A DNA stretch of 60,504 nt from contig DULG01000024.1 in NCBI GenBank assembly GCA_012840485.1, positions 1 to 60,504 of the forward strand, written 5' to 3'. Below, piece after piece: positions 1-60,504 of this stretch. The notes beneath the pieces were generated by a model. The model saw nothing but the letters and a program-made list of their open reading frames with translations, searched no databases and was not told the origin of the DNA. This DNA comes from Clostridia bacterium. GTDB taxonomy: Bacteria; Bacillota; Thermoanaerobacteria; Thermoanaerobacterales; Thermoanaerobacteraceae. Position 1 is the stretch's first letter. Every line of letters starts with the position of its first letter. A program made the translations under genes and the position numbers.

Positions 1-12
1 AAAGTCACACTT

Positions 13-211
13 ATTTGTGCTTGAGAAGATATTCTACACATGTTAAAATGCGGACTTGAGTCCAATGAGTGGTAGAAATAATTCCACTCCCTCCTCCGTG
101 CTTTGTAGTATATCTATATATTTTAAAGAAATTATATCAAAAATATCGCTCAATAACACACTTTCATTACAATTTGTGCTTGAGCAAAGCGAAAGGATGT
201 GGGTTAAAATG
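13..211 (+). repeat. Degenerate direct repeat upstream of pgpA
   Basis: A 13-nt block, ATTTGTGCTTGAG, occurs at 13-25 and again at 172-184. Each copy is followed by GTTAAAATG, at 42-50 and 203-211, with similar spacing. The second copy runs into the pgpA start codon. This looks like an old tandem duplication of a gene start, with the sequence between the blocks diverged. I see no gene in 1-208. Confidence 0.4.
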
Positions 212-682
212 AAAGAGATTGTCATAAATCTTTTAAAAGAAAGAGGAATTACTTTAGAGGATATGGCAGTATTAGTATTAGACTTGCAAAGAAAATATTA
301 CAATGACTTAACAATAGAGGAGTGTATAGAAAATTTACACCAGGTACTTGAAAAAAGAGAGGTTCAAAATGCTATTTTAACGGGAATATCTTTGGATAAG
401 CTAGCAGAAAAGGACATATTAGAAGAACCCCTCTTGTCAATTCTAAAAAGAGACGAACCCTTATATGGCATTGACGAAATTTTAGCTTTAAGCATTACAA
501 ATGTTTATGGATCAATAGGCCTTACTAACTTTGGATACCTTGATAAAGTAAAACCCGGCATAATAGGAAAACTGAATGAGGATAAAGAAAAAAAGTGCAA
601 TACTTTTATTGACGATTTAGTAGCTGCAATAGTCGCTGCAGCCTGTGCTAGAATCGCCCATTCTAGAAAAGAAAATTTTTAG
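209..682 (+). CDS. Phosphatidylglycerophosphatase A family protein (YutG-like)
   Basis: This 157-residue protein matches the short Firmicute form of the PgpA family, like YutG of Bacillus, judged from the block LYGIDEILALSITNVYGS and the C-terminal IDDLVAAIVAAACARIAH. PgpA proteins are linked to dephosphorylation of phosphatidylglycerophosphate to phosphatidylglycerol. The short form lacks the membrane segments of the E. coli enzyme, so activity on that substrate is inferred. The ATG at 209 is chosen because GAAAGGA lies about 11 nt upstream. The open frame continues upstream to 56, but that part has no ribosome site and does not resemble the family. The gene is monocistronic, convergent with the gene ending at 686 and only three bases away from it. 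Confidence 0.75.
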   Translation: MKEIVINLLKERGITLEDMAVLVLDLQRKYYNDLTIEECIENLHQVLEKREVQNAILTGISLDKLAEKDILEEPLLSILKRDEPLYGIDEILALSITNVYGSIGLTNFGYLDKVKPGIIGKLNEDKEKKCNTFIDDLVAAIVAAACARIAHSRKENF

Positions 683-685
683 CTT

Positions 686-1744
686 TTATTTTTCTAAAAC
701 AAATTTTACATAGCCCTCTTCTGGATTAACTTTTTTTAATTTAAATCCTTCAAAAGGAATCTTTATGTTTACAGTTGTATCATAACCTTGAAGTATTTTT
801 TCAAGTAATTGTCCCTCAATCTTTATGTCTTTCATCTCAAGAGAATTTATTAATAATTTAATTTTGTCATTCTCTATTGTAAATGTTCCCTTTAAAGTGT
901 AGTCATCATCGTCCTTTATTGTAAAGCCTTCTTTACTAAAATATACAGTAACCTCTTTTAATTTATCGTTATAAGACCGTACCATTTTGGTCACAGCTTC
1001 ATCAGTAAAAGAAACGGTAATGCTGAAAAAAGAAAAACTTAAATCTTTGTACTCTAGTGTATCCCAAGGCAATTGAGAAAGATGACTTAATAAATAATCT
1101 AAAGAAGGAAACATGTTAGTAAAACTATCAGCTATAGAAAAAATTTTTTGATAATCCGAGATTCTCTTTTTTATGTCTTCTAGCATTTTACTTTTGCTTA
1201 CTCTTAAGTCTTCTATTTTTTTTAGCACTTCCAATTGTTCTTTTTGTTTTTCTAAAAGTTCTTGTCTTTGCAATGATAGTTTATTCTCTTCTTCTTTTTT
1301 GTATTTAACAAGTCTGTTAAGATTATCTAACTTATCGTAAAAATAATTGGTTATAATGTCTATGTAAATGATTCTATGCAATAGTTCAGTGGCATTTTGT
1401 GCCATTAAAAGAAGTGACAAGATAGCATTTGTTCCCTCCATGTATAGAAATCTAAGCCAAGACCTTATAATATCTTTTTCTTTTTCTATATCCTTACTTA
1501 CCATTTGTATTTCTCTAGATTTTTCTTCAATCGTGATATTTAAATTTTCAATCTCTGAAGATAATTCCTCCAGTATTTTTTCTGCTTTAACTTTTTCTAC
1601 CTCAAGATCTAATAGCTCTAACACAAGCCTCTGCTCTTCTTCTTTTAATTTGTAAAAATCAGAAGAAGTTTCATTTTGTGCATTCGTCATCACAAAATGA
1701 AATAAAATTATAATAATTATCGCAACAGCAAGTCCCCTTTTCAT
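686..1744 (-). CDS. Exported coiled-coil protein of unknown function
   Basis: I do not recognise this 352-residue protein. Residues 1-22 form a signal peptide or membrane anchor (MKRGLAVAIIIIILFHF). Residues about 30-210 are rich in E, K and L with heptad spacing and should form long coiled coils, interrupted near 95-125 by a hydrophobic patch. This resembles the coiled-coil half of PcsB/CwlO-type proteins, but no NlpC/P60 or M23 domain follows. The last 140 residues look like a beta-rich domain. The start at 1744 is preferred to 1756 because GAGGGG lies just upstream of it. It sits before comEA's transcription unit end with a 44-base gap, so co-transcription downstream of comEA is possible. 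It may help organise the envelope; this is a guess. Confidence 0.6.
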   Translation of the reverse strand: MKRGLAVAIIIIILFHFVMTNAQNETSSDFYKLKEEEQRLVLELLDLEVEKVKAEKILEELSSEIENLNITIEEKSREIQMVSKDIEKEKDIIRSWLRFLYMEGTNAILSLLLMAQNATELLHRIIYIDIITNYFYDKLDNLNRLVKYKKEEENKLSLQRQELLEKQKEQLEVLKKIEDLRVSKSKMLEDIKKRISDYQKIFSIADSFTNMFPSLDYLLSHLSQLPWDTLEYKDLSFSFFSITVSFTDEAVTKMVRSYNDKLKEVTVYFSKEGFTIKDDDDYTLKGTFTIENDKIKLLINSLEMKDIKIEGQLLEKILQGYDTTVNIKIPFEGFKLKKVNPEEGYVKFVLEK

Positions 1745-1800
1745 AAAACCCCTCATTCATATAGTATTTTTTTGTTCTATGTGGAACTATTTAACATTAA

Positions 1801-2406
1801 TTAATCAACTACAATTTTATCCTTTATCTGTTCAAACATCTTAGGCCCTATTCTGGGAACATTCATTATATCCTCTATTTTTTTAAAAGGTCCTTTGGTC
1901 TCTCTAAATTCTATTATTCTTTCAGCTGTTACAGGACCTATCCCAGGCAATGTCTGTAATTCCTCTTTTGTAGCTGTGTTTATATTTATCTTTTTATCTT
2001 TTGCAGACATACCTGAGAATGAAATTATTGCTTCCTCTTCTTTTTTAGGTACTTTTATCATCTGCTCATCTTTGACTTTTTGTGCAAGATTGATATTGCT
2101 AAGGTCTGCTTCCTCTAATGGCCCCCCTGCTTTATTTATAGCATCTATTATTCTTTCTCCCTCTTTCATGAGGTAAACTCCTGGATTTTTAACCAAACCT
2201 GTCACATACACTTTTATTTCTAAAGGCTCCTTTTTCTCTTCGGTAGTCTTATTCTCTATTTCCTGTAATATGTTATGAGTATTTGCATTTATGATAAAAT
2301 CGCTTTTTAACTTGTAATTTTTATAAATTACATACCCTGAAAAAAATAAAATAAAAGACAATATAGCAATAATAGCATATTGCTGTTTTTTTGAAAAATA
2401 AGGCAT
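1801..2406 (-). CDS. comEA: Competence DNA receptor ComEA
   Basis: This 201-residue protein has an N-terminal membrane anchor (residues 10-27), an SLBB-like domain at about 62-125 (VYVTGLVKNPGVYLMKEGER), and two C-terminal helix-hairpin-helix motifs at about 140-200 (LQTLPGIGPVTAERIIEF and MNVPRIGPKMFEQIKDKI). ComEA binds double-stranded DNA outside the membrane and passes it to the ComEC channel during transformation. No comEC is seen nearby. The ATG at 2406 has GAGGTGATTGC in front of it. The gene is divergent from dacF. Confidence 0.9.
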   Translation of the reverse strand: MPYFSKKQQYAIIAILSFILFFSGYVIYKNYKLKSDFIINANTHNILQEIENKTTEEKKEPLEIKVYVTGLVKNPGVYLMKEGERIIDAINKAGGPLEEADLSNINLAQKVKDEQMIKVPKKEEEAIISFSGMSAKDKKININTATKEELQTLPGIGPVTAERIIEFRETKGPFKKIEDIMNVPRIGPKMFEQIKDKIVVD

Positions 2407-2524
2407 GCAATCACCTCTTTTTACAAGCTCCTTTATTTATTTCTACATGAATTAAAAAATTCCTTTTTATTTTTCACATTTTTTTGGTATACTTTAGGTA
2501 TGAGCATAAATTGGAGGCATGGCA

Positions 2525-3790
2525 ATGAAAAAGATAATAGCTTGTTTACTTACACTCTTTATTTTAGTAGCTCAAATAACTCCTATATACGCTAACGTAC
2601 CGCCACCGCCAGAAATCGTAGGCCCAACTGCAGTTTTAATGGATTTTACAACAGGTCAAGTATTGTATGACAAAAATATGCACAAAAGAATGTACCCCGC
2701 AAGCACAACTAAAATTCTTACTGCAATTATTGCTATAGAAAAGGGAAACTTAAACGATATTGTAACTGCAAGCGATAATGTTACAAAAATAGATGGAAAT
2801 TCCATATTTCTTTCTCCTGGTGAACAACTTACGTTAGAGCAATTACTTTATGCGCTTTTGTTAGAATCTGCCAATGATGCAGCAATAGCAATTGCTGAAC
2901 ACATTGGTGGGAACATAGAAAACTTTGCTAAAATGATGAATGAAAAAGCTAAAGAAATTGGAGCTTATGATAGCAATTTTGTAAATCCAAATGGTCTTCC
3001 TGATGAAAACCATTATTCAACCCCTTACGACATGGCCCTTATTGGAAGATATGCGATGCAAAATGAAACCTTTAGGAAAATAGTATGCACAATCAATTAC
3101 CAAATTCCTCCTACTAATAAATTTGATAAGACAAGAGACCTGTGGATAACTAATCGTTTAATTAAACCCTCAAGTTTTCACTATGAAGGCGCCGATGGAG
3201 TAAAAACAGGATACACAGTCGCAGCAGGACAGGTTTTAGTAGCTTCTGCCACAAGAGAAGGTCATAGACTTATATCTGTCATAATGGGAGACGAGGGGTT
3301 GAACATTTGGACAGATACCATAAAACTTTTAGATTATGGCTTTCAAAATTTTAGTTTAGTAAAAAAGACAGAAAAAGGTGAAATAATAACTTATGTTGAT
3401 TTAGGAAAAACTCAATTTAAATTGCCTTTAATAGCAAAAAATGATTTTCACTATGAAGTGCCAAAAGGGCAAGAAAATTCTATAGAAACTCAAATAATAC
3501 TAAATAAAAACATAAAAGCGCCAATAAATAAAGGAGATACATTAGGATACATTAAATACACTTTAAATGGAAAGGAAATAGGCACAAATCCTCTTATTGC
3601 AGCCGAATCTGTTTATAAAAACTTTTTGGGAAATTATTATACGGATGTACAATCTTCTAGTGTAAAAAATACAATGTATACTAACCCTGTAAGATTTATT
3701 ACTGGAACAACAATTTTAGGAATAGCTTTTATCCTTTGGAGAAGACGGAAAATTAGAAATAGAAAGAAATATATTTTCTCAAAATATTGA
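2525..3790 (+). CDS. D-alanyl-D-alanine carboxypeptidase (DacF/PBP5 type)
   Basis: This serine-type DD-carboxypeptidase trims the terminal D-Ala from peptidoglycan stem peptides outside the membrane. A signal peptide covers about residues 1-24. The penicillin-binding motifs are in order: SxxK as PASTTK near residue 60, SxN as ESAND near 115, KTG as GVKTGYT near 230. A PBP5-type C-terminal domain follows, then a membrane segment near 385-405 and a basic tail. GGAGG at 2513-2517 lies seven bases before ATG 2525; the ATG at 2519 is too close to it. A strong terminator follows. Spore-forming Firmicutes carry several paralogues, so the exact name (dacA, dacB or dacF) is uncertain. Confidence 0.9.
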   Translation: MKKIIACLLTLFILVAQITPIYANVPPPPEIVGPTAVLMDFTTGQVLYDKNMHKRMYPASTTKILTAIIAIEKGNLNDIVTASDNVTKIDGNSIFLSPGEQLTLEQLLYALLLESANDAAIAIAEHIGGNIENFAKMMNEKAKEIGAYDSNFVNPNGLPDENHYSTPYDMALIGRYAMQNETFRKIVCTINYQIPPTNKFDKTRDLWITNRLIKPSSFHYEGADGVKTGYTVAAGQVLVASATREGHRLISVIMGDEGLNIWTDTIKLLDYGFQNFSLVKKTEKGEIITYVDLGKTQFKLPLIAKNDFHYEVPKGQENSIETQIILNKNIKAPINKGDTLGYIKYTLNGKEIGTNPLIAAESVYKNFLGNYYTDVQSSSVKNTMYTNPVRFITGTTILGIAFILWRRRKIRNRKKYIFSKY

Positions 3791-3797
3791 TTTAAAA

Positions 3798-3819
3798 AAG
3801 GGCAGAATGCCCTCTTTTT
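3798..3819 (+). terminator. Terminator of the carboxypeptidase gene
   Basis: A short GC stem (AGGGC/GCCCT) with a five-base loop is followed directly by CTTTTT. It lies eight bases after the stop codon and abuts the end of the convergent asnB. Confidence 0.75.
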
Positions 3820-5329
3820 ATGCATATATTTGGTTGTCATTGAGACTTCTACTTCTTCCTATGTCCTTTATAAAAGAATCAACATTAAAAAATCTTTTTA
3901 AAATTTTAAAATAATACAACTCTTCTTTAGACTTTATTTCAAAACCGTTAGGTAGGAATCTATTTTTTATATACTCTGCATCATTAATTTCTGATTCGGC
4001 TATTTTATTTAATATTTCAGATGTACCAGTTCCTATTGCAAATTTTTCTTTTTTTCTCCATACAATTGATTCTGGTAAATAATTTTCTGCAAGTTTTCTA
4101 AGTATCCACTTTTCGGTTTTTTCTCGGCCGTTAATTTTAAATGACGGTGTTATTTTAAATGCGTACCGTAACACTTCTACATCTAAAAACGGTACACGTC
4201 CTTCAATGGAATGTGCCATTGTCATTCTGTCAACTCTTTGAAGATTTGTATTATGCAAATTTCGAGTTATATATTTTAATTCGGATTGTAATTTCCAAGG
4301 ATTTGTATAATTTTTAAGGTAATGGTATCCGCTAAACAACTCATCAGCACCCTCTCCCGAAAGAATAACTTTTACGTAATTGCTTGCAAGTTTTGATACA
4401 AAATATGTTGCAACAGCACTTCTGACTAAGGCTGGATCACAGGATTCAAGATGATATATAACTTTGGGTAAAACTTTTTTTATGTCCTCTTCTGTATAAA
4501 TAAATTCATGGTGAATCGTACCTACATAATCAGCAACAACTCTTGCATTCTTTAAGTCATTACTTCCTTCGACACCTACTGCAAATGAGTGAAGGGGATT
4601 TTTGTATTTTGCTGCTATTGCTGCTATAAGGCTGCTATCCAATCCGCCACTTAAAAATACTCCAACAGGCACATCAGCAATCAACCTTTTTCTTACTGAA
4701 TCCTCTAATCTAAGCCTTAATCCATTAATAATATTATCAACATCTGCAAAATGCATCGGATCCTGTGGAATTGAATAATATCTCTCAAATCCGTTTTCAG
4801 TTGTATAAATATATCCATTAGGAAATTCATTTATATCATCAGTTACTTCCTGAAGTGCTTTAATCTCCGAAACAAAGGCAAAATAACCTTCTTTTGTTTT
4901 ACCATAATATAATGGCTTTATTCCTAACGGATCACGAGCAATAAATATGGTCTTTTTTTTAGAGTCATAAATAGCTAAAGCAAACATTCCATCAATATAG
5001 TTAACACAATTTTTACCTAGTTCTTCATATAAATGAATTATTACTTCGCTATCAGTATCTGTGGAAAAAATATGGTTTTTTAACTCTTTATGTAATAATT
5101 GATAATTATAAATTTCCCCATTATAAATAAGCCAATATCTGCCATCTTCGTTTTTTATAGGTTGGCGTCCATGATAAAGGTCAATTATCGTCAACCTATT
5201 ATGGCCTAATGTAATATTTTCATCCGCAAAAATACCTGACTCATCCGGGCCACGATGTCGTATTTTCTCAAGCATCCTTTGTATTTTGCTCTTATCACCA
5301 GTTCCTATAATTCCCGCCAATCCGCACAT
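3818..5329 (-). CDS. asnB: Asparagine synthase (glutamine-hydrolysing)
   Basis: It converts aspartate, glutamine and ATP to asparagine. The N-terminal glutaminase domain begins MCGLAGIIG, so Cys2 is the catalytic nucleophile after Met removal. HRGPDESG and YNGEIYNY are typical class II amidotransferase blocks. The synthetase domain has the PP-loop SGGLDSS near residue 228 and the SGEGADELFSGY block near 325. At 503 residues it is shorter than E. coli AsnB (554) but both domains look complete. GGGGAGGA precedes the ATG. It is separated from the mutase gene upstream by a hairpin at 5376-5404. Confidence 0.93.
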   Translation of the reverse strand: MCGLAGIIGTGDKSKIQRMLEKIRHRGPDESGIFADENITLGHNRLTIIDLYHGRQPIKNEDGRYWLIYNGEIYNYQLLHKELKNHIFSTDTDSEVIIHLYEELGKNCVNYIDGMFALAIYDSKKKTIFIARDPLGIKPLYYGKTKEGYFAFVSEIKALQEVTDDINEFPNGYIYTTENGFERYYSIPQDPMHFADVDNIINGLRLRLEDSVRKRLIADVPVGVFLSGGLDSSLIAAIAAKYKNPLHSFAVGVEGSNDLKNARVVADYVGTIHHEFIYTEEDIKKVLPKVIYHLESCDPALVRSAVATYFVSKLASNYVKVILSGEGADELFSGYHYLKNYTNPWKLQSELKYITRNLHNTNLQRVDRMTMAHSIEGRVPFLDVEVLRYAFKITPSFKINGREKTEKWILRKLAENYLPESIVWRKKEKFAIGTGTSEILNKIAESEINDAEYIKNRFLPNGFEIKSKEELYYFKILKRFFNVDSFIKDIGRSRSLNDNQIYA

Positions 5330-5375
5330 TTGACTAACATTCCTCCCCTTTAGATATATTTAAAGAAATTGAATA

Positions 5376-5404
5376 AGGAACGTAAGAAAAGATCTTACGT
5401 TCCT
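5376..5404 (-). terminator. Hairpin between the mutase gene and asnB
   Basis: A perfect 11-bp stem (AGGAACGTAAG/CTTACGTTCCT) encloses a 7-base loop. The T-rich tract is better on the plus side (AAATTTTTA) than on the minus side, so efficiency for the mutase operon is uncertain. It probably ends the opine-dehydrogenase/mutase transcript. Confidence 0.5.
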
Positions 5405-5410
5405 AAATTT

Positions 5411-7054
5411 TTATACTTCTATAGCTGATTCACGTAAAATCTTTTCTACCCTTTCTTTTTCAGGTATTATTCTGTGTTTTTCATAGTCATAAGCATAGCA
5501 TGCACCATCTATTAATTTGGTCTGCAATTCTCCTTTTGCATACTTGTTACCCTTGAGATGTGCTGCATCTAATAGACCAATCTTTATCGCTAATGCTAAT
5601 ACGTCTGGATCAGAAAGTGGATCAGGACTGTGAGGCGCTAAACTCTTTATCGCTTCCAATAAAATCCTTGTCTCTTTCTTTAACTGTTCTTTTCTTTGAA
5701 TTACTTCTTTATCCTGAGTCAAATCAGGCATTCCAAACATTGAGTTTTTTATCACGGCTTTTACTATTTTAACGCTTTCAATTATATCTTCTGGCGTTGC
5801 AGCATGATGAGCTTCACAGTAGCCTACCACATGATAGATATGAGGCTTTATAGCCATGGAGAGATAGGCACTGGAAGCCAATTGTCCTTTAGCTTCTAAA
5901 AGGTCGGAAGGGAAACTTGCAAGCCCAGCTCTTGCCTGCCTTATAACTCTGAAATTTTCATCTTGTAATTCTCCTATCAATTCTATCTTAGCTAACATCT
6001 TTGCCAAATCCATTTTTGGTGAAATAGAAGCAGGTACATTAAACATAAACTGAGCTACATAGTCTCTTACTCCCATCTTTTTGGCATTATATGCTGCAAG
6101 ATAAGCCATTGTTACTCCAATTACGTCGTGAGCATCTCTCAAACTCCAATGATGTGCTTCGTTTACTTCTACAGGTACTCCTTTTTCAGCGTGCCATTTC
6201 ATAAGCTGCTGATTTTCTCTTATGGAAGTATTTACATCCCTTGGTCCTCTGCCGTCCAATACATTATACCAGCAAAGGGGAATCGCTGCCCAAGCGTTAT
6301 GGATAGTCTCTAAAAGTATCTCTGCCATCTTGAAAACATCATTTGTACCACTGTAACATCTGAGAAGAGGATAGTTACCTCTTCTTGAAGCCTCATATAT
6401 TCTTATTAAGTCTTCCTTCTTTCTTATAGGAACACCGCCTGCTCCGTCTAAAGATTTGTCATATTTCTTATCAAAGAAGTGCTCTTGAGCATTTTGGTCT
6501 GGTGCTATAGAAATTACATCTAAAACTTCTGCTTCTGCTATCTTCTTAACTCCTTCTATAGTGTCCTCCAATGAAGGAAGCCCAAACTGATGTCTTATTA
6601 TGGGATAAGGAAATTTATCTTCTATTCTTCCGACTAATGTATCAGCAAAAACTCTTTGTCTATTACTTGAATTTCCGCCTCTTAAGAAATTGATTGTCGC
6701 TTCATCTCCTTTTGTACCATCAAAAACCACATCAAAAATTCCTGATTTACGAGCTACCTCTGAAGTAGGTTCTGTACCTCCAAATATCCATTTTATATGT
6801 TTCAAATTATTTACCTCTATTTCTTTTTTTAGCTCTTCTAAGAGTTTTTCAAGAGCTGAAGGAGTTAATCTATAACTTACTCCTACAATTTGCGGTTTAT
6901 GTTCTTTTACAGCTTCTATTAAATTTTTTATAGGAACAGCAGGCCCTAAAAATACAGTTTCATAACCTTGTTGCTCTGCAAACCTCAAAAAGTTATATAC
7001 ACCTGCCACATGAACGCAATTGCCTATCGCTGCAGCTACAACCACCTTTTTCAT
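5411..7054 (-). CDS. B12-dependent mutase, glutamate-mutase-like fusion
   Basis: Residues 1-135 form a cobalamin-binding Rossmann domain. The base-off/His-on signature reads CVHVAG (residues about 13-18) where DxHxxG is usual; the cobalt-ligating His is kept, and IFGGTEP matches the later GG element. Residues about 150-545 resemble the catalytic barrel subunit of glutamate mutase (GlmE): YPLLRCYSGTND, LCWYNVLDGRGPRDV and VNEAHHWSLRDAHD align in order with GlmE blocks. GlmS and GlmE are separate proteins in Clostridium; here they are fused, B12 domain first. The active-site residues differ from GlmE, so glutamate is not assured as substrate. The start overlaps the stop of the opine-dehydrogenase gene by four bases, implying translational coupling and a joint pathway under the c-di-AMP riboswitch. 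Carbon-skeleton mutase chemistry is inferred; the reaction is unknown. Confidence 0.7.
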   Translation of the reverse strand: MKKVVVAAAIGNCVHVAGVYNFLRFAEQQGYETVFLGPAVPIKNLIEAVKEHKPQIVGVSYRLTPSALEKLLEELKKEIEVNNLKHIKWIFGGTEPTSEVARKSGIFDVVFDGTKGDEATINFLRGGNSSNRQRVFADTLVGRIEDKFPYPIIRHQFGLPSLEDTIEGVKKIAEAEVLDVISIAPDQNAQEHFFDKKYDKSLDGAGGVPIRKKEDLIRIYEASRRGNYPLLRCYSGTNDVFKMAEILLETIHNAWAAIPLCWYNVLDGRGPRDVNTSIRENQQLMKWHAEKGVPVEVNEAHHWSLRDAHDVIGVTMAYLAAYNAKKMGVRDYVAQFMFNVPASISPKMDLAKMLAKIELIGELQDENFRVIRQARAGLASFPSDLLEAKGQLASSAYLSMAIKPHIYHVVGYCEAHHAATPEDIIESVKIVKAVIKNSMFGMPDLTQDKEVIQRKEQLKKETRILLEAIKSLAPHSPDPLSDPDVLALAIKIGLLDAAHLKGNKYAKGELQTKLIDGACYAYDYEKHRIIPEKERVEKILRESAIEV

Positions 7055-8151
7055 GCTATCGTTACCTCCTTTCTTTTACCTTCTACCATTTCTACAATTT
7101 CCTCAACAGTCGTTCCTTTTATCCCAAGGTTTTCTGCAGTTCTGCCCATTTTCCAATAATCTCTTCCGTGCATAACAGATGCAAGGTGTATAATAGCATC
7201 AATAGTTGGAGTTTTAATTCCTATTTCTTTTGCTATAGAAGAAATAGGAACTAAACTCATGGGGACGTCTTCAAAAATATACCTGCACTCCAAGGTTTCC
7301 GGTGCTAATAAGCCAACATACGCCTTTGTATTTTGTATTGCTTCATATAAAGTTTCACCTTCTGCATTGTAAGTTTCTTTGAGCCAATCTTTAGCTGAAA
7401 CAGTTTTTACTCCCAACCTCTTAGCCACCATCATTCTCTCATTATCAACCTTTTCTAATATTTTTGCTACTGAAGGAGAAATACCTTCTCTGTAATATTC
7501 GAAAATTCCTTTTGCGGTTTCAATTCTAGCAGCATTTAGAAGGGTTGGCGTCGGATGGAATATCGCTCCAAAATTATTAAAGCTAGTCTCCAACACATTT
7601 TGAGCAGGGACAAACTGAGGAAATGCATTATTTAGAGCTTCTACCAATATTTCTGTTTTTTCTTTAGGTATTGCAGCAACAGACACTACTTCTTTTATTT
7701 TGTATATTTTAGCTCTTCCCATGGAAGACCTGCAGGCGTATATAAAAGTATCTGTTTCTGCAATAACTACATCTAAATCTTCTCTTTTTCTTGTAACATT
7801 ATGAAACTCTAAAGCACCACCAGTTCTCCCAGGGTTTAATATAATTATTTGACCATCCCTAAGATATGGCAACATGTCTTCGGCAATTTTATAATGGGCA
7901 GAAGCAGGAACTACAACTAAAACTATATCAACATCTTTAATAGCTTTCTCCATGTCATCAGTTATCACATTTAACTTGCCAAACCCTTCTACTTCTCCTT
8001 CCAATTCAATTCCACCTTTTTCTATAATAGGAAGTAATTTTTTATAGGTTCTATTGTACAAATTAACTTTATAGCCTTTTAAAGCGAGATGCCCCGCTAT
8101 TGCTTGACCCCCATTCCCAGCTCCAATTACTGCAAAAGAGAGTTGTTTCAT
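7051..8151 (-). CDS. NAD/NADP octopine/nopaline dehydrogenase family protein
   Basis: This 366-residue protein has an N-terminal Rossmann domain (IGAGNGGQAIAGHLALKG) and the opine-dehydrogenase C-terminal helical domain, with NNFGAIFHPTPTLLNA carrying the conserved Asn/His pair. Family members reductively join an amino acid and a 2-oxo acid, or run the reverse oxidation, and are related to 2-dehydropantoate reductases. A pantoate reductase is less likely because of the NPGRTGGALEF and HPxxxLLNA signatures. It is the first gene after the riboswitch and terminator, with AAAGGGGGTAGTAAAA before the ATG, and is coupled to the mutase gene. Its substrate is not deducible. Confidence 0.75.
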   Translation of the reverse strand: MKQLSFAVIGAGNGGQAIAGHLALKGYKVNLYNRTYKKLLPIIEKGGIELEGEVEGFGKLNVITDDMEKAIKDVDIVLVVVPASAHYKIAEDMLPYLRDGQIIILNPGRTGGALEFHNVTRKREDLDVVIAETDTFIYACRSSMGRAKIYKIKEVVSVAAIPKEKTEILVEALNNAFPQFVPAQNVLETSFNNFGAIFHPTPTLLNAARIETAKGIFEYYREGISPSVAKILEKVDNERMMVAKRLGVKTVSAKDWLKETYNAEGETLYEAIQNTKAYVGLLAPETLECRYIFEDVPMSLVPISSIAKEIGIKTPTIDAIIHLASVMHGRDYWKMGRTAENLGIKGTTVEEIVEMVEGKRKEVTIA

Positions 8152-8176
8152 TTTTACTACCCCCTTTTAAAGAAAT

Positions 8177-8207
8177 GAAAAAGCTATAGAGGGAAATCTA
8201 TAGCTTT
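8177..8207 (-). terminator. Intrinsic terminator of the c-di-AMP riboswitch
   Basis: An 11-bp perfect stem (AAAGCTATAGA/TCTATAGCTTT) with a six-base loop, then TTTTTCATTT on the minus strand. It lies between the riboswitch aptamer and the opine-dehydrogenase start (26 bases before the ATG), where an expression platform is expected. Confidence 0.7.
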
Positions 8208-8248
8208 AACCTTCGGTGTATGAAAAAACACAAAAAGACACCAATGCT

Positions 8249-8382
8249 ATCATCCTCCTCTTTCAACGCCTACGAGGTTAGCTGACGGGTTCGGGTCGAA
8301 AGATAACCCTACCATCTTTTAAAAGATGGATTCACCCCAGAAAGTGGTTCCCCCGCTTCTTTACGAATTCAGCGTTTAGCAT
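8249..8382 (-). promoter_or_regulatory. c-di-AMP riboswitch (ydaO/yuaA class)
   Basis: Read on the minus strand, the conserved ydaO elements occur in order: CGCTGAATTC, AGCGGGGGAACCA, GGGGTGAATC, GTAGGG, CCCGAACCCGTCAGCTAAC, CTCGTAGGCGTTGAAAGAGGA. An 8-bp variable stem (CCATCTTT/AAAGATGG) sits where P-loop variation is normal. This class binds cyclic di-AMP and usually lowers expression when the ligand is present. The downstream terminator supports transcriptional OFF control of the dehydrogenase-mutase operon. Confidence 0.93.
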
Positions 8383-8407
8383 TTTATTTAATTTTCAATT
8401 TATTTTT

Positions 8408-8436
8408 ATTATATCATAAAATCAAATATTTGCAAA
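8408..8436 (-). promoter_or_regulatory. Promoter of the riboswitch transcript
   Basis: On the minus strand TTTGCA (8431-8436) is followed after 17 bases by TATAAT (8408-8413). Transcription would start near 8400, about 20 bases before the aptamer. It lies after the stop of the YheO-type gene, so the operon has its own promoter. Confidence 0.65.
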
Positions 8437-8446
8437 GGAAAACAAA

Positions 8447-9097
8447 CTAATATTTACCAAAATCCTCTCCTACCCTTATTTCATCCAAATAATTATATAT
8501 AGTATATCTGGAAACACAGAGTATTTTTGCTACGTAATCCACAGCGCCCCTTATTAAGAAAGTCCCTTTTGCATCTAACATTTTCACTATCTGAACCTTT
8601 TCTTCTTTTGTCATAAAATTTACAGGTTTACCATAATTCTCTAATGTAGTATTCACAATGCTTTCCAAAACATCACTTACACTGCCCGTATAACTTTCTC
8701 TATTTTCTTCTGTAGTATCAGCTACTTCACAGAATTCTGATAAGGTATTTTTCACCATAATAAATTCTGAAATATCGATATTAATTGTAAGGCACCCAAT
8801 GGGCTTGCCATTTTCATCTTTTATAAAAATCGCGGACGACTTCAAAATTTTTCCATCATTGCTCTTGTTTTTATAATTTATTAAATTCTCAATATTATCT
8901 GATTTCAATACTTTTAATATAGCCTCAGGCAATGGAGCCCCCACTTCTCTTCCCGTAACATGGGGATTTATGATCGCAATGATAGGATTTTGTGGGGAAG
9001 AAAAGTCATGTAATGCCACTTCGCAATTTTTCCCAAATGTATTAGCGATACCTTCTATAACTGGGATCATGCTTTTTAAGATCGGATGTACCTTCAT
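8447..9097 (-). CDS. YheO/DauR-type transcription regulator
   Basis: This 216-residue protein has an N-terminal PAS-like YheO domain (residues about 5-120; FGKNCEVALHDFSSPQNPII and DENGKPIGCLTINIDIS) and a C-terminal helix-turn-helix of the DauR type (about 155-210; KAKGTFLIRGAVDYVAKIL-like block followed by SRYTIYNYLDEIR). Related proteins control amino-acid catabolic genes, DauR for D-arginine. It lies just upstream of the riboswitch-controlled dehydrogenase-mutase operon in the same orientation and may respond to its substrate. The ligand is unknown. The ATG at 9097 has GGGGGATTCAGAACCA before it. Confidence 0.8.
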   Translation of the reverse strand: MKVHPILKSMIPVIEGIANTFGKNCEVALHDFSSPQNPIIAIINPHVTGREVGAPLPEAILKVLKSDNIENLINYKNKSNDGKILKSSAIFIKDENGKPIGCLTINIDISEFIMVKNTLSEFCEVADTTEENRESYTGSVSDVLESIVNTTLENYGKPVNFMTKEEKVQIVKMLDAKGTFLIRGAVDYVAKILCVSRYTIYNYLDEIRVGEDFGKY

Positions 9098-9198
9098 TGG
9101 TTCTGAATCCCCCTAATCATACAATTTAAATATATGCAGCAAATTAAAAAAATGACAATGGTGATGAGTAGAAATTTATTAACGTTATTATACATGCC

Positions 9199-9552
9199 TT
9201 ATATTGGGTTGTCAAGCACTATTTCTTTTGCATCAGCCCATAGCCTTTCCAAATTATAAAAATGCCTTTCTTCTTCTTGAAAAATATGAACTACTATGTC
9301 ATCATAATCCATTAAAATCCATTTCCCTGAAGCATACCCTTCAATATGATGAACAAAAACCCCTTCTTCCCACAGTTTCTTTTCGACTTCGTCAGTTAAA
9401 GCTTTTACATGAGTATCAGAAGTACCACTAGCTATGATAAAATAATCGGCAATAATCGTCAAATCTCCTATATACAAAATCTTTATATCTAGAGCTTTTT
9501 TATTCTCCAGAACACTGTATATTTTAGCCACTTTTTCTCTTGACTCTATCAC
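9199..9552 (-). CDS. rsfS: Ribosomal silencing factor RsfS
   Basis: RsfS (Iojap/YbeB) binds ribosomal protein L14 and blocks subunit joining under nutrient limitation. The 117-residue protein has the family blocks DYFIIASGTSDTHVKALTDE and GYASGKWILMDYDDIVVHIF. It starts at GTG 9552 behind GGGGTGGTTTA. It is the last gene of the nadD-yqeK-lcp-rsfS cluster, the usual Firmicute order with an LCP gene inserted between yqeK and rsfS. Confidence 0.93.
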   Translation of the reverse strand: MIESREKVAKIYSVLENKKALDIKILYIGDLTIIADYFIIASGTSDTHVKALTDEVEKKLWEEGVFVHHIEGYASGKWILMDYDDIVVHIFQEEERHFYNLERLWADAKEIVLDNPI

Positions 9553-9569
9553 TAAACCACCCCTTTGTC

Positions 9570-10757
9570 TTATATATTTTTCCCTAAAATGATAGTTATA
9601 TCAGCATTATTATTGCCTTTTAAGTCCTGTACTATGATGGCATTTTTTAAAATTTTTCTTAACTCTTCTACTACTTTTTTATCATTTGTTCTATCAATTA
9701 TTTGTGTAGTATTGTATATAGTCCCTTCTATATTACCTATTTTTACTACCTCATATCCCTGTTGTCTCAATAAATCGGCAGTCCGGGTAGCAGCACCTTG
9801 TATACCGCATCCGTTTAACACTTCTACCCTTATTTTTTTGTCAGCTGTTACATCATTTTTTTTACTTTCAAGGCTGTTGTTCAAATCGGACATAAATTGC
9901 TTTATCTCTGCAGCATCAGTAATATAATAAGCAATTCCATCAATATATTCAGGAGTACCAGGCAATGTTGCTGTTTTAATATTGCTCTTATCGACTTTAA
10001 GTGCATATTCCATATACTTTAATATGAGAGTAGGTGGAATATTGGTTTCCACATATTGATTTATAGTTTTTAAAATAGTTGGTACTTTAACCATCGTAAC
10101 TGGACTTTTTATCTTTTCAAATACTGCCAGCAAAAAATCTCTTTGGACTTTCACTCTCTCTAAGTCCTGTTCAGCATAACCATGCCTAAATCTTACCAGT
10201 TGTAAAGCCTTTTCCCCATCTAAAAGCTGTATTCCCTTTTTTAAATGTATATGGAGGCCTCCTGCATAGTCATCATAATTCATATCTATAGGGACGTTCA
10301 TTTCTACTCCACCTATCTCATCTACTAATTGTTTAAAACCTTCATACCCAATCCTTACATAATAATCAACTGGTTGACCAATAAGTTGAGAAACTATATC
10401 CATAGAAAGGCGAGGACCTCCAATAGGATAAGCCGCATTTATCTTTTGAATACCATAATTAGGTATTTGCACTCTCGTATCCCTTGGGATAGATAAAATA
10501 TAGGCTTTATTAGTTTTCGGCTCATAAGATATCACCATCATCGTGTCAGACCTTTTTGGATCTGTCAGAGATGTCTCATCTAGTCCTAAGATTAAAACAT
10601 TAATCCTGGTAAGATTCTGCTGTTTATTTTCCCCCCCTCTTTGCATAAGAGAAATATCAGAAGGATTTAAAGATTTCAAATACACATATCCTCCAACAAC
10701 TACTGATAACAAGATCAATAATAAAAATATTAACATTCCTTTTATAAACTTCCTCAT
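9570..10757 (-). CDS. LCP (LytR-CpsA-Psr) family protein with LytR C-terminal domain
   Basis: LCP enzymes attach teichoic acids or other glycopolymers from polyprenyl phosphate to peptidoglycan at the outer membrane face. A membrane anchor covers about residues 8-28. The LCP core (about 55-270) shows GLDETSLTDPKRSDTMMVIS, IPRDTRVQIP and the Arg-rich LVRFRHGYAEQDLERVKVQ. A LytR_C domain follows (about 305-395, RVEVLNGCGIQGAATRTAD). The ATG overlaps the yqeK stop, so the two are translationally coupled. Confidence 0.9.
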   Translation of the reverse strand: MRKFIKGMLIFLLLILLSVVVGGYVYLKSLNPSDISLMQRGGENKQQNLTRINVLILGLDETSLTDPKRSDTMMVISYEPKTNKAYILSIPRDTRVQIPNYGIQKINAAYPIGGPRLSMDIVSQLIGQPVDYYVRIGYEGFKQLVDEIGGVEMNVPIDMNYDDYAGGLHIHLKKGIQLLDGEKALQLVRFRHGYAEQDLERVKVQRDFLLAVFEKIKSPVTMVKVPTILKTINQYVETNIPPTLILKYMEYALKVDKSNIKTATLPGTPEYIDGIAYYITDAAEIKQFMSDLNNSLESKKNDVTADKKIRVEVLNGCGIQGAATRTADLLRQQGYEVVKIGNIEGTIYNTTQIIDRTNDKKVVEELRKILKNAIIVQDLKGNNNADITIILGKNI

Positions 10758-11338
10758 CTTTTTCCACTCCCAATTTCCATAAGAATATAATTTCTTGCTT
10801 TTACTGTCTTTTCATAAAGAATCAATTCCTTTTCTATTACATAGCAAATAGTATTATCAAAAGCTCTTAATACAGCTATATCCAAATCGACTTCCGCTAA
10901 TTGCCTTAAATTTTCAACTCCTTCAAAATCCCTATTTGGCTCTATATAATCTGCTAAAAAAATTATTTTGTCTAAAGTCGTCATACCAACATCTCCAGTA
11001 GTGTGAAGGGCAATTGCTCTTTTTATTTCCTCATCTTTTACACCAAAAATATCTTCTACCAAAGCAGCTGCTACAGGACCATGCAGTAGAAAAGGAACAC
11101 GAACCAGTACATCGTCTATTTCAATTTTGTATTTTTTAGCAAGGTGTAAAAGTTCTTCATCAGAATAGGCCTTTGCACAATCGTGTAATAAACCTGCTAC
11201 TTGCGCTTTTTCTTTATTTGCTCCATATTTTTTTGCAAGATATTTTGCAGTTTCCATAACTCCAATAGAATGTTTAAACCTTTCCTCATTTAACATTTTT
11301 TTTAACTTATTTTCTAAAGCGAAAATATCATATGCCAT
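10754..11338 (-). CDS. yqeK: YqeK-type HD phosphohydrolase (diadenosine tetraphosphatase)
   Basis: This 194-residue HD-domain protein carries [16 protein letters not shown] and HTTGDVGM, the metal ligands of the YqeK family. YqeK cleaves Ap4A symmetrically to two ADP. The start at 11338 is supported by GAGG nine bases upstream and gives [12 protein letters not shown]; it overlaps the end of nadD by 11 bases. A longer frame to 11365 lacks a ribosome site. Confidence 0.9.
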
Positions 11339-11963
11339 TTTTGTCATCCTCTTTATATAAGCCATATTTTTGAATATATCTTTCCACAGATTCAGGTAGC
11401 AAATATTTTATTGGCCTTCTTTCTGCAACTCTTTTTCTAATATCGGTAGAAGAAATCGCCAAAGAAGGTACTGTTACTTTATAAATAACACTCCCATACA
11501 AGCTTCTAATTTTATTTAGCTCTTCATCTATTTTATTGCTCTCAATCCCTGGCCTAGTAGCCGCAACAAAGTTACACATTTTCAAAAGTTCATCAGCACT
11601 TTTCCATGTTAAAATTTCTAGGACTGCATCTGCCCCAGTTATAAAATATATTTGTGTACTTTCTCCGTAACTTCTTTTAAATTCCTTAATAGTGTCTATG
11701 GTGTAAGTATAGCCTTCTCTGTCTATTTCAATTGTCGAAACTTCAAAAAAAGGATTTGTAATAGTAGCAAGAATAGTCATTAAATAACGATGTTTCTTGT
11801 CTGTGACTTTTCGCTTTACCTTATGAGGTGGATTACCTGCTGGAACAAAAATAACCTTGTCCAACTTAAATTCAGCCCTCACTGCTTCTGCTGTAACTAA
11901 ATGGCCGTAGTGAATAGGATCAAAAGTACCTCCCATTATTCCAAGTCTAAGCTCCCTTTCCAA
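11328..11963 (-). CDS. nadD: Nicotinate-nucleotide adenylyltransferase
   Basis: NadD makes deamido-NAD from nicotinate mononucleotide and ATP. The nucleotidyltransferase signature [12 protein letters not shown] is near the N-terminus and the [10 protein letters not shown] block near residue 170. I place the start at TTG 11963, with GGGGG eight bases upstream, giving [12 protein letters not shown]; the TTG at 11978 has no ribosome site. It leads the nadD-yqeK-lcp-rsfS cluster; a terminator at 12063-12089 separates it from obg. Confidence 0.92.
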
Positions 11964-12060
11964 ATTACTATCCCCCAATTGTATTTTCTTTTATATTATA
12001 CATTATACATTAAAAGAGGTAAATTGCACAAGCACATGATATTGTTAAATAATGAAAAAT

Positions 12061-12089
12061 ATAAAAAGTGGAAGGTAACTCCACTTTTT
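12061..12089 (-). terminator. Terminator after obg
   Basis: A perfect 10-bp stem (AAAAAGTGGA/TCCACTTTTT) with loop of seven bases; on the minus strand it ends in TTTTTATATTTTTC. The obg stop codon lies at its edge. Confidence 0.85.
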
Positions 12090-13359
12090 ACTCATAATAT
12101 TCAAATTCAAAATCTCTAACATTTATTGTATCTCCATTTTTGAATCCTTTTTCTTTGAGAACATCTATCACTCCACTTTTCCTTAAAAGCATTTCAAAAT
12201 ATCTTAAAGAATGTTCATCCTGTAGATTCACCCTTTTTAAAAGCTTGTCAATTTTTGTACCGATGAGGTAATAAACATTATCCTTTACTTCAATATTAAG
12301 AGTCTCTTCTTCTTCAGGAGGATTATATACAATAACTTCTGGTACTTCTGTTACTTCCTCTACTGGAATAGAAGAAAGCACTTCTATAGTCTTATCCAAA
12401 AGTTTGTCAATTCCTTCTTTTGTTAAAGCAGATATAGCATACACTTCATACCCTCTTTTTTTAATTTCTCCTTCAAAAGCAGGATAATTTTCTCTCCCCC
12501 TTTGTATATCAATTTTATTGGCAGCGACAATTTGGGACAGAGTGAGTAATCTTTCACTGTAGAGTTTGAGTTCCTTATTTATCTTTTCAAAATCCTCTAC
12601 AGGGTCTCTTCCTTCACTAGCAGAAACATCTACAACATGTATTAACACTTTTGTCCTCTCAATGTGCCTTAAAAACTCATGTCCCAGTCCCTCACCTCTA
12701 TGAGCTCCCTCAATTAAACCAGGAATATCTGCCATCACAAAAGATTTTCCTTTATGCTCTACAACTCCTAAATTGGGTGTCAATGTTGTAAAAGGATAAT
12801 TAGCAATTTTAGGTTTTGCTCTTGTGCAGCTGGCTAAAAGAGTAGATTTACCAGCATTAGGAAATCCTATCAATCCCACATCCGCTAAAAGCTTTAATTC
12901 TAATCTTACCCACATTTCCTTGCCTTTTTCACCACTTTCAGCAAAGCGGGGGGTCTTCAAAGTAGGAGTAGCAAATTTAGCGTTTCCTCTACCCCCTTTG
13001 CCACCTTTTAAAACAATAGCCTTTTGATTAGGTTTTACAAGGTCAGCTATGACTTCTCCTGTTTCATCGTTAATTATTAAAGTCCCTACAGGAACTTTAA
13101 TAATTAAATCTTCTCCGTTTTTGCCATATTGATTTTTCCCTCTGCCATTTTCTCCATTTTGCGCAATGTATTTTTTCCTGTATTTAAAATCTAGCAGAGT
13201 GGATAAATCGGGATCTGCTACAAATATAACATCTCCTCCTTTTCCTCCGTCCCCACCATCTGGACCGCCATACGCAACGTACTTTTCTCTCCTAAAAGAT
13301 ATAACCCCGTTGCCACCGTCCCCAGCTTTTATGTATATTCTTGCAGTATCTACAAACAT
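12088..13359 (-). CDS. obg: GTPase Obg
   Basis: Obg is an essential GTPase acting in 50S ribosome maturation and stress and sporulation control. The 423-residue protein has the glycine-rich Obg fold (about 1-158, GDGGNGVISFRREKYV), G1 GFPNAGKSTLL, G3 DIPGLIEGAH, G4 NKID, and the C-terminal OCT domain (about 345-423). AGGTGAAAG precedes the ATG. It follows the spo0B-like gene, the arrangement known from Bacillus (spo0B-obg). Confidence 0.96.
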   Translation of the reverse strand: MFVDTARIYIKAGDGGNGVISFRREKYVAYGGPDGGDGGKGGDVIFVADPDLSTLLDFKYRKKYIAQNGENGRGKNQYGKNGEDLIIKVPVGTLIINDETGEVIADLVKPNQKAIVLKGGKGGRGNAKFATPTLKTPRFAESGEKGKEMWVRLELKLLADVGLIGFPNAGKSTLLASCTRAKPKIANYPFTTLTPNLGVVEHKGKSFVMADIPGLIEGAHRGEGLGHEFLRHIERTKVLIHVVDVSASEGRDPVEDFEKINKELKLYSERLLTLSQIVAANKIDIQRGRENYPAFEGEIKKRGYEVYAISALTKEGIDKLLDKTIEVLSSIPVEEVTEVPEVIVYNPPEEEETLNIEVKDNVYYLIGTKIDKLLKRVNLQDEHSLRYFEMLLRKSGVIDVLKEKGFKNGDTINVRDFEFEYYE

Positions 13360-13406
13360 ACTTTCACCTGCCTTCTCTTATTATAGTATGTAACTTACAA
13401 GTTTTT

Positions 13407-13619
13407 TTAACCTTTTAATATATTTCTTATAAATTCTTCGGCATTCTCTGAATTAAAAATCTCTCTTTCATTGTTCAAGTGGTCAATTGTGACGTGAAGA
13501 TATTCAATTACTTTATCCATTTTACCTAATTGGGCATAGCCCAACACTACTTGTAAGTCATTTAAAAGCTCATGTCTTCTTTTTCTCATATACTCTAACA
13601 ATAACTCCACATCTGACAC
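13407..13619 (-). CDS. Spo0B-like phosphotransferase domain protein
   Basis: This 70-residue protein matches the four-helix-bundle dimerisation half of Spo0B (RRHELLNDLQVVLGYAQLGK); the His in RRHELLND aligns with the phosphoacceptor. Spo0B relays phosphate from Spo0F to Spo0A in Bacillus. Here the C-terminal ATPase-like half (about 120 residues) is missing. Clostridia usually lack a phosphorelay, so the role is uncertain. The start is GTG 13619 behind GGTGAT. Its place between rpmA and obg is the same as in Bacillus. Confidence 0.75.
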   Translation of the reverse strand: MSDVELLLEYMRKRRHELLNDLQVVLGYAQLGKMDKVIEYLHVTIDHLNNEREIFNSENAEEFIRNILKG

Positions 13620-13650
13620 TATTATATCACCACTTTCTTTTATTACTTAT

Positions 13651-13678
13651 GAAAAAATCCTGGTATAAACCAGGATTT
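13651..13678 (-). terminator. Terminator of the L21-Prp-L27 operon
   Basis: A 10-bp stem (AAATCCTGGT/ACCAGGATTT) with a four-base loop, followed by TTTTTTC on the minus strand. It overlaps the rpmA stop codon and precedes the spo0B-like gene. Confidence 0.85.
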
Positions 13679-13964
13679 ATATCTGCACTACTTTCTTTTC
13701 TGGATAAACACTAACTTGTTTTTTATCGCGGCCTTTTCTTTCAAAAACAACATATCCATCAATTAAAGCAAAAAGTGTATCGTCTTTACCCTTTCCTACA
13801 TTTACACCTGGATGTATTTTAGTTCCTCTTTGCCTTACAAGGATATTGCCAGCTAATACAAATTGACCGTCTGCCCTTTTTACGCCTAACCGTTTAGATT
13901 CACTATCGCGACCGTTTCTGGAACTGCCTACCCCTTTTTTATGGGCAAAAAGTTGGAGTTTCAT
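13677..13964 (-). CDS. rpmA: 50S ribosomal protein L27
   Basis: The 95-residue protein has the L27 core [17 protein letters not shown] and [10 protein letters not shown]. It begins [11 protein letters not shown]: the MKLQLF extension before AHKKG is the Firmicute pre-sequence removed by the Prp protease, encoded just upstream. GAGGAGGTG precedes the ATG. Confidence 0.97.
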
Positions 13965-13967
13965 CTT

Positions 13968-14300
13968 TCACACCTCCTCTTCTATTACCTTCACATGGAT
14001 TGGATAATCCTCTGCAATATCTTTAAGTCCCATAACCATTGTTTCTAAAATAGCATTTAATCGTATATTATCTTCTTCACAGCCTTTTTCAACAATAACT
14101 ACTTCTAGGTCGCCTTCTCGTATTTTTTTCTTTATTTTTACACTCCTTAAATTTTCTAAACCCAAAATCGCTGTTTGGGATATAGCCGAAACAGCTGCAC
14201 ACACGATGTCTTTTCCATATTCGCCATATCCTGCATGTCCCTTTATGCTAAACTTGTATATATCTCCTTTTGAATTTTTCCCTATCTCTATCCTAATCAT
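13968..14300 (-). CDS. prp: Ribosomal-processing cysteine protease Prp
   Basis: Prp (YsxB) removes the N-terminal extension of L27 so that it can join the ribosome. The 110-residue protein has the catalytic His in GHAGYGEYGKD and the Cys in DIVCAAVSAIS. It lies between rplU and rpmA, three bases from each, the conserved position. A weak ribosome site suggests coupling to rplU. Confidence 0.95.
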   Translation of the reverse strand: MIRIEIGKNSKGDIYKFSIKGHAGYGEYGKDIVCAAVSAISQTAILGLENLRSVKIKKKIREGDLEVVIVEKGCEEDNIRLNAILETMVMGLKDIAEDYPIHVKVIEEEV

Positions 14301-14302
14301 AG

Positions 14303-14617
14303 TTACTTAACTATATTTTCAATTTGTATTTTTGTATAAGGTTGGCGATGCCCTTGCCTTTTTCTGTAATTTTTCTTTGGCTTATACTTAAAAACTCTTA
14401 TTTTAGGCCCTTTTCCATGTTCTAAAACCTTAGCATTTACTTTAACATTTTCTAAATAAGGCTTACCAAACTCTACATTCCCATCTTCTTTTGACACAAC
14501 CAAAACTTTGTCAAAAGAAATAACTTCTCCTTCCGGATAGTTTAACTTTTCTACTACAAGAACATCTCCTTCACGAACCATATACTGTTTTCCACCAGTT
14601 TCGATTATTGCGTACAT
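14303..14617 (-). CDS. rplU: 50S ribosomal protein L21
   Basis: The 104-residue protein shows [18 protein letters not shown] and the C-terminal [16 protein letters not shown] typical of L21. It is the first gene of the L21-Prp-L27 operon and has an autoregulatory-type leader and a good promoter directly upstream. Confidence 0.97.
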
Positions 14618-14623
14618 TTTTGC

Positions 14624-14695
14624 ACCTCCTCCATACAGTCTCGCCGGGTAACAAGGTAAAAATTTAAAAACCCGTCCCGAGCGGCCACAAACGAT
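14624..14695 (-). promoter_or_regulatory. L21 mRNA leader
   Basis: On the minus strand the elements GGCCGCTCGGGACGGGT and ACCCGGCGAGACTGTATGGA precede the rplU ribosome site. CGGGACGGGT can pair with ACCCGGCGAG-type sequence across an AT-rich loop. This matches the Firmicute L21 leader family, thought to bind a product of the operon. Regulation is inferred from the family. Confidence 0.8.
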
Positions 14696-14725
14696 ATTTT
14701 AACATAATAAAATATCACTTGTCAA
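14696..14725 (-). promoter_or_regulatory. Promoter of the L21 operon
   Basis: Minus strand TTGACA (14720-14725), 18-base spacer, TAAAAT (14696-14701). The start point would fall at the first base or two of the L21 leader. Confidence 0.75.
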
Positions 14726-14736
14726 TTAAAACTGCA

Positions 14737-15090
14737 CTAAATTGTCTGTGGACCTTTTTCTTTATCCTGTTCTTTTATCTTTTCTTTATTCAATGTATAG
14801 TTTTGCAAAGCTATAATTTTTTGATGCATCTCTTCTTTTTCTTTTTCTAATTCTTTTATTTTATTATTAAGTCCTCTTATAGTTGTACTATACTTTATTT
14901 GTGCAAAAACTCCTATTATTCCAACAATTATCGCTCCAATAGCGGTTGACAACAAAATCACCAAAGCTTGAGATATTGAATATTGCCAATGTAGAAATTT
15001 TATATCTACAGGACCTGCATTATAAATAGCAAAAATCGCTACTATAATTGCAAATATCAATGCTAATATAGTATAAGATAACCCCTTCAA
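14737..15090 (-). CDS. LapA-domain small membrane protein
   Basis: This 117-residue protein has two membrane segments (about 5-25 and 42-65, with LHWQYSISQALVILLS between them) and a C-terminal coiled coil, the pattern of the LapA/DUF1049 family. LapA acts in lipopolysaccharide assembly in Gram-negatives; the role in Firmicutes is unknown. I choose TTG 15090, seven bases after GGAGGTGAG, giving MKGLSYTILALIF; the ATG at 15108 lies inside that ribosome site. Confidence 0.75.
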   Translation of the reverse strand: MKGLSYTILALIFAIIVAIFAIYNAGPVDIKFLHWQYSISQALVILLSTAIGAIIVGIIGVFAQIKYSTTIRGLNNKIKELEKEKEEMHQKIIALQNYTLNKEKIKEQDKEKGPQTI

Positions 15091-15190
15091 AGGCCTCACC
15101 TCCCCCATTTTAAATAGATACCTCCACCCTTCATATTTTTATGATAAAGGTACAAGCTATTATTGTCAATAAAAATTATAAATTTTTCAA

Positions 15191-16615
15191 TCATTCAAAA
15201 TCCATTTCAAATTCCCCATATTTTTTCTTATCATCAAAAATAAAGTTCATTTCTAAATCAAACTTTTCTCTGTAAAGCTTAGATAATTTTCTTTCTTCTG
15301 CTACTTCTAAAACTTTATAATGTCCTCTGACAACAAGCTTTTTTACCGCAGCATGTCTTAATATTCTTTCTATATTGTTCTTCAGTTTTTTATAAATGTA
15401 TTCTTCTGAATAAACCATTCCTTCCCCTTCGCACATAGGGCATTTCTCTTTAAGGTATGTGCTTACTTGTGACCTTACTCTTTTTCTTGTCATCTCCACA
15501 AGCCCTAATTGGGTATATCCTAACACAGTACATTTTGTCCTGTCTTTTTGGAGTTCTTTTTTAAAAAACTCTAACAACTCCCTTTTAAAATTCTCATTTT
15601 TCATATCTATAAAGTCAATAATAATTATCCCACCAATATCCCTCAACTTAAGCTGCAATGCTATCTCTTCAGCTGCTTCAAGATTAGTTCTATATATTGT
15701 TTCTTCCAAAGAAGTCTTGCCCACATATTTCCCCGTATTTACATCAATAACAGTAAGAGCTTCTGTTTGATCTATTATTAAAAACCCTCCGCTTTTTAAC
15801 CATATCTTTTTTCCTAGCAATTTCTCAACTTGATAATCAACTCCATAAAGCCCCATTAAATCTCCTTCTTCATATTTGATTAAAACGTGCTCTTTCCCCA
15901 GATTTTTTAAATATTTTTTTATACTCTCATATTCTTCTTTGTCGTTTATAATAATTTCATCCATTTCATCAGAAAGAAAATTTTTTAAATATTTAATAAG
16001 AAAATTTTCTTCTTTATATATCAATGAAGGAACAGGAGCATTTTGAAAATCTTTTTGTATCTTCTCATACAACTGAAACAACTCTTCCAAATCCTCCTGT
16101 ATCTGACCTTCAGTAGCTTCCAAGGAAGCAGTCCTCATTATTAAACCTATACCCTGGGGTTTTACCTTTTTCGCAATTTCCAAAAGCTTTTTCCTGTCCT
16201 CGTCTTTTTCAATTCTATGGGAAATCCCTACATAGTCTATGCTAGGCATCAAAACCACATATTTCCCTGGTAATGAAATGTTAGCAGTTACCCTTGGATT
16301 TTTCATGCCTACTGCTTCTTTTGATATTTGAACCATTATAACTTGTCCTGGTTTTAAAACCTGAGTAATGCTTTTGTTAAAATTTTCTTGTCGAAAAAGG
16401 ATATCATCAGAGAACAAAAAAGCATTTTTCCCAATTCCAATATCTACAAAGGCAGATTGCATACCCTTTAAAACATTTTGAACTTTCCCTTTATAAATAT
16501 TTCCTAATATACTTTTCCCATCTTTCTTTTCTGGATGGTATTCCTTTAATTTCCCATCTTCTAGCAAAGCGATTTGATTTAAATTTTCATCAATGTCTAA
16601 TATGAGTCTTTTCAA
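15191..16615 (-). CDS. rng: Ribonuclease G
   Basis: This RNase E/G family endoribonuclease cuts single-stranded RNA and matures rRNA ends. An S1-type RNA-binding region covers about residues 35-120 (GNIYKGKVQNVLKGMQSAFV). The catalytic core has LTVIDVNTGKYVG with metal-binding Asp residues, GGIIIIDFIDM, and the zinc-link CPMCEGEG near residue 393. The start is placed at TTG 16615 behind GAGGTGA; the GTG at 16624 is part of that ribosome site. It precedes the L21 operon, as rng does in many Firmicutes. Confidence 0.93.
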   Translation of the reverse strand: MKRLILDIDENLNQIALLEDGKLKEYHPEKKDGKSILGNIYKGKVQNVLKGMQSAFVDIGIGKNAFLFSDDILFRQENFNKSITQVLKPGQVIMVQISKEAVGMKNPRVTANISLPGKYVVLMPSIDYVGISHRIEKDEDRKKLLEIAKKVKPQGIGLIMRTASLEATEGQIQEDLEELFQLYEKIQKDFQNAPVPSLIYKEENFLIKYLKNFLSDEMDEIIINDKEEYESIKKYLKNLGKEHVLIKYEEGDLMGLYGVDYQVEKLLGKKIWLKSGGFLIIDQTEALTVIDVNTGKYVGKTSLEETIYRTNLEAAEEIALQLKLRDIGGIIIIDFIDMKNENFKRELLEFFKKELQKDRTKCTVLGYTQLGLVEMTRKRVRSQVSTYLKEKCPMCEGEGMVYSEEYIYKKLKNNIERILRHAAVKKLVVRGHYKVLEVAEERKLSKLYREKFDLEMNFIFDDKKKYGEFEMDFE

Positions 16616-16631
16616 AATCTTCACCTCATAC

Positions 16632-17285
16632 CTACTCTAAAATTATATTTTTCCTGTGGAGTTTATAAGAGTCCATTTCAAAAACATCTCCAAGATATTC
16701 ATTTAAAGCTTTTAATAAATTTAAAGGATTGGGAACTCCTTCTTCTAATTTTAACTTTATATAAAGTTTCAGATACCCTTCTTTTATTTCAAGAGCTTTT
16801 AAATCCAAAAGATAAAACTTTAAGTCAATCATTTTTTTCCCACTTTTTGTCTCTTTTTCTAACTCAATTGCGTCTCTTTTTATGAACTCTTCTAACTTAT
16901 TCTCAACATCTTTGCAATTTTTTTTAAAATTGACCTTTAAAATATATTCAGCGGCTTTTATTCTTTTTGAAAGGGGATCATTTACATCCACTTCATAAGA
17001 TTCTACAATTTTAATACCTGGCGGTAAAACTTTGTTCATTCTTTTTTTAAATTCTTCAGCAGAAATTTCCTCTTCCAAGTCCACATCCATATAATCGGCT
17101 TCTGTAGTTGCTCCCACTACAAGTGCAGGTCCGAAAGAAATTTTAGGATGGGGATTAAACCCTTGCGAAAAAGCCACTTTTATATCAGCCCTTCTCAAAG
17201 CCCTTTGAAATACCCGCAAAAGGTCTAAATGGGAAATAAATCTAACTCTTTCATCTTTTGTATATTTGTTTCTTAGGCGCTTCAA
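16632..17285 (-). CDS. DUF2344 (TIGR03936) radical-SAM-linked protein
   Basis: This 217-residue protein matches the family that accompanies, or is fused to, the radical SAM protein encoded just upstream: RVRFISHLDLLRVFQRALRR and SQGFNPHPKISFGPAL are diagnostic. The function is unknown; the fold is predicted to bind RNA or tRNA-like substrates in some proposals. Its TTG start (17285) lies 35 bases inside the radical SAM gene, with GAGGGGG nine bases upstream, so the pair is coupled and surely works together. Confidence 0.85.
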   Translation of the reverse strand: MKRLRNKYTKDERVRFISHLDLLRVFQRALRRADIKVAFSQGFNPHPKISFGPALVVGATTEADYMDVDLEEEISAEEFKKRMNKVLPPGIKIVESYEVDVNDPLSKRIKAAEYILKVNFKKNCKDVENKLEEFIKRDAIELEKETKSGKKMIDLKFYLLDLKALEIKEGYLKLYIKLKLEEGVPNPLNLLKALNEYLGDVFEMDSYKLHRKNIILE

Positions 17286-19119
17286 AACAAACTACCCCCT
17301 CATCAAAGTCCTTGACCCCACAGCCTGTACAATAAAGTCTGCAGTCAGGCGTAATCCTTCTTTCTTGAGATTTTTTATATTCCCTGATCAAAAACCTTTT
17401 ATTTACTCCAACATCAATTACATCCCATGGAAATACTTCTTCTAAGCTTCTCTCCCTATTGGCATAAAAGTAAGGATTTACACCTGCCTCCTTAAAAGCT
17501 TCTTCCCACTTTTCATAATTTAAATACTCTTCCCATCCGTCAAATTTACAGCCTTTTTCCCAAGCCTTTATTATAGCTCTTCCAACTTTTCTATCTCCTC
17601 TTGATATAACAGCCTCTAGAAAACTCATATAGGGATTGTGCCAATTGTATTTTAAAACCTTGCTCCTAAGTTTTTTCTTCAATAAATCCTGCTTTTCAAT
17701 TATTTCCTTAATGCTATCTTGCCTTGCCCACTGAAAAGGGGTAAAAGGCTTAGGAACAAAAGTAGAGGTGCTTATGGTAAGCTTTAGATTTTTGACATTC
17801 CCTCTTACTTTTTTATAATTGTCTACTATTTTATAGGCTAAATCCGCTATTCCTTCTACATCTTCTATCGTTTCAGTAGGAAGTCCTATCATAAAATAAA
17901 GTTTGATGTTATTCCATCCTGCTGAAAAAGCCTCTTTAGTCGCCTCTAAAATATCCTCTTCTGTAATTCCTTTATTTATTACATCTCTAAGCCTTTGAGT
18001 ACCTGCCTCTGGAGCCAAAGTTAAGCCCGTTTTTCTGACTTTTTGTATTTCTTTTAACAAATTTATGGAAAGGGCATCTACTCTCGTAGAAGGTATGGAA
18101 ATACCTACACCTTTGTCTTTATATTTTTCAATCAATTCTTTAATTAAATCCTCTATTTGAGAATAATCAAAAGTACTTAAAGAGGCTAAAGATATTTCCT
18201 CATAACCTGTAGATTTTACTAGCTTGTCCGTTAATTCTAAAATTTTCTCTTTTGACTTTTCTCTCAATGGTCTATATATCATACCTGCCTGACAAAACCT
18301 GCATCCTCTTGTGCAACCCCTAAATACCTCCAGCATTATTCTGTCATGAACAATGTCCATAAAGGGAACAATTTGTTCCTCTGGATGATATACATTTTCA
18401 AAATCTTTAACTATTCTCTTTTTTACTTTTTCAGGCACCCCTTTTTTTATGGGTCTTATATCTTTTATAGTTCCATCTTTATTGTATTCTTCTATATAGT
18501 ACTTAGGAACATATACTCCTTTAATTTGAGAGACAATCTCTAAAAACTCCTCCCTTTCTCCTTTTTTTTCTTTCCAATCCACATAAGCATCCATGACCTC
18601 ATTTATAACCTCTTCTCCTTCTCCCATCACAAAAAAATCTATAACTTCTGATAGAGGAGAGGGATTATAAGCACATGGACCTCCAGCAATAACAAAGGGT
18701 AATCCTTCTCTCTCTCTTGATAAAATAGGAATACCGCCTAAGTCAAGCATGTTTATCACATTAGTGTAACTTAATTCGTATTGGAGAGTAAAACCCACAA
18801 AGTCAAATTTATGTAGTGGTGTTTTTGTCTCAAGACTAAAAAGAGGGATATTTTTTTCTCTTATCAGTTTTTCCATATCCACCCATGGAGCAAAAACTCT
18901 TTCACAGTATACATCTTCTCTTTTGTTTAAAAGATGATATAAAATTCTCAAACCGAGGTGTGACATACCCACCTCATAAATATCGGGAAAAGCAAAAGCA
19001 AACCTCATTTTTACATCTTCTGGATTTTTTATATATGAATTAAGTTCTCCTCCAGTATACCTGGTCGGCTTGTTCACTTTTATGAACAAAGCATCTATTT
19101 TATCCTTTAAGTCTTCCAT
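17251..19119 (-). CDS. B12-binding-type radical SAM protein (TIGR03960)
   Basis: The 622-residue protein has an N-terminal B12-binding-like domain (about 35-180, GMSHLGLRILYHLL), a radical SAM core from about 230 with the cluster motif RGCTRGCRFCQAG, and the ISTSTFVPKPFTPFQWA block, all features of family TIGR03960. A C-terminal CRLYCTGCG adds Cys ligands. The reaction is unknown. GGAGGAAGG precedes ATG 19119; an upstream extension to 19173 would overlap spoIVFB. It forms a conserved unit with the DUF2344 gene and rng, which suggests RNA modification (inference). Confidence 0.85.
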   Translation of the reverse strand: MEDLKDKIDALFIKVNKPTRYTGGELNSYIKNPEDVKMRFAFAFPDIYEVGMSHLGLRILYHLLNKREDVYCERVFAPWVDMEKLIREKNIPLFSLETKTPLHKFDFVGFTLQYELSYTNVINMLDLGGIPILSREREGLPFVIAGGPCAYNPSPLSEVIDFFVMGEGEEVINEVMDAYVDWKEKKGEREEFLEIVSQIKGVYVPKYYIEEYNKDGTIKDIRPIKKGVPEKVKKRIVKDFENVYHPEEQIVPFMDIVHDRIMLEVFRGCTRGCRFCQAGMIYRPLREKSKEKILELTDKLVKSTGYEEISLASLSTFDYSQIEDLIKELIEKYKDKGVGISIPSTRVDALSINLLKEIQKVRKTGLTLAPEAGTQRLRDVINKGITEEDILEATKEAFSAGWNNIKLYFMIGLPTETIEDVEGIADLAYKIVDNYKKVRGNVKNLKLTISTSTFVPKPFTPFQWARQDSIKEIIEKQDLLKKKLRSKVLKYNWHNPYMSFLEAVISRGDRKVGRAIIKAWEKGCKFDGWEEYLNYEKWEEAFKEAGVNPYFYANRERSLEEVFPWDVIDVGVNKRFLIREYKKSQERRITPDCRLYCTGCGVKDFDEGVVCFEAPKKQIYKR

Positions 19120-19135
19120 TTTCCTTCCTCCATAG

Positions 19136-19990
19136 TTATTTCCTAATATCACCAATTGAAGAATATAAACCATGATCTGTCACAAATTCAAAGAGTTCTG
19201 TTTCTGTTATCCTATATTTTTCCCTAAATTTTTCATCTAATATTATTATAACATGGTATTTGTAAGGTATAAAATTTTTTATGACATTTGCAACTGGCTC
19301 TTTTTCTAAAACTACTATATGATGTACTCCCATCAATCCTTTTTTATAAAATTCTGCCTTTTTCCTAAAAAGGTCTCTCATTCGCAAAAAAGCTGACGTC
19401 TTTTTCTCTTTATTTGCTGCAATTATTAACAGCATTGCCAAAAAAACATAAACAATGTTTAACTTCCAAAGAAATATTCCTTTAAACACAATGTAAAGCA
19501 TAATTCCAGATATAAGATAAGAAGAAAAAACCCCAACTTGAATCGCAATCTTTAAATTAACAAAATACGATAAAACACTTTTTAAGACTCTTCCCCCGTC
19601 TAAAGGAATCCCTGGAAGTAAATTGAAAAAAGCCATTAGAATATTAGCCTTTACAAAATAATCCATATCTACTCGTAAAAGTTGAGAAATAAGCTCCCCT
19701 AAAAAAGCAAAAAAAATATTGGACATAGGTCCAGCTAGTGCTACTAATATTTCTAAATCTGGCCTTATAAACACTACACTGTCTAAAAGAGCAATTCCTC
19801 CAAAAGGATATATACTAAGCTGCAATACCTCTACTTTAAGTTTTCTTGCCGCATAAATGTGCCCCCATTCGTGAACAAAAACTGTGGTAAAGATAGCAAT
19901 TAATTCTTTTATAAAACCTGCTGTAATTAAAAGAAATACAAATATAAAAGTGGAAAAATGTACTTTAACTTCAATACCTCTAACTTTCAT
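19136..19990 (-). CDS. spoIVFB: SpoIVFB-like site-2 intramembrane metalloprotease
   Basis: A polytopic M50-family zinc protease. It has VFVHEWGHIYAA (HExxH) near residue 41 and PGIPLDGGRVL (the xDG ligand motif) near 130, with about five or six hydrophobic segments. SpoIVFB cleaves pro-sigma-K in the mother cell during sporulation. The C-terminal 85 residues look like a CBS-related regulatory part. The ATG overlaps the stop of spoIVFA, the classical spoIVFA-spoIVFB order, which supports the name. Confidence 0.88.
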   Translation of the reverse strand: MKVRGIEVKVHFSTFIFVFLLITAGFIKELIAIFTTVFVHEWGHIYAARKLKVEVLQLSIYPFGGIALLDSVVFIRPDLEILVALAGPMSNIFFAFLGELISQLLRVDMDYFVKANILMAFFNLLPGIPLDGGRVLKSVLSYFVNLKIAIQVGVFSSYLISGIMLYIVFKGIFLWKLNIVYVFLAMLLIIAANKEKKTSAFLRMRDLFRKKAEFYKKGLMGVHHIVVLEKEPVANVIKNFIPYKYHVIIILDEKFREKYRITETELFEFVTDHGLYSSIGDIRK

Positions 19991-20736
19991 TTCGTCCCAT
20001 CACCGGCAACGTCCCCAAAGACAACCTTTGTCAAGGGGTCTACTGGCTTGCCATTTTCCCAGACTTCAAAATGCAGGTGAGGAGCTGTAACCTTTCCCGT
20101 ATCTCCTGTCTTTCCAATAATATCCCCTTGTTTTACTTGTTCTCCTTTTTTAACTAAAATTTCTGATAAATGAGCATAGACAGTTCTTACATCGTTAGCA
20201 TGTCGCAAAACTATGACTTTTCCCAAATCTGGATTTTGTTCATCTACTAGCATCACAACTCCATCTAAAGCCGCTTTAACTTCTGTGCCAACAGGTACAT
20301 CTATATCAATCCCTGTATGGTTTGCCAGTTTATTTGTAACCGGGTCAATTCTTGGGCCAAATCCAGAAGTTATTTTACCATCGACAGGTGCAATCATCTT
20401 GAGAGAAGCTTGAGAGATATCAGAAGAATTTTTATTTCCCAATGTTTTTTCATCTACTGGAGAAAAAACTTTTATTACACTCTCTTTGAGCCAAGGAATT
20501 TTGCTTTGAACTAACTTCAACCCTTTCTTAGTGTTCTCATAATCCATATCATAACTCAATACACTTTTAGTAGCATTTACAAAAGAATTAGTTATGGGCA
20601 CATCAACTGCCTTAAAAAGCAAAACCATTCCCAATAAAACCAATGCCACAATTAACTGGTTTTCAAAAAGCTCTGCATATTTTTTATAAATGCCAAACTT
20701 CTTTGAAGAATAATAAGAAAATCGTTGGTATTTCAT
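19987..20736 (-). CDS. spoIVFA: SpoIVFA-like M23 domain membrane protein
   Basis: This 249-residue protein has one membrane segment (about 28-47) and a LytM/M23 domain (about 115-245). In Bacillus SpoIVFA holds SpoIVFB inactive until SpoIVB signals. Here all M23 zinc ligands appear present (HTGIDIDV for HxxxD and HLHFEVW for HxH), so real endopeptidase activity is possible. It is coupled to spoIVFB by a four-base overlap. A hairpin at 20744-20779 may mask its ribosome site. Confidence 0.82.
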   Translation of the reverse strand: MKYQRFSYYSSKKFGIYKKYAELFENQLIVALVLLGMVLLFKAVDVPITNSFVNATKSVLSYDMDYENTKKGLKLVQSKIPWLKESVIKVFSPVDEKTLGNKNSSDISQASLKMIAPVDGKITSGFGPRIDPVTNKLANHTGIDIDVPVGTEVKAALDGVVMLVDEQNPDLGKVIVLRHANDVRTVYAHLSEILVKKGEQVKQGDIIGKTGDTGKVTAPHLHFEVWENGKPVDPLTKVVFGDVAGDGTK

Positions 20737-20743
20737 AAGATAT

Positions 20744-20779
20744 GCCTCCTTCTATGTTACATTTTATTTTAAAGGAGGC
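20744..20779 (-). promoter_or_regulatory. Inverted repeat that can mask the spoIVFA ribosome site
   Basis: On the minus strand GCCTCCTT (20772-20779) is exactly complementary to AAGGAGGC (20744-20751), the Shine-Dalgarno of spoIVFA, with a 20-base AT-rich loop. No T-tract follows, so it is not a terminator of mgsA. It could hold spoIVFA translation down until melted. Confidence 0.5.
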
Positions 20780-20798
20780 CTTATTATGATAAAATATT

Positions 20799-21197
20799 TT
20801 ATTTATCAGCTATTTCTCTCCACTCTAAAAGCCCCTCTTCCATTCCTTTTAGCAAAACTTCTGCTGTAGCTATATTAGTAGCCAAAGGGATAGAATGTAC
20901 ATCACATACCCTGAGCAAGGCCAAAATATCCGGTTCATGAGGTTGTGCTGTCAAAGGATCTCTTAAAAAAATCACCATATCAATTTTATTTTCAGCAATC
21001 ATTGCACCAATCTGTTGATCTCCACCAAGAGGGCCAGGTAAAAGGCAATTCACATTTAAACCTGCCGCCTCCTTGATAAGTTGTCCTGTATGGCCTGTTG
21101 CGTATATATTACATTTTTGAAAAATGTGTTTATATGCAATTGTGAAATTAACCATCAGTTCTTTTTTTTGGTCATGGGCTATCAAAGCTATATTCAT
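20799..21197 (-). CDS. mgsA: Methylglyoxal synthase
   Basis: MgsA turns dihydroxyacetone phosphate into methylglyoxal and phosphate, a bypass of lower glycolysis when phosphate is short. The 132-residue protein has [38 protein letters not shown] and [15 protein letters not shown], the substrate-binding and catalytic blocks. GGAGGATTTTATC precedes the ATG. It sits between rodA and spoIVFA, as often seen in this group. Confidence 0.96.
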
Positions 21198-21209
21198 GAT
21201 AAAATCCTC

Positions 21210-22307
21210 CTAAAAGTTTATCTTTTGCCTTCTCATACTTATATTTTCTAAAAGTCCTATAGCCATCATATCTGCTACCATTGCACTTCCTCCATAACTC
21301 ATAAAGGGAAGTGGAATACCTGTAATTGGCATTATCCCTATAGTCATCCCTATATTTTCAAATATGTGGAAAGTAAACATAGCGATAATACCGACAGCTA
21401 CAAACATTCCATATTTGTCTTTAGCATTATAGGCAATTCTCCAAGCTTTATAAAGCATAATGATATAGAGAATTATCAAGATAAGAGCCCCTATAAAACC
21501 CAATTCTTCTCCTACAACAGAAAAAATAAAATCTGTCCATGCTTCTGGAAGATAATAATATTTAGCCTGAGTACCATTAAAAAGTCCTTTCCCCCAAAGC
21601 ATACCAGAACCAACGGCAATTTTAGATTGAATAACATGATACCCAGTTCCTAAAGGGTCTAGCTCTGGGTTTAAAAAAGACAAAAGCCTATTTCTTTGAT
21701 AGGGTTTTAATAATTTGTATCCAATAGGTAGCATAGCAATTCCCAAAACAAAAAGCTGTGCCAATATTTTTGTATTTATTCCTGAGATATATACTATTGC
21801 CAAAAAAATTGCAACAAATACAAGCCCTGTACCTAAATCTGGCTGCAACATCACTGCAATAAAAGGAATTCCTACGTAAATAAGTGGACCTATAAGTTCT
21901 TTAAAGGTCTTTATTTCTTCAATTTTACTAAACATATTTGCCAAAGTGAGCGCTAATGCCAACTTAGAAAATTCAGAAGGCTGAATATCTACAGGTCCTA
22001 AAGCTATCCAACTCTGTGCGCCATTACTTACTTTTCCTATTACTAAAACCAGTATAAGTCCTATAAGGTTTAGAATATATATAAAGGTTGAAAATTTAGC
22101 AAAAATATTATAGTCAAAAATACATATTACTATTATTGAAAGAAGCCCTATTAAGATTGCTATAGACTGTACAATAACTTTTCTATATGATCCTGTCTGA
22201 ATCGCATGGGAAGCACTTGTCACAACAATAACACCGTATATAGCAATTAAAAGTACAACAATTAAAAGCCCCCAGTCAAAATTTTTCAGAAGCTTTTTAT
22301 TAAACAC
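21210..22307 (-). CDS. rodA: Rod shape-determining protein RodA
   Basis: A SEDS-family glycosyltransferase that polymerises lipid II for lateral wall growth, paired with the class B PBP2 encoded at 24273-26582. About ten membrane segments are visible. Signatures include LDPLGTGYHVIQSKIAVGSG, WTDFIFSVVGEELG and GIPLPFMSYGGSAMVADM. The start is GTG 22307 after GAGGGGATTTGAT. minE's terminator lies upstream, so it has its own promoter. Confidence 0.94.
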   Translation of the reverse strand: MFNKKLLKNFDWGLLIVVLLIAIYGVIVVTSASHAIQTGSYRKVIVQSIAILIGLLSIIVICIFDYNIFAKFSTFIYILNLIGLILVLVIGKVSNGAQSWIALGPVDIQPSEFSKLALALTLANMFSKIEEIKTFKELIGPLIYVGIPFIAVMLQPDLGTGLVFVAIFLAIVYISGINTKILAQLFVLGIAMLPIGYKLLKPYQRNRLLSFLNPELDPLGTGYHVIQSKIAVGSGMLWGKGLFNGTQAKYYYLPEAWTDFIFSVVGEELGFIGALILIILYIIMLYKAWRIAYNAKDKYGMFVAVGIIAMFTFHIFENIGMTIGIMPITGIPLPFMSYGGSAMVADMMAIGLLENISMRRQKINF

Positions 22308-22371
22308 ATCAAATCCCCTCTTATTAAAAAGTCCAAATTGTATTATATCATATAAAAGAAATTTTAACTAC

Positions 22372-22396
22372 ATAAAAAACTGGCGAAAAGCCAGTT
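22372..22396 (-). terminator. Terminator after minE
   Basis: Stem AACTGGC/GCCAGTT with a five-base loop, followed by TTTTTATG on the minus strand; it overlaps the last codon of minE. Confidence 0.8.
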
Positions 22397-22670
22397 ATCT
22401 TATCACCTGTTTCATTTTCTTTATAGGTATATTTGCGTGAAGAGCAGGCATATAAGTATTGTCACTTCTCTTTTCTTTTGTAATTTCTACACTCAGCCCT
22501 GTTTCGTCAATATCAACATAATTAGAAATAACATTTAATATATCCTCTTTTATCGTTTCTAAAAATTTGGGTGAAACATCCGCTCTATCATGGACCAATA
22601 AAAGCTGTAATCTCTCTTTTGCTATATCTTTACTGCTATTTTTACTTCCGAAAGATTTAAATAAATCCAC
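22395..22670 (-). CDS. minE: Cell division topological specificity factor MinE
   Basis: MinE drives MinCD off the membrane so that the division site is at mid-cell. The start is taken as GTG 22670, with GAGGAGGTG just upstream, giving a 91-residue protein, the usual size; a longer frame would run into minD. ERLQLLLVHDRADVSP is the MinD-contact helix of the family. It is the last gene of minCDE. Rod-shaped clostridia with MinE are known, unlike Bacillus which uses DivIVA/MinJ. Confidence 0.95.
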   Translation of the reverse strand: MDLFKSFGSKNSSKDIAKERLQLLLVHDRADVSPKFLETIKEDILNVISNYVDIDETGLSVEITKEKRSDNTYMPALHANIPIKKMKQVIR

Positions 22671-22689
22671 AAAAAACACCTCCTCAGGA

Positions 22690-23484
22690 CTAAGCCATCT
22701 TGAAAAGCCTTTTAAGCCTACCCATAAAGCCATTTCCTACATCTAGATTTATTAAAGGCACATCATTCCCTAAAAGTCTCTCTACTAAATTTCTATAAGC
22801 CTGTCCCGCCAATGACTTTTCATCAGTGACAATTGGTTCCCCTCTATTAGAGGAAATAATTATATTTTCGTCGTCAGGAATTACACCTAAAAGGTCAATT
22901 GCTAAAATATCTATAATATCCTCAATATCCATCATATCTCCTCTTTTTACCATGTCCATCTTGATCCTATTTATTACTAACAAAGGGTCATGAAGGTCAG
23001 ACGCCTCCAAAAGCCCAATTATCCGATCTGCATCTCTTACAGCAGAAACTTCTGGAGTAGTTATTACAATAGCTCTGTCAGCACCAGCTATAGCATTTTT
23101 AAACCCCTGTTCTATTCCTGCAGGACAATCTACTAAAATATAATCAAACTCTTCCTTTAAATCACTTATTAGTTTCTGCATTTGTTCCGGAGTAACAGCT
23201 GACTTGTCTCTTGTTTGAGCTGCAGGCAAAAGATATAGTCCGTCAAACCTCTTGTCTTTTATTAAGGCTTGCTTCAATCTGCACTGACCCTCGACTACAT
23301 CCACAATGTCGTACACAATTCTATTTTCCAGTCCCATAACTACATCAAGATTCCTAAGCCCAATATCTGTGTCAACTAGGGCAACTTTATAACCTTTCAT
23401 TGCAAGATATGTACCAATATTTGCGGTAGAAGTAGTTTTCCCAACTCCACCTTTACCAGAAGTTATTACTATGGACTCGCTCAT
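22690..23484 (-). CDS. minD: Septum site-determining ATPase MinD
   Basis: A deviant Walker ATPase that recruits MinC to the membrane. VITSGKGGVGKTTSTANIG is the P-loop, DCPAGIEQGF the Walker B region, and the C-terminal GFMGRLKRLFKMA is the amphipathic membrane-targeting helix. ATG 23484 has GGAGTGATAAG in front. It lies between minC and minE. Confidence 0.97.
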   Translation of the reverse strand: MSESIVITSGKGGVGKTTSTANIGTYLAMKGYKVALVDTDIGLRNLDVVMGLENRIVYDIVDVVEGQCRLKQALIKDKRFDGLYLLPAAQTRDKSAVTPEQMQKLISDLKEEFDYILVDCPAGIEQGFKNAIAGADRAIVITTPEVSAVRDADRIIGLLEASDLHDPLLVINRIKMDMVKRGDMMDIEDIIDILAIDLLGVIPDDENIIISSNRGEPIVTDEKSLAGQAYRNLVERLLGNDVPLINLDVGNGFMGRLKRLFKMA

Positions 23485-23524
23485 CTTATCACTCCATTCC
23501 AATAATATTATTTTTTAGAATATT

Positions 23525-24169
23525 TTACCACAAATCATTAAGGTGGTAAAGAGGTTTTACTATGATTTTGCCTCTTTTGACAACTGCAACTTCAGGATAA
23601 TCATTGGCATCTTCTTTATCTGGCGATCGGGAAATCACATTAGCAATCCGAAGTTGCATTGCCCTCAAAGAAGAGGCCACTATAACTGCATCTTTATTGC
23701 CAGTAAAACCCGCATGAGCTATTCCCCTCAATGTCCCTAAAACGACTATATTACCAGCAGCTTGTACCAACCCTCCGGGATTTACATCCCCCAATATAAC
23801 AAGGTTGCCATGATATTTAACCACTTGTCCAGACCTTACAGTCCCTTTGTGGAATTTCGTAATCCCCTCTTCTAACCCATTAAATATTTCGTCATCTGTC
23901 ACATTTTTTATATGCTTTTCTTGAAAATTTTTTATCTGCACCTCAATACCATATTTATCAAGAATGAAGTCTTTTAATTTCTCTAAATTTTCCTCCTTAA
24001 TATTCAAACTTTTTACTCTTACGGTAAGGGTCGCACCTTGAAAAAAATTAAGAGACTTTTCAATTCTGTTTACAATTTTCTCTTTTAGCAATTCAATATC
24101 TACATCCTCTTCTAATACAATTACTAGACCTTCTTTAGTACCCTGTATTTTTATTGCTTCTTTTATCAT
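23525..24169 (-). CDS. minC: Septum formation inhibitor MinC
   Basis: MinC blocks FtsZ polymerisation away from mid-cell. The 214-residue protein has an alpha/beta N-terminal domain (about 1-100) and the C-terminal beta-helix (about 110-210) with VVKYHGNLVILGDVNPGG and GNIVVLGTLRGIAHAG. GGAGGTAGGTT precedes the ATG. First gene of minCDE. Confidence 0.95.
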   Translation of the reverse strand: MIKEAIKIQGTKEGLVIVLEEDVDIELLKEKIVNRIEKSLNFFQGATLTVRVKSLNIKEENLEKLKDFILDKYGIEVQIKNFQEKHIKNVTDDEIFNGLEEGITKFHKGTVRSGQVVKYHGNLVILGDVNPGGLVQAAGNIVVLGTLRGIAHAGFTGNKDAVIVASSLRAMQLRIANVISRSPDKEDANDYPEVAVVKRGKIIVKPLYHLNDLW

Positions 24170-24272
24170 AACCTACCTCCATAAAACACTGGTTATTATC
24201 TATATTCTCCACAAATTTCAATTTTCCTTCTTATTATTAATAAAAAGAGGATAAAACCTTCTCTCAAATAAA

Positions 24273-26582
24273 TCATCTCATAGGTGCATTTATTGCTTTA
24301 AATATCTCTCCTTCATTATTTTTGCTTACCCCAAAATACGCGTCAAAAATGTCCCTTGCCACATAACCTGCATAAGAACCATGTCCTCCTTGGTATATGA
24401 CCGCAACTACAACTATCTGTGGGTCATCATAAGGTGCAAAGCCAACAAACCACGCGTAATTATCTCTGCCTACTACTTCTGCTGTTCCTGTCTTTCCTCC
24501 AACAGCGATAGGAAAACCATAAAAAGCACTACTCGCAGTGCCCCCTCTTTCTGTAACACCTTTCATTCCTAATTTTATTGCTTCCAGGTATTTATCCGAA
24601 ATATTAACCTTGTTTAAAACTTCTGGTTTTGTTTCCTCAATAATTTTACCATCAGCTGATACAATTTTATCCACCATATAGAATCTATACCGAATACCAC
24701 CGTTTACTAGAGTAGAAACATAACTGGCAATTTCCAAAGGAGTAAATTGATTATCTCCCTGACCTATCGCTGCACTACAAGTATCTGTCAGACTCCAATG
24801 CCTTGCATAATACATCAATTCCCACAATTTTCTCTGAAGCTTTTCATCTTTTATGCCCATTTTTTCTAATTGCAAAAAAGTGTTATAATCGCTTAAATCC
24901 CCCTGGTCAATGATTTCTAAAATCTTTTGATATTGTTCTTCCGTTATAGAACCATTTGGAGTTTTATCTGTTTTCACCATTGATTTTATTAAACCAACAT
25001 AATATTCTCTCCTATATTGTGGACTTGCAATAATACCTTTGGCCTCAGCTAGTTCTATACCTGTCTTTTGATCTAAACCAAACTTTTTCGCATAATCAAC
25101 TATTTTATCTATTCCCAGCCTTCTTCCCATTTCATAAAAATAGGTATCTGTAGAGTACTTTATTGCATCAGAAACATTTACCCATCCTTGAGTCCGTGGC
25201 CACAGCCAATTTTTTTGCCCTGTATAGGGATATATACCGGGATCCAAATATTTTTCGGTAACTGTGGTAACTCCGGAATCCAAAGCAGCAAAGGCAACAG
25301 CCATCTTAAAAGTAGAACCTGGAGGAACTACACCTTGGGTAGCGTAATTGAAAATGGGGCTTGGGTCAACTGTGGCATCTCTCCACCTAAAAAGTTCATT
25401 TACTATCTCATTGGGAGGATTACCCGTAGCAAAAATATTCGGGTCATATCCAGGAACACTAGCCAATGCTAAAACTTTCCCTGAATGTACATCCACAACT
25501 ACTGCTGCCCCAATATTAGCAGGAAAAGTTTCTCCTCTTCCACTGTATTTTCCTTCTCTTATATTTTGCATAACAGTCATAAGTGACTGCTCTGCCGCCT
25601 CTTGAATATTTTTATCAATAGTCAAAAACACAGTATCTCCAGGCATAGGAGGAACTGTATTTAAATTTTCTATTAACCTTCCATAATTATCCACTATTAC
25701 CTGCTGTGCCCCGTCTTTGCCGTGTAAATATTTTTCATACAACGCCTCAAGGCCAGAATGCCCTACTAAGTCTGTAAGCTTATATTTATTCATATCCAAT
25801 TTTTTTAAATCTTCCGGTGTAATTCTTCCAATGTACCCTAACGCTTGAGACAACAATGTTGCATAGGGATAATATCTAACCGGTTTTATACTTATCATAA
25901 TTCCAGGTAATTCTAAATGATTTTCTTCGATTTCTGCCACCGTTTTTTGATCAACATCTACAGCTATTTCTACTGGTTGATATTGGTTATAACCTTGCTC
26001 CTCCATCAATTGTCTCACAACCATTATTTTTCTCATTTCTCCTGGGCTTAGATCTGTAGGTATTTTAAACTTCTCTAACAAGATATTCCATGCTTCTTTT
26101 GCAGTAGCATTTTCACTTATATTATTAGCTTTTTTCCAAGCCTTCTCTCTAGCTTTTAAAGTTTCTTCTGCCACTGAAGCTTCATCTGGATTTTTAAAAT
26201 TAAAATATGGATTCCCATTTTCATCTAAATAAATAGGTAAGTCGTCTTTGTAATTTACATTATTTTTTTCTAGAACATTTATGAGCTTTAATATAGTTTC
26301 ATTAAGATGACTGTCAACTACTTCTCCCTTCATAATTTCTATAGAAAAACTTGGTCTATTTGTAGCTAATTTTACACCATATTTATCTACAATTTCTCCC
26401 CGTGGAGCATCGATAGGTATCTGTCTTATAGCCTGACGAATAGAAATTTCCCTATAATAATCCCCCTTTATCAATTGCAAATAAATTAGACGGGAAATTA
26501 AAATAGTAAGGAGAACTGAAATAATAGTCCAAAAAATGTAAAATTTTTTTTTGAGATTTTCGTTCAAGGATACCACCCTCAA
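24273..26582 (-). CDS. mrdA: Penicillin-binding protein 2 (class B transpeptidase, MrdA type)
   Basis: The transpeptidase partner of RodA in cell elongation. A membrane anchor is at about residues 12-32; a dimerisation domain follows (about 50-330, with a roughly 90-residue insertion around 95-190). The transpeptidase domain has SxxK as PGSTFKM near 425, SxN as STD in KYSTDTYF near 480, and KTG as GGKTGTAEV near 690. At 769 residues it is longer than E. coli PBP2 (633), as is usual in clostridia. The ATG overlaps the mreD stop. Confidence 0.93.
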   Translation of the reverse strand: MRVVSLNENLKKKFYIFWTIISVLLTILISRLIYLQLIKGDYYREISIRQAIRQIPIDAPRGEIVDKYGVKLATNRPSFSIEIMKGEVVDSHLNETILKLINVLEKNNVNYKDDLPIYLDENGNPYFNFKNPDEASVAEETLKAREKAWKKANNISENATAKEAWNILLEKFKIPTDLSPGEMRKIMVVRQLMEEQGYNQYQPVEIAVDVDQKTVAEIEENHLELPGIMISIKPVRYYPYATLLSQALGYIGRITPEDLKKLDMNKYKLTDLVGHSGLEALYEKYLHGKDGAQQVIVDNYGRLIENLNTVPPMPGDTVFLTIDKNIQEAAEQSLMTVMQNIREGKYSGRGETFPANIGAAVVVDVHSGKVLALASVPGYDPNIFATGNPPNEIVNELFRWRDATVDPSPIFNYATQGVVPPGSTFKMAVAFAALDSGVTTVTEKYLDPGIYPYTGQKNWLWPRTQGWVNVSDAIKYSTDTYFYEMGRRLGIDKIVDYAKKFGLDQKTGIELAEAKGIIASPQYRREYYVGLIKSMVKTDKTPNGSITEEQYQKILEIIDQGDLSDYNTFLQLEKMGIKDEKLQRKLWELMYYARHWSLTDTCSAAIGQGDNQFTPLEIASYVSTLVNGGIRYRFYMVDKIVSADGKIIEETKPEVLNKVNISDKYLEAIKLGMKGVTERGGTASSAFYGFPIAVGGKTGTAEVVGRDNYAWFVGFAPYDDPQIVVVAVIYQGGHGSYAGYVARDIFDAYFGVSKNNEGEIFKAINAPMR

Positions 26583-27097
26583 AATTTACTTTTTCTGAAA
26601 AAGCTTACTTTATTTTCATTAACATATTTATTAAAGGAAACTACGTACTTATATACAAAAACAACAATCATGGAATTATAAACAGCTTGTATCATAGCGA
26701 TATCCATAAAATCTTTCACGAAATTAAATTGATATTTCATTAAAACCATTGAAAACATCGCAATAAGATTATAAAGGAGGGTTCCTAAAAAAATAAAGAC
26801 AAAAGCCACAAAAGAACTTTCCCTAAAAATACTTTTACTCAACAATCCTGTAATATAGCTGACAATCAGCAGAGAAAAAGTAGTAACCCCTAAAGCATTA
26901 TTGAAGAGAATATCTTGAATAAGTCCCGCAAAAAGACTTAAATAAATTGCTTCCCAAGCGCCATTTAGAAGTGAAAAACTCATGACCAATATAAAAACAG
27001 CATCTGGCTTAACTCCAAAAATATCTATAAATTTAAACAAAGTGGATTGCAAAACAATTAACAAAATAATTAATAAATACTTATATATTTTTCTCAT
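26579..27097 (-). CDS. mreD: Rod shape-determining protein MreD
   Basis: A 172-residue polytopic membrane protein with about five hydrophobic segments, including FGVKPDAVFILVMSFSLLNG. MreD links MreC to the elongation machinery. Identity rests on family-like pattern plus position between mreC and the PBP2 gene. Confidence 0.92.
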   Translation of the reverse strand: MRKIYKYLLIILLIVLQSTLFKFIDIFGVKPDAVFILVMSFSLLNGAWEAIYLSLFAGLIQDILFNNALGVTTFSLLIVSYITGLLSKSIFRESSFVAFVFIFLGTLLYNLIAMFSMVLMKYQFNFVKDFMDIAMIQAVYNSMIVVFVYKYVVSFNKYVNENKVSFFRKSKF

Positions 27098-27103
27098 TTT
27101 GAC

Positions 27104-27934
27104 CTACTTCCCTGTATTTATTCTATTTGTAACCACAAAAACGTACTCTAAACGTTCAAAATCTGCAGCTGGTTCTATTACAGCTTGCTTTAACAGTGAA
27201 CCTGGTTCCCGCACCACTTTTGAAACTTTTCCTATTATTAATCCTTTTGGAAATTTGCTCATATCGGAGGTAGTGATTATATCCCCCTCAATTAGCTCTG
27301 CATCCAAAGGAAGGTATATCATGATAAGACCACCATTTAAATCTCCTCTTACTACTCCATTATCTCGAGTCCTAACATCTACAGCACTTACCGAACTATC
27401 CTTATCGATAAGAGACAATACTTTTGCCCAAGTATCTCCTACCTGAGTAACCTGTCCCACCATATTGCCTTTTTCATCCAAAATTGCCATACCAGGTTTT
27501 ATACCCTCATTTTTGCCCTTGTCAATAGTAAAAGTGTTAAACCAGTTTCCCGGATTTTTGCCTGTAATAGTTGCAAGTTTTAAATCTAGTTCCATATTTT
27601 CTGTCTTAAAATTCAAAGCTTCTCTAAGCCTTTTATTCTCATTTAACAGCTCTTGTAATTGAATATTTTCTTTTTTTAGCCTTTCAACCTCTTTTTGAAG
27701 CTTTTCGTTCGTAGCTCTTAAGCTGCCTATTTCCTTAATTGAAGAAAAAAAATCAGAAATTCCCCCTCCAATTTTATAAAAAAGCTTTTGCACAGGAGTA
27801 AGAATAGCACCTATTAAGGATTCGGGTTTGGTTACATATCTTTGTGTATCATAAGTATAAGCCATGGCGGCAATAAGCGCCACGGCTATCAGAACAAACA
27901 AAATAAATTGCCTATTTTTAAAAAAACGTGGCAC
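27104..27934 (-). CDS. mreC: Rod shape-determining protein MreC
   Basis: A 276-residue membrane-anchored protein (segment about 10-27), a coiled coil at about 65-108 and a beta-rich periplasm-facing domain (about 115-270, GKNEGIKPGMAILDEKGNMV). MreC is a scaffold for PBP2. It starts at GTG 27934 behind GAGGTGTATTATA and follows mreB by 13 bases. Confidence 0.95.
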   Translation of the reverse strand: MPRFFKNRQFILFVLIAVALIAAMAYTYDTQRYVTKPESLIGAILTPVQKLFYKIGGGISDFFSSIKEIGSLRATNEKLQKEVERLKKENIQLQELLNENKRLREALNFKTENMELDLKLATITGKNPGNWFNTFTIDKGKNEGIKPGMAILDEKGNMVGQVTQVGDTWAKVLSLIDKDSSVSAVDVRTRDNGVVRGDLNGGLIMIYLPLDAELIEGDIITTSDMSKFPKGLIIGKVSKVVREPGSLLKQAVIEPAADFERLEYVFVVTNRINTGK

Positions 27935-27947
27935 TATAATACACCTC

Positions 27948-28988
<1,041 letters not shown>

Positions 28989-29669
28989 TTATTCAAAATC
29001 ATGATACCCCTTTTCTTTGAGACTTATACCTCTCCCATCTCCAATTATAACATGATCTAAAACTTTTATACCTAATAAATTTCCCGCTTCTGCTAATCTT
29101 TTTGTAACTTCTATGTCTTCCCTGCTAGGAGTAGGGTCTCCACTTGGGTGGTTATGAACAAGAATTATAGAAGAGGAAGACCTTTCAATGGCTGCTTTAA
29201 AGACTTCTCTCGGATGCACAATAGAAGTATTTAAACTCCCTATAGATATTGTCTCTATTGCAATGACTTTATTTTTCACATTTAGCATTATCACTTTAAA
29301 ATGCTCTTTTGTCAAATATCTCATTTCATCCATCATTAAATTTATTACATCTTCCGGTGAGGCTATAGTGAAATTGCTGTTGCCACTAGAAAGCATCATT
29401 CTTCGCCCTAATTCTACTGCCGCTTTTAGTTTCACTGCCTTAGCTATTCCTATTCCCCTTATACTAGCAAGTTTTTCCACACTTGAATTTACAATAAATT
29501 TAAGCCCTTTATCTTCCATTAAAAGCTTTTGAGCCAAAGTAATTGCGCTTTCTCTCCTACTTCCTGTCCCTATTATTATAGCTATCAATTCTGCATTTGA
29601 CAACACCTGAGCTCCATATCTTATAAGTCTTTCTCTAGGCCTTTCTTCATGAGGTAAGTCTTTTATCAT
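28989..29669 (-). CDS. radC: RadC/JAB domain protein
   Basis: RadC-family protein of 226 residues. An N-terminal UPF0758 helix-hairpin-helix region (ERPRERLIRYGAQVLSNAEL and SIRGIGIAKAVKLKAA) is followed by a JAB/MPN metalloprotein domain with HNHPSGDPTPSREDIEVT. The old link to DNA repair is disputed; the molecular role is unknown. ATG 29669 (MIKDLPHEERPRERL) is preferred over 29696 because GGAAGGA precedes it. It keeps its usual place between maf and mreB. Confidence 0.93.
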   Translation of the reverse strand: MIKDLPHEERPRERLIRYGAQVLSNAELIAIIIGTGSRRESAITLAQKLLMEDKGLKFIVNSSVEKLASIRGIGIAKAVKLKAAVELGRRMMLSSGNSNFTIASPEDVINLMMDEMRYLTKEHFKVIMLNVKNKVIAIETISIGSLNTSIVHPREVFKAAIERSSSSIILVHNHPSGDPTPSREDIEVTKRLAEAGNLLGIKVLDHVIIGDGRGISLKEKGYHDFE

Positions 29670-29704
29670 AATATTAGAATCCTTCCCCAACCTCATTCAT
29701 CCTT

Positions 29705-30280
29705 TCAAAGAATCTTTATGCCAAACTCCCTTTTCAAAATGTCAAAAAGCTTTGAAATTGGCAGACCTACCACATTAAAATAATCCCCTTCGATTTTTTC
29801 CACAATTAAAGCACCAAATCCTTGTATTGCATACGCCCCTGCTTTGTCGTAACATTCACCAGTATCTATATAATTAAATATTTCCTCATCTTCTAATCTT
29901 TTAATCCAAACTTTTGTCTCTTCAAAATCGCTTATATATTTAAAATCCTTAGTGCCGACCACTGTAACCCCTGTATATACAGTATGAAACCTTCCTTGCA
30001 AACTTTTTAGTATAAAATATGCTTCTTCTCTATCTTTTGGCTTTCCCAAAATTTTATCATCAATCACTACAATAGTATCAGCACCAATTACTAAAGCTTC
30101 TTCCTCTATCTTTTTAGCAACAGCCATAGCTTTGTGAAAAGATAAATCCATTACATACTTTGAAGGCTCTCTTTCATTTGAAACCTCTTCAATATCATTT
30201 TCAACAACTTCAAATTCTAAACCTAGATTCAAAAGCAACTCTCTTCTTCTGGGAGATTTAGAAGCGAGGACAACTTTCAT
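29705..30280 (-). CDS. maf: Maf-type nucleoside triphosphate pyrophosphatase
   Basis: Maf hydrolyses dTTP/UTP or modified nucleotides to monophosphates and may limit misincorporation; overexpression arrests septation in Bacillus. The 191-residue protein shows LASKSPRRRELL at the N-terminus, VIGADTIVVIDDKILGKP and GAYAIQGFGALIVEKIEGDY. GGTGAGAAA precedes the ATG. Confidence 0.95.
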   Translation of the reverse strand: MKVVLASKSPRRRELLLNLGLEFEVVENDIEEVSNEREPSKYVMDLSFHKAMAVAKKIEEEALVIGADTIVVIDDKILGKPKDREEAYFILKSLQGRFHTVYTGVTVVGTKDFKYISDFEETKVWIKRLEDEEIFNYIDTGECYDKAGAYAIQGFGALIVEKIEGDYFNVVGLPISKLFDILKREFGIKIL

Positions 30281-30288
30281 TTTCTCAC

Positions 30289-30537
30289 CTACATTTTGTA
30301 ATAGGCATATATGGCAAGAATTAATCCTACTACAGTCCCTACATTTATTTTAAAGGACAACATAAAAGAAAACTTGATAAAATTTAAGTCCAGTGTAACA
30401 GGATTGTTCATTCCTATTATTTGAGTATAAGCTAATTGTTTAAAAAAATGAGCCAGCAAATCTCCCAAAAAGCCTCCTAGAATTAGACCTACAATAAGCA
30501 AAAAAACTAGCGTCCAAGGACTTCTACCTCTTCTCAA
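30289..30537 (-). CDS. DUF4321 small membrane protein
   Basis: An 82-residue protein with two membrane segments (about 10-28 and 60-80) and LGGFLGDLLA, like DUF4321 proteins found beside maf-radC-mreB in clostridia. Function unknown. The start is placed at TTG 30537, seven bases after AAGGAG; GTG 30546 falls within that site. It heads the maf-radC-mre string. Confidence 0.75.
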   Translation of the reverse strand: MRRGRSPWTLVFLLIVGLILGGFLGDLLAHFFKQLAYTQIIGMNNPVTLDLNFIKFSFMLSFKINVGTVVGLILAIYAYYKM

Positions 30538-30628
30538 TTTTTTCACTCCTTAAATTATATTGCTCTTTTCGCCTTCACTCTTTTTATTATATCACAAATT
30601 ATATACATTTCTATAACTAACTTTAAAA

Positions 30629-30669
30629 TAAAAAAATGGCAAAGCTTCCAATAGGATATTGGAAGCTTT
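30629..30669 (-). terminator. Terminator of the hydrogenase operon
   Basis: A perfect 13-bp stem (AAAGCTTCCAATA/TATTGGAAGCTTT) with a three-base loop, then GCCATTTTTTTATTT on the minus strand, 15 bases after hydA. Confidence 0.88.
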
Positions 30670-30683
30670 ACTCTCAATTAAAT

Positions 30684-32429
30684 TTACTTTACCAAAGGAT
30701 ACAATTCTTTCTTTGAATAATGGGTGTGCAATAGATGATGGGACTTTTCACTCAAAGGATGTTCCAAAAATTCCTCATAAAGTTTTTGTATTGCAAGATT
30801 TTCATGGGACTTCCTTATAGGCAAGTTTTTGTCTATCTCATAGATAGCTTTTGCTCTTAGTTGCTTTACCTTCTCCATCTCATTAGGATTGTGAATTGGT
30901 TGACCTCCTCCCATGATACAACCACCTGGACAACCCATCACCTCTATGAAGTGATACTCTACCTCACCAGCTTTTACTTTATCTAGAAGCTTCTTTGCAT
31001 TTCCTGTACCATTTGCTATAGCAATCTTTATATCCATTTCATCGATTCTTATAGTAGCTTCTCTTACCCCTTCTAAGCCTCTTACTTCTTCAAAATCTAT
31101 TTTGCCAATATCTCTTCCTTCCACAATCTCAGCAACAGTCCTCAAAGCTGCCTCCATGACTCCTCCTGTAGCTCCAAAGATAGCACCTGCACCAGTAGAC
31201 ATTCCAAGAGGCTCGTCAAATTCTTCATCAGGAAGATTTACAAAGTCAATGCCCATTTCTTTTATCATTCTAGCTAATTCTCTAGTGGTAAGGACAGCAT
31301 CCACATCTTTCATGCCATCCCGTATCATCTCTTCTCTTTCAATCTCCAACTTTTTAGCTGTACAAGGCATGATAGATACTACATATATATCCTCTGGATT
31401 AAGTCCCTTCTTTTCTGCAAAATAACTCTTTACTAACGCTCCCATCATCATATGGGGAGACTTACAAGTTGAAAGATTGTCTATAAATTCTGGATAATAC
31501 TTTTCACAAAAAGCTATCCATCCAGGACTGCAGGAAGTTATCATAGGAAGTTTTCCGCCATTTTTTATCCTTCCAAGAAGCTCAGAACCTTCTTCCATTA
31601 TAGTTAAATCTGCAGCAAAATTTGTATCAAATACTGCATCAAACCCCATTCTCCTTAACGCAGCCGCCATTTTCCCTGTGACAATACTTCCTATGGGCAT
31701 GCCAAACTCTTCGCCTAAAGCTACTCTTACAGCCGGTGCTGTTTGTGCCACCACGTATTTTTTCTCGTCCACTAAAGCTTCGTAAACTCTTTTTGTATGG
31801 TCCTTTTCATATATAGCTCCTACAGGACATACCATTATGCACTGACCACAGCTTATACAAGGTGAATCTTTTAAACTTCTCCCAAAAGAAGGTGCCACCA
31901 TTGTTTTAAAGCCTCTATTTACCATTCCAATTGCAAATACATTTTGAACCTCAGAGCATACAGCTACACATCTTCTGCATAATACACACTTATTAGGGTC
32001 CCTCACAACAGCAGGTGAACCGTCATCTATAGGACATTTTATATTTTCTCCTTCAAATCTTATCTCGTCTACTCCCAATCTTTTAGAGAGAGATTGAAGC
32101 TCACAGTTGGTATTTCTAACACAAGTCAAACAACTTCTATCGTGGTTTGAAAGTATAAGCTCAAGATTTAATTTCCGCGCTTCTCTAACTTTAGGTGTAT
32201 TTGTATACACTTTCATACCATCAAATACAGGATAAGTGCAGGAAGTTTGTAAATTTCTTACTCCTTCTATTTCAACCAAGCATATTCTACAAGCACCAAT
32301 TTGGTTAATCTCTTTTAAATAGCACAAAGTAGGAATGTCAATACCTGCTTCTTTTGCCGCTTCCAGCACTGTATAATGGGAAGGTACTTCTACAGTGATG
32401 CCATCTATAGTAACCCGAACTTTGTCCAT
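30684..32429 (-). CDS. hydA: [FeFe] hydrogenase catalytic subunit
   Basis: The H2-forming subunit of an NAD(P)-linked, probably electron-bifurcating hydrogenase. Domains in order: [2Fe-2S] (about 1-80, GACRICLVE), His-Cys cluster (HDRSCLTCVRNTNC), two [4Fe-4S] (CVLCRRCVAVC and CISCGQCIMVCP), then the H-cluster domain with TSCSPGW, MPCTAKK and EVMGCPGGCIMGGG. The first loop reads TSCSP rather than the common TSCCP. The 581-residue length lacks the C-terminal [2Fe-2S] extension of Thermotoga HydA. Together with the next four upstream genes it matches the tetrameric hydrogenase described in Caldanaerobacter tengcongensis. Last gene of the operon. Confidence 0.93.
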   Translation of the reverse strand: MDKVRVTIDGITVEVPSHYTVLEAAKEAGIDIPTLCYLKEINQIGACRICLVEIEGVRNLQTSCTYPVFDGMKVYTNTPKVREARKLNLELILSNHDRSCLTCVRNTNCELQSLSKRLGVDEIRFEGENIKCPIDDGSPAVVRDPNKCVLCRRCVAVCSEVQNVFAIGMVNRGFKTMVAPSFGRSLKDSPCISCGQCIMVCPVGAIYEKDHTKRVYEALVDEKKYVVAQTAPAVRVALGEEFGMPIGSIVTGKMAAALRRMGFDAVFDTNFAADLTIMEEGSELLGRIKNGGKLPMITSCSPGWIAFCEKYYPEFIDNLSTCKSPHMMMGALVKSYFAEKKGLNPEDIYVVSIMPCTAKKLEIEREEMIRDGMKDVDAVLTTRELARMIKEMGIDFVNLPDEEFDEPLGMSTGAGAIFGATGGVMEAALRTVAEIVEGRDIGKIDFEEVRGLEGVREATIRIDEMDIKIAIANGTGNAKKLLDKVKAGEVEYHFIEVMGCPGGCIMGGGQPIHNPNEMEKVKQLRAKAIYEIDKNLPIRKSHENLAIQKLYEEFLEHPLSEKSHHLLHTHYSKKELYPLVK

Positions 32430-32450
32430 CTTTTTACACTCCTTCCTCCA

Positions 32451-34241
32451 TTATTTTTTGTATATTGCACCAAATGGACATTTTTCAATACAAGTACCAC
32501 ACTTAATGCATATGTCTTGGTCAATTACATAAGGTGTCTTTGGCTTACCAGAAATCGCATTTACAGGACAATTCTTAGCACAAATTCCACAAGCCTTACA
32601 TTTCTCTGGATCTATATAGAATCTTAATAAGGCTTGACATACACCAGCCGGGCATCTTTTCTCTTTTATATGCGCCTCGTATTCATCTCTGAAATATCTA
32701 ATTGTAGATAAAACCGGATTTGGTGCTGTCTGCCCAAGTCCACATAAAGCTGTAGCCTTAATAGTTTTTGCAAGTTTTTCTAATTTTTCAATGTCTCCTT
32801 CTTCTCCTTTTCCAGAAGTTATCTTATCTAAAATCTCTAACATCCTTTTTGTACCAATTCTGCAGGGTGCACACTTCCCACAAGATTCGTCAACTGTAAA
32901 TTCGAGGAAGAATTTTGCCATATTAACCATACATGTATCTTCATCCATCACAATAAGTCCACCTGAACCCATCATAGAACCTATATTTATCAAAGAATCA
33001 TAGTCAATTGGAATATCTAAGTGCTCTGCAGGAATACATCCGCCGGAAGGGCCTCCTGTTTGAGCAGCTTTAAATTTCTTCCCGTTGGGTATTCCTCCAC
33101 CTATTTCATATATAATTTCTCTTAAAGTAGTGCCCATTGGCACTTCGATTAATCCTGTATTGTTTACTTTGCCAGTCAATGCAAAAACCTTTGTTCCCTT
33201 TGACTTTTCTGTTCCAATGCTTGAAAACCATTCAGCACCATTTAAGATAATCGGTGGAATATTAGCAAATGTCTCTACGTTATTTATAATCGTTGGTTTA
33301 TCCCACACACCTTTTACAGCAGGGAATGGTGGTCTTGGTCTTGGTTCTCCTCTTCTTCCCATTACTGAATTTAAAAGTGCAGTCTCTTCTCCACAGACAA
33401 AAGCACCTGCACCTAATCTTATCTCAATGTCAAAATCAAAACCTGTCCCAAATATGTTTTTTCCTAAAAGACCATATTCTCTAGCCTGTTCAATAGCAAT
33501 TTTAAGCCTTTTTACTGCCAAAGGATATTCTGCTCTTACGTAAATATAGCCGTGGTTTGCTCCAATTGCATATCCTGCTATCTCCATTGCTTCTAAAACG
33601 CTGTGGGGGTCACCTTCTAATATACTTCTATCCATGAAAGCACCAGGGTCGCCTTCATCAGCATTGCACACCACATATTTAGGAGTTTCTTTTTGTTTGT
33701 AGGCAAACTCCCATTTTACTCCTGTTGGGAATCCTCCACCGCCTCTACCTCTTAATCCAGACTTTTTCACTTCTTCAATTACTTCTTCAGGAGTCATCTG
33801 TGTGAGGACTTTTGCTAAAGCTTTATAACCATCAAAAGCAATTGCCTCTCTTATATCCTCAGGATTTATAATACCGCAATTTCTAAGTGCAATTCTTCTT
33901 TGCTTTCTAAAGAAAGGAGTTTCCTCTAACGGTTTTATAGCTTTTTCTTCTATACTCTCCCCATAAACGTATTTCTTAACAGGTCTTCCCTTTAATAGGT
34001 GCTCTTCCACAATTTCAGGCACATATTCAGGTTTGACTCTGCTATAAAAGATCCCTTCCGGATATACTACAACAACCGGTCCTAATTCACAAAGTCCAAA
34101 ACACCCCGTTCTAACAACCAATACTTCCTTATTCAAACCTGCTTTTTTGATTTCTTCAGTAAAGCGTTCTGCTACTTTGTCAGAATCAGAAGAAGTACAT
34201 CCAGTCCCACCGCATACCATTATGTGTGACCTATACAGCAT
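32451..34241 (-). CDS. hydB: NuoF-like flavin subunit of the hydrogenase
   Basis: This 596-residue subunit binds FMN and NAD(P) and passes electrons to HydA. A thioredoxin-fold [2Fe-2S] domain (about 1-100, [12 protein letters not shown] and [12 protein letters not shown]) is followed by the NuoF core with [19 protein letters not shown] and [16 protein letters not shown]-like sequence ([12 protein letters not shown]), the [14 protein letters not shown] cluster motif, and two C-terminal [4Fe-4S] motifs ([24 protein letters not shown]). GAGGAGGAG precedes the ATG. Confidence 0.94.
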
Positions 34242-34256
34242 TTTATTCTCCTCCTC

Positions 34257-34622
34257 TTATTCGTAATTTTCAATAGTCCATTCTCTGATTGGATGACCAT
34301 TTATAACATGCTCAACAACTATTTGCCTTGCCTTTTTTTCATCAACTTTTACATAGGTAACTTTCTCTTGACCAGGAACATATACGTCCACAATAGGCTC
34401 CAATTTGCACATGCCTATACAACCAGTCTCTGTGACAATCACATCAGTGACATTTCTCTTGCTTAATTCATCCAATATCGCCATCATGACAGGCCTAGCT
34501 CCTGCTGCAATACCACAGGTTGCCATTCCTACAGCTATTCTTATGCCGGTCCTATCTTTTCTCAAATTTATTTTTTCTAAAGTCTCTTTCCTGATTCTTT
34601 CCAACTCCTCTATAGATTTCAT
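34257..34622 (-). CDS. HndB-like thioredoxin-fold ferredoxin subunit
   Basis: This 121-residue protein resembles HndB of the Desulfovibrio NADP-reducing hydrogenase and the fourth subunit of tetrameric clostridial hydrogenases. The pattern is MATCGIAAGARPV followed by ETGCIGMCKLEPIVDVY. Only three Cys are in the cluster region (one, then GCIGMC), whereas a plant-type thioredoxin-like [2Fe-2S] site needs four, so cluster binding is doubtful. ATG 34622 has GGAGGTGTGAAA before it. It lies between the ATPase gene and hydB. Confidence 0.82.
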   Translation of the reverse strand: MKSIEELERIRKETLEKINLRKDRTGIRIAVGMATCGIAAGARPVMMAILDELSKRNVTDVIVTETGCIGMCKLEPIVDVYVPGQEKVTYVKVDEKKARQIVVEHVINGHPIREWTIENYE

Positions 34623-34624
34623 TT

Positions 34625-35158
34625 TCACACCTCCATATTCTCTTTTACATATTCCCTTATCCAATTTAGTACACTTATTTCATTCAAACTGACTTCTTTC
34701 AATACTTTTCTAAATTGTTTTGTATCAAACAAAAACTCATACTCATCTTTTTTGAACCTATACACTATATCTATTTCCGGATCAGACAATATTAAAGAAA
34801 CAATTGTCGATGACATATCTCCTATAGGAATGAGGTCTATGCTTGAAAGCTTAAAAGTCCCTCTTATTTTTGTCCCTTTTCCTTCTTCAGAAAAAATTTC
34901 AAACTTTCCTCCGCACTGTTCAACTAATTCCTTAAAAAAAGGAATTCCAAGCCCTACTTTTCTCTCTTTTCTTGTAGTTACAAAAGGATCTACAACTTTT
35001 TTTAATAATTCCTCATTCATACCACATCCATCATCTTCAATACACACTTTAAGCATATCTTTTGAAGTATCTATATTTATTTCAATATAAATATTCTTTG
35101 CTTCTGCTCTTATGCTGTTTTGCGCTAAATCCAATATATAAAGGGCTAATTCTTTCAT
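34625..35158 (-). CDS. GHKL ATPase domain protein in the hydrogenase operon
   Basis: A 177-residue histidine-kinase-like ATPase without sensor or phosphoacceptor domains. The N box is in ILDLAQNSIRAEA, the G1 box is EDDGCGMN, and the G2 region is KVGLGIPFFKELVEQCGG. The C-terminal 60 residues are of unknown fold. Similar genes sit in hydrogenase operons of many clostridia, between the NuoE-like and HndB-like genes. It may regulate the enzyme or act like an anti-sigma kinase; the target is unknown. ATG 35158 is chosen (MKELALYILDL); a TTG at 35179 is an alternative. Confidence 0.78.
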   Translation of the reverse strand: MKELALYILDLAQNSIRAEAKNIYIEINIDTSKDMLKVCIEDDGCGMNEELLKKVVDPFVTTRKERKVGLGIPFFKELVEQCGGKFEIFSEEGKGTKIRGTFKLSSIDLIPIGDMSSTIVSLILSDPEIDIVYRFKKDEYEFLFDTKQFRKVLKEVSLNEISVLNWIREYVKENMEV

Positions 35159-35171
35159 AGCACTCAAACTC

Positions 35172-35681
35172 TCATTCAAACTTGCTCAATATCTCATCCA
35201 CATCATCAGGAGTCAATCTTCCAAAAACTTCACCATTTATCATCATAACTGGTGCCAACCCACAAGCTCCCAAGCATCTTGTTGGCTCCAAAGAAAACTT
35301 CCCATCAGGAGTTGCCTCTCCTACTTGAATTCCTAATTTTTCTTTAATCTTTTCAAGAACCATAGCAGCCCCTTTTACATAGCAAGCAGTTCCCATACAC
35401 AGATTAATTTTATACTTGCCAGACGGTTTTAAAGTAAATCTCGAATAAAATGTAGCAATTCCAAAAACTTCCGTCAAAGGTACATTCATTTCTTTTGAAA
35501 TATAAAGTTGAACTTCAATAGGAAGATAGCCAAAAATCTCTTGTGCTTGGTTCATGACTGCAATCAAGGAACCTGGCATGCTTTTAAGGTCTTCCAATGC
35601 CTTTTTAAATTTCTCTACTTTTTCTTTTCCAAACTTCTCTATTAATTTTTCCTCCCCTGATTTTTCCATAACTGTTGCCAT
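35172..35681 (-). CDS. hydC: NuoE-like [2Fe-2S] subunit of the hydrogenase
   Basis: A 169-residue NuoE (24 kDa) subunit with the [2Fe-2S] ligands in NLCMGTACYVKGA and TRCLGACGLAPVMMINGE, and VFGIATFYSRFTLKP. It relays electrons between the flavin subunit and ferredoxin-type clusters. ATG 35681 follows AAGGAGGGAAAGAA. First gene of the hydrogenase operon, behind a promoter with a Rex-type operator. Confidence 0.94.
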   Translation of the reverse strand: MATVMEKSGEEKLIEKFGKEKVEKFKKALEDLKSMPGSLIAVMNQAQEIFGYLPIEVQLYISKEMNVPLTEVFGIATFYSRFTLKPSGKYKINLCMGTACYVKGAAMVLEKIKEKLGIQVGEATPDGKFSLEPTRCLGACGLAPVMMINGEVFGRLTPDDVDEILSKFE

Positions 35682-35754
35682 TTCTTTCCCTCCTTGAAAC
35701 AAAAATTTCAGCTTTTCCTTTTTTTATAAAGTTTTTATTCAATTGTTCGTTAAT

Positions 35755-35786
35755 ATTATATCATAACTTTATTAAACTTTTAACAA
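35755..35786 (-). promoter_or_regulatory. Hydrogenase operon promoter with Rex-type operator
   Basis: On the minus strand the 18-mer TTGTTAAAAGTTTAATAA at 35769-35786 matches the Rex consensus TTGTTAA-N4-TTAACAA with one mismatch. TATAAT lies at 35755-35760, so the operator covers the -35 region. Rex leaves such sites when NADH is high, which would switch the H2-forming enzyme on. Binding is inferred. Confidence 0.7.
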
Positions 35787-35814
35787 CTTTTTATAAAAAA
35801 TTTTTATTTTCTGA

Positions 35815-35840
35815 TAATCTCAACTAATTTAGTGGGATTA
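35815..35840. repeat. Inverted repeat after the PHP gene
   Basis: TAATCTCA pairs with TGGGATTA (one G-T), extended by ACTAA/TTAGT with a bulge. It lies just downstream of the PHP gene stop on the minus strand. The nearest T-run is about ten bases on, so it is a weak terminator at best. Confidence 0.35.
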
Positions 35841-35846
35841 CAAAAT

Positions 35847-36551
35847 TTAATAACCACAAAGCCAATCTACAACGCTTTTTAATGTAGACTTACAAGGTAG
35901 AAATTCTTCTCTTTCAGAAATATACCCTAAATCGTGTGCATCAGAAGATTTCACAATTCTGTATCTTCTATATTCAGGATATGACTTCAAAAAAATTTCC
36001 GTTCTAATAGCTTTAGACAATTCTATTGTCTTTAAATTTTTTATATCAGGAATAAATCCAAGATTTGAAATAACGCTATAAGACCCCCGATCCAGATGGG
36101 CTAGGACTGCCGCTCCTTTCCCCTCCATTTGATCAAATACTTCTTCAACAGTAAAATTAGTAGAAGCTAACAAAGAATAGTCTACTTCTGTTATGACATT
36201 GTCTTCCTCATTCATTACCAGTTGATTTCCAAAGATTGTACTTTGATTTTTAATTTTTATCATATTTTTGTCAATAAATTCACTAAATTTTATACACTCC
36301 TCCACTGAATAAAAATAACAGAGTATGTGAACCTCTTCTTTTGTCTGCACTTCTATACCTGGGACCACTATTAATCCTTTTTTTGTGCCAAGATTATATA
36401 CAACCTCCACATTTTTTGCGCTGTTGTGGTCTGTTATTCCAATTACGTCAAGCCCTTTTAGTATTGCTATATTAACGATATTATTAGGAGTCATATCATC
36501 GGAAGCACAAGGAGACAAAGCTGTATGAATGTGCAAGTCATAGTAAAGCAT
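35847..36551 (-). CDS. PHP domain phosphoesterase-like protein
   Basis: A 234-residue PHP-fold metal hydrolase with YYDLHIHTALSPCASDD, GITDHNSAKN, VPGIEVQTKEEVHIL and SSDAHDLGYI, covering the expected His/Asp/Glu metal ligands. Relatives act on phosphoester substrates such as nucleotides. It ends the HydS-like module and overlaps the DRTGG gene upstream (TAATG). In Thermotoga a PHP gene also accompanies the sensory hydrogenase gene, from memory. Substrate unknown. Confidence 0.82.
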   Translation of the reverse strand: MLYYDLHIHTALSPCASDDMTPNNIVNIAILKGLDVIGITDHNSAKNVEVVYNLGTKKGLIVVPGIEVQTKEEVHILCYFYSVEECIKFSEFIDKNMIKIKNQSTIFGNQLVMNEEDNVITEVDYSLLASTNFTVEEVFDQMEGKGAAVLAHLDRGSYSVISNLGFIPDIKNLKTIELSKAIRTEIFLKSYPEYRRYRIVKSSDAHDLGYISEREEFLPCKSTLKSVVDWLCGY

Positions 36552-36886
36552 TACTTCATCATCTCGTATAATATTATTGCTGCTTCATAGGAAGTGCCTG
36601 AAAAACTTAATACAGAAATACCTTCTTCATCAGCCCTCTTTTTTGCATCTTCATACAACTTAGCATTTTCAGGTATAATCACACAGCTAAGCTCAGCAAG
36701 TAAAGCCACTGCCACAATATTTATATGAGTCTGAATTGTTATCCAGGCATTTTTTGCCTTGGCGTGGGCCATAACCCAGCTTAAAAGGTCACAAATGTAT
36801 ACTCCTTCAATTTCTTTTTCAATCCCCTTCTCGCCTGCAAGTAATACAAAGCCTTTATCAAGAAGGTCTTTTACTTTTACAGCCAT
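36551..36886 (-). CDS. DRTGG domain protein (first copy)
   Basis: A 111-residue protein made of a single DRTGG-type domain (MAVKVKDLLDKGFVLLAGEK, then YICDLLSWVMAHAKAKNAWI and AELSCVIIPENAKLYEDA). Such domains occur in regulatory proteins and phosphotransacetylases; the ligand is unknown. ATG 36886 follows AGGAGTGAAAAGTTA. A second DRTGG gene lies at 38616-38984, on the other side of the HydS-like gene. Confidence 0.75.
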   Translation of the reverse strand: MAVKVKDLLDKGFVLLAGEKGIEKEIEGVYICDLLSWVMAHAKAKNAWITIQTHINIVAVALLAELSCVIIPENAKLYEDAKKRADEEGISVLSFSGTSYEAAIILYEMMK

Positions 36887-36893
36887 TAACTTT

Positions 36894-38201
36894 TCACTCC
36901 TTCTCTTCCCCCAAAACTGGAGGCATTTTTCCTGCCAATTCATTTAGTTCTTGCGCCAAACTTTTTATTTTGTCTTTTAAGATAAAAATACAATCATATT
37001 CAGTTGCACAACCTTTTACAATATCTTCTGCTAATGCCCTGCAAGTAGGAGAACCACAGGATCCACAATCAAGCCCTGGCAAAGCCTTGTATTGCTGATC
37101 TATTTTCTTCATCATATCCAAAGCCTTTGAAATATCTTTGTCCAGCTTCATAACCTCACTTTTTTCTATTTTCTTCGTCCATCTGACCTCCTCAAAATTG
37201 ATGTCCCTTTCATCAAATAAAGGTTCTTCTCTTTTTGGCAATTTTTCTGTCAATTTCCTTATTCTATTTTTAGCAACAAAATTGTTTTCTACAGTCAAAG
37301 GCCCTCCAATGCATCCTCCTATACAAGCAAGCCCTTCAAAAAAATCCAAATCATTTAACTTTCCCAGCTCAATTTCTTCCAAAACTTTAATAACATTGTG
37401 TATTCCATCTACATAAATACTATTTTCTGTAAAAGTACCAAAAGCCTCTCCTCCAGAATTTGCCCAACCAACACCTACCATAGTAGCCTTGCTTAAATCC
37501 CTCACTATCGTTGTCTTTGCCTTCTCTAAAATTTTCCCATATATTTCTTTCATAGAGAAAGCTCCATCAATCTTTGACTTTTCCAAGCCCACAGGGTTTT
37601 TTATACTTGTGACTTTTGCAGCGCAGGGAGAAATAAAAAACACCCCTATTTCTTCCTCTTTAAGCCCTGTCATTTTCACAGCCTGCTTTTTCGCAAGTAT
37701 TGCTGCAGTATCCATTGGAGAACAAATATCCAGTAGATTATCAATAAGAGAAGGAAATCTAATTTGTATAAGTCTTACAACGGCAGGACAAGCAGAAGAT
37801 ATAACTGGCTTTTTTAGGTTTCCTCTTTTCAGTGCCTCCCGCGTAAATCTGGAAACAATTTCAGCAGCATAAGCCACTTCAAAAACTTCATCAAAGCCTA
37901 TATCCAGCAGAGCACTTAGTATTTGATTAATGCTTAAATCTCTAAATTGTCCATATAAGGAGGGAGCAGGAAGGGCGATTTTGTACTTAAAATCTTTCAT
38001 CATAGCTAAACTATCAGTTACTGCCAATTTAGCATGATAAGGACAAACCCTTATGCATTCACCACAATCTATGCATCTTTCATTTATAATCCTCGCTTTG
38101 CCCTCTCTAACTCTTATTGCTTCTGTAGGGCATCTTTTTATGCAGTTAGTACATCCTCTGCACCTATCTTTATCTAATGTTACCGAATGAAAATAAGGCA
38201 T
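36894..38201 (-). CDS. Putative sensory [FeFe] hydrogenase (HydS-like)
   Basis: A 435-residue iron-only hydrogenase-like protein. Two N-terminal [4Fe-4S] motifs (CRGCTNCIKRCP and CIDCGECIRVCP) are followed by an H-cluster domain with degenerate loops SSACPAV, SPCAAKV and EGLACIGGCIGGP, and a C-terminal Fe-S domain (LDCGSCGSPTCRALAEDI). Ala replaces the proton-relay Cys next to the cluster ligand, as reported for sensory HydS-type enzymes. It has no PAS domain. Neighbours are regulatory (DRTGG, GHKL ATPase, PHP) and the Rex-controlled hydrogenase operon follows. A role in sensing H2 or redox state is inferred. Confidence 0.8.
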   Translation of the reverse strand: MPYFHSVTLDKDRCRGCTNCIKRCPTEAIRVREGKARIINERCIDCGECIRVCPYHAKLAVTDSLAMMKDFKYKIALPAPSLYGQFRDLSINQILSALLDIGFDEVFEVAYAAEIVSRFTREALKRGNLKKPVISSACPAVVRLIQIRFPSLIDNLLDICSPMDTAAILAKKQAVKMTGLKEEEIGVFFISPCAAKVTSIKNPVGLEKSKIDGAFSMKEIYGKILEKAKTTIVRDLSKATMVGVGWANSGGEAFGTFTENSIYVDGIHNVIKVLEEIELGKLNDLDFFEGLACIGGCIGGPLTVENNFVAKNRIRKLTEKLPKREEPLFDERDINFEEVRWTKKIEKSEVMKLDKDISKALDMMKKIDQQYKALPGLDCGSCGSPTCRALAEDIVKGCATEYDCIFILKDKIKSLAQELNELAGKMPPVLGEEKE

Positions 38202-38209
38202 TTTATCAC

Positions 38210-38629
38210 CTACTTAAACAAAATTTCCATTAAAACAGTTGTTCCCTCACTACTGCTTTTTATTTCCATAAAATCAGAATTTGACTTCATATTTGGAAGT
38301 CCCATTCCAGCTCCAAATCCCATCTCCCTGATTTCCTCCGGTGCTGTAGAATAACCTTCTTTCATCGCAAGTTCAATATCTTCTATTCCAGGACCTGTAT
38401 CCTCCGCCGTAATTCTTATTTTATCTTCAAAAATTTCTATCTTTATATGGCCTCCATAGGAATGAATTATAATATTCATCTCTGCTTCATAACAAGCTAT
38501 GCAACTTCTCCTCACAACATCGGGATTTAAAGAAAGCTGCTTTAAAACCGTTCTTAAATTGCTGGAGACTTCTCCCGCAGAGTCAAAATCCCTTGCTTTT
38601 ACATTAAAATCTAAGCTATAAAGTACCAT
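38210..38629 (-). CDS. Anti-sigma-factor-like GHKL ATPase
   Basis: A 139-residue serine/threonine-kinase-type ATPase of the SpoIIAB/RsbW fold: YEAEMNIIIHSYGGHI (N box), TAEDTGPGIEDIELAMKEG (G1) and GFGAGMGLPNMKSNSD (G2). ATG 38629 overlaps the end of the DRTGG gene by 14 bases. Such proteins phosphorylate or bind partner proteins; in this module a link to HydS is likely but unproven. Confidence 0.78.
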   Translation of the reverse strand: MVLYSLDFNVKARDFDSAGEVSSNLRTVLKQLSLNPDVVRRSCIACYEAEMNIIIHSYGGHIKIEIFEDKIRITAEDTGPGIEDIELAMKEGYSTAPEEIREMGFGAGMGLPNMKSNSDFMEIKSSSEGTTVLMEILFK

Positions 38630-38984
38630 TTCCTTCACCACTTCTGCAAGTAAGCCCATTGGAGTACAAAAGTCCACAAGCAATATAAAGGGGATATTTT
38701 GTCTTCATTATTACAAGTCCTGCTTTTTTAGCTAGCTGTACTATTTCTTCCCCCGGGGTTTTACCCCTAACAAACACTATACATTTTATATCTCCCACTA
38801 CTTCCGCAGTTCTTATCACCTGAACATTTGTAAGTCCAGTCAAAAGCACAGCCTTTTCATCTTTGGAAGCCAGCACATCACTCATCAAATCTGCTCCGCA
38901 TGCAGTAAACACATCTTCATTTAATTTTTCTTCTCCCACCATAACCTCTGCCTTTAAAATTTCTTTAACTTCTTTTAATTTCAT
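38616..38984 (-). CDS. DRTGG domain protein (second copy)
   Basis: A 122-residue DRTGG-type domain protein (MKLKEVKEILKAEVMVGEEK, TACGADLMSDVLASKDEKAV, KCIVFVRGKTPGEEIVQLAK). It differs clearly from the copy at 36551-36886 but has the same length class. GAGGTGTAATATT precedes the ATG. Confidence 0.78.
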   Translation of the reverse strand: MKLKEVKEILKAEVMVGEEKLNEDVFTACGADLMSDVLASKDEKAVLLTGLTNVQVIRTAEVVGDIKCIVFVRGKTPGEEIVQLAKKAGLVIMKTKYPLYIACGLLYSNGLTCRSGEGNGTL

Positions 38985-38998
38985 AATATTACACCTCA

Positions 38999-39775
38999 TT
39001 ACTGATTTTGTATAGCAATTATTTTCAAAAAATCATTGTACTCCTCACAAGACTGCCATAGAAGTTGTTGTAGTAAGCTAAAAGTACTTTTGTCCTGCAA
39101 TGCAGCTGATATTTCAATTTTTTTAATATCTGTTGCCATTTTGTTAACAATGTCTGTGACTTTTCCTTTTATCTTGCTTACTTTTTCTTCATTAAAATTT
39201 CCGCTATTATTATCTAAAAAATTTTCTATTCTTGCTTTTAATTCACCTAGTTCCTTTTCCTCTATTGTTTTGTCATTAAAAGCCTTATAGGAAATAGCAG
39301 ACATATATTCACATATCTGTCTAAAATCGTGCAATTTATTTATAAAATCATCCATTTCTGATGTTAATTTCTTGTCATATCCAATTTTTATAGAAGGCCC
39401 TTTTTTCACAGACACTTCACTAAAAATGCCACTGGCTTCTAAAGAGGAAGAACACAAAGTAGCTTGCTCCTTATCTAAAAATACTCCTCCTATCAGCAAA
39501 TATTTGTCAGAATCTTTACTTATAAAAGAATAAATCCCTTTCACCCTCATCAAATCTTCATGGTATTTTACAGTCTCAAAGTCAGAATAGCTAGACAAAA
39601 CAACTTCAAATAAATCAATCCCTTTAACAGTTACTTCTTTGAAATTCGCGCTATCTTTGGGCTTTGGAAGATTAGGTTCTACAATGTCTCTAGAAATAAA
39701 ATATCCAACTAGAAGAGAAACAAAAGGGATTATCAACATTACAATTAAAACTTCTAGAATCCTTTCGTTTTTCAT
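38999..39775 (-). CDS. Membrane-anchored protein with SPOR-like region
   Basis: I do not recognise this 258-residue protein with certainty. A membrane segment (about 8-28) is followed by a region at about 50-120 resembling a SPOR domain (YLLIGGVFLDKEQATLCSSS) and a helical C-terminus. It is the first gene of the HydS module, 14 bases before the DRTGG gene. The start at 39775 has AAGGA upstream; the GTG at 39808 lies at the expected transcription start given TATAAT at 39814-39819. Confidence 0.55.
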   Translation of the reverse strand: MKNERILEVLIVMLIIPFVSLLVGYFISRDIVEPNLPKPKDSANFKEVTVKGIDLFEVVLSSYSDFETVKYHEDLMRVKGIYSFISKDSDKYLLIGGVFLDKEQATLCSSSLEASGIFSEVSVKKGPSIKIGYDKKLTSEMDDFINKLHDFRQICEYMSAISYKAFNDKTIEEKELGELKARIENFLDNNSGNFNEEKVSKIKGKVTDIVNKMATDIKKIEISAALQDKSTFSLLQQLLWQSCEEYNDFLKIIAIQNQ

Positions 39776-39998
39776 CTTTCTATCAATCCTTACTATTAAA
39801 TCTTTCACTTTATATTATACTATACTATCAAAAAAAATCCTTTAAAAATTTTTTATAGGACTTTTTTACTAATTTTTAATTTCAAAAGAGGTTTTTGAAG
39901 AATTCTGTCGAATTATATATTATATGAGGTAAAAACAGTTGAAAATAATAATGCAACAAGATATAACTTTAACTAGGTGATAATAGATATTACTAAGT

Positions 39999-40082
39999 AT
40001 GCAAAAAATTAAAGAGATATATGATATCAACATTTTACTTCATTCGCAGCAAGAATTTATGGTCAGGGAGGAAGTGTGTTGA
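39999..40082 (+). CDS. Possible 27-codon upstream reading frame
   Basis: An ATG at 39999 opens 27 codons ([17 protein letters not shown]...) that end in TGA at 40080-40082, overlapping the TTG start of the transglycosylase gene as TTGA. That junction is typical of translational coupling. However the nearest purine-rich ribosome site (AGGTGAT) is 18 bases away. It may be a leader peptide or a chance frame; the surrounding 39776-40075 holds nothing else I can name. Confidence 0.3.
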
Positions 40083-40624
40083 TAAACGTCATTAATCAAA
40101 TAATTGAGGATAAATTTAAAGAAATCCAAAGCAGGCTCCCTGCTAATATACAAATATTCAACAATGATAGAACTTTTTCAGAAGTTTTGAAAGATGCTAT
40201 AAAAAGCCAATCCCAATATCAATATAATGTAACAAATTCAGCTAATAATACGAATTTAAAAGAAATTGGCAACTTAATACAACAAGCCAGTCAAAAATAC
40301 AATATTGATGCAAATTTAATCAAGGCTGTAATAAAAGCAGAATCTAATTTTAACCAATTTGCAGTTTCTCCAAAAGGTGCAATGGGGCTTATGCAGCTTA
40401 TGCCTTCAACTGCAAAAGAATTAAATGTATCAAATCCTTTTGACCCTTCACAAAATATAGATGGAGGAGTAAGGTATTTAAAAAAATTGCTTGAAACTTA
40501 TCAAGATATAAGATTGGCACTGGCTGCTTACAATGCTGGACCTCAAGCAGTAGAAAAATATCAGGGCGTTCCCCCTTACAATGAAACTATAAATTACATA
40601 AACAAAATCTTAGATGAATTATAA
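40076..40624 (+). CDS. SLT-domain lytic transglycosylase without signal peptide
   Basis: A 182-residue protein whose last 110 residues form a goose-lysozyme-like SLT domain: VIKAESNF (catalytic Glu), [25 protein letters not shown] and [15 protein letters not shown]. It cleaves peptidoglycan glycan strands to anhydro-muropeptides. The N-terminal 70 residues are polar and show no signal peptide, as in CwlQ (YjbJ) of Bacillus. The start is GTG 40076 or TTG 40079, four or seven bases after GGAGG. Single gene, ended by a terminator. Confidence 0.85.
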
Positions 40625-40630
40625 TAGAGT

Positions 40631-40657
40631 AGGAGCCAAAAGGCTCCCTTATTTATT
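40631..40657 (+). terminator. Terminator after the transglycosylase gene
   Basis: GGAGCC/GGCTCC with a four-base loop, then CTTATTTATT. It overlaps the end of the convergent typA gene. Confidence 0.6.
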
Positions 40658-42479
40658 ATTTATTATATTTTGCACTTTTATATCTTTGTTGAGAATCTAA
40701 AATCTTTTTTCGTATTCTAATGCTTTGAGGAGTAACTTCTACTAATTCATCATTATCTATAAATTCCAATGCCTCCTCCAAAGACATTTTCTTTACAGGA
40801 GAAAGCCTCAAAGCTTCATCTGCAGTTGCAGACCTTAAGTTTGTCACATGTTTTTTCTTACACACATTTACATCAATGTCTTCACTTCTCGAATTAATGC
40901 CTACAACCATTCCTTCATACACCTTTGTTCCCGGCTCTATAAAAAGTGTTCCCCTTTCCTCCGCATTGTAAAGGCCATAAGTTGTCGCAATACCCGTTTC
41001 AAAAGCAACCAACGATCCCCTTGTGCGTGAAGGAATATCTCCTCTATAGGATTCATAATCATAAAATACCGATGTCATTATACCGTTGCCTTTTGTATCT
41101 GTCAAAAATTCGGATCGATACCCTATCAGACCTCTCGTCGGAATTTTAAATTTAAGCCTTATAGTACCCGGCTTTAATGTGTGCATGTCCATCAATTCTG
41201 CTTTTCGTGGTCCTAATTTTTCCATAACAATACCCATATATTCTTCAGGAATATCTATTGTCAAAAGTTCAATAGGCTCCATTTTTACTCCATTTACTTC
41301 CTTAAATATCACTGTAGGCTTAGAAACTTGAAACTCGTAGCCCTCTCTTCTCATAGTCTCAATTAAAACAGATAGATGTAGTTCCCCTCTTCCAGAAACT
41401 TTAAAAGAATCTGTAGAATCTGTTTCTTCTACACGCAATGCCACATTTGTCTCTAATTCTTTAAAAAGCCTCTCTCTTAAATGCCTTGAAGTGACATATT
41501 TCCCTTCAGTACCAGCAAAAGGACTTGTATTTACACTAAAAGTCATAGACACTGTTGGTTCTTCTATGCGGACAAATTCTACAGCCTCAGGATTGTCCTT
41601 ATCCGCAATAGTCTCTCCTATCTCGATGTCACTTATCCCTGAAACCGCTACAATATCTCCCAAACTTGCCTCTTCAACTTGAACTCTCTTTAGTCCTTCA
41701 AATTGATATAAATTATTTATGTGAACTTTTTGTATTGAACCATCTCTTTTGCATATAGCTGCTTCTTCTCCTGAGATTATTTTCCCTCTAACTATTTTTC
41801 CAATAGCAATCCTTCCAATATAATCATCATAATCTAAAGTTGTCACTATAAGCTGCAACGGCGCTTCAATATCCCCTGAAGGAGCAGGAATATACTCCAA
41901 TATCATATCAAAAAGAGACCTTAAATCATGAGACTCTTCTTTTAAATTTAACTTTGCTATACCTTCTTTTGCAGAAGTGTAAACCACCGGAAAATCAACT
42001 TGCTCATCATTTGCTCCTAATTCTATAAATAAATCTAAAACTTCATCGATAACTTCTTGAGGTCTTGCATCAGGCCTATCAATTTTATTTATCACAACTA
42101 TAGGTTTTAAATCCAATTCCAAAGCCTTGCTTAATACAAAACGAGTCTGTGGCATAGGACCTTCAAAAGAATCCACCAACAGAAGTACTCCGTCCACCAT
42201 TTTTAAAACTCTTTCTACTTCACCGCTAAAATCTGCATGTCCTGGTGTATCAACTATATTTATCTTAACATCTTTATATCTAACAGCAGTATTTTTAGCA
42301 AGAATTGTTATACCTCTTTCTCTTTCCAAGTCATTGAAATCCAAAATTCTCTCCTCTACCTTCTCGTTTGACCTAAAAATACCACTTTGTTTAAGCATAG
42401 CATCAACTAAAGTTGTTTTGCCATGGTCAACATGGGCAATAATAGCTATATTTCTTACATCCTCTCTTACAAATTTCAT
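40656..42479 (-). CDS. typA: Translational GTPase TypA/BipA
   Basis: A ribosome-binding GTPase of the EF-G family that aids 50S assembly at low temperature and stress responses. The 607-residue protein shows IAHVDHGKTTLVDAML (G1), RGITILAKN (G2), VDTPGHADF (G3), NKIDRPDARP (G4) and the TypA-specific C-terminal domain (SRSEDIDVNVCKKKHVTN). ATG 42479 follows GGAAGGAGATACCTT; an upstream extension to 42596 crosses a terminator region and is rejected. Confidence 0.96.
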   Translation of the reverse strand: MKFVREDVRNIAIIAHVDHGKTTLVDAMLKQSGIFRSNEKVEERILDFNDLERERGITILAKNTAVRYKDVKINIVDTPGHADFSGEVERVLKMVDGVLLLVDSFEGPMPQTRFVLSKALELDLKPIVVINKIDRPDARPQEVIDEVLDLFIELGANDEQVDFPVVYTSAKEGIAKLNLKEESHDLRSLFDMILEYIPAPSGDIEAPLQLIVTTLDYDDYIGRIAIGKIVRGKIISGEEAAICKRDGSIQKVHINNLYQFEGLKRVQVEEASLGDIVAVSGISDIEIGETIADKDNPEAVEFVRIEEPTVSMTFSVNTSPFAGTEGKYVTSRHLRERLFKELETNVALRVEETDSTDSFKVSGRGELHLSVLIETMRREGYEFQVSKPTVIFKEVNGVKMEPIELLTIDIPEEYMGIVMEKLGPRKAELMDMHTLKPGTIRLKFKIPTRGLIGYRSEFLTDTKGNGIMTSVFYDYESYRGDIPSRTRGSLVAFETGIATTYGLYNAEERGTLFIEPGTKVYEGMVVGINSRSEDIDVNVCKKKHVTNLRSATADEALRLSPVKKMSLEEALEFIDNDELVEVTPQSIRIRKKILDSQQRYKSAKYNK

Positions 42480-42560
42480 AAGGTATCTCCTTCCATAAAA
42501 TAGGCTATATCGCATATACAGTATTATATAATATCTCAAGGCATAGAAATAGTCAATACA

Positions 42561-42592
42561 AAAAAGAGCACTCTTTGGAGTACTCTTTTTTT
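42561..42592 (-). terminator. Terminator of the NlpC/P60 gene
   Basis: AAAAAGAG-C-ACTC pairs with GAGT-A-CTCTTTTT (one mismatch) around TTTG; the minus strand continues as a T-run. It lies 20 bases after the gene. Confidence 0.75.
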
Positions 42593-42612
42593 TCATATTT
42601 TTTATTATTTTT

Positions 42613-43542
42613 TTATTTAATCACTCTTCTTGCCGTAGCATAATGGCTTGCATAATAGTCTTCCTCTAAAGACCCTATAACTACCTTTTTTTTGCTAGCA
42701 CCTGAAGAAGCGTGTATAAACTGTCCATTTCCTATGTATATACCAACGTGATTTATCACTTGACTACCCAATGTTTTAAAAAACACTAAGTCCCCTGGCT
42801 GTAGGTCTTCGCGATTGACTTTTTCTCCAATAGTAGCTTGGTCATCTGCAGTTCGTGGCAGACTAAACCCAAAATGTTTAAAAACATACTGTACAAAACC
42901 CGAACAATCAAAACCTGCAGGGGTTGATCCCCCATACACGTATTTAGTCCCCAAAAAAGTCTTAGCATACTCTATCAAATTATCCACTAAATTTCTATCC
43001 GCTTCACCTCTTGAGACATTTGAAGAACTCCTCACAGACAAATATTCTCCGTAAATCCAACCTTCTGTTCCATCTGCAAGCTTAACCTTGTACCACCCAT
43101 TTTGTTGATCCAAAACATCAACTATTGTATTTTTTGTAAGTTGCATTATTACACCGCCAGATAAACTTCCTTCACTTCTAAGGTTTACATAATTACCTGT
43201 AACTATCCCAACTTTCTCTGTTCTTTCGCTATCTCCCCTTGAAACATTAGAAAGGCTTCTTACAGCAACATATTTGCCAAATACCCACCCTTCTCTTCCA
43301 TCCGAAAGCCTAACCTTATACCATCCATTTTGTTGCTCTAAAACAGTAACAATATCGTTTAAATTCAGCTGTGTAATAATACTCCCTGATATACTACTGT
43401 CTGTACGCACATTCACATAACTTCCCGTAATTTTCCCAATTCCTAATTCTTCTGCAAATACTGGATGTAAAAAAGAACCGCCAATCAAAGTAGCTCCAAA
43501 CACAGAAACGCCAAAAATTACTTTCCCAATTCTCTGGTTCAC
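42613..43542 (-). CDS. NlpC/P60 peptidoglycan hydrolase with two SH3b domains
   Basis: A 309-residue secreted cell-wall endopeptidase. Signal peptide about 1-30, two SH3b wall-binding domains (about 33-95 and 112-175, each with YVNVRTDSS- or YVNLRSEGS-type starts and NGWYKVRLSDGREGWVFG), then an NlpC/P60 domain with the catalytic Cys in GFDCSGFVQYVF and His in NHVGIYIGNGQFIHAS. It probably cuts stem peptides. The start is GTG 43542 after AAGGAG. It is governed by a c-di-AMP riboswitch immediately upstream, a well-known target type for this riboswitch. Confidence 0.92.
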   Translation of the reverse strand: MNQRIGKVIFGVSVFGATLIGGSFLHPVFAEELGIGKITGSYVNVRTDSSISGSIITQLNLNDIVTVLEQQNGWYKVRLSDGREGWVFGKYVAVRSLSNVSRGDSERTEKVGIVTGNYVNLRSEGSLSGGVIMQLTKNTIVDVLDQQNGWYKVKLADGTEGWIYGEYLSVRSSSNVSRGEADRNLVDNLIEYAKTFLGTKYVYGGSTPAGFDCSGFVQYVFKHFGFSLPRTADDQATIGEKVNREDLQPGDLVFFKTLGSQVINHVGIYIGNGQFIHASSGASKKKVVIGSLEEDYYASHYATARRVIK

Positions 43543-43544
43543 TT

Positions 43545-43677
43545 TGCAAATCTCCTTCCCTTATGCCTCCGGAGTTAGCTGTCGGGTGCGGGACAGAAGG
43601 CATCCCTACTGCGGCTTCGCCGCAGATTAACCCCAAAAAGCGGTTCCTCCGTACCTTTCGGATTCGGCAAGATTGCA
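43545..43677 (-). promoter_or_regulatory. c-di-AMP riboswitch (ydaO/yuaA class), second copy
   Basis: Minus-strand elements in order: TTGCCGAATCCGAAAGG, GGAGGAACCGCTTTTTGGGG, TTAATC, a GCGGCGAAGCCGC hairpin, GTAGGGATGCC, TCCCGCACCCGACAGCTAAC, TCCGGAGGCATAAGGGAAGGAG. Conserved ydaO blocks are evident (CCCGACAGCTAAC; GTAGGG). The closing helix TGCAATCT with AGGAGATTTGCA would include the ribosome site AAGGAG of the NlpC gene, so control may be translational. No terminator lies between it and the gene. Confidence 0.92.
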
Positions 43678-43696
43678 TATTTTGTCCTTTTGCTTT

Positions 43697-43725
43697 ATTT
43701 TATCATGCTATAAAAGCAAAGTCAA
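43697..43725 (-). promoter_or_regulatory. Promoter of the NlpC/P60 riboswitch transcript
   Basis: Minus strand TTGACT (43720-43725), 17-base spacer, TAAAAT (43697-43702); the start point falls about 12 bases before the aptamer. Confidence 0.75.
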
Positions 43726-43800
43726 TGTTTACATTACATTTTCTTAACTTTTTTAATCTTTTCTTAATATATTTTATAAAAAATTAATAATTTTTGTTAC

Positions 43801-43824
43801 AAAAAAATAAAGGCCTTCGCCTTT
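43801..43824 (-). terminator. Terminator after tRNA-Leu
   Basis: AAAGGC/GCCTTT with loop GAAG, followed by ATTTTTTTG on the minus strand, 14 bases beyond the CCA end. Confidence 0.8.
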
Positions 43825-43837
43825 TTATTTTTTGTAT

Positions 43838-43922
43838 TGGTGCGGCGGGTGGGACTTGAACCCACACGGGACAACCCATACGCCCCTCAAACGTACGCGT
43901 CTGCCTGTTCCGCCACCACCGC
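43838..43922 (-). tRNA. tRNA-Leu (GAG)
   Basis: An 85-base class II tRNA with encoded CCA. The acceptor stem GCGGTGG/CCGCCGC closes with one G-U pair, the anticodon stem TACGT/GCGTA holds loop TTGAGGG (anticodon GAG), a long variable arm follows, and the T-arm GTGGG-TTCAAGT-CCCAC is canonical. It decodes CUC/CUU leucine codons. Confidence 0.96.
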
Positions 43923-43950
43923 ACATTCTATTTAATTTGCTACGTCATAA

Positions 43951-43979
43951 ATTATATAACCTTTTCCCCTTAGTGTCAA
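43951..43979 (-). promoter_or_regulatory. Consensus promoter of tRNA-Leu
   Basis: Minus strand TTGACA (43974-43979), exact 17-base spacer, TATAAT (43951-43956). This is a perfect sigma-A promoter; its -35 box overlaps the end of the solute-binding protein gene. Confidence 0.9.
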
Positions 43980-45565
43980 TACTTATTTTTCACATACCAT
44001 TTTCCTATATTTTTAAAAATATTGAATCCCGTGGGGTCAATACCTTTAACATTGTCATATGCCATAATGGCGTTCTCTCCGTAAAAAAGGCCAATTATAG
44101 GTTGGTCTTCTATTAAAATTTGCTCTAAAGCTTCGTAATCTCTTTTTAGGCCACTTTCATCATTGTCATTAAAAATTCTATTACATATCTCATCAAATTT
44201 GGAATTACTATATCCCATAAAATTGTCTTTGCCTTTTGTCATGAACAACTGTGATATATCCTGATTATAACTTAAATTCCATTCCATTAACACCAGATCA
44301 AACTTGCCCGAATCTACAGAATTAAGTAAACTATTCCAGTCTTTTGGCACAACATTTATCTCAATTCCTATATCTTTTAAATTATTCTTTACTATTTGAG
44401 CAACTTTTTGTAAATAAGGATTACTCTCATTGACCATTAAGTCAAACTTTAGTTTATAAGTTCCATTGGTTCTTACGCCATTTATTAAACTCCAACCATT
44501 TTCTTCTAATATTTTATTGGCTTCCTTTACATCGTAATTATGGCAGGCTATTTTATTGCTATAAAGCCATGAATCAGGGCGAATTGGAATACATGCTTTT
44601 AATGTATGATTGAAATATACATTTCTTGAGATTTTTTCTATATCTATACCATAGTAAATAGCTTTTCTCACATTTACATCTCTCAAAACTGGATTGTTAT
44701 GATTAGGTGCTATAAAAACATAACCTTGCAAAATATATTTATAAATATTTACCCCTGAAATCTCTTTATATTTATCCCAATCCACATCACTTAAAAAGGT
44801 AACATCTGCTTCTTTGCTTTGAAAGGAAGTTATCATAGCATTTTCGGTAGGTACAATTTTAAACACAATCTTCTCAATATAAGGCTTATCCCCTCTATAA
44901 TAGGGATTTTTCTCAAAAACGACTTCATTATTAATGCTGTAAGAAGATATTTTATACGGTCCAGTCCCAAAGGGTATTAAATCTTTTTTTGTAAGGTCTT
45001 CTTTATTTTTATATTGATGCTCTGCTAAAATAGGAAAAATAAACAACCCCGGAATATTTGCTAATGGTCTACTTAGAGTAACCTCAAATTCATAGTCTCC
45101 AATAATTTTATAAGAAGAAATGTAGTTAATGAGAATATCCTTATAAGGACTTTTTGTATCCTTTCCTCTAAAAGAATCAAAAGTAAATCTTACATCATTA
45201 GCCGTAAATTTTTCTCCGTCCTGCCATTTAACATCCTTTTTTAAATAAAATTTTATGTTCAGTCCCTTTATTTCCCACTTTTCCGCTAGGGCAGGAAGAG
45301 GTTTTAAATTTTTATCCAAAGACACTAACCCTTCTAATGACAGATTTAACATCTGCCTTACTTTCTCATCATCATTCAACAAGGGATTTAATGTCTCAAA
45401 AGAGGTAATATTTACTCTCAATAAGCCACCCTCTACAGGCTTTTCCTCTTCAATTTTAACCTTATTCTCAGAAACATCAGGTAAACTAGTTATGTTTTCA
45501 GGAACAGTTCGGCACCCCACAAAAATAAACATCAAAATGAAAGACAATAGAACAAACTTTCTCAT
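43976..45565 (-). CDS. ABC transporter substrate-binding lipoprotein, family 5
   Basis: A 529-residue extracytoplasmic solute-binding protein of the peptide/nickel (OppA/DppA) family. The lipobox is FVGC (Cys18). Family blocks include LKPLPALAEKWEIKG, LKKDVKWQDGEKFTANDVRF and GTGPYKISSYS. No permease or ATPase genes are near it, so it is an orphan binding protein that must use a transporter encoded elsewhere. It follows the nicotinate phosphoribosyltransferase gene by 20 bases, probably in one transcript. CGGAGATGATAGTTA precedes the ATG. Confidence 0.9.
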   Translation of the reverse strand: MRKFVLLSFILMFIFVGCRTVPENITSLPDVSENKVKIEEEKPVEGGLLRVNITSFETLNPLLNDDEKVRQMLNLSLEGLVSLDKNLKPLPALAEKWEIKGLNIKFYLKKDVKWQDGEKFTANDVRFTFDSFRGKDTKSPYKDILINYISSYKIIGDYEFEVTLSRPLANIPGLFIFPILAEHQYKNKEDLTKKDLIPFGTGPYKISSYSINNEVVFEKNPYYRGDKPYIEKIVFKIVPTENAMITSFQSKEADVTFLSDVDWDKYKEISGVNIYKYILQGYVFIAPNHNNPVLRDVNVRKAIYYGIDIEKISRNVYFNHTLKACIPIRPDSWLYSNKIACHNYDVKEANKILEENGWSLINGVRTNGTYKLKFDLMVNESNPYLQKVAQIVKNNLKDIGIEINVVPKDWNSLLNSVDSGKFDLVLMEWNLSYNQDISQLFMTKGKDNFMGYSNSKFDEICNRIFNDNDESGLKRDYEALEQILIEDQPIIGLFYGENAIMAYDNVKGIDPTGFNIFKNIGKWYVKNKY

Positions 45566-45584
45566 TAACTATCATCTCCGAAAA

Positions 45585-46619
45585 TTATTTTATCTTTTTC
45601 AACTTTTTATTTTCTATAATGCCGGGGATTCTACCTCTTTTGGCAATAGGCACTCCTTCTACTTCTTTTATATCCATTGTCATATCAATAGGCTGAGCAT
45701 CAGATATGTAGCTTCCTACTCCAAAAGCATCTGCTCCACTTTCTGAAAGCTCTGCAATTCTTTCAGGGGTTAAACCACCGGACACTATAATCTTCACATT
45801 AGTAAATCCTTTTTGATTTAATCTTTGCCTTAGCTCGTACACTAAACTAGGAGTAACTCCCCCTCTTTCTGAAGGAGTATCAAGCCTCACCCCATATAAT
45901 CTATCTCCTAAAAATTCAGCAACTCTTAAAGCTTCTTCCACTTCATCTTTAAAAGTGTCAACCAAAATGGTTATTTTCTCATCAGCAGGAGTAATGTCTC
46001 TGTAAGCTCTTGCAACTTCTAGCGTATCTCCTGCAATCAAAAAAGCAGCATGAGGAACTGTACCCTTTGGGTCCTTTCCCATTAACTTTGCACCTAAAAT
46101 ACAACTGGCATCATCCGCCCCTCCTACTAAAGCCGCTCTTTCCATCACTGGTGCTACAGCCGGATGAACATGCCTTGCTCCAAAACACAATATAGGTTTA
46201 TCTTTAGCAACCTCTTTAAGTTCTCTTGCCGCTGTTGCCCAGCCAGAAGAACTTGCAAGAATTCCTAATATAGCCGTCTCATAAACTCCAAATTCGCTAT
46301 AAGACCCTTTTATCCTCATTACAGTATCTTTAGCTTCAAAAGTATCTCCCTCTTCCAAAGACCACACTTCCACATTTTTGTCTTTTAAAAGGCTCATTAC
46401 TTCAGGCAGTCCTGCAAATACTCCTTTTTCTCTTGGAAAAATCTCTGCCGTTACCACTTTATCTTGAACACCTAGATAGGATAAAATATCTTGTGTCCTC
46501 AAAAAATACACATCAGTAGTCCACGCATTTTTTATCTCTTCATGAGTAGCAGAAAAAAACTCCCTATCCTTATCAATCTTTACTTCCTTTAAATCCTTTA
46601 AATGTTTTAACTGTTTCAT
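45585..46619 (-). CDS. Nicotinate phosphoribosyltransferase-like protein
   Basis: A 344-residue type II phosphoribosyltransferase of the NAPRTase family, converting nicotinate and PRPP to nicotinate mononucleotide for NAD salvage. Family blocks: FSATHEEIKNAWTTDVYFLRT, FGARHVHPAVAPVMERAALVGGADDASC and IIVSGGLTPERIAELSESGADAFGVG-type C-terminal phosphate-binding region. The length is that of the short archaeal/Firmicute form. Quinolinate phosphoribosyltransferase is a less likely alternative. GGGAGGACACAA precedes the ATG. Confidence 0.87.
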   Translation of the reverse strand: MKQLKHLKDLKEVKIDKDREFFSATHEEIKNAWTTDVYFLRTQDILSYLGVQDKVVTAEIFPREKGVFAGLPEVMSLLKDKNVEVWSLEEGDTFEAKDTVMRIKGSYSEFGVYETAILGILASSSGWATAARELKEVAKDKPILCFGARHVHPAVAPVMERAALVGGADDASCILGAKLMGKDPKGTVPHAAFLIAGDTLEVARAYRDITPADEKITILVDTFKDEVEEALRVAEFLGDRLYGVRLDTPSERGGVTPSLVYELRQRLNQKGFTNVKIIVSGGLTPERIAELSESGADAFGVGSYISDAQPIDMTMDIKEVEGVPIAKRGRIPGIIENKKLKKIK

Positions 46620-46702
46620 TTGTGTCCTCCCTTTTTATTTTCTTTTTCAACGATACTATTATACCAATTTTTTAACCTTTTTTGTATATCTCAACTCCTA
46701 CA

Positions 46703-47263
46703 TCAATTTTTCTTTTCGTATATAAATTTATAAATCTGATAAACTGACAATACTTTTTTTATATAGTGGTCTGTCTCTGGAAAAGGTATGTTGTGAAGCT
46801 GTTTTCCGTTTTTTGAAAATCTTTTATCTTTAAGCCATAAATCTACATTTCCACAACCGCCATTGTAAGCAGCTATAGCCAATTGCAAATTCCCATCAAA
46901 ATTTTTCAACAAATAAGCTAAATACCATGTCCCCATTTGAATATTGTATTTAGGGTCAAAAAGCAGATTTTTTTTGTAATCTTTTATCCCTATTTTTTCA
47001 GCAATCCAATTTCCTGTTTGTGGCAAAATTTGCATCAATCCTATAGCATCCCTGCTAGACACTGCATTATTATTAAAATTGCTTTCTACTTTTATTACGG
47101 CAAAAATAAGATATGGGTCTACTCCATATTCTTCTGCATAATAAATGACATAATCCTGGTATTTAAGGGGATAAAATTTTTTTAAAAAATAATGAGTATT
47201 TAATTCATAAGTAAACAAAAAAGCCAATAGCAACAAAAATATTACAGCAATTTTTTTCTTCAA
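46703..47263 (-). CDS. Membrane-anchored SLT-domain lytic transglycosylase
   Basis: A 186-residue protein with an N-terminal membrane segment (about 4-19) and an SLT domain: VIKVESNFNNNAV (catalytic Glu), RDAIGLMQILPQTG and LAIAAYNGGCGNVDLW. It resembles soluble lytic transglycosylase cores encoded after coaE in many clostridia. The start is TTG 47263 after GGAGGAATTATT. Last gene of the polA-coaE unit. Confidence 0.9.
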   Translation of the reverse strand: MKKKIAVIFLLLLAFLFTYELNTHYFLKKFYPLKYQDYVIYYAEEYGVDPYLIFAVIKVESNFNNNAVSSRDAIGLMQILPQTGNWIAEKIGIKDYKKNLLFDPKYNIQMGTWYLAYLLKNFDGNLQLAIAAYNGGCGNVDLWLKDKRFSKNGKQLHNIPFPETDHYIKKVLSVYQIYKFIYEKKN

Positions 47264-47286
47264 AATAATTCCTCCGATATCTTAGT

Positions 47287-47883
47287 TTATGTTGCAAATC
47301 TTCCCCAAAATAATGTAACTTGTTTTTCCATAGCTTTAAAATCTTTGCTGTTGTTTATTATAAAATCAGCGTATTTTATCTTTTTATCTAAAGGCATTTG
47401 GCTTTTTATCCTATTTATTGCATCCTTATAAGAAAGTTTATCTCTTTCCATAACCCTTTTTATTTGAGTTTGTGAATCTACAACTACCAACCAAACCTCA
47501 TCCACCATCTTGTAAAGTTTCATCTCAATCAGCAAAGCAGCATCCAATATAATAGCCTTTTGCTGGTTTTTCCCTCTCTCTTCTTCTATTTTTTCTTTTA
47601 TTCGCTCTATTATTTCAGGATGAGTAATTTCATTCAATTTCTTAAGCTTTTTTTTATCAGAAAAAACTATGTTCCCCAATTTTTTTCTATCAATTTCTCC
47701 GTCTTCTTTTAAAATTTCTTCCCCGAAACATTCTACAATCTTATTATATGCCTCTGTCCCTTTTATCATTATCTCTCTTGAGACAACATCCGCATCAATA
47801 ATCACTGCTCCCATTTTTTTTAAAAGTTTAGATACTGTACTCTTTCCTGAAGCAATACCACCAGTAAGACCAATCACCTGCAT
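47287..47883 (-). CDS. coaE: Dephospho-CoA kinase
   Basis: CoaE phosphorylates dephospho-CoA, the last step of CoA synthesis. P-loop [17 protein letters not shown] at the N-terminus, [10 protein letters not shown], and [18 protein letters not shown]. The 198-residue length is normal. GAGGTGTTAGAAT precedes the ATG, 11 bases after polA. Confidence 0.95.
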
Positions 47884-47894
47884 ATTCTAACACC

Positions 47895-50510
47895 TCACTT
47901 GGCTAAAAACCAGTTGGGTCCTACTCCGATTTCTACAACAAGAGGAACTTTTAATTTTATCACATTTTCCATATTATCTTTTAATATATTTTTGACAATT
48001 TCCACTTCATCTTTATAAGTATCAACCACCAATTCATCGTGCACCTGCAATATTAGTTTAGAATTTAACTTAAATTTTTTTAAATCCTCATAAACTTTAA
48101 CCATTGCCATTTTTATTATATCTGCTGCACTTCCTTGTATTGGTGCATTCATTGCTAGTCTCTCTGCTTGAGACCTTTGAGTAAAATTCCTAGAATTTAT
48201 CTCAGGAATATACCTTCTCCTGTTCATTATAGTTGTCACATATCCATGTTCTTTAGCAAATCTGATTATATTTTCTATATACTCTTTCACCCCTTTGTAT
48301 TTTTCAAAATAATTATCTATGTAGTCTTTTGCCTCTTTTCTAGAAATCTTAAGGTCCTTTGACAGGCCATAGTCACTAATGCCGTATATTATACCAAAAT
48401 TTACAGCCTTTGCTGCCCTTCTCATCTCAGGTGTAACTTCCTCCATTGGCACTTTAAAAACTTCTGAAGCTGTCCTTAAGTGTATATCCTCATTATTCAT
48501 AAAAGATTGAATTAATTTCTCATCTCCTGAAACATGTGCCAAAACTCTAAGTTCAATCTGGGAATAATCAGCAGAAACAATATAACCATCCTTAGTCCTA
48601 GGAATAAATGCTCTTCTTATTTGTCTCCCAAACTCCTCCCTGATAGGTATATTTTGAAGATTTGGATCTGTACTGCTTATTCTTCCTGTAGCAGTTACCA
48701 TTTGTTTAAAATTGGAATGGACTCTGTTGTTTTCATCCATCAATGGCAAAAAACCATCTATGTAAGTAGATTTTAACTTTATAAGCTGCCTATACTCTAT
48801 TATATCGCTGACAACATCGTTATAAGGAACCAATTGTTCTAAAACTTCAGAATCGGTAGAATATCCTGTTTTTGTCTTTTTTATTACAGGCAAATTTAAC
48901 TTTTCAAATAAAAATTCGCTCAACTGCTTGGGAGAATTTAAATTAAATTGATATCCCGCTTCTTTGTAAATTTTATCCAGCATCTTTTCAATTCTCTTTT
49001 CTATTTTCTGTGAAAGCTCTTTTAAAACCCCTCTATCCAGCGTAAAACCACTTACCTCCATCGACTTTAATACTTCCACAAGAGGCATCTCTATTCCCAA
49101 TAAAAGTTTTTCCATGTCCATTTCTTTGATAAAGGTCATTAATTTTTCTCTTAAATCAAATAAATGTACACATCTGCTGCAGATATAATCAGCCAATACC
49201 TCCTCCTCTATTTCTTCTATCTTTTTTTTATCTCTGCCTTTGCCAAATATCTCTTCATAAGATGGAACATCAACCTTTAAATATTTTTTTAACACCCTAT
49301 CTAAATCATAGTTGGTTTCAGAGGGATTTAAAAGGTAAGCCATTATAGCCGTATCCATATATTTACCTTTACACTCTATTCCTTTATAAGAAAGCTTTAC
49401 TAAAAAATCTTTTATCTCATGAGTCACAAGGTCAAGCTCTTTTTCAAAAATTTCCTTTAAATCTTCTAGTTGAAAAACATCAATATAGATAGTATTATTC
49501 CTAAAAGAAAAAGCTATCTTTTTTATTTCTCCTTCATATATCAACGGATAAAAAGCGACACTTTCTTTACCTTGCAATAGTTCCATCAACTTCTTTACAT
49601 CTACTTTAGGCCATTTTTGAACTTTATGATTGTTTGCAATCTGTACTTCGCCTTTTTTCTTTATGCTATCTATTAAACTGAAAAATTCTAACTTGTTAAA
49701 CAACTCTAAAAGTTTTTCCTCATTAAAGCCTTTTACTCTGTATTCCTCAAAATTTATATCGATAGGTATATCTCTTTGTATTGTCGCCAGTCTTTTACTC
49801 ATTATAGTTAATTCTTTGTTATTCTCTATATTTTCTTTTATCTTCCCTTTAAGCTGAGAAAGATTTTGAAGCAGATTCTCTACACTGCCAAATTCTTTTA
49901 AAAGTTTAATTGCCGTTTTCTCGCCTATATTAGGTATTCCCGGTATATTGTCAGATTTGTCCCCCATCAGCCCTTTTAAGTCAACAAACTGTTTGGGAGT
50001 TATTTCATACCTTTCTAAAACAGCTTTTTCATCAAACTCTTCCATTTGTGTTATGCCCTTTTTAGAAATTTTCACTTTTACTTTATCAGAAATTAGCTGC
50101 AGAGCATCTCTATCCCCTGTTACAATGACAACATCCATTCCTTTTTGTTCTGCTAATTTAGAAATTGTACCTATTATGTCATCGGCTTCATAACCTTCTA
50201 ATTCTAAGGTTTTTATATTAAATCCTTCTATAATATCTTTTAAAAGGTCTACCTGTTCAGCTAACTCTTCCGGCATCGCTTGCCTTGTAGCCTTGTATTC
50301 CTCATATTCTTTATGCCTAAAAGTAGGAGCTTTTTTGTCAAAAGCAATAGCTATATAATCAGGGTTTTCATCTTCCAATAATTTTATAAGCATCATACTA
50401 AAACCATACAAAGCATTTGTGTGAAGTCCATCAGTTGTAGTTAGCATTGGCAATGCATAATAAGCTCTATACATTAAACTGCTTCCATCAATTACTAAAA
50501 ATTTAGGCAT
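47895..50510 (-). CDS. polA: DNA polymerase I
   Basis: An 871-residue repair and Okazaki-fragment polymerase. The 5'-3' nuclease domain (about 1-290) has YEADDIIGT and GLMGDKSDNIPGI. The middle domain (about 300-470) lacks the DxE and the other carboxylates of an active 3'-5' exonuclease, as in Taq and Bacillus enzymes. The polymerase domain has motif A DYSQIELRVLAH, motif B RRAAKAVNFGIIYGIS and motif C QVHDELV. It leads the polA-coaE-transglycosylase unit. Confidence 0.96.
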   Translation of the reverse strand: MPKFLVIDGSSLMYRAYYALPMLTTTDGLHTNALYGFSMMLIKLLEDENPDYIAIAFDKKAPTFRHKEYEEYKATRQAMPEELAEQVDLLKDIIEGFNIKTLELEGYEADDIIGTISKLAEQKGMDVVIVTGDRDALQLISDKVKVKISKKGITQMEEFDEKAVLERYEITPKQFVDLKGLMGDKSDNIPGIPNIGEKTAIKLLKEFGSVENLLQNLSQLKGKIKENIENNKELTIMSKRLATIQRDIPIDINFEEYRVKGFNEEKLLELFNKLEFFSLIDSIKKKGEVQIANNHKVQKWPKVDVKKLMELLQGKESVAFYPLIYEGEIKKIAFSFRNNTIYIDVFQLEDLKEIFEKELDLVTHEIKDFLVKLSYKGIECKGKYMDTAIMAYLLNPSETNYDLDRVLKKYLKVDVPSYEEIFGKGRDKKKIEEIEEEVLADYICSRCVHLFDLREKLMTFIKEMDMEKLLLGIEMPLVEVLKSMEVSGFTLDRGVLKELSQKIEKRIEKMLDKIYKEAGYQFNLNSPKQLSEFLFEKLNLPVIKKTKTGYSTDSEVLEQLVPYNDVVSDIIEYRQLIKLKSTYIDGFLPLMDENNRVHSNFKQMVTATGRISSTDPNLQNIPIREEFGRQIRRAFIPRTKDGYIVSADYSQIELRVLAHVSGDEKLIQSFMNNEDIHLRTASEVFKVPMEEVTPEMRRAAKAVNFGIIYGISDYGLSKDLKISRKEAKDYIDNYFEKYKGVKEYIENIIRFAKEHGYVTTIMNRRRYIPEINSRNFTQRSQAERLAMNAPIQGSAADIIKMAMVKVYEDLKKFKLNSKLILQVHDELVVDTYKDEVEIVKNILKDNMENVIKLKVPLVVEIGVGPNWFLAK

Positions 50511-50553
50511 TAAATCACTCCCATTTTTATTTCTTTGTATTTAAATATACCGC

Positions 50554-50588
50554 AAAAAAAAGAAGATGTAAATTATCATCTTCTTTTT
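50554..50588 (-). terminator. Terminator of the ECF sigma operon
   Basis: AAGAAGATG/CATCTTCTT stem with an eight-base loop, followed by TTTTTTTGCGG on the minus strand. The anti-sigma stop codon lies in its 5' arm. Confidence 0.8.
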
Positions 50589-51724
50589 TTGAAATAAATA
50601 TACACTTTGTAGCCAATAAAAGCCAATAGTAGATATGGCAAAATAAATACTATCCACAATACAATTTTTTTTGTAGAAATTAATAAAAAGTTTATACTGT
50701 CAATAAAAGCCTTTTGTATATCTTTTCCCATTCCTTTAAAAGAAGTCAATACAGGTGTTTTTGTTTCTCCTTTAATCTCTGTTATTGAAAGATTTATAGT
50801 ACCTAAGCTTGTAAGATTATCCCATACATTTAACAGCCCTTTCATCGACTCTATTTCACTTCTAACTCTGTTTAACTCCTGTTCTACCTCTAGCATATCC
50901 TTAACTGTAGAGGCTTTATCCATGATTTCCTGAAGCCTTTTTTCTTCCATTTCTAAATTTTTTAATCGTACCTGCAAGTCATAATACTGTTCTGTAATAT
51001 CTTTGCTTTCAATTCTTAAAGCAGTTACCTTGCCAAGTTCTTTTATCTGAGAAATTACATTTTCAAACCTATCCTCTCTCACCTTTAGCACAAGGTTTAT
51101 CCTTTTGGTGTTGTCACTAAATACTTTCTCTTCAGAACTCTCAATAAAACCCTCGGCTTCTTTTACTAAATTAAACACCTTGTCATAAATTTCATTGGCA
51201 TTTTTAACTTCTATAGTAATAGCAACATTTTTTGTGATTTTCCTCGAAACACCTGCTGGTAATCCTCTTTGATTTCCATTTTCCCCTGATAAAACAAAGG
51301 AACTTTGTTTCATTCCTTCGGAGGGGTATATATTGCTGCCCTTTGCTATCTCAGCAGCAGTAGATGGAGCCTCCCTGGTTAGTCTTGGGGTATTGTTAAA
51401 AACACGCACTAAAAATACTGTCATAAACACAATAGAAGCTGCTATCACACCTACCATTAAAAATTTCTTGACTGCATTCTTTTTCTTATCTGCCATTCTT
51501 TGCTGAAGAATTAATCTGTCATGTAACGTTTCATTAAAATTTTCAGGCAATTCTTCAACAGAAATATTCTTTAAGGTTTCTATTAATTTCTTTTCTAAAT
51601 AATATTCTTTCCTACAACTATCACAACTTTCCAAGTGTCTTTCTAACTCTTGTTTTTGAAGTCCTCCCAATTCCCCATCAATATACATTGGCATAAGTTT
51701 AAGGGCCTTTTTACAATCCATCAT
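50576..51724 (-). CDS. Zinc-finger anti-sigma factor with DUF4349 domain
   Basis: A 382-residue membrane protein. The N-terminal zf-HC2 anti-sigma domain (about 3-40) carries HLESCDSCRKEY; one membrane segment is at about 87-107; an external DUF4349 region (about 150-340) with a coiled coil (LEMEEKRLQEIMDKA) follows; a second membrane segment lies at about 350-375. It should hold the ECF sigma factor at the membrane until an envelope signal arrives. Its ATG overlaps the sigma stop codon. Confidence 0.87.
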   Translation of the reverse strand: MMDCKKALKLMPMYIDGELGGLQKQELERHLESCDSCRKEYYLEKKLIETLKNISVEELPENFNETLHDRLILQQRMADKKKNAVKKFLMVGVIAASIVFMTVFLVRVFNNTPRLTREAPSTAAEIAKGSNIYPSEGMKQSSFVLSGENGNQRGLPAGVSRKITKNVAITIEVKNANEIYDKVFNLVKEAEGFIESSEEKVFSDNTKRINLVLKVREDRFENVISQIKELGKVTALRIESKDITEQYYDLQVRLKNLEMEEKRLQEIMDKASTVKDMLEVEQELNRVRSEIESMKGLLNVWDNLTSLGTINLSITEIKGETKTPVLTSFKGMGKDIQKAFIDSINFLLISTKKIVLWIVFILPYLLLAFIGYKVYIYFKKRR

Positions 51725-52296
51725 ACATGCCCCCTTTCTTGAAAAGATAAAAATTCTGGCAAAGACTTGATCCTCTCCTTTAAAAGATTTCTAGCTCTCC
51801 ATAAGCGGGATTTTACAGTACCCACGTTCAATCCAAGAATTTTGGATATCTCCCCATAATCCAAACCTTCTATATCCCTCAAAACTAAAATAACCTTGTA
51901 ATCCATTGGAAGCTTGTTTATTTCCTCCCTCACTACTTCCACAGTCAATTTTTTGTCTATTATCTCTTCAGGAGTATGAAAATCCCTTATTTCAAATTCG
52001 CCCTCTTCACCTTCTACAATATTGCTTTTTTCTATGCTTTTCTTCCTCATATAATCCATCGTAGTATTTACAGCAATTCTATAAAGCCAAGTTTTGAAAC
52101 TGCTTTCACCTTTGAAATTTTTTATACTCAAATACGCCTTAAGCAGTGTTTCCTGTGTGAGGTCTAAGGCTTCTTCTTTATCAAAAACAATTTTCAGTAT
52201 TACATTGTAGATGTATTTTTCATGACCTTTCACAAGGATTTCAAAAGATTCTATATCTCCTGTTCTCGCTTTTTCCAATAATTCCTTTTGTCCCAC
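51721..52296 (-). CDS. ECF-type RNA polymerase sigma factor
   Basis: A 191-residue group IV sigma factor: region 2 (about 20-90, EEALDLTQETLLKAYLSIK and FKTWLYRIAVNTTMDYMRKK) and region 4 (about 130-180, DIEGLDYGEISKILGLNVGTVKSRLWRA). It begins at GTG 52296 after GGGAGGTTTAAAGG. Directly upstream lies a promoter of ECF form, pointing to autoregulation. The same signature precedes the SLH-domain gene at 55864. Confidence 0.93.
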   Translation of the reverse strand: MGQKELLEKARTGDIESFEILVKGHEKYIYNVILKIVFDKEEALDLTQETLLKAYLSIKNFKGESSFKTWLYRIAVNTTMDYMRKKSIEKSNIVEGEEGEFEIRDFHTPEEIIDKKLTVEVVREEINKLPMDYKVILVLRDIEGLDYGEISKILGLNVGTVKSRLWRARNLLKERIKSLPEFLSFQERGHV

Positions 52297-52324
52297 CCTT
52301 TAAACCTCCCTTTCATTTAATTTT

Positions 52325-52349
52325 GACGTAAAAAAATAAAATTTGTTCC
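52325..52349 (-). promoter_or_regulatory. ECF-type autoregulatory promoter
   Basis: Minus strand GGGAAC ending at 52345, a 16-base T-rich spacer, and CGTC at 52325-52328. The start codon is 29 bases further on. The rest of 52297-52566 holds only AT-rich DNA between divergent genes. Confidence 0.75.
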
Positions 52350-52566
52350 CAAATATTAAATCCAATATATTCTAGATATGTTTTCCATCGCTATATTTCA
52401 TTTAATTTAATAATACGACACAGAAACTAATTTATCCTTCATTTTTTAAAATTTTTATGTTTTGTTAATATATTAAAGAAGAATACAGAACCTATCTAGG
52501 ATAAACTTTTAAAACTAAACCAATTTGCAAATAATAGATCTATAGAAATTTTGTGGAGGTATGAAC

Positions 52567-52794
52567 GTGGAAAAGGGAAAATTATCAGTAAACGAATTGG
52601 TACTCATTGGAGTTGGCGGAATACTAGGAGCTATTTTATTATCATGGCTCACAATAATTTTAATCTTTATAACTTTGTCAGGAACATTGTTTGTTCCAAA
52701 GCAAAGAATTGGCTTTATTGGAGGAATAATAATACTTTCAATATTTTTTATCTTGTACTCTGTAGCCCAAAAATCAAAAATTTTTGATAGGTGA
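52567..52794 (+). CDS. Small two-segment membrane protein, unknown function
   Basis: A 75-residue protein with two strongly hydrophobic segments (about 9-34 and 43-64) and short basic ends. I do not recognise a family. GTG 52567 is preferred because GGAGG lies seven bases upstream; the ATG at 52561 is only one base from it. It is divergent from the ECF sigma gene and has its own terminator. Confidence 0.65.
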   Translation: MEKGKLSVNELVLIGVGGILGAILLSWLTIILIFITLSGTLFVPKQRIGFIGGIIILSIFFILYSVAQKSKIFDR

Positions 52795-52800
52795 TAAAAA

Positions 52801-52834
52801 GGGACAAATTTTTGAAACTTTGTCTCTTTTTTTT
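52801..52834 (+). terminator. Terminator of the small membrane protein gene
   Basis: GGGACAAA/TTTGTCTC stem (one G-T), ten-base loop, then TTTTTTTT. Confidence 0.8.
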
Positions 52835-52838
52835 CGTC
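52814..52838 (+). promoter_or_regulatory. Weak candidate ECF promoter inside a terminator
   Basis: GAAAC at 52814-52818 and CGTC at 52835-52838 are 16 bases apart, as in the two better ECF promoters here. It points to the deacetylase gene 115 bases on, but its spacer is the terminator stem and T-run, so chance is plausible. Confidence 0.25.
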
Positions 52839-52953
52839 TATGTATTTGAGAAACAAACAACAAAAGTTACAAAATTGTAATACAAAATTAATAATTTATT
52901 AATAAATCCCACTAATTAGAATGGTATAATGAAGACAACAAGGAGATGAGCAT

Positions 52954-54051
52954 ATGACAACAAAAAAGCATCATAAAAAAAATAGTGGTATTGTACAATC
53001 CATCATAATAGTTTTTTTAATTCCTATCCTTGTAGGTTCGGCAGCTTTTGCCTACAAATACATCACTGAAGATAAACACCTTCAGGCAAATGCTTTCATT
53101 GATACTAAAGAAATTTCTTCCAAAAAGGAAGATACAAATAACATCAATAATAACAAAGAAGTTCAACTTTCTTCTGTTAAACCTGTCCAAAAGGATGACA
53201 ACCAAATATCTCAAGAAAAGCCCTTAAAAAAGGATTTTGAAGCTTCAGAAAAAAATACAACAGCGACTGATTCCACTGGAAATGTACCCTCTCAATCTAA
53301 CGATTTAGTTAACAGTTATGGTATAAGCAATTTTATCTTTAAACTAGTGGACAGACCAGAAAGAGGCAAGCTTTTTGGTCATCCTATCCCCTTTCATAAA
53401 AAGGTTTTTGGTTACAACAGTGCTGCGGGAAAAGTAGTTGCTCTTACCTTTGACGATGGACCAGTCCCAGAATACACTGAAAGATATGTTGACATATTAA
53501 AAAGCATGGATGTTAAAGCTACTTTTTTTGTAATTGGCAAAAATGCCGAAAGGCATCCTGAACTATTAAAATATATTGTAGAAAATGGAAATGAAATTGG
53601 TCTTCATTCTTACAGCCATTTCAATATGAAAAAAATGAAACCTGAACAAATGGTAGATGAACTTTACAAAACACAAAAAATTTTAGTAGAGGCAACGGGC
53701 ATAAAACCTACTCTTTTCAGACCCCCTTATGGGGCCTTTAATAGGACACTTTTAGAAATTTCAGATGCTTTGGGCCTTAATGTAACTTTATGGAATGTAG
53801 ACCCAGATGATTGGCGAAGCCCAGCAGTAGAAAGTGTAGTCAATCGGGTGATAAGTCACACAAAAAACGGTTCAGTAATTCTCATGCATGAAGGAAAAAT
53901 CAATACTTTAGCTGCACTTCCTCAGATAATAGAAAAACTTAAAGCAGAAGGTTATAGCTTTGTAACCGTATCGGAACTTTTAAACTATGAAAAAGACCAC
54001 GTAGTAAGCAATACTGAACAGCAAAATATAGAAATAAATAAAAGAGATTAG
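52954..54051 (+). CDS. Membrane-anchored polysaccharide deacetylase
   Basis: A 365-residue NodB-type (CE4) deacetylase acting on peptidoglycan or another envelope glycan. Membrane anchor about 10-30, a polar linker to about 115, then the catalytic domain with TFDDGPVPEYT (motif 1), HSYSH (motif 2, metal His pair), RPPYGAFN (motif 3), VDPDDW (motif 4) and LMHEG (motif 5). All metal and catalytic residues are present. AAGGAGATGAGCAT precedes the ATG and TATAAT lies at about 52925. The stop codon lies in the shared terminator with the PspC gene. Confidence 0.92.
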   Translation: MTTKKHHKKNSGIVQSIIIVFLIPILVGSAAFAYKYITEDKHLQANAFIDTKEISSKKEDTNNINNNKEVQLSSVKPVQKDDNQISQEKPLKKDFEASEKNTTATDSTGNVPSQSNDLVNSYGISNFIFKLVDRPERGKLFGHPIPFHKKVFGYNSAAGKVVALTFDDGPVPEYTERYVDILKSMDVKATFFVIGKNAERHPELLKYIVENGNEIGLHSYSHFNMKKMKPEQMVDELYKTQKILVEATGIKPTLFRPPYGAFNRTLLEISDALGLNVTLWNVDPDDWRSPAVESVVNRVISHTKNGSVILMHEGKINTLAALPQIIEKLKAEGYSFVTVSELLNYEKDHVVSNTEQQNIEINKRD

Positions 54052-54077
54052 GAAGGTTTTTACTTCCTAATCTCTTT
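54041..54077. terminator. Bidirectional terminator, deacetylase/PspC genes
   Basis: A perfect 15-bp stem (AAAGAGATTAGGAAG/CTTCCTAATCTCTTT) with a seven-base loop. It serves both convergent genes, and both stop codons lie within the arms. Confidence 0.9.
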
Positions 54078-54462
54078 TAAATAAAATCCATATTCCAATT
54101 GCAATTAGCACAATTGGCCATAACATTCTAAAATTTACAAAAGACAATAATTTAGGCAATAAAAGTATCACTCCTAAAATAATCAAAGCCCATCCTAAGG
54201 TTTCATTAGCTCTACTATCTCTTCTGCCCTCTTTTACTTCTTCCCTATCTTTCTTTACAACATCTCCTTCTACTTGATAGGGATTTTCAGGTATTATTAT
54301 CCAGGCAATTAAATAAAAAAGCAAGCCACTGCCCCCAAAAAGCACTGTAATTAAACATATAAGCCTTATCAAAGTCACATCTACATCAAAATACTCTGCA
54401 ATTCCCCCACAAACTCCACCTAATATTCTTTGCTCTCTTGACCTATATAGTCTTTTATTCAT
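54067..54462 (-). CDS. PspC domain membrane protein
   Basis: A 131-residue protein. The PspC domain (about 1-60) shows LYRSREQRILGGVCGGIAEYF and LFYLIAWIIIPENP; two further hydrophobic segments (about 88-125) resemble the LiaF N-terminal region. PspC-like proteins act in envelope stress signalling. TGGAGGCAAGGTAA precedes the ATG; the LiaI-like gene lies 20 bases upstream in the same direction. Confidence 0.88.
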   Translation of the reverse strand: MNKRLYRSREQRILGGVCGGIAEYFDVDVTLIRLICLITVLFGGSGLLFYLIAWIIIPENPYQVEGDVVKKDREEVKEGRRDSRANETLGWALIILGVILLLPKLLSFVNFRMLWPIVLIAIGIWILFKRD

Positions 54463-54482
54463 TTACCTTGCCTCCAATCTTT

Positions 54483-54764
54483 TTACCAATTTATAAAATT
54501 AAAAGGCGGAAAGTAAAAAATCTCACTTGTAAAAAACAATATCAAAAACACCAGCAAGATAATTCCTAAATTTATGCCACTATTTTCTTCTCCATATAAC
54601 TTTTTACTAAAAACGAGCTCCAACCCCAACATAATAAAAAATGCAGGCCAAACAATATCATATACAAAATAAGGAATAGGTATATACAACTTTTCTAAAA
54701 GTAAAACAATACCAAGCATAATGAGAAAAAGCCCACTTGTCAAAATTCCAGTCTTTCTTTTCAT
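54483..54764 (-). CDS. LiaI/LiaF-TM-like small membrane protein
   Basis: A 93-residue protein with about three hydrophobic segments (7-23, 28-50, 66-85) and ILTSGLFLIMLGIVLLLEKL, similar to DUF5668/LiaF membrane regions. Start at ATG 54764 behind GGGGTGG; the GTG at 54776 is part of that site. Likely envelope-stress partner of PspC. Confidence 0.65.
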   Translation of the reverse strand: MKRKTGILTSGLFLIMLGIVLLLEKLYIPIPYFVYDIVWPAFFIMLGLELVFSKKLYGEENSGINLGIILLVFLILFFTSEIFYFPPFNFINW

Positions 54765-54861
54765 ACTTTTATCCACCCCTTATCTCACTCTAATTCCATT
54801 ATACATATTATGAAAGTATAAATCAAAATAAAATTTTTAAAAAATTTAGGAGGTAACATAA

Positions 54862-55785
54862 ATGGACAACAAGTGGTATTTTGATATAGCTCCCGGCACT
54901 ATTGGTGATTTGAAAGCCCATGCAAAAGACATAACCACTCTTATCCCTTTTTGGTATGGAGTAAAAGAAGATGGAACTTTGGCTGACATGTCTTCCAGTG
55001 AGGTCAAAAAAATTGCTTCTGATAACAATTTACCTATTTATCCCATAATACACAATTACTCAGACCCTAAAAAATCTCAGTTAATACACGATTTACTTTC
55101 GACACCTACTCTGAGAGATACTTTAATTTCAAACATACGAAATATGACTGAGACAAATAATTATCCAGGAATAAATATAGACTTTGAATTTGTACCTCCT
55201 GAAGACAGAGAAAATTTAAACATTTTTATAAGGGACTTATACACTTCTTTAAAAGCCATAGGAAAAATTGTCACAATTTCTGTCCCCGCAGAATTAACTG
55301 ATAACCCCAGACATCCATTTTCTGGAGCTTTCCAATATTCCTTTATCGCCCAAAATGCAGACCAGATATACATTCTTGCATACGACGAACACTTCTCACA
55401 GCCGGGGCCCATCGCCTCTATAGGTTTTGTAACAAATGTTTTAAATTACGCTACAACAGTAATACCACCTCAAAAAATATGGCTTGGAATGGCTGTTTAT
55501 GGGTATGATTGGACACAGGGCGTAAATTACCCAAGAACTCTAACATACCAACAAGCTGTGGACTTAGCAAAAAATTTAGGAGTATCTATAATATACGACC
55601 AAACTGCCCAGGAATCTACTTATACCTATGTATTGGATGGCAAAGTTCATACAGTGTGGTTTGAAGATTCAAAAAGTTTTTCTGCAAAATTATTTCTAGT
55701 AGACAGCTACAAACTATCCGGCATAGCCGTGTGGAGGCTAGGTCAAGAAGACCCTAATATATGGAATATTTTAAGAGGAAGATGA
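54862..55785 (+). CDS. GH18-family glycosyl hydrolase (YaaH/spore-lysin type)
   Basis: A 307-residue TIM-barrel glycosidase of family 18. The catalytic strand is GINIDFEFVPP near residue 100, with the acid Glu after DxxD-like spacing; QIYILAYDEH and KIWLGMAVYGYDW are further family blocks. Spore-associated relatives (YaaH, YdhD) cleave peptidoglycan or cortex and carry LysM repeats; this protein has neither LysM nor a signal peptide, starting directly MDNKWYFDIAPG. AGGAGGTAACATAA precedes the ATG. Confidence 0.85.
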   Translation: MDNKWYFDIAPGTIGDLKAHAKDITTLIPFWYGVKEDGTLADMSSSEVKKIASDNNLPIYPIIHNYSDPKKSQLIHDLLSTPTLRDTLISNIRNMTETNNYPGINIDFEFVPPEDRENLNIFIRDLYTSLKAIGKIVTISVPAELTDNPRHPFSGAFQYSFIAQNADQIYILAYDEHFSQPGPIASIGFVTNVLNYATTVIPPQKIWLGMAVYGYDWTQGVNYPRTLTYQQAVDLAKNLGVSIIYDQTAQESTYTYVLDGKVHTVWFEDSKSFSAKLFLVDSYKLSGIAVWRLGQEDPNIWNILRGR

Positions 55786-55800
55786 TTTTTCTATTTTTCT

Positions 55801-55826
55801 GGGAACTTTTTTATCTTTTTTACGTC
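55801..55826 (+). promoter_or_regulatory. ECF-type promoter of the SLH-protein gene
   Basis: GGGAAC at 55801-55806, a 16-base T-rich spacer and CGTC at 55823-55826, 37 bases before the ATG. It is nearly the same as the ECF sigma gene's own promoter. Confidence 0.75.
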
Positions 55827-55863
55827 TAATATAGTGAAAAAAACAAAAGGGAGGTTTATCTAT

Positions 55864-57990
55864 ATGAGGAAATTTGTATCTCTTGCAATTGCCTTTGTAT
55901 TTTTCTTTACGTTAGTTATGCCTTCTACATTGGCACAAGCACAAGCAGACACAAAAATAAGTTTAAAAGAAGCTATTGAAATAGCTAAATCAAAATTAGG
56001 GATAACTGACAGCGGCTATGATTTTAGTTCCAGCTACAATGAATATGATAAGAACAAATCCTGGACACTTTACTGGAACTCTAACACAAAAGGTAATATT
56101 AGTGTTTCCATTGATGCTGACACAGGCGAAATCACGTACTATTATATGTGGATTCCAACATCAGAACCATACCAACCAAGAATACCTAAATACACAAGAG
56201 ATGAAGCTAGAAAAGTCGCAATAGAATTTCTTCAAAGAATAGCACCTGAAAAATTTAAACAAGCAAAAGAAACTGACACACCTTACGCTTATCAATATGA
56301 TTATTATGACAGTAATTACAATTTTTCGTTTCAAAGAATTGTAGACGGAATACCTTTCCCTTCTAGTTCTCTATATGTCTCTGTAGACAAAAACACTTTG
56401 AAGGTTACATCTTATTCACAAAGTTGGTATAATTATCCTGTACCAAAACCTGAAGGAATTATTTCACAAGAAGAGGCAATGAAAATCTTTAAAGAAAAAA
56501 TTGGATTAACACTTCAATATAATTTAATACCTCCACAATCAGAAAAAGATACACCTAAAGTTATATTAGTCTACAATATTTATAGAAATGCTCCAATAGA
56601 TGCTTTTACAGGAGAAATAAAAAAATTTGGATCCTATTATTATCCAATGAATGGTGGTATGGGTACACAAGGAAAGTATGGAAGAGAATATCCCTCTTTA
56701 TCACCTGAAGAACAAAAGGAAGTAGAAGCAACTGAAAAATATATTTCAAAAGACAAGGCTATAGAAATAGTAAAAAATTCTTTGCCATTTTCATTAGATG
56801 ACTATAAACTTACCAGTGCTAATCTTTATGCAAATTATTACTATCCTGTAAGGTCAAATCCTACATGGAACTTTTCATGGAATTTAACAAAAGACAATAA
56901 ATATTACTATGTTAGCGCTTCTGTTGATGCTGTAACAGGAGAATTTATAAATTTCTACAGAAGTGATCCAGATGTTGAAAAAATGGAGGGAAAAGAACCA
57001 AAGTACACAGAAAAGGAAATGAAAAAAATAGTTGAAGATTACCTTAAAAAAATAATCCCTGATAAATTTAAAAACACTATATCACAAGAAACTGCTGTTC
57101 CTGAACCCTCTATGCCATATAACTATTACTACAATTTTGTTTATACTCAAAGTGTAAATGGAATTTTGGCTCCCTTTAATAGCATAAGCGTTTCTGTAAA
57201 CTCATATACAGGTGAAATAATATCTTATAACCTCTTTTGGGCAGATGCAAAATTCCCACCTGCAGAAAATATAATAAACCTTGATGATGCATATAAAATA
57301 CTTTTTGATAATGCTAAAATGGAGCTAATGTATGTTCTTGATTACGACTATAAATCACCAGAAACACCTCCTAAAGTAAAACTTGTATATCAACTTAATT
57401 TCTACAACTACATTGATGCAAAGACAGGTCAAATCATAGACAGTATGGGTAAACCCGTTGCAAAAGAAGAAAAAACTATTTTTACAGATATTGAAGGTAA
57501 TTGGGCAGAAAAAGATATAAAACTTTTAGCAGAATATGGTATCATTGACGTAAAAGAAGACAAATACTACCCAGATAAAGAAATACTTCAAAAAGATTTT
57601 ATCAAAATGTTAATAAAAGCAATACAACCTCCATATTATTATCCAATGCCAAAATCATCCGAAGATTTTGATACTTATTACAATGTAGCAATTAGTAAAA
57701 AAATCATATCTGAAAAAGAGAAAAATCCTGATTCTATAGTCACAAGAGAACAAGCAGCAAAGATGCTAGTAAAAAGCTTAGGGGTAGGGTATATAGCAGA
57801 TATTCCAGGAATATTCACAATAAATTTCAAAGATAAAGATAAAATATCACAAGACATGGTAGGTTATGTCGCTATAATTTCAGGGCTTAAAATAATGAAT
57901 GGTTCAGATGGATACTTTGAACCACAGCAGCCTTTAACAAGAGCCCAGGCTGCTACAGTAATTATCAGATTCCTTCAATTAAATAGATAA
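55864..57990 (+). CDS. S-layer-homology protein with YcdB/PepSY-like repeats
   Basis: A 708-residue exported protein. Signal peptide about 1-26. Two tandem copies of a YcdB/YcdC-type unit follow (about 30-230 and 295-500); each begins with a PepSY-like helix (ISLKEAIEIAKSKLGI, ISKDKAIEIVKNSLPF) and has a second part with RDEARKVAIEFLQRI or KKIVEDYLKKIIPDKF. Three SLH repeats (about 535-708; FTDIEGNWAEKDI, PLTRAQAATVIIRFLQ) anchor it to secondary wall polymers. Rich in Tyr and Pro. PepSY-type domains may inhibit peptidases; the role is unknown. GGGAGGTTTATCT precedes the ATG, and an ECF promoter lies just upstream. Confidence 0.85.
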   Translation: MRKFVSLAIAFVFFFTLVMPSTLAQAQADTKISLKEAIEIAKSKLGITDSGYDFSSSYNEYDKNKSWTLYWNSNTKGNISVSIDADTGEITYYYMWIPTSEPYQPRIPKYTRDEARKVAIEFLQRIAPEKFKQAKETDTPYAYQYDYYDSNYNFSFQRIVDGIPFPSSSLYVSVDKNTLKVTSYSQSWYNYPVPKPEGIISQEEAMKIFKEKIGLTLQYNLIPPQSEKDTPKVILVYNIYRNAPIDAFTGEIKKFGSYYYPMNGGMGTQGKYGREYPSLSPEEQKEVEATEKYISKDKAIEIVKNSLPFSLDDYKLTSANLYANYYYPVRSNPTWNFSWNLTKDNKYYYVSASVDAVTGEFINFYRSDPDVEKMEGKEPKYTEKEMKKIVEDYLKKIIPDKFKNTISQETAVPEPSMPYNYYYNFVYTQSVNGILAPFNSISVSVNSYTGEIISYNLFWADAKFPPAENIINLDDAYKILFDNAKMELMYVLDYDYKSPETPPKVKLVYQLNFYNYIDAKTGQIIDSMGKPVAKEEKTIFTDIEGNWAEKDIKLLAEYGIIDVKEDKYYPDKEILQKDFIKMLIKAIQPPYYYPMPKSSEDFDTYYNVAISKKIISEKEKNPDSIVTREQAAKMLVKSLGVGYIADIPGIFTINFKDKDKISQDMVGYVAIISGLKIMNGSDGYFEPQQPLTRAQAATVIIRFLQLNR

Positions 57991-57994
57991 TTAT

Positions 57995-58018
57995 AAAGGC
58001 ACGGTCTACCGTGCCTTT
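57995..58018. terminator. Bidirectional terminator, SLH/DUF436 genes
   Basis: A 10-bp stem (AAAGGCACGG/CCGTGCCTTT) with loop TCTA between convergent genes. Confidence 0.8.
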
Positions 58019-58571
58019 ACAATTTCTTATACCTTGCCCTTTCTCCTCCTACCATCTTAGGCCTAGTCCTTGCAGCAACAATTGTAGCTTCCCCTATTTT
58101 ATTTCGACTTAATCTCACAGGAACAACCACAGGCCTCAAATGCATTCCAATCAGTACAAGCCCTATGTCAAGCCCTGCATGTCCCAGTCCTTTTAAATTC
58201 TCCACCATCACAGGGTTTTTGTATTGTTCATAAGCATAAGTCTGTAAAGAGCCGCCAGCATGCTCATGAGGAATGACATTTACCACTTCAAGCCCGTACT
58301 TCTCTTGTGCTTCTTCCTCCACCATAAGCGCCCTGTTTATGTGCTCACAGCCCTGTACTGCAAGGTATAACCCCCGCTTATGTAGAGCCTCTAAAATTGG
58401 GTCCACCACTGCTTTTGCCACATCAAGACTCCCTGCAGTCCCTACTTTTTTACCTAATATTTCACTTGTACTTCCACCCAAGACAAAAAGACTCCCCGGC
58501 TTTAAATTCGCTATGTCAAGTAACTCCTCTATGACCTCCTCTGCCTGCTTTGAAATCTCTTTTAAATCCAT
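58017..58571 (-). CDS. DUF436 (TIGR01440, YwlG-like) protein
   Basis: A 184-residue conserved protein of unknown function: LFVLGGSTSEILGKKVGTAG, AVQGCEHINRALMVEEE and PVRLSRNKIGEATIVAARTR. In Bacillus ywlG lies near glyA and related genes; here it stands alone. ATG 58571 follows GGAGGGATAGAA; an upstream extension to 58652 is rejected. Confidence 0.88.
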   Translation of the reverse strand: MDLKEISKQAEEVIEELLDIANLKPGSLFVLGGSTSEILGKKVGTAGSLDVAKAVVDPILEALHKRGLYLAVQGCEHINRALMVEEEAQEKYGLEVVNVIPHEHAGGSLQTYAYEQYKNPVMVENLKGLGHAGLDIGLVLIGMHLRPVVVPVRLSRNKIGEATIVAARTRPKMVGGERARYKKL

Positions 58572-58690
58572 TTCTATCCCTCCTGAACTACCCTTTACCA
58601 CCATTATACCATATTCAAAATGAATCCTTTCACTGTCCTTAATAAAAAACACTAAATCTTGTGTTAAAATGCCCCATTGGCATATGTTTT

Positions 58691-59053
58691 TTATTCACTT
58701 TCTAACTTTTCGAATCCTTTGGTAAATAAATCATTCCCGTATTTTCTTCTTCTCTTCTCTGCTACTGAGTAACAATAATCATCTCTTGGAGAAACCGCTA
58801 CTATATTCATGAGTTTTTTATCTCTAACGAGTGTATACACTACTCTTATTCCTATATCCTTGTACTTGATCTTAAAAAAGCCTGTCAAATTGTTTCCTTG
58901 TTTATTACCCAAAGGTTTTCCATAACCACCTTCACTTTGAGGGAGAGGATTAGACCTTACTTTTTCAATGCCCGCGTATACAATAGTTCTAATACTTTTA
59001 TCCAGCTTATCCAAATCTTTTTTTGCTTCTGGTATAAATGCCACTTCCCACAT
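58691..59053 (-). CDS. RelE/ParE-family toxin
   Basis: A 120-residue RelE-fold protein (WEVAFIPEAKKDLDKLDKSI, LPQSEGGYGKPLGNK, FKIKYKDIGIRVVYTLVRDK). Family members cleave mRNA on ribosomes or inhibit gyrase. ATG 59053 lies one base after the antitoxin stop, with GGAG upstream, in the usual antitoxin-toxin order. The C-terminal RRRKYGNDLF is longer than in E. coli RelE. Confidence 0.85.
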   Translation of the reverse strand: MWEVAFIPEAKKDLDKLDKSIRTIVYAGIEKVRSNPLPQSEGGYGKPLGNKQGNNLTGFFKIKYKDIGIRVVYTLVRDKKLMNIVAVSPRDDYCYSVAEKRRRKYGNDLFTKGFEKLESE

Positions 59054-59054
59054 A

Positions 59055-59399
59055 TTATTCAATCTCCACAATATCGATGTACTTTTTTAATTCTTCTTTT
59101 GCCAATCCATCTTCTTTAAGAATCTCCTCAAAAGGTATAGTTTCTCCTTCTTTTAAATTTTTTGTCCTTTCGATTGCAAGCTGTAAAAGTTCAAGGTCTT
59201 CCTGTGCTTCTATAAGTTCATCATATTCTTCGATAGGTATAATTACTGCTTGAGGTTTGTTATTTTTAACAACTATATAATGTTCCTTTTTTTTAGCAAC
59301 CTTCTCTATAATTTTTGATGCTTTTCCTCTCCCTAAATCACTCACGGAAATCATATACGAAGCCAAATCTTTAAGATTTAAAAACTTTCTTTTGCTCAT
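59055..59399 (-). CDS. Phd/YefM-family antitoxin
   Basis: A 114-residue antitoxin: N-terminal DNA-binding part (LASYMISVSDLGRGKASKI) and IVVKNNKPQAVIIPIEEYDE, a Phd/YefM signature, then a flexible acidic C-terminus that should bind the toxin. The ATG at 59399 is chosen; a TTG at 59423 behind GGAAGGAAG is an alternative giving eight more residues. Confidence 0.83.
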   Translation of the reverse strand: MSKRKFLNLKDLASYMISVSDLGRGKASKIIEKVAKKKEHYIVVKNNKPQAVIIPIEEYDELIEAQEDLELLQLAIERTKNLKEGETIPFEEILKEDGLAKEELKKYIDIVEIE

Positions 59400-59423
59400 A
59401 ACTGCATCACCCACTTTTATCAA

Positions 59424-59756
59424 TGTACATTCTTCCTTCCTATTTTATTATTTGCTCAATTAAATTATACCAGTAGTATAACAAATTTTCAATTAAAAAT
59501 TAATGAAAATTTTAATGAATTACTAACTTCATTTATCATCTGAAAAATTATGGCCCTGTATAGGGTAATTACTCTCTACAGGACCTTTATATCAAAACTT
59601 TGTAAGACATGGGGACGGTTCCTCTGTCTGTGCGTGTCAAAAGTTAGTCGATAGCTTACAATGGCATTTTGCACAGACCCTCTGTGTAAATTTTTATATG
59701 CACTAATTATATATCTTTTCATATGCTAAAATTAGATATGCAAGAGGAGGAATAAT
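59424..59756. repeat. Intergenic stretch with three palindromes
   Basis: No gene is seen. The region holds three inverted repeats: 59552-59585 (GG-CCTGTA/TACAGG-CC), 59605-59629 (AGACATGGGGA/TTCCTCTGTCT type, containing GGGGACGGTTCC like REP sequences tied to IS200-type transposases), and 59672-59686 (CACAGA/TCTGTG with a three-base loop, then TAAATTTTT). The last could terminate rightward transcription. Confidence 0.45.
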
Positions 59757-60353
59757 ATGGATAAGCTTGTAGCAAAAAAATATAATTTAGTTTTAAGAGG
59801 AATATCTCAAAGGACTCTTGAAGAACACTACAAGTTATACAATGGATATGTAGAAAAGACAAACGAAATACGTGAAAAATTAAAAACAGTCGATCGTTCA
59901 AAAGCAAATGCCAGTTATAGTGAATACAGAGAACTTAAATTAGAAGAGACTTACAATTTAGATGGAGTAAAACTTCACGAGTTATATTTTGAAAACTTAG
60001 GAGGACCAGGTGGCATCCCAGATGGCATAATAGCTTCAATGATTACACTTGACTTTGGCTCTTTTGAAAACTGGAGACAGGACTTCATAGCCTGTGGAAT
60101 GGCTTCCCGCGGTTGGACTGTCCTTTGTTTTGACCCTATAGATTTAAAACTTCACAATTACCTTCAAGACCTTCACAATCAAGGAATAGTATTAAGGACA
60201 ATTCCTCTTTTAGTTCTTGACACTTATGAACATGCCTATTTTATAGACTACGGAACTGATAAAAGAAGCTATATAGAGGCCTTTATGAACAATATAAAAT
60301 GGGAGGAAGTAAATAAAAGGGTGACCTCTTGGATAGAAATGCATTCTTTTTAA
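59757..60353 (+). CDS. Fe/Mn superoxide-dismutase-like protein
   Basis: A 198-residue protein of the Fe/Mn SOD fold. The four metal ligands appear present: His in LEEHYKLYNGYV, His in VKLHELYFENLGG, and Asp and His in LVLDTYEHAYFIDYG. The usual DVWEHAYY is altered to DTYEHAYF, and SGWAWL is altered to RGWTVL. It may be a divergent SOD, unusual for a strict anaerobe, or a SOD-fold protein with changed function. GAGGAGGAATAAT precedes the ATG. Confidence 0.8.
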   Translation: MDKLVAKKYNLVLRGISQRTLEEHYKLYNGYVEKTNEIREKLKTVDRSKANASYSEYRELKLEETYNLDGVKLHELYFENLGGPGGIPDGIIASMITLDFGSFENWRQDFIACGMASRGWTVLCFDPIDLKLHNYLQDLHNQGIVLRTIPLLVLDTYEHAYFIDYGTDKRSYIEAFMNNIKWEEVNKRVTSWIEMHSF

Positions 60354-60381
60354 ATAAAACTTATATGGTGCAAAAAGTGTC

Positions 60382-60504
60382 AATAGTCAGCGAAAATGTC
60401 ATGATAAAAGTATAAAAATTATTCACCGAAAATGTCATTATTGTTACAATAATTAACCCAAAAATAGGATTTATTGTAATAAGACATTTTTAACGATATG
60501 TCAC
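60382..60504. mobile_element. Repeat-rich end, possible insertion-sequence terminus
   Basis: CGAAAATGTCAT occurs at 60391-60402 and again at 60427-60438. A perfect 9-bp inverted repeat (TTACAATAA/TTATTGTAA) at 60444-60452 and 60471-60479 follows, then AAGACATTTTT (60481-60491), an inverted version of the repeat. Multiple terminal repeats with AAAATGTCA resemble ends of IS21-type elements. The window stops before any transposase, so this is tentative. Confidence 0.35.

Follow-up and report, generated by a model that had tools for sequence, protein, structure and literature searches.

A conserved gene module around a group D [FeFe]-hydrogenase in Clostridia and its possible role in hydrogen or redox signaling

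Organization of the locus

The window analysed here, a 60,504-nucleotide stretch of contig DULG01000024.1 (assembly GCA_012840485.1), comes from a Thermoanaerobacter-type genome. Its minus strand encodes, in order, a SPOR-like membrane protein, a small DRTGG protein (DRTGG1), a SpoIIAB/RsbW-type ATPase, a group D [FeFe]-hydrogenase (HydS), a second DRTGG-fold protein (DRTGG2) and a PHP-domain protein, followed by the operon of a bifurcating hydrogenase (Table 1). An earlier note, made from the sequence alone, had described these six genes as tightly packed or overlapping and had pointed to another, free-standing GHKL ATPase within the hydrogenase operon. All six open reading frames, their order and their packing are as described, and the GHKL gene is indeed present, whereas the overlap of DRTGG2 with HydS is lost: the most probable start of DRTGG2 is Met 36886, which places it a few bases behind HydS. 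For the SPOR-like gene the likeliest start is a GTG at 39808 rather than 39775.

Table 1. Features of the module, of the adjoining hydrogenase operon, and of a second sensory-hydrogenase locus (L141) in the same genome
Feature	Position	Strand	Basis
SPOR-domain protein, optional member	38999..39808	-	N-terminal TM helix, SPOR fold and C-terminal helical bundle; AlphaFold, PDB fold matches
DRTGG1, small DRTGG-domain protein	38616..38984 (ORF 38616-38999; likely start M at 38984)	-	Pfam DRTGG
SpoIIAB/RsbW-type GHKL ATPase, probable Ser/Thr kinase	38210..38629 (ORF 38210-38683; likely start 38629)	-	NCBIfam spIIAB
HydS, group D (M2e) putative sensory [FeFe]-hydrogenase	36894..38201	-	Pfam/NCBIfam, pocket residues
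DRTGG2, second DRTGG-fold protein, no HTH	36551..36886 (ORF 36551-36943; likely start 36886)	-	AlphaFold, PDB matches
PHP-domain phosphoesterase family, module-specific	35847..36551	-	Pfam PHP, metal ligands
Rex-like operator overlapping -35 of promoter-like site for hyd operon	35769..35786	-	1 mismatch to consensus
NuoE/HydC-like subunit, first gene of hyd operon	35172..35702	-	Pfam 2Fe-2S_thioredx 1.4e-50
Free-standing GHKL ATPase in hyd operon, here assigned to module	34625..35179	-	HATPase_c 1.8e-18
2Fe-2S protein, NuoF-like protein and HydA (group A, NADH-dependent type) of hydrogenase	30684..34664	-	HydA: NF040763 941.6 bits
Group C HydS-PAS, same genome	L141 7690-9435
SpoIIE-type phosphatase adjoining group C HydS	L141 6515-7693

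The gap between the PHP gene and nuoE contains a sequence with a single mismatch to TTGTTAA-N4-TTAACAA that overlaps a promoter-like TTAAAA-17-TATAAT; beyond this overlap, a scan for promoters and terminators gave nothing useful. Rex-like sites recur in the same gap of many relatives and, in some, also upstream of the module. The genome encodes Rex, and Rex binds the hyd operon of C. bescii (PMC6391272). Transcription of the hyd operon thus already has a candidate repressor and, judging by these sites, is probably set separately by Rex, and the module may act after transcription.

Proteins of the module

Each domain assignment of the earlier note holds, although by different routes. DRTGG1 matches the Pfam DRTGG family above its gathering score (7.8e-7, 29.3 bits) and has seven invariant residues (D37, S40, D41, R63, D70, R78 and K80). 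DRTGG2 falls just below that score (3.2e-5, 24.8 bits), and its DRTGG fold is instead evident from an AlphaFold model (pLDDT 97.8) whose best PDB matches are the CBS-DRTGG pyrophosphatase of C. perfringens, HPr kinase and the DRTGG protein AF1212. Two different DRTGG proteins are thus present. The PHP protein matches Pfam PHP (5e-8), and its metal ligands H7, H9, H42, E67, H75, H152, D204 and H206 are conserved at 99% or more among 73 relatives; none of the equivalog models compared with it passes its cut-off, the weak matches including nucleoside bisphosphate phosphatase and RNase families. For the SPOR-like protein the Pfam search missed a SPOR domain in the window copy. The best PDB matches to its AlphaFold model (pLDDT 84) are SPOR domains, those of CwlC (1x60), DamX (2lfv) and FtsN (1uta), and a relative in locus L154 matches Pfam SPOR at 4.9e-16.

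HydS combines a hydrogenase H-domain with two N-terminal FeS motifs and one C-terminal FeS motif (Pfam/NCBIfam), the latter a Cx2Cx4Cx16C formed by invariant C379, C382, C387 and C404, and has no PAS domain. The H-cluster pocket is degenerate, as had been noted: A137 replaces the proton-path cysteine (C299), S191 replaces Met353 and L291 replaces Met497, all three invariant in an alignment of ten relatives. Domain layout, lack of PAS and pocket replacements together place the protein in group D (M2e). The same Ala, Ser and Leu replacements occur in TamHydS, which shows low activity in vitro (PMC8163306) and responds to H2 by a change in secondary structure that does not depend on its C-terminal cluster (PMC13104023). 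The window HydS is a genus-level ortholog of TamHydS, which was itself already proposed to be sensory; a sensory role for this hydrogenase class, and its siting near kinases and HydABC, were published in 2012 and 2020 (PMC3561251, PMC8163306).

The ATPase matches HATPase_c_2 (Pfam, 8e-10) and spIIAB (NCBIfam, 2.5e-15), and its PDB match is an anti-sigma F factor. Within the GHKL fold, the N-box E66-x3-N70 aligns to positions 46 and 50 of SpoIIAB, and the DxGPGI and GFGAGMGL motifs are invariant. Because the ATP lid is kept and the catalytic Glu of SpoIIAB-type kinases is retained at 99%, the protein is probably a Ser/Thr kinase.

Conservation and gene fusions

Conservation was followed in a survey of 80 named loci (81 with the window) and in an unbiased sample of 259 genomes, for which co-occurrence p-values ignore relatedness. 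The identical gene order recurs in the named loci and in the unbiased sample, ruling out chance packing. HydS is found in 110 of the 259 genomes and the ATPase family in 114, with 109 common to both, while 103 of the 106 genomes with the PHP family also have HydS. Nearly all HydS genes in this sample (108/115) adjoin the ATPase. Both families have a bimodal match distribution and are thus module-specific: the ATPase family has no matches between 1e-49 and 1e-19, and for PHP a single weak match, a contig-end fragment, falls below 1e-45. Among the surveyed loci the ATPase occurs in every one with upstream sequence, DRTGG1 in 77/81, DRTGG2 in 74/81 and PHP in 73/81. The set DRTGG1-ATPase-HydS-DRTGG2-PHP is conserved across Clostridia, and the earlier note's expectation that the neighbors are conserved with HydS is borne out. 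Its count of six is not: the SPOR-like gene, ending about 14 nt ahead of DRTGG1, is present in only 13/81 loci and is therefore optional, leaving a core of five. In one genome (G018) HydS is separated from DRTGG2 by an insertion element, on the far side of which DRTGG2 and PHP are both intact.

The module is not tied to a single partner. A6-type hydrogenases occur without HydS in 86 of the 187 genomes that have them, which makes the module an optional regulator and neither a subunit nor an obligatory maturase. At the cut-off used, nine genomes with HydS lack an A6-type hydrogenase, and in a number of loci (L050, L052, L053 and others) HydS lies apart from the bifurcating hydrogenase. The core genes persist without HydS in four genomes (G153, G180, G055 and G186) and stand next to RnfC in G153, G082 and G203. 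HydS is thus a swappable input, the core being retained by some genomes in its absence or alongside Rnf genes.

Gene fusions link most members. A single gene joins DRTGG1 to the ATPase in five genomes drawn from three families (G202, G225, G151, G268, G233), the ATPase to HydS in one genome (G254), and PHP to the GHKL protein in five genomes of one family (G057, G135, G163, G211, G234), where the portion of the hyd operon that was read showed no separate GHKL gene. Long DRTGG1 proteins in loci L077 and L114, which might pass for further fusions, reflect start codons called too early. A CBS domain is fused to the ATPase in G153, G180 and G288, which suggests an alternative route by which this ATPase could receive an energy or redox ligand. 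Because of the PHP-GHKL fusions, and because the GHKL protein of the hyd operon is retained in all four HydS-less modules, this protein is assigned functionally to the module on sequence grounds. The hydrogenase of locus L066 is fused to an MCP domain, a real but single occurrence.

A proposed signaling function and its alternatives

Recurrent fusions and joint inheritance make it most likely that the genes encode one assembly. The module very probably constitutes a single conserved regulatory complex, and there are fair grounds for expecting it to act on HydABC- or Rnf-type enzymes, the hydrogenase encoded alongside being the likely target in this genome. That a HydS-gated ATPase signaling complex adjusts enzymes that pass electrons between ferredoxin and NAD(H), HydABC here and Rnf in some relatives, is the preferred reading, although confidence in it falls a little short of even. 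H2 or low potential would change the conformation of HydS, which would alter the activity of the SpoIIAB-type ATPase; the ATPase would act on the DRTGG proteins, as substrates or as adaptors in place of the missing STAS domain; PHP, its metal site intact, would reverse the mark or remove a nucleotide ligand; and the GHKL protein would relay the state to the hydrogenase. No published biochemistry was found on the ATPase, DRTGG, PHP or GHKL proteins. The phospho-switch of kinase, DRTGG and PHP is tentative. Candidate phosphorylation sites would be the invariant S40 of DRTGG1 and S55 of DRTGG2 (ORF numbering), although Ser/Thr positions that are invariant in these two proteins might equally line a ligand pocket. 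Its most specific form, a STAS-free partner switch in which HydS gates the kinase, the DRTGG proteins are phospho-acceptors, PHP is the opposing phosphatase and the second GHKL protein is the effector on HydABC/Rnf, is rather doubtful as a whole; if true, it would represent a general Ser/Thr signaling scheme in anaerobes, one that accepts HydS or CBS as alternative plug-in sensors.

The earlier note had seen here a complete H2 or redox signaling chain without a response regulator or DNA-binding protein. The sensory-hydrogenase module stands, with its neighbors conserved, whereas the completeness of the chain is something we infer. Inside the module there is indeed no response regulator and no HTH, although the Rex-like operator in the PHP-nuoE gap softens the notion of no DNA-binding output. 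Two-component signaling is rejected, as no module protein has a HisKA/DHp or receiver domain; a histidine kinase/response regulator pair near L066 and L091 is not recurrent, and both loci also lack DRTGG and PHP.

The alternative that survives best is ligand sensing. Adenine nucleotides or alarmones would be bound by the DRTGG proteins and, in some lineages, by CBS domains as well; PHP would hydrolyse such a ligand; and the ATPase, lacking protein kinase activity, would serve as a conformational switch gated by nucleotide. The closest solved fold to DRTGG2 is the regulatory region of the C. perfringens CBS-DRTGG pyrophosphatase, and that enzyme family is under the control of AMP, ADP and diadenosine polyphosphates (PMC11172384); the CBS-ATPase fusions and the weak PHP matches to nucleotide-acting families point the same way. 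The literal DRTGG motif, however, is degenerate in the module proteins, and pure nucleotide sensing would have no need of the nearly universal catalytic Glu. This alternative is unlikely.

Under classical partner switching the ATPase would be a paralog of RsbW/SpoIIAB whose targets, a STAS protein and a sigma factor, are encoded elsewhere in the genome; the label RsbW-like should not be taken to mean this. The best NCBIfam and PDB matches are to SpoIIAB, and a gene for a SpoIIE-type PP2C phosphatase, the natural opponent of such a kinase, comes after the group C HydS-PAS gene of this genome. The RsbW-like fold and motifs are sound, but a STAS partner is not required: the genome's one STAS protein is SpoIIAA-like and adjoins a SpoIIAB-like gene, and the module carriers Coprothermobacter platensis (G037) and the metagenome-assembled genome G043 gave no STAS match. 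In G037 no protein passes the curated cut-off for SigBFG either, no sigma factor gene lies in the window operon, and neither a sigma nor a STAS gene stood out in the recurrent neighbor clusters. Since the module occurs in a carrier with no STAS protein, classical switching is ruled out as a required mechanism and is improbable as the explanation here. The ATPase might still bind another sigma factor directly.

It is similarly improbable that the two GHKL ATPases, DRTGG and PHP form an assembly or repair machine that matures, protects or dismantles hydrogenase or Rnf FeS centers, with HydS as scaffold or check-point. GHKL proteins include chaperone-like ATPases, and core genes remain near HydA or Rnf genes in some HydS-less genomes. 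Against this stand the many A6-type hydrogenase genomes that lack HydS, the conserved redox-active H-cluster pocket that group D proteins retain, and the response of TamHydS to H2 (PMC13104023). Ordinary clustering of Rex-co-regulated redox genes with no shared mechanism would fit the Rex-like boxes but is made very improbable by the fusions, by gene order kept where the module lies apart from hyd, and by retention of the core without HydS.

HydABC and Rnf are among the enzymes on which the H2, ethanol and acetate yields of anaerobic Clostridia depend. A HydS-gated signaling complex would point to a control layer on both beyond Rex, and a co-inherited, partly fused set of partners opens the transmission of the H2 signal by group D (and C) hydrogenases to direct testing. 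Beyond HydS and its siting, the module seems to be undescribed in the open literature searched.

Relation to known systems

TamHydS of Thermoanaerobacter mathranii shares with the window HydS the domain layout, the pocket replacements and a site upstream of HydABC adjoining an ATPase. The literature on TamHydS treats HydS alone, and the 2020 paper, which gives an ATPase and an AraC regulator as flanks (PMC8163306), does not describe the complete DRTGG/PHP/GHKL set; in the window HydS is flanked by the ATPase and by DRTGG2, a protein without HTH. An AraC regulator as flank was rejected, as none was found in this genome or in relatives: DRTGG1 and DRTGG2 of the window, L038 and L040 have no HTH match, and DRTGG2 has an alpha/beta fold. 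Group C sensory hydrogenases (HfsB/HydS) resemble group D in being putative H2 sensors with an altered pocket, a C-terminal FeS motif and an adjoining protein-phosphorylation enzyme. Group C, however, has a PAS domain and a PP2C phosphatase, whereas group D has no PAS but a SpoIIAB-type ATPase, two DRTGG proteins and PHP.

The DRTGG fold itself is shared with the regulated CBS-DRTGG pyrophosphatase and with the N-domain of HPr kinase, but in the module it stands alone, with a degenerate motif, and is tied to an ATPase instead. Likewise, the module ATPase has the fold, the N-box Glu and Asn and the ATP lid motifs of the SpoIIAB/RsbW partner-switching kinases, yet it has no STAS partner or sigma factor nearby, and at least one carrier is STAS-free genome-wide.

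Conservation and layout of the module

The gene order DRTGG1-ATPase-HydS-DRTGG2-PHP is almost constant across 81 loci, namely the window and 80 named loci chosen by HydS identity, with median gaps of -8, 22, 6 and 1 nt along it. The ATPase is found in 80 of these loci, the exception (L041) ending at a contig end, and DRTGG1 occurs in 77, DRTGG2 in 74, PHP in 73 and SPOR in 13. Because this set was picked by HydS identity, the test was repeated on an even sample of 259 genomes from across the phylum. Of these, 110 have HydS, 114 the ATPase family (109 in common with HydS) and 106 PHP (103 in common), with Fisher p-values for co-occurrence of about 1e-57 to 1e-66 that overstate the evidence because the genomes are related. 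Both families are sharply bounded: ATPase members reach down to about 1e-49, with nothing further until about 1e-19, and only one PHP match, a fragment at a contig end, is weaker than 1e-45. The ATPase adjoins 108 of 115 HydS genes in this sample, so the condition that would have refuted the earlier note, neighbours not conserved with HydS, does not hold. Four genomes of one family (G063, G193, G216, G239) have two group D HydS genes each, at least one without an adjoining ATPase, and in G018, of the window's genus, an insertion with a long minus-strand transposase-like ORF (L164:5060-6406) separates HydS from DRTGG2, the module genes being otherwise all intact.

The genome that supplies the window, as one of its contigs, is 2.65 Mb long and groups with Thermoanaerobacter; the HydS in the window is 91% identical to that of the same-genus genome G017. 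A promoter and terminator scan found no terminator-like site on the minus strand between PHP and NuoE, so transcription could possibly run from PHP into the hyd operon.

Features of the module and hyd operon in the window
Feature	Position	Strand	Remark
SPOR-like protein	39808-38999	minus	first gene in transcription order
DRTGG1	38999-38616 (ORF)	minus	start suggested by relatives 38984
SpoIIAB/RsbW-type ATPase	38683-38210 (ORF)	minus	start suggested by relatives 38629
HydS	38201-36894	minus	
DRTGG2	36943-36551 (ORF)	minus	start suggested by relatives 36886
PHP	36551-35847	minus	last before hyd operon
hyd operon		minus	145 bases past PHP: NuoE-like, GHKL ATPase, 2Fe-2S protein, NuoF-like, HydA
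Rex-like box	35769-35786		PHP-nuoE gap; 1 mismatch; overlaps -35 hexamer

Loose Rex-like matches over the whole window are no more numerous than chance; the case for the putative box rests on where it lies and on its conservation. In the same gap, boxes with 0-2 mismatches occur in about eleven of 37 relatives, and for each of these no more than 1 in 60 shuffles did as well; six loci carry one upstream of the module itself. A Rex gene is present in the genome, and the five-gene hyd operon of C. bescii is a Rex target, backed by gel shifts (PMC6391272).

HydS and published knowledge

HydS has the features that mark group D hydrogenases: Ala replaces the proton-path Cys, Ser and Leu replace two di-iron-site Met residues, and the C-terminus has a Cx2Cx4Cx16C motif and no PAS domain. 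These are already published marks of TamHydS, the Thermoanaerobacter mathranii ortholog (PMC8163306), and group D enzymes were classed as sensory in a 2012 survey because of their location near kinases and bifurcating hydrogenases (PMC3561251). A 2026 report found that the C-terminal cluster is not reduced by H2 (PMC13104023). The TamHydS flanking genes were named in 2020 as an ATPase and an AraC regulator (PMC8163306); the actual flanks in the window's genome and its relatives are the ATPase and DRTGG2, and no HTH was found in DRTGG2 in those examined, so 'AraC' may be a name that annotation gave to DRTGG2. Openly searchable full texts yielded a single paper on DRTGG and hydrogenase together, and it is unrelated. 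The main idea of the earlier note's sensory-hydrogenase module stands: the module is real, its conservation is strong and its description so far is thin, although the putative sensor at its centre was already known. It needs corrections, such as the transfer to it of the GHKL ATPase, which the note had left with the hydrogenase operon.

Fusions and HydS-less cores

DRTGG1 and the ATPase are fused in five genomes of three families (G202, G225, G151, G268, G233), and the ATPase and HydS once (G254). PHP-GHKL fusions occur in five genomes of one family (G057, G135, G163, G211, G234), whose divergent hyd operon has the 2Fe-2S gene directly after NuoE, with no GHKL between; GHKL thus acts like part of the module and not like a subunit of the hydrogenase. 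N-terminal CBS domains are found on the ATPase in G153, G180 and G288 and, by eye, in G082. G153 and G180 retain DRTGG1, CBS-ATPase, DRTGG2, PHP and GHKL without HydS; the HydS-less G186 retains DRTGG1, ATPase, DRTGG2 and GHKL, and G055 ATPase, DRTGG2 and GHKL, DRTGG1 not being detected as an ORF. The module adjoins RnfC at a second G153 locus, in G082 and in G203. Such HydS-less cores, CBS-ATPases and RnfC neighbours mark HydS as one of the inputs that a more general core may take. Group A hydrogenases are present in all five genomes with the ATPase gene and without HydS, and ferredoxin/NAD(H) exchange is the theme common to module neighbours.

Several further arrangements were seen. In G055 and G186 (L125, L126) a reduced core of ATPase, DRTGG2 and shortened GHKL, then a TPR protein, has a group A hydrogenase gene about 6-7 kb away. 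A DRTGG1-ATPase pair in G079 (L127), with no HydS detected, lies near genes read by eye as encoding a multihaem cytochrome and a Rex-like repressor. At L066:11401-13314, directly downstream of a group D ATPase-HydS pair without DRTGG and PHP, an MCP chemotaxis signalling domain is fused to a [FeFe]-hydrogenase-like protein.

Proposed mechanism and comparison with partner switching

An A6-type hydrogenase occurs in 187 of the 259 genomes, 86 of them without HydS; the module is therefore dispensable for making or running such an enzyme. Nine HydS genomes are without an A6-type hydrogenase at the cut-off used. Co-inheritance, fusions, conserved catalytic motifs and STAS-free carriers are established for the module. 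In the mechanism proposed here, its proteins would be joined in a physical complex, the ATPase would be gated in an H2-dependent manner, the DRTGG proteins would be substrates or ligand-binding adaptors, PHP would be the reversing enzyme and GHKL would connect to the hydrogenase. Conserved residues in DRTGG1 (D37, S40, T54, R63 and others) and DRTGG2 (D52, S55, T69, N75) may serve as phospho-sites or instead line a ligand pocket.

In an alignment with SpoIIAB, E66 and N70 of the ATPase match chain positions 46 and 50; E46 is the catalytic base of SpoIIAB. The ATPase may possibly act as an anti-sigma factor unaided by STAS; sigma-like proteins below the SigBFG cut-off exist in G037, the Coprothermobacter platensis genome. 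SpoIIAB/RsbW partner switching requires a STAS protein, and as a requirement for the module it is ruled out by two carriers without a STAS match, Coprothermobacter platensis (an isolate of 1.4 Mb) and one MAG; with the same search, STAS turned up in each of the 20 remaining carriers tested and in 10 control genomes. The one STAS protein of the window's genome is SpoIIAA-like and adjoins its only other SpoIIAB-like gene. On another contig of that genome (L141:6515-9435), a PAS-bearing group C HydS is directly followed by a SpoIIE-type PP2C phosphatase. In this genome group C HydS has a phosphatase as its neighbour and group D HydS a kinase-like ATPase; as opposing members of a single known chemistry, the two enzymes make a suggestive pairing.
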